Positions 1 to 10,675 of a DNA stretch of 10,675 bases are shown piece after piece. The position numbers and the translations under genes are program-made. Source of the DNA: Gammaproteobacteria bacterium (GTDB lineage: Bacteria > Pseudomonadota > Gammaproteobacteria > Pseudomonadales > Halieaceae); contig JAOUDU010000046.1 in NCBI GenBank assembly GCA_029859085.1, positions 1 to 10,675 of the forward strand, written 5' to 3'. The notes beneath the pieces are model-generated. The model had not been told where the DNA came from. It saw only the letters and a list, made by a program, of their open reading frames with translations, and searched no databases. How positions within the stretch are numbered: position 1 is the first letter of the stretch; the number at the start of each line of letters is the position of its first letter.

Positions 1-828
1 GATATGCCGGCGAAACTCCCCCGGCACCTCCGGGTCGTCCACCCGGGTCTCGCCGCCGGTCAGATCCCCGGCGGTTTTGATCACCGTCTGCAGGCGCTGG
101 TCATTGCGGGGGTGGGTGGCGTACAGCCCGTGATAGCTGCCCACCGGCCTGCCGGTGGCCTTTGCTTTAACCCGCTGGTACTGCTCCTGGTCCTTCAGCA
201 CGCCGATCACTTCCAGCAGCGCGTCCGGGTCATAGCCCGCGTTGTACATGTATTTCGCCCCGAGGCCGTCCGCCTCCAGCTCGTGCTCCCGGCCGTAGCC
301 CCGCACCAGTTCGGTGCCATACATATTGGAGGCGTCTGCGAGTTCGCCGCTGCCGGTAAGGATATAAGCCGTGGTCGCCACCACCTTGTTGGCGACGCTG
401 GCGGTCTTCTGGCGGGCGGCGTGGTTCGCCGTGACGTGGCCGATTTCGTGGGCCATCACCCCCGCCAGCTCCGCCTCGTTGTCCAGGTAGGCCAGCAGGC
501 CCCGGTTGACATAAATGAACCCACCGGGAGTGGCGAAGGCATTGATGTCCGGGCTGTCGATCACGGTGAAGGTAAAGGTATCGTTGGGGGCGTCGCTGGC
601 CCTGACCAGGCGCTGGCCCACGCTATTGATATAGGCCGCCAGCGTCGGGTCGTCGTAATAGGAGCCGTCGGCCTTCAGTTTCTGGTACATCTCGTCGCCG
701 ACCGAGACATCCCGGCCGTTGACGACCACGCTGCCGTTGCCACCGCCGGAGGTGGGTTTGTCGGCGCAACCGCCGGCCAGTGCCAGGGCGGCGAACGCTG
801 CGGCCAGCAGCGCATTGTTCCGGGACAT
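1..828 (-). CDS. M48-family zinc metalloprotease, putative lipoprotein (3' end outside window)
   Basis: This open frame runs from an ATG at 828 to the left window edge without a stop, giving 276 residues of an incomplete protein. The zinc-protease motif HEIGH is at residues 127-131. The third zinc ligand is probably E183 in the following EHELEAD motif (181-187), which matches the ExxAD pattern of peptidase family M48. A conserved THP stretch lies near 238-240. The N-terminus is a hydrophobic leader ending in LAGGC with Cys at 21, so a lipoprotein is likely, although Ala at -3 is not the best lipobox residue. A GGAGAG ribosome-binding site lies six bases before the ATG, and the preceding gene ends 13 bases upstream. 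M48 proteases of this type, such as BepA, act in the periplasm on envelope proteins. Its place at the end of this operon suggests quality control or processing of the other envelope components. The family call is firm; the substrate is unknown. Confidence 0.93.
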   Translation of the reverse strand, partial: MSRNNALLAAAFAALALAGGCADKPTSGGGNGSVVVNGRDVSVGDEMYQKLKADGSYYDDPTLAAYINSVGQRLVRASDAPNDTFTFTVIDSPDINAFATPGGFIYVNRGLLAYLDNEAELAGVMAHEIGHVTANHAARQKTASVANKVVATTAYILTGSGELADASNMYGTELVRGYGREHELEADGLGAKYMYNAGYDPDALLEVIGVLKDQEQYQRVKAKATGRPVGSYHGLYATHPRNDQRLQTVIKTAGDLTGGETRVDDPEVPGEFRRHI

Positions 829-841
829 GCTTTTCTCTCCG

Positions 842-1513
842 CTAGGAGTTGCTGGACAGGAACTGCAGCAACTGGTCGCCGATCCCGTCACAGGCCGTAC
901 CCTGCACCGGGGCGATGATGGGGATGGGTATGACCACCGCCGGCATATAGGACTGGCCGGTAGCGGTCGTGCTGATGCGCCCCACCTCCGCGTGTTCGCT
1001 GAAGTCCCAGATGGTGGCCTCGTAATTGGCATCGCTGCTCCAGGTGCCGAAGCCGAAACAGCCGCCGCCCCCCGGGCCCACCGCACAGGTCATGGAGCCG
1101 GCCGAATCCCCGCGCACGGTCGAGCCGTCCAGCCAGACCATGTACTGGGTATTCATCGCTGCCAGGCGCTTGGCCACCACCGGCTGGTTCTGCATCAGGC
1201 GCTCGAGGTCGGCGATCTGCAGCGGTGCGGTGCGGGGCTCGAACCAGGGATAGAACTCATTGACGAATTCCAGCTCGCCGATCACATGTATGGTCTTGTC
1301 GCCGCTGGCGATGTGGTCGCCCACGCATTCGACGAAATCCGGCTCCGTGTCGTAGTCGCTGGCGTGGCGCCTGCCCAGTATCACCACGGTGGCATTGCCG
1401 ATGCCGTGCTCGGGCTTGTTGAAAACCATCTGGTCCACGGTTGAGGTGACACAGCCCGAAACCAGGCAGGTCACCGCGCCCAGCAGCAGGGCGCGAAGCG
1501 CAGCAGTTATCAT
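842..1513 (-). CDS. Putative outer-membrane lipoprotein of unknown function
   Basis: The protein is 223 residues long from the ATG at 1513. An in-frame ATG at 1555 would add 14 residues, but the 1513 start is preceded by GGGAGG with a seven-base spacer and puts a normal signal peptide at the very N-terminus. The leader ends in the lipobox LVSGC, so Cys21 would be lipidated; the next residue is Val, not Asp, which favours the outer membrane. The start codon overlaps the stop of the upstream lipoprotein gene as ATGA, a sign of translational coupling. The mature part starts with a strand-like VVILGRR segment, has a glycine-rich loop flanked by two cysteines (CAVGPGGGGC), which could form a disulfide, and ends in hydrophobic, proline-rich segments. 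I do not recognise the family. The context makes it a partner of the envelope complex encoded upstream. Confidence 0.85.
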   Translation of the reverse strand: MITAALRALLLGAVTCLVSGCVTSTVDQMVFNKPEHGIGNATVVILGRRHASDYDTEPDFVECVGDHIASGDKTIHVIGELEFVNEFYPWFEPRTAPLQIADLERLMQNQPVVAKRLAAMNTQYMVWLDGSTVRGDSAGSMTCAVGPGGGGCFGFGTWSSDANYEATIWDFSEHAEVGRISTTATGQSYMPAVVIPIPIIAPVQGTACDGIGDQLLQFLSSNS

Positions 1514-2190
1514 AAAGTCGCCTCCCGATTGGTATTGAGCATCTCGTCCAGCCACGCCTGCACTCCCGGCACCCGGGTGAAGTTGCTGGCGAAATTGGCA
1601 CCGGCATCCCGCAATGTCATCACCGCCGCCAGGTTGACCGCGGCCTGGTCGCTCTGCAGGAACGCGGTCGGTGTCTTGCCGTAGGCCGGCATGGTCCAGT
1701 CGGCGATGGGTGTGCCACCGGTGGTCACCAGCTGCAGGTGGTAGCGGATCCAGACTTCATAGACCTTGACGTTGGTCTGGGTCGGCAGCGCGTATTGCAA
1801 TTCCGCCACCTCCGGGATGAACACCGCGTCGACCGAAGGGTTCATCTGGCCGGGGCCGGGCCGCCCGGCCATGGGGACGACCCGGGTAAACATGCCGGCC
1901 AGCAGGGTATTCCACATCTGTACCTGGGCCTGCCCGGTTTTTACCAGCCAGCTGGACTCCGTCCTGCTCTTGGCCTCGTCGAAGAATTCGTGATTGGTGA
2001 ATTCCGGGGAGTACCAAACGCCGATGGTCAGCGGCAGTTTTTCCATGGTCGGCGCGGGAAAGTCACCCTTGACCACCACTTCCGCCGGGCCGCATCCCGC
2101 CAGCAGGGCCAGCAGGAAGCTTCCCGCCAGCCAGAGCAGGCGGCCGAAATCAGGGGCGGATGCCGTTGAGCCCGACAAAAGTGCCTCCAT
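1510..2190 (-). CDS. Putative lipoprotein of unknown function (start probably TTG at 2178)
   Basis: The protein has 226 residues if the ATG at 2190 is used, or 222 from a TTG at 2178. I prefer the TTG: GGAGG (2188-2184) lies five bases before it, whereas the ATG has no site at a normal distance. Either start gives a short polar region, a hydrophobic segment and the lipobox LAGC (Cys33 counted from the ATG), followed by Gly, so an outer-membrane lipoprotein is likely. The mature part looks like a mixed alpha/beta domain, with a strand LPLTIGVWYS, a helix around QVQMWNTLLAGMF, and strands VDAVFIPEV and VYEVWIRYHLQLV. This is loosely reminiscent of small accessory lipoproteins such as LpoB or PelC, but I cannot assign a family. 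The gene overlaps the end of the vWA gene by 29 to 41 bases and shares an ATGA stop/start with the next lipoprotein gene. Confidence 0.85.
   Translation of the reverse strand: MEALLSGSTASAPDFGRLLWLAGSFLLALLAGCGPAEVVVKGDFPAPTMEKLPLTIGVWYSPEFTNHEFFDEAKSRTESSWLVKTGQAQVQMWNTLLAGMFTRVVPMAGRPGPGQMNPSVDAVFIPEVAELQYALPTQTNVKVYEVWIRYHLQLVTTGGTPIADWTMPAYGKTPTAFLQSDQAAVNLAAVMTLRDAGANFASNFTRVPGVQAWLDEMLNTNREATL
1521..1526 (-). promoter_or_regulatory. Ribosome-binding site that decides the ATG start at 1513
   Basis: GGGAGG with a seven-base spacer precedes the ATG at 1513. It places the lipoprotein signal peptide at the true N-terminus and rules against the longer frame from 1555. The ATG overlaps the upstream TGA as ATGA. 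Confidence 0.75.
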
Positions 2191-3157
2191 TGCGATAGGT
2201 CAGCTCCCGCAACAATGCGGCGAAGCGGATGATGTTGGGGTGCTGTTTATTCGGTTCCATGACGAAATATACAGGAAATGCGACCGCATGGATGCGTACC
2301 AGGCGCTCGCCATTTTCGTTGGACTGGTTGAGGCGGTCTACCGTGTCGATCACCCGGCCGATGGAGTCGCCGCTGAAATCGTCCCCGAACACATAGATAC
2401 TGATTTTCTGGCCCGGCTTGTGGAAGGCGCGGATGGCGGCCTCGATCCCCTCCACCGGGCTGGAGTTACTGAACACGGCCCAGTTGCGCAGGTTCTCGAT
2501 GATGACCTTCCTGCGCCCGGGAGTGTCCGGTATCCACTGGCCGCGGTAGCGGCTGAACATATAGGTGCCCATGTCGTTCATCACCTGGATGCCCTTGACC
2601 GTGGGGTAGATACTGAGGGTGGCCTGCAGCTCCTCCAGCATCCGCTCCCAGGCGTAGGAGAACATCGAGCCGGAGGTGTCGATCACGAAGATGATGTACT
2701 CGCTGTCTACCGGGATGCCCCCGATCAGGTTGTTCTGCGACTTGTGCTGGGAGCCCAGCAGGCGCTTCTGTTCCTCCGACAGTTTTTGCCTGGCGATGGC
2801 CAGCTGCTCGCTCACCACGTCGTTGGTATTGGTCTGCACCTGGATACTGTCGTAGCGGGAGCGGGCGCTGGCCAGCTGCCCTCGCAGGATGGCGATGCGC
2901 TCCTGGAATTTCGACAGCTGTTCCTGCTTGGCGTTGAGGTCGCGGTTCAGTACCCGGCTCTCGCCGCGCAGCTCAAACAGCTGTTCCTGCAGCGCGGCGA
3001 TCACACCCTTCAGGTTGGTGGTGGCGGCTTCGATGATCTGTGGCTGGACCGTCTTGGTGATCATCAACAGCAGGATGATCGCGCCGAAACCGCAGCAGAT
3101 CACGTCGAGGAAGGACAGGGAGAATTCCGCCGTTGTCCGTACCTTGCGCCGCGCCAT
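2150..3157 (-). CDS. TolR/MotB-like membrane protein with coiled coil and vWA domain (second paralogue)
   Basis: The protein is 335 residues long. Residues 12-34 form one membrane segment in the pattern LSFLDVICCGFGAIILL. Asp18 sits where TolR, ExbD and MotB carry their proton-relaying aspartate. Residues 45-135 are a heptad-rich coiled coil. A vWA domain follows from about 152 to 330, with MIDAS motif DTSGS at 160-164. The third MIDAS position, usually Thr, appears to be Ser in a NSSP segment (231-234), and an acidic pair is found at 259-260 (FGDDF). There is no OmpA-like or other peptidoglycan-binding domain at the C-terminus. The start ATG overlaps the upstream stop by one base (TGATG), and AAGGA lies nine bases before it. 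It shares its N-terminus and architecture with the adjacent gene, so the two probably pair within one complex beside the ExbB-like channel. The domain call is firm; the role is inferred. Confidence 0.93.
   Translation of the reverse strand: MARRKVRTTAEFSLSFLDVICCGFGAIILLLMITKTVQPQIIEAATTNLKGVIAALQEQLFELRGESRVLNRDLNAKQEQLSKFQERIAILRGQLASARSRYDSIQVQTNTNDVVSEQLAIARQKLSEEQKRLLGSQHKSQNNLIGGIPVDSEYIIFVIDTSGSMFSYAWERMLEELQATLSIYPTVKGIQVMNDMGTYMFSRYRGQWIPDTPGRRKVIIENLRNWAVFSNSSPVEGIEAAIRAFHKPGQKISIYVFGDDFSGDSIGRVIDTVDRLNQSNENGERLVRIHAVAFPVYFVMEPNKQHPNIIRFAALLRELTYRNGGTFVGLNGIRP
2184..2188 (-). promoter_or_regulatory. Ribosome-binding site that favours the TTG start at 2178
   Basis: GGAGG lies five bases before TTG and overlaps the alternative ATG at 2190, which cannot use it. 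This argues that the lipoprotein begins at the TTG, inside the last codons of the vWA gene. Confidence 0.6.
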
Positions 3158-4248
3158 CAGGGCCAGTCCTTTGAGGGAGCCATGAAGGAGCCCCCGCTGA
3201 CCACTGCCAGCTGCCAGAATTCCGAGGCAGCCAGCGGGTCGCCCTCCATGGGCCCGAGGATGATATTCACCGGCACATTGCGCGGCAGCCTGCGCACCGC
3301 CTCACGGTACAGGCGCTGGCGTTCGTCGCCACTGACCTTGTTGCCCCGGGGCGGGCTGGCGCCCTGGGTGGGCAGGCCATCGGTGATCAGGAAGATATTA
3401 TCCGGCACCGGCGACAGTTGCTGCAGGCTGGCGAAGGCGTTTTCCAGGCTGGTGCCGCCGGAGGGTACGATCTTGCGCAACTGCGCCGAGAGCTTTTCCA
3501 GCTGGGGCTGGTCGGCGACATCGAGCCACTTGCCCGCGGTATTTTCCAGCGCCGGCGCCGCCTTGGTATTGAAGGTGATCACCTGGTACTTGCTGCCCGG
3601 TGGCAACTGGGCGGTGAGCCAGTCCACGGTGGACAGGGCCCGGGTCCACTTGTCCGCCTTGCGCTGGGTGGCCGGGTCCATGTTGCGCAGGCGGATGATG
3701 TTGACCAGTTTGTCCGCGAGCATACTCGAGGAAATGTCGAGCAGGATGGCGATGTTGCGCCCCCCGAGGTTGAGGCCGGTCAGGTACTGCCGGTTGCCCT
3801 CGCCGACGAAGGTGCGGGCGCTGTTGCCACTGTCTTTCTCCGCGGACTGGCGCAGCTTTTTCACCTCCTCTTCCAGCGAGCGGATCTCGGCCTTGAGGGA
3901 CTCGATGTCGGTGCGCTCGGTAAAGCCGTCTTTTTTCAGGCCGGCGATCATGGCCTCGTAATTGGCGATATCGTCGGTGATCCGGGTGGCCTGGCCCTGG
4001 GCCTCCACCGTCTGCTCATCGACCTCCGACAGGGTGTTGTGCAGCTTGACCAGGCCCGCCTGGCCGTCCCTGACATCCTCCTCCAGCATGCTGACTTCCG
4101 ACAGCAGGTCGCGGTTGAGGTCCTTGCTCTCGGTCTTGATCGAGTGGTCGATCACCAGGAACACCAGTATCACCGCCCCGAAGCCGCAGGACATGATGTC
4201 CAGGAAGCTGAGGTTGAACGTGGTGAACTCGCGTTTTTTTCTCGCCAT
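3157..4248 (-). CDS. TolR/MotB-like membrane protein with coiled coil and vWA domain (first paralogue)
   Basis: The protein is 363 residues long. A basic start (MARKKREF) leads into a membrane segment at 11-34 with the motif LSFLDIMSCGFGAVIL; Asp17 is the candidate proton-path residue. Residues 40-135 are predicted coiled coil. A linker leads to a vWA domain at about 163-355 with a complete metal-ion site: DISSS at 171-175, Thr266 in SGGTS, and Asp290 in LITDG. vWA domains bind a divalent metal and, through it, an acidic residue of a protein partner. By analogy with TolR and MotB, the vWA part would be periplasmic. The gene follows the actin-like gene by 12 bases with only a weak ribosome-binding site (GAGAG), so coupled translation is possible. 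Compared with its neighbour it keeps the canonical MIDAS Thr, so this paralogue is the better candidate for metal-dependent ligand binding. Confidence 0.94.
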   Translation of the reverse strand: MARKKREFTTFNLSFLDIMSCGFGAVILVFLVIDHSIKTESKDLNRDLLSEVSMLEEDVRDGQAGLVKLHNTLSEVDEQTVEAQGQATRITDDIANYEAMIAGLKKDGFTERTDIESLKAEIRSLEEEVKKLRQSAEKDSGNSARTFVGEGNRQYLTGLNLGGRNIAILLDISSSMLADKLVNIIRLRNMDPATQRKADKWTRALSTVDWLTAQLPPGSKYQVITFNTKAAPALENTAGKWLDVADQPQLEKLSAQLRKIVPSGGTSLENAFASLQQLSPVPDNIFLITDGLPTQGASPPRGNKVSGDERQRLYREAVRRLPRNVPVNIILGPMEGDPLAASEFWQLAVVSGGSFMAPSKDWP

Positions 4249-4260
4249 GGCTCTCGGTCG

Positions 4261-5526
4261 CTAGGACGCGACCTCGATCAGTAACAGGTCCGGGCCGGTG
4301 CCGGCGCGAATGGTATCGCCGCCACCCAGCACCTGGTCGGGCTGGCAGCTGGAACCGTTGACCAACAGCCCCGCGGTGGCGCCCCGCAAGCGCCAGCCCG
4401 CGGCGCTGTGCTCGAGATGCCAGCCCTGGCCGAGAGTGCTGCCGGCCGCCGCCAGCGGCAGGGCGCGGTGACCCTGCAGCAGGTGGGTCGCAGCCGGGCG
4501 GGGCGGGGTTGCCGCGACGGCGGAAACGGTTGCAGCGGGAGCGGCGACCGGCCCGGGCGCCAGCGCGGGCAGGGCGGTGACGAAGCTCAGGGCCCGCTCC
4601 CGCTGCACCAGTTGCTCCAGGTGGTGTTCCAGGGCCGTGCGCACGCAGTCCGCCGCGAGCACCTCGAAGCCGGGCAGCTGCGCCGCCAGCCCCGGCAGCA
4701 GGCCCGCCACCGGGTCGGCGATCACCCGGTCTCCGGGTTGCGCTGCGCCAATGGCCTCCCGCGCGCTGCTGAACAGGCGCTGGCCAGCCGCGAGCAGCTC
4801 GCCGCGGTTGATCCCGGCGCGGTAGCCGCTGACCTCGATATTGGTCTCATTGTCGCGGCCCAGCGCGCGCAGGGCGTCGGGCAGCGCGTCGTACAGCTGT
4901 TGTTCGGTGATCGCCTTGCGGCGCGGGTCGAAACGGGTCTGGCGGATAAATGCGGTCGCTATGATCTCCACCAGTTTCTCCTGCAACTGCAGCAGGCCGG
5001 CGCCGGGCAGTGGCAGGGAGCGCACCAGTTCGACCTTGCCATCGCGCTGGGCCAGTTCACTGATGACCGCCTGGTGCAGCTGGATCTCCAGGTGGAACAG
5101 GCGCCCGGCGGCGCCGTGCAGGCTGCCCAGGGCGACACTGCGATGCACCAGCCCGACCGCGGCGAAGGGGCACTGCTGCACAATGCCCAGCAGCAGCGCC
5201 AGCTGGTCCCGCTGCATGCTGCCGGACACGGCCATCAGCACCTCCGCGGGCTGCCCTCCCTCCCGGTGCAGCTCCTTGAGCTGGGCGTGGACCAGGTCGC
5301 CGGTGTGGCGGGCGGGGCCCAGGGCCGGCTGCAGGGTTTCAGTGCTCAGCTGCCACCAGTAGCGGGTGTTGATATCCCGGGGCTGCAGGCGGGCGGCGGC
5401 CCGGGCGGGGTTGCCGAAGCGGTATTGCTGGTCTACCAGCAGGGCGTAACCGGGGCTCTGCAGGTGGGTGCTGCCGTGCCACAGCTGCAGGTTGCTGTCA
5501 TTGATGTCGAGCAGTGCGATTGCCAT
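4261..5526 (-). CDS. Degenerate actin/Hsp70-like protein with C-terminal FHA-like domain
   Basis: The protein is 421 residues long, without signal peptide or membrane segment, so it is probably cytoplasmic. Residues 1-315 look like an actin/Hsp70-fold domain: an opening ALLDINDSNLQLW hairpin, a FGNPARAAARLQPR segment (38-51), a VLMAVSG strand, and a second LFHLEIQL hairpin near 143-150. The glycine and threonine residues of true Hsp70 phosphate loops are missing, so ATP hydrolysis is doubtful. An Ala/Pro linker (318-346) joins it to an FHA-like domain (347-420) ending in LLVNG ... GGGDTIRAG ... LLLIEV. That domain lacks the Arg and Ser/His residues that read phosphothreonine, so phosphopeptide binding is uncertain. 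The gene starts 13 bases after the ExbB-like gene, with AAGG nine bases before the ATG. A cytoplasmic scaffold or regulator of the channel complex is my inference. The fold calls rest on pattern reading only. Confidence 0.85.
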   Translation of the reverse strand: MAIALLDINDSNLQLWHGSTHLQSPGYALLVDQQYRFGNPARAAARLQPRDINTRYWWQLSTETLQPALGPARHTGDLVHAQLKELHREGGQPAEVLMAVSGSMQRDQLALLLGIVQQCPFAAVGLVHRSVALGSLHGAAGRLFHLEIQLHQAVISELAQRDGKVELVRSLPLPGAGLLQLQEKLVEIIATAFIRQTRFDPRRKAITEQQLYDALPDALRALGRDNETNIEVSGYRAGINRGELLAAGQRLFSSAREAIGAAQPGDRVIADPVAGLLPGLAAQLPGFEVLAADCVRTALEHHLEQLVQRERALSFVTALPALAPGPVAAPAATVSAVAATPPRPAATHLLQGHRALPLAAAGSTLGQGWHLEHSAAGWRLRGATAGLLVNGSSCQPDQVLGGGDTIRAGTGPDLLLIEVAS

Positions 5527-5539
5527 CTGGAGGGGCCTT

Positions 5540-6337
5540 TTAATGGACTACCAGGAAGCGCAGCAGGCGTTTGTCGCAGTAGCGCTGGCAGTCCAGCACC
5601 AGGCGCTCCTGGGTCAGCTGCAGCTGGTGCAGGCAGAACATGAGGACGATGCTCAGCACCAGCGCCACGAAGGTACTGTTGAACGCGACGCCCAGGCTCA
5701 CCGTCACGCCGGATATGTCGCCCTCCACCGCCTTGTACGCCTGCCCGAGCGCGTCGCCGATACCGCGCACGGTGCCGATAAACCCGATAGAGGGGATGGC
5801 CCAGGCGATATAGCGCACCATGGACAGCTCCGAGTCCAGCCGGTCCGACTCGACCTCGCAGCTCTCCTTGATAGTGTCGGATACCGCCTGGATGCTGCAG
5901 GTGGTGGCGAAGCGCTGCAGCGCCGACAGCAGGGTGCGGGGCAGCAGGTAGTCCTGCTCCCGCTCCGGCAGCGCCTCCAGCGAGCGGCTGTACTCCCGGG
6001 CGTCCTCGGGCAACACGCTGGTGCCCTCGGGGATGTCCAGCAGGCGGCGGTCCAGCAACTGCTGCTCGTGCACGCCGCGGCGGGCCTTGTAGAACATGAT
6101 GGCCAGGGCCCAGATCAGCAGGATAAAACAGGATTCCTGCTCGTAGTCCTTGAGGACCACGGCCATGCTGCGTTCCGGCACGTACTCCGTGCCCGCCGCC
6201 TGCAGCGCCGCCTCTTTCTTGATGTGGGCGTCCGCGGCCGGGCGCACCAGCCCCACGTAGATCGTATGCACCACGATGACCGCGATCAGCAGCGCGAACA
6301 GCTGGAAGATGAATTCGGATGACAGCTTTTGCTTCAT
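5540..6337 (-). CDS. MotA/TolQ/ExbB-family proton channel subunit
   Basis: The protein is 265 residues long with four likely membrane segments: about 10-30, 68-84, 172-192 and 210-237. A large loop between the second and third segments (85-170) resembles the cytoplasmic domain of this family. The hallmark motif IPSIGFIGTVRGIGDAL (181-197) includes Thr189, matching the channel-lining Thr of TolQ and ExbB. A second Thr/Ser-containing segment, SLGVAFNSTFVALVLS (214-229), matches the next pore helix. Family members form pentamers around a TolR/ExbD/MotB dimer and turn proton flow into movement. The nearby vWA proteins have TolR-like membrane segments and are the obvious partners. TolQ and ExbB have three membrane helices, so the four seen here are closer to MotA. 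A ribosome-binding site AGGA lies seven bases before the ATG. The family is certain; the driven process is not known. Confidence 0.95.
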   Translation of the reverse strand: MKQKLSSEFIFQLFALLIAVIVVHTIYVGLVRPAADAHIKKEAALQAAGTEYVPERSMAVVLKDYEQESCFILLIWALAIMFYKARRGVHEQQLLDRRLLDIPEGTSVLPEDAREYSRSLEALPEREQDYLLPRTLLSALQRFATTCSIQAVSDTIKESCEVESDRLDSELSMVRYIAWAIPSIGFIGTVRGIGDALGQAYKAVEGDISGVTVSLGVAFNSTFVALVLSIVLMFCLHQLQLTQERLVLDCQRYCDKRLLRFLVVH

Positions 6338-6346
6338 GGTTAGATC

Positions 6347-6619
6347 CTATATGTCTACCGGGAAGGAGACAGGCAGGTCCTCGGAAATTTCTTCCGAGGC
6401 CCGATAGTCCGATGGTGACCTGCCGGCTTTCGCCGGTGTGCCGCTGGCGGTATCACCGCTGGGGGCGCTTTTCCCGGGGGCGGCAGGCGCTTGCCCCTTC
6501 GCGGGCTGCTGGCCGGAGGGTGCAGCCCCGGCCTCATCCGCTGCCGGTTGCGCCAGTGCGACGCCCGCGGCCAGCAACAGGGCCGCCACGGCCGGGGCCA
6601 GGATTCTCGTCCCGATCAT
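6347..6619 (-). CDS. Small secreted Ala/Pro-rich protein of unknown function
   Basis: The protein is 90 residues long. It starts with a classical signal peptide ending near residue 23 (GVALA before QPAADE), so export to the periplasm is likely. Residues 24-67 are low complexity, rich in Ala, Pro, Gly and Ser, and look disordered. The last 23 residues are different: polar and acidic, then a short hydrophobic end (DLPVSFPVDI). Such a tail looks like a peptide that docks on a partner. The gene has a proper ribosome-binding site (GGAG, six bases before the ATG) and sits between the FGE-like gene (3-base gap) and the channel gene (9-base gap), so I accept it as real despite its size. I do not recognise a family. 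A small periplasmic adaptor of the channel or vWA proteins is a guess from position. Confidence 0.75.
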   Translation of the reverse strand: MIGTRILAPAVAALLLAAGVALAQPAADEAGAAPSGQQPAKGQAPAAPGKSAPSGDTASGTPAKAGRSPSDYRASEEISEDLPVSFPVDI

Positions 6620-6622
6620 TTG

Positions 6623-8695
6623 TCACTCCGCATAGCGCGCCAACCGGAATCCTACGTCATCGCGCCCCGCTTGCCCATAATCGCGGTAAGACAGTCGCAA
6701 TTCGGCGATTTTACTGTGGCTCCAGCTGGCGCCGCGAATCACGTAGTTGTCGCCGCTCTGGCCACCCAGGGGGTCCACTTCCGTGGCCCCGTTGGCGGAG
6801 GGGATGCTGTAGACGTCGTGCACCCACTCCGAGACGTTGCCGCCGATGTCGAAAAGCCGGTTCTGGTTGGGTTTGTAGGAACCCACCGGGGCGCTCACCA
6901 CGTTGCCATCGGTGTAGCTGCCCAGCGCCCGGCCGGTGACGTAGGCCGAGCTGTTGTCCGCGTAGTTTTCCAGCGAGTTCGCAGGTGGCGGGAAGGCGTC
7001 GCCCCAGGGGAACTTGAGCAGGGCGGTGCCGTTGGCGCGGGCGGCCCACGCCCATTCCGCCTCGCTGGGCAGGCGGTAGCCGGTGGCGGCGGGGTTATAG
7101 CCGGTGATGATGCCGTTGTTCTCCTTGTAGAACAGGGGCAACCCCTCGCGCTTGCTCAGCCAGTTGCAGAAGGCGGCGGCCTGTTGCCAGCTCACCTGGA
7201 CTGCGGGTTGCTGGTCCCGGTTGAGGCTGTTGCCGTCGACCTGGCCGGAGTTGTGGCCGCTGTCGAACTGGCGGAACTGGGCGTTGGTCACTTCTGTGGT
7301 CTGCAGGTAGAAAGTCCGGTGCAGGGAGACCGGGTGCATCACCTCGTTGGCGCGGCGCCCGGGTTCCCGGCGCGAAGCGCCCATCGTGAAGTCCGCCAGC
7401 GGCGAATCCGCGGGAGAGAACAGCAGCAGGGTCTGCCCCAGGGCGGTGGTGAGTTCCGGCTTGATGCTGGCCTGGCGGGTCTCCTGGGCAGTCAGCAGTT
7501 TCGCCTCCACCAGTTGTTGCAGGCCCGGGCGCGGGGTGACCCGGTGGCGCTGGGTGGCATAACCGGGCAGGCTGACTTCCACCGAGTGCTCAAACGCCGG
7601 CAGCGACAGGGTTTGGCTACCCGTGCCCCGGACCTTGCCATCCACCTTCAGCACGGCATTGGCGGGGCTGATATTGAAACGCACCTCCCCGAGCTGGGCG
7701 GCGAGAGTCACGGTCTGGCTGTCGTGCCCGGCGGCGGGCAGCTGCACGGTGCCGGTATGGCGCCGGTAGCCGGGCTTGAACACCGCGAGCCGGTGGGCCT
7801 TGCCCGGGCTCAGCTCCAGGGTGAGGGGCGTCTGGCCGTGGAACTCGCCGTCGAGGGTCACGTTGGCCCCGCTGGGCACACTGCCCAGTTCCAGCACGCC
7901 CGCGGCGGGCTGCAGCACGATGGTTTCCAGTTGCAGGGGCTGGCCCGGCGTGATGGCCAGCGCCTGCTGGGCATCGGCGTACGCCGGCAGCTGCAGGATC
8001 AGTTGTCGCTCGCCCCCCATCAGTTGCAGCGTTGCCGGGGTGGTGCCCAGCGCCTCGCCGTCCACCAGGATGCTGGCGCCGGCGGGCTTGCTGTCGACGC
8101 TGACGTCAGCCCAGCCCGGCGCCAGCTCGAGGCTGAGCTGCTGGCGGATGTTGCGGCCGGTGACGTCCAGTTCCTGCGTCTGCGGCAGGTAGCGCTCTGC
8201 CGCGACCGCAACGGTATGTTTGCCCGCCTCCACAGGCAGATCCTGCAGCGGGGTGTGGCCGGCGTCCTGGCCATCGATCTGTACGCTCGCCCCCGGGGGA
8301 GTGCTGTCGATGCTCACCAGGCCCGGCAGTAATTGCAGCTCCAGCTGCAGGCTCTGGCTGTCGCGATCATCGACCGTGACGGAGGTCTCCAGCGGGTGGT
8401 AGCCCTCGGCGCTGGCGTGCACTGTGTAGGTGCCCGGTCGCAGCAGGTAGCGGTTGCCGAACGGCAGTGCGATACCGTCAAGGGAGACCTGCGCCGGCGT
8501 TGCCGCGACCACCACCACCTGCAGCGAGCGGGCGCTCAGCAGGAACAGCATCACCAGGCCGAAGACCAGGGCGCAGGCGGCCAACAGCCAGCGGCCGGTA
8601 TGCACCTGCCGCGGCGGCTTTTGCTCCGCGCTGCCCAGTGGCTGGAACGCGCTGGGTTCGATGGCGCCGGCGGGCCCGCTGTCCCGGATTGCCAC
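6623..8695 (-). CDS. Membrane-anchored PEGA-repeat protein with FGE/SUMF1-like domain lacking catalytic cysteines
   Basis: The protein is 690 residues long. The start is a GTG at 8695 that overlaps the upstream stop by one base (TAGTG) and has GGAGG seven bases before it. A polar N-terminus is followed by one membrane segment (35-54). Residues 59-400 hold about five PEGA-like beta repeats with the pattern PxGAxVxxDGxxxGxTPL and a closing GY or similar; the clearest start near 131, 203 and 273. Residues 420-688 are an FGE/SUMF1 (formylglycine-generating enzyme sulfatase) domain: TEVTNAQF, VSWQQAAAFCNWLS, YRLPSEAEWAWAA, GGNVSEW, VIRGASWSH and VGFRLAR. In active FGE, RGGS is followed by two catalytic cysteines; here those positions read Ser659 and Ala664, so formylglycine formation is not expected. 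The domain more likely binds a protein or glycan. The PEGA and FGE-like parts are probably periplasmic. The gene follows a TPR/PEGA protein gene and belongs to the same operon. Confidence 0.93.
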   Translation of the reverse strand: MAIRDSGPAGAIEPSAFQPLGSAEQKPPRQVHTGRWLLAACALVFGLVMLFLLSARSLQVVVVAATPAQVSLDGIALPFGNRYLLRPGTYTVHASAEGYHPLETSVTVDDRDSQSLQLELQLLPGLVSIDSTPPGASVQIDGQDAGHTPLQDLPVEAGKHTVAVAAERYLPQTQELDVTGRNIRQQLSLELAPGWADVSVDSKPAGASILVDGEALGTTPATLQLMGGERQLILQLPAYADAQQALAITPGQPLQLETIVLQPAAGVLELGSVPSGANVTLDGEFHGQTPLTLELSPGKAHRLAVFKPGYRRHTGTVQLPAAGHDSQTVTLAAQLGEVRFNISPANAVLKVDGKVRGTGSQTLSLPAFEHSVEVSLPGYATQRHRVTPRPGLQQLVEAKLLTAQETRQASIKPELTTALGQTLLLFSPADSPLADFTMGASRREPGRRANEVMHPVSLHRTFYLQTTEVTNAQFRQFDSGHNSGQVDGNSLNRDQQPAVQVSWQQAAAFCNWLSKREGLPLFYKENNGIITGYNPAATGYRLPSEAEWAWAARANGTALLKFPWGDAFPPPANSLENYADNSSAYVTGRALGSYTDGNVVSAPVGSYKPNQNRLFDIGGNVSEWVHDVYSIPSANGATEVDPLGGQSGDNYVIRGASWSHSKIAELRLSYRDYGQAGRDDVGFRLARYAE

Positions 8696-10245
8696 TAGAT
8701 TGCCTCCGTGCAGGCGATGGTGAGGGCCGGCGGTGGCTTGTCGGGTGTCACCGTGAAATCCAGCCGCACGTCGCGGTAGCCGACGCGGCTGCCGACCGCG
8801 GTATAGGTGCCGGGCCTGAGGCTCAGCTCGCGCTGGTCGAACTTGCCCAGCTTGGCCACCTTGTAAACCACTACCTCGGTCTGCTGGTCGGAGCGCAGGG
8901 CGACCGTGATCGGGGTGTTCGCCTGTTGCAGCAGCTGTTCCAGCTGGCTGATCTGCCGCTCCAGTACCGGGCCGCGGGGGCTGATCTTGCGCGCCATTTG
9001 CAGCATCTGCTCCGCCGCCTGGGCCACCGCCACGTCCCCCAGGCGCAGGGGGTCAGCGATCGCGGCGCGAAACTGCTTGTCCAGCCGCGCCCGGTTGCGG
9101 CTGCGCTCGAGTCCCTCGCGGGCGAACAGCACGTTGGGATCGATTTTCTGCGCCTGCTCGTAGGCGCCGACCGCCTGCTGCCACTGCTCCGCCTGTTCGC
9201 CCCGGGAGCCGTCGGCCTGCAGGCTGGCCAGGCGATGGGCGGTGGCGGCGGTCTCCACTTCCTGCAGGGCGCTGGCCGCCTCGCTGGAGCCGGACTGCAG
9301 CGCCGCCGCCTGGCGGAACGCCTTGCGGGCGGTGTCGAACTGGTTGGCGTCGAGGGCCGCGTAGCCGGCGCTCATCGCCTCGTTGAACTGCTGGTCCCGG
9401 TAGGCGGCGGTGACGCGCGCCAGTTCGGTGCTGCTGCGCTGGTGGCGGGCGTCCAGGGCCACCGCCTGCTTCAGCAGCGCGATCGCGCCGGCCATGTCGC
9501 CGCCCCGCTCCGCGGTCGCGGCGCGCTCCAGCAGGTCCAGCAGCTGCGGCAGCGCCTCCACCCGGTGGCGCAGGGTGGCGGCCTCGGCATTGCCCGGTTC
9601 GATGGCATCCGCCTTGTCCAGGGCGGCGGTGGCCTGGGCCAGGTCGCCGTTCTCCAGCGCCTCATTGGCCAGGGCCAGCTGCCGGGCCAGTTCCGCGGGG
9701 ATGCCCGCCTCCAGCGCCTGCAACCGGGCGAGCCCCTCCTCGTAGCGGGCTTTTGCCGCCGCGTAGTCCCGGGTCCGGTACAGTTCGTCGCCGGCGGTGG
9801 CCAGGGCGGCCACGGCGGCGAACTGCTCGGCGGCCCAGGCCTTTACCCCGCGCGCCTCCAGCCCTTCCTGTACTTCCAGTAACCGGGCCAGCACGTCCTG
9901 CGCCTCCTTGCGCAGTTTTGCCGCCTGGGCATCCGACCAGGGCGATACGTCCGGCCCCGCCGGTTCCTGTGCCGCCTCGCCGGTGGCCGCGGCCGGTTGC
10001 GCGCTGCCGGCCGGGCTTGCGGGCGCCGTATCCGCTGAGGCGGGCTCGGGCCCAGGGGTGTTGACCCGGTTCGGCAGCCAGAAAATCACCAGCAGCGCCA
10101 GCAGCAGCAGGCCGCCCAGGGCCGGCAATACCCAGCCGGGCGTGCCCTCGCGGCGCTTGCCGGCGGCGGCAGCCGGCGCTGCGGCAGGCGCCGGCTGCGC
10201 CACATCAAAAGGCGTGGGCTGTAATTGCTCGTTGTGGGATGACAT
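8695..10245 (-). CDS. Single-pass membrane protein with TPR-like repeats and C-terminal PEGA-like domain
   Basis: The protein is 516 residues long. A cytoplasmic Ala/Pro-rich N-terminus (1-37) precedes one membrane segment (38-57) and a second Ala/Pro-rich linker (60-100). From about 105 to 440 it is almost entirely helical, with TPR-like units such as YAAAKARYEEGLARL, DLAQATAALDKADAIEPGN, MAGAIALLKQAVALDA, FDTARKAFRQAAAL and WQQAVGAYEQAQKIDPN. Residues 445-512 form a beta-rich end with the PEGA-type signature LRPGTYTAVGSRVGYRDV. The same type of repeat occurs in the next gene, whose start overlaps this stop by one base, so the two products probably work together. The ribosome-binding site before the ATG is weak (AAGG, 12 bases away). 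TPR repeats bind proteins, so a periplasmic scaffold is the likely role. The domain content is clear; the TPR boundaries are approximate. Confidence 0.9.
   Translation of the reverse strand: MSSHNEQLQPTPFDVAQPAPAAAPAAAAGKRREGTPGWVLPALGGLLLLALLVIFWLPNRVNTPGPEPASADTAPASPAGSAQPAAATGEAAQEPAGPDVSPWSDAQAAKLRKEAQDVLARLLEVQEGLEARGVKAWAAEQFAAVAALATAGDELYRTRDYAAAKARYEEGLARLQALEAGIPAELARQLALANEALENGDLAQATAALDKADAIEPGNAEAATLRHRVEALPQLLDLLERAATAERGGDMAGAIALLKQAVALDARHQRSSTELARVTAAYRDQQFNEAMSAGYAALDANQFDTARKAFRQAAALQSGSSEAASALQEVETAATAHRLASLQADGSRGEQAEQWQQAVGAYEQAQKIDPNVLFAREGLERSRNRARLDKQFRAAIADPLRLGDVAVAQAAEQMLQMARKISPRGPVLERQISQLEQLLQQANTPITVALRSDQQTEVVVYKVAKLGKFDQRELSLRPGTYTAVGSRVGYRDVRLDFTVTPDKPPPALTIACTEAI
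8703..8707 (-). promoter_or_regulatory. Ribosome-binding site that decides the GTG start at 8695
   Basis: GGAGG followed by a seven-base spacer leads into GTG, which overlaps the preceding TAG stop. The site lies inside the end of the TPR/PEGA gene. It supports a GTG start and coupled translation of the PEGA/FGE-like gene. Confidence 0.75.
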
Positions 10246-10294
10246 GCGGTGGTGGAGCCTTGTCGGTTTGGGAATCAGTGTGCCTGGTCAGGGG

Positions 10295-10675
10295 TCAGAG
10301 TTTACCAGTTGTAGCGTCGTTGTCTGCCGGAGGTTGCAATGCGCCCACCTCCGCCTGGTAAATATCCGCGAGCAGTTCGCGCCACTGGGCGTACTGGTCT
10401 TCAACATTGCCGTGCAGCGTGACGGTGCGATCCTCCAGCTCGATCACCTGCGGCGTGATCTCCGCCTCCAGCGACTGGCCCAGTTCCTCCAGTGCCTGCA
10501 CGTGGATCTGGGCCTCGTTGCGCTTGTCCAGGCCGCTCTTGAGCATGTAGCCGCCGCCGATGACAGCCACCTGGCCGGCCACCTGGGAAGTCGAGCTGTC
10601 CCCGGTGGTCGCCATCGCGATGCCGGCAATCAGGGCGAGACCGCCTGCGATCAGCTGGCGGGTGCTCTCGGACTG
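10295..10675 (-). CDS. C-terminal part of an unrecognised protein (5' end outside window)
   Basis: The frame is open to the right window edge, leaving 126 residues before a TGA at 10297-10295. An internal ATG at 10615 exists, but the frame continues upstream through hydrophobic, coding-like sequence (QSESTRQLIAGGLALIAGIA) and no ribosome-binding site was seen there, so I treat the gene as truncated by the window. The visible part holds two short Gly/Ala-rich hydrophobic stretches, possibly a membrane hairpin, then a mainly helical segment. A short stretch VIELEDRTVTLHGNVEDQY resembles the start of a BON-type envelope domain, but it is too short to assign. The next gene begins 49 bases downstream, so it could share the operon. 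The function is unknown. Confidence 0.75.
   Translation of the reverse strand, partial: QSESTRQLIAGGLALIAGIAMATTGDSSTSQVAGQVAVIGGGYMLKSGLDKRNEAQIHVQALEELGQSLEAEITPQVIELEDRTVTLHGNVEDQYAQWRELLADIYQAEVGALQPPADNDATTGKL

Follow-up and report, generated by a model that had tools for sequence, protein, structure and literature searches.

Proton-driven 5:2 motors are known to serve only a few functions; one MotA/ExbB-type motor, ZorAB of the Zorya defence system, has a non-transport job. A motor of the type considered here is described in the main text of Williams-Jones et al. (2025; PMC12204202), where TolQ homologues go with heterologous pairs of transpore-helix (TPH) vWA proteins, tolR and exbD are absent, AF3 models are given, the function is stated as unknown and a gliding role is floated for the first family of vWA transducers. 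The second vWA family in that text, as described there for Idiomarina proteins, shares with the operon reported here a TolQ homologue, a heterologous TM-vWA pair, a helix aspartate and the lack of a nearby TolR/ExbD. Given that the TolQ/paired-vWA motor is found in that text, the core motor is not new, and the "undescribed-looking" of a first-pass annotation of this DNA applies at most to the wider operon. What we add is the conserved operon and the folds of the partner proteins. The main text of PMC12204202 contains none of the terms PEGA, FGE, formylglycine and sulfatase (figure 4c and the supplements lie outside the comparison), and its section 8 gives no description of X2/X3, B/C, F or K. 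Among the other open-licence PMC papers listed, nothing was recognised as this operon, and a search on the ExbB product name gave no paper that also had another of the terms. A motor of unknown function thereby gains a defined six-gene core, mostly joined by X2 as the seventh gene, with testable partners at both membranes and a first concrete handle on what the motor might do.

Organization of the operon

The window, the whole 10,675-nucleotide stretch analysed, is the entire contig C342 of a marine bacterial genome (G000) in 771 contigs. As the first-pass annotation had it, all 11 ORFs lie on one strand, the minus strand, where neighbours overlap or are at most 49 bp apart; the widest gap, 10246-10294, separates A from B, and transcription runs A, B, C, D, E, F, G, H, I, J, K (Table 1). 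The operon is cut by the contig ends, and the window holds most of it, not the whole. Gene A is the tail of X3, a predicted lipoprotein of ~400 amino acids, and relatives have two extra genes, X1 and X2, upstream of X3. In the genome of the window, the upstream part lies on contig C641, the last 150 bp of which match the window end at 99.3%. X1, X2 and most of X3, being outside the window contig, are missing from the annotated parts list. For K, the start at 828 was set by eye. Pfam-type domain scans covered the ten window proteins A-J, and K was scanned in NCBIfam only.

Table 1. Genes of the window in order of transcription
Gene	Product	Position	Strand	Remarks
A	X3, C-terminal 126 aa	10295..10675	-	Core; X3 N terminus on another contig
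B	516 aa, TPRs, C-terminal beta domain	8695..10245	-	Core; N-terminal TM by eye
C	690 aa, five PEGA stretches and FGE-like domain	6623..8695	-	Core; N-terminal TM by eye
D	90 aa, signal-peptide-like start, low-complexity middle	6347..6619	-	By eye
E	265-aa TolQ/ExbB-like channel	5540..6337	-	Core; MotA_ExbB match
F	421 aa, Hsp70-NBD-type fold and probable FHA-like C terminus	4261..5526	-	Accessory
G (vWA1)	ExbD-like TM helix with Asp17, coiled coil, vWA with MIDAS	3157..4248	-	Core
H (vWA2)	ExbD-like TM helix with Asp18, coiled coil, vWA with DxSxS	2150..3157	-	Core
I	Predicted lipoprotein, 226 aa	1510..2190	-	Accessory
J	Predicted lipoprotein, likely start 1516	842..1555	-	Accessory
K	M48 metalloprotease (BepA-like), C terminus cut by contig end	1..828	-	Accessory

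Conservation of a six-gene core

E is present in 35 of the 37 sampled genomes of its own family (own genome included), the two misses being 66% and 83% complete, and in other families of the order it was found strongly in three of 21 genomes and weakly in one more; its nearest named relatives (ExbB protein) are Haliea, Halioglobus and Parahaliea records. Around these and other loci all operon genes were sought with profile HMMs. Members found by tblastn at the same loci had served to build these profiles, and detection with them is to that extent not independent. Presence was counted at loci with G, H and enough flank, the remaining loci being dropped. X3, B, C and E occur in 31/31 relatives and 56/56 named loci, sets that partly repeat the same genomes. 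At 16 loci from across the class B and C are found at all, E at 15 and X3 at 14, and in a sample from the phylum X3, B, C and E are present at 5/5 loci, four of them from one family (f226) outside the class. The small protein D accompanies them in 30/31 relatives, 56/56 named loci, 13/16 class loci and 1/5 phylum loci.

We take as the core X3, the TPR protein (B), the PEGA-FGE protein (C), ExbB (E), vWA1 (G) and vWA2 (H). Where all six occur, 103 of 105 non-redundant loci have them in one order (the other two are L198, with another order, and L126, which apparently also differs), an order held within the class of the window and in family f226 outside it. Because of this constancy a chance neighbourhood is rejected, and the rare co-occurrence that the first-pass annotation had named as fatal to its proposal is not what is seen. 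With the X3 profile 4,390 database proteins match at E ≤ 0.001 and with the vWA2 profile at least 8,000, not all of which need belong here, since only the best 120 of each are listed.

Among 369 genomes of the class, vWA1 is matched strongly in 31 and X3 in 27, both together in 26; 42 match vWA1 at E ≤ 0.001, the extra 11 over parts of the protein, mostly coiled coil. Five of the 31 vWA1 genomes have no X3 match, and a single genome, G241, which consists of one contig, has X3 without vWA1. There, at about 7373-10189 of locus L247 (G241:C1:1837000-1850500), X3 and B are in pieces with transposase-like ORFs, recognised by eye, nearby, and C, E, G and H were not found within the 13.5 kb read; as judged from its sequence, this stretch is a copy of the operon that has decayed jointly.

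That the genes share an operon and yet serve separate envelope functions, and do not form one machine, would account for the absence of F, I, J, K and X1 from many loci (they are found at 12, 7, 5, 5 and 2 of the 16 class loci, respectively). The partial distribution of F, I, J and K is therefore taken here to mark an accessory module, and we regard separate functions as highly improbable: the core keeps one order in nearly all six-gene loci, the genes decayed together in G241, and F occurs in 18 of the 369 class genomes, all 18 with vWA1, and only beside it.

Proteins E, G and H of the proposed motor

The annotation had read an ExbB channel with two vWA proteins bearing TolR-type helices, and this reading holds. 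E matches the MotA_ExbB domain (4e-14; 52.9 bits against a curated cut-off of 22.9), and two of its threonines, Thr189 in the PSIGFIGTVRGIG motif and Thr222 in the NST of the helix that follows, line up with threonines in the other ExbB/TolQ proteins of its genome and are threonine at 154/154 loci (repeated genomes included). We take these two channel-helix threonines to be the ring threonines of MotA/TolQ/ExbB motors. They are so treated also in the main text of PMC12204202. The SFLD aspartate of G and H was lined up by eye with three ExbD helices of the same genome; Asp17 of G is kept at 146/147 loci and Asp18 of H at 138/138 (repeats included). Pfam finds a vWA domain in G (3.7e-6) and, less clearly, one in H (0.011). 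When profiles were compared with solved-structure sequences, that of E gave nothing usable; the rows for G were mostly coiled coil, a single weak vWA hit (5a8j, 0.46) among them.

No ExbD/TolR domain (PF02472) was matched by Pfam on the window contig, the one contig on which the absence was tested, against four matches elsewhere in the genome, and the operon thus has the TolQ with TPH-vWA make-up described by Williams-Jones et al. (2025). The same genome has a Tol-type set (TolQ-, TolR- and TolB_N-like) on contig C703 and more ExbB/ExbD sets on C372, C143 and C228. The operon resembles Ton in its ExbB-type channel with the same threonines and in the TonB_C matches of X1 (seen at E ≤ 1 in 12 of the 26 members scanned, with 2e-8 the best), but it differs in the missing ExbD domain on the contig and in X1 itself, a protein rich in TPRs that accompanies the operon at no more than two of the 16 class loci.

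MIDAS residues of G are kept at most of 147 loci (D171 at 144, S173 at 145, S175 at 146, T266 at 134 and D290 at 140); in H, DxSxS and the later Asp are retained, and Ser stands at the position of the Thr of G. Through such sites the vWA heads might attach to a ligand of the wall or of a surface while the motor drags them, as in a motility or adhesion apparatus, and the gliding role floated in the main text of PMC12204202 for its first vWA transducer family would fit. We think this quite unlikely, as G and H are predicted to be held in the inner membrane and to be periplasmic, no adhesin, polysaccharide or focal-adhesion gene was recognised in the operon, and minimal loci have envelope parts only.

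A defence system was also considered and rejected, there being no relevant PADLOC match; the weak rows for LmuB/JetC/PbeC lie for the most part in coiled-coil stretches of these two vWA proteins, G and H, and models of Zorya matched none of ten operon proteins at E ≤ 0.01. Plasmid-borne relatives were likewise rejected, vWA2 having no match in PLSDB.

Scaffold proteins, lipoproteins and protease

B has a TPR match of 28.1 bits, the cut-off being 27. In C, five PEGA stretches (3.2e-57) precede an FGE domain (8.3e-40), as expected from the "PEGA/FGE-like scaffolds" of the annotation. The catalytic cysteines of formylglycine-generating enzyme, which we take to lie near the C terminus, are absent: no Cys occurs in the C-terminal stretch, within 45 residues of an RG[AGS]S[WYF] motif, in any of 95 homologues (repeats included; 29 of 124 homologues without the motif were left out of the count). 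Given this absence, the FGE domain of C is, on its sequence, an inactive scaffold.

Among solved sequences the FGE domain of C comes closest to PorK/GldK, with a lipoprotein relative without a name at 1.1e-18 and PorK at 1.6e-18. C also matches the NCBIfam model GldK at 6.8e-31, but its 108 bits are far under the equivalog cut-off of 350, and the sole further Gld/Por match in NCBIfam (ten proteins, D excluded) is GldJ, again to the FGE domain of C.

X3 is a predicted outer-membrane lipoprotein, and in a modelled relative (L090) its N-terminal domain has a FlgT/PelC/CsgG/TolB-N-type fold; the profiles of X3, I and J gave nothing usable against solved-structure sequences. In its TolB-N-type fold, X3 adds to a likeness with Tol-Pal that lies also in an inner-membrane motor acting on the outer membrane (see also PMC12204202). 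The operon proteins differ from Tol-Pal in having no TolA, TolB-propeller or Pal/OmpA Pfam match, and the genome has its separate Tol-type set, with the TolB_N match on C703.

The GldKLMN/PorKLMN core of the type IX secretion system also joins a motor to an FGE-like scaffold, one related to C. A type IX-like engine for secretion or surface assembly, in which E and G/H would take the part of GldL/GldM, C would stand for GldK/PorK and X3/X2 would form an outer-membrane ring for a substrate to pass through or be moved onto, would draw on the PorK and GldK matches of C and on the resemblance of the X3 fold to PelC and CsgG. The GldK score and the confinement of other Gld/Por matches to one domain speak against it, and no outer-membrane barrel family was matched. 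In C, moreover, a TM anchor and PEGA repeats come ahead of the FGE domain, and GldM and GldN have no match (NCBIfam, ten proteins, D excluded); the type IX/gliding core is known from different taxa. We consider such an engine unlikely.

X2, the usual seventh gene beside the core, is a predicted outer-membrane lipoprotein of low complexity whose C terminus bears a LWxEYRxYK-like motif. Of 108 loci where the flank suffices (repeated genomes included), 102 show an X2-like motif, sought with a loose pattern, immediately ahead of X3; at six it was not found. Cys33 of I is invariant in alignment A6, and so is the lipobox Cys of J (start 1516) in alignment A7. K has a lipobox-like Cys near its start, a motif found in only 48 of 89 homologues, and resembles BepA (136 bits, under the NCBIfam cut-off of 570). 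Its annotation as an M48 protease is borne out by a full-length relative in L041, which matches Pfam Peptidase_M48 at 5.3e-36.

Protein F

Residues 1-310 of F have an Hsp70-NBD-type fold, and no TM segment was seen in the protein. The annotation had called F actin-like. This is right as to superfamily, F belonging by its modelled fold to Actin/Hsp70, but the best structural rows are all Hsp70s and the nucleotide motifs are degenerate. In 59 sequences the motifs read mostly DxND for DxG and [ED]xQLHQ for DxGGG, with only LPG of the adenosine motif kept; on their usual definition and placing, the phosphate-1/2 and adenosine motifs are not intact. The C terminus of F is probably FHA-like. At three loci without F (L194, L195 and L213) a weakly FHA-like piece stands N-terminal to the TM segment of the PEGA-FGE protein. 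Summed FHA scores passed also at L236 (1.6e-5) and L205 (6.5e-5), where no such piece was seen by eye and the best single stretches reached 0.002 and 0.0027, respectively; in a wider ORF scan FHA values ran from 0.0002 to 0.015, unrelated stretches among them. The FHA hint in the C proteins of F-less loci is thus a weak one.

Proposed mechanism

From gene content, gene order, key residues and predicted folds we infer, and hold to be rather probable, a PMF-driven trans-envelope force machine with a mixed G-H vWA axle that acts on outer-membrane lipoproteins. The conserved channel threonines and helix aspartates favour a proton motor with such an axle as the best reading, and with the conserved gene unit they also make the one proton-driven envelope machine of the first-pass annotation a well grounded proposal. 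As to stoichiometry and proton drive, five E subunits would surround one G-H pair as the axle, and proton flow past Thr189/Thr222 and the aspartates would turn or move it. The force path would run through the vWA heads, which, on coiled coils of ~100 residues and guided by B and C, may grip and then let go of an X3-built assembly at the outer membrane. Ring formation by X3 is suggested by its N-terminal fold, which is that of the outer-membrane ring and export proteins FlgT, PelC and CsgG and of TolB. Owing to the MIDAS sites, the grip would depend on metal and conformation. In Halieaceae and relatives, F may be a sensor or regulator on the cytoplasmic side, and lipoproteins I and J with protease K may service the outer-membrane side.

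Such a machine might work like Tol-Pal, or like a stator on an outer-membrane ring, yet be neither; a Tol-Pal-like or ring-building force machine on outer-membrane lipoproteins is the likeliest reading. More tentatively, and at somewhat less than an even chance, it may form a distinct class apart from Tol, Ton, Mot, Gld/Por and Agl, one in which a vWA-pair axle in a TolQ-like pentamer works an outer-membrane lipoprotein ring of FlgT/PelC/TolB-N fold through a TPR and PEGA/dead-FGE scaffold, with a dead Hsp70-like/FHA regulator in the cytoplasm.

Variant loci and carriers

Several loci depart from the common arrangement. Three of them are from one family: in L198 and L202 the ExbB gene follows vWA2 and does not precede vWA1, no ExbB was matched near L201, and neither L201 nor L202 has X3. 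A diverged ExbB-like (35%) and vWA2-like pair stands without detectable X3, B or C in L208 (G147:C1), and L054 (G001:C1, 8596-9072) is a distant ExbB relative (34%) around which operon genes were unmatched. The genome of the window has a stand-alone X3 paralogue, L246 (G000:C121, 3787-4953), with other operon genes unmatched on its 15-kb contig. L045 (G015:C18, 936-8979) is a diverged minimal copy, with X2-like, X3, B, C, E (37%), G and H and without F, I, J and K, in a genome that has the full operon at L044. Named cultured carriers of the operon include Microbulbifer and Parahaliea strains.
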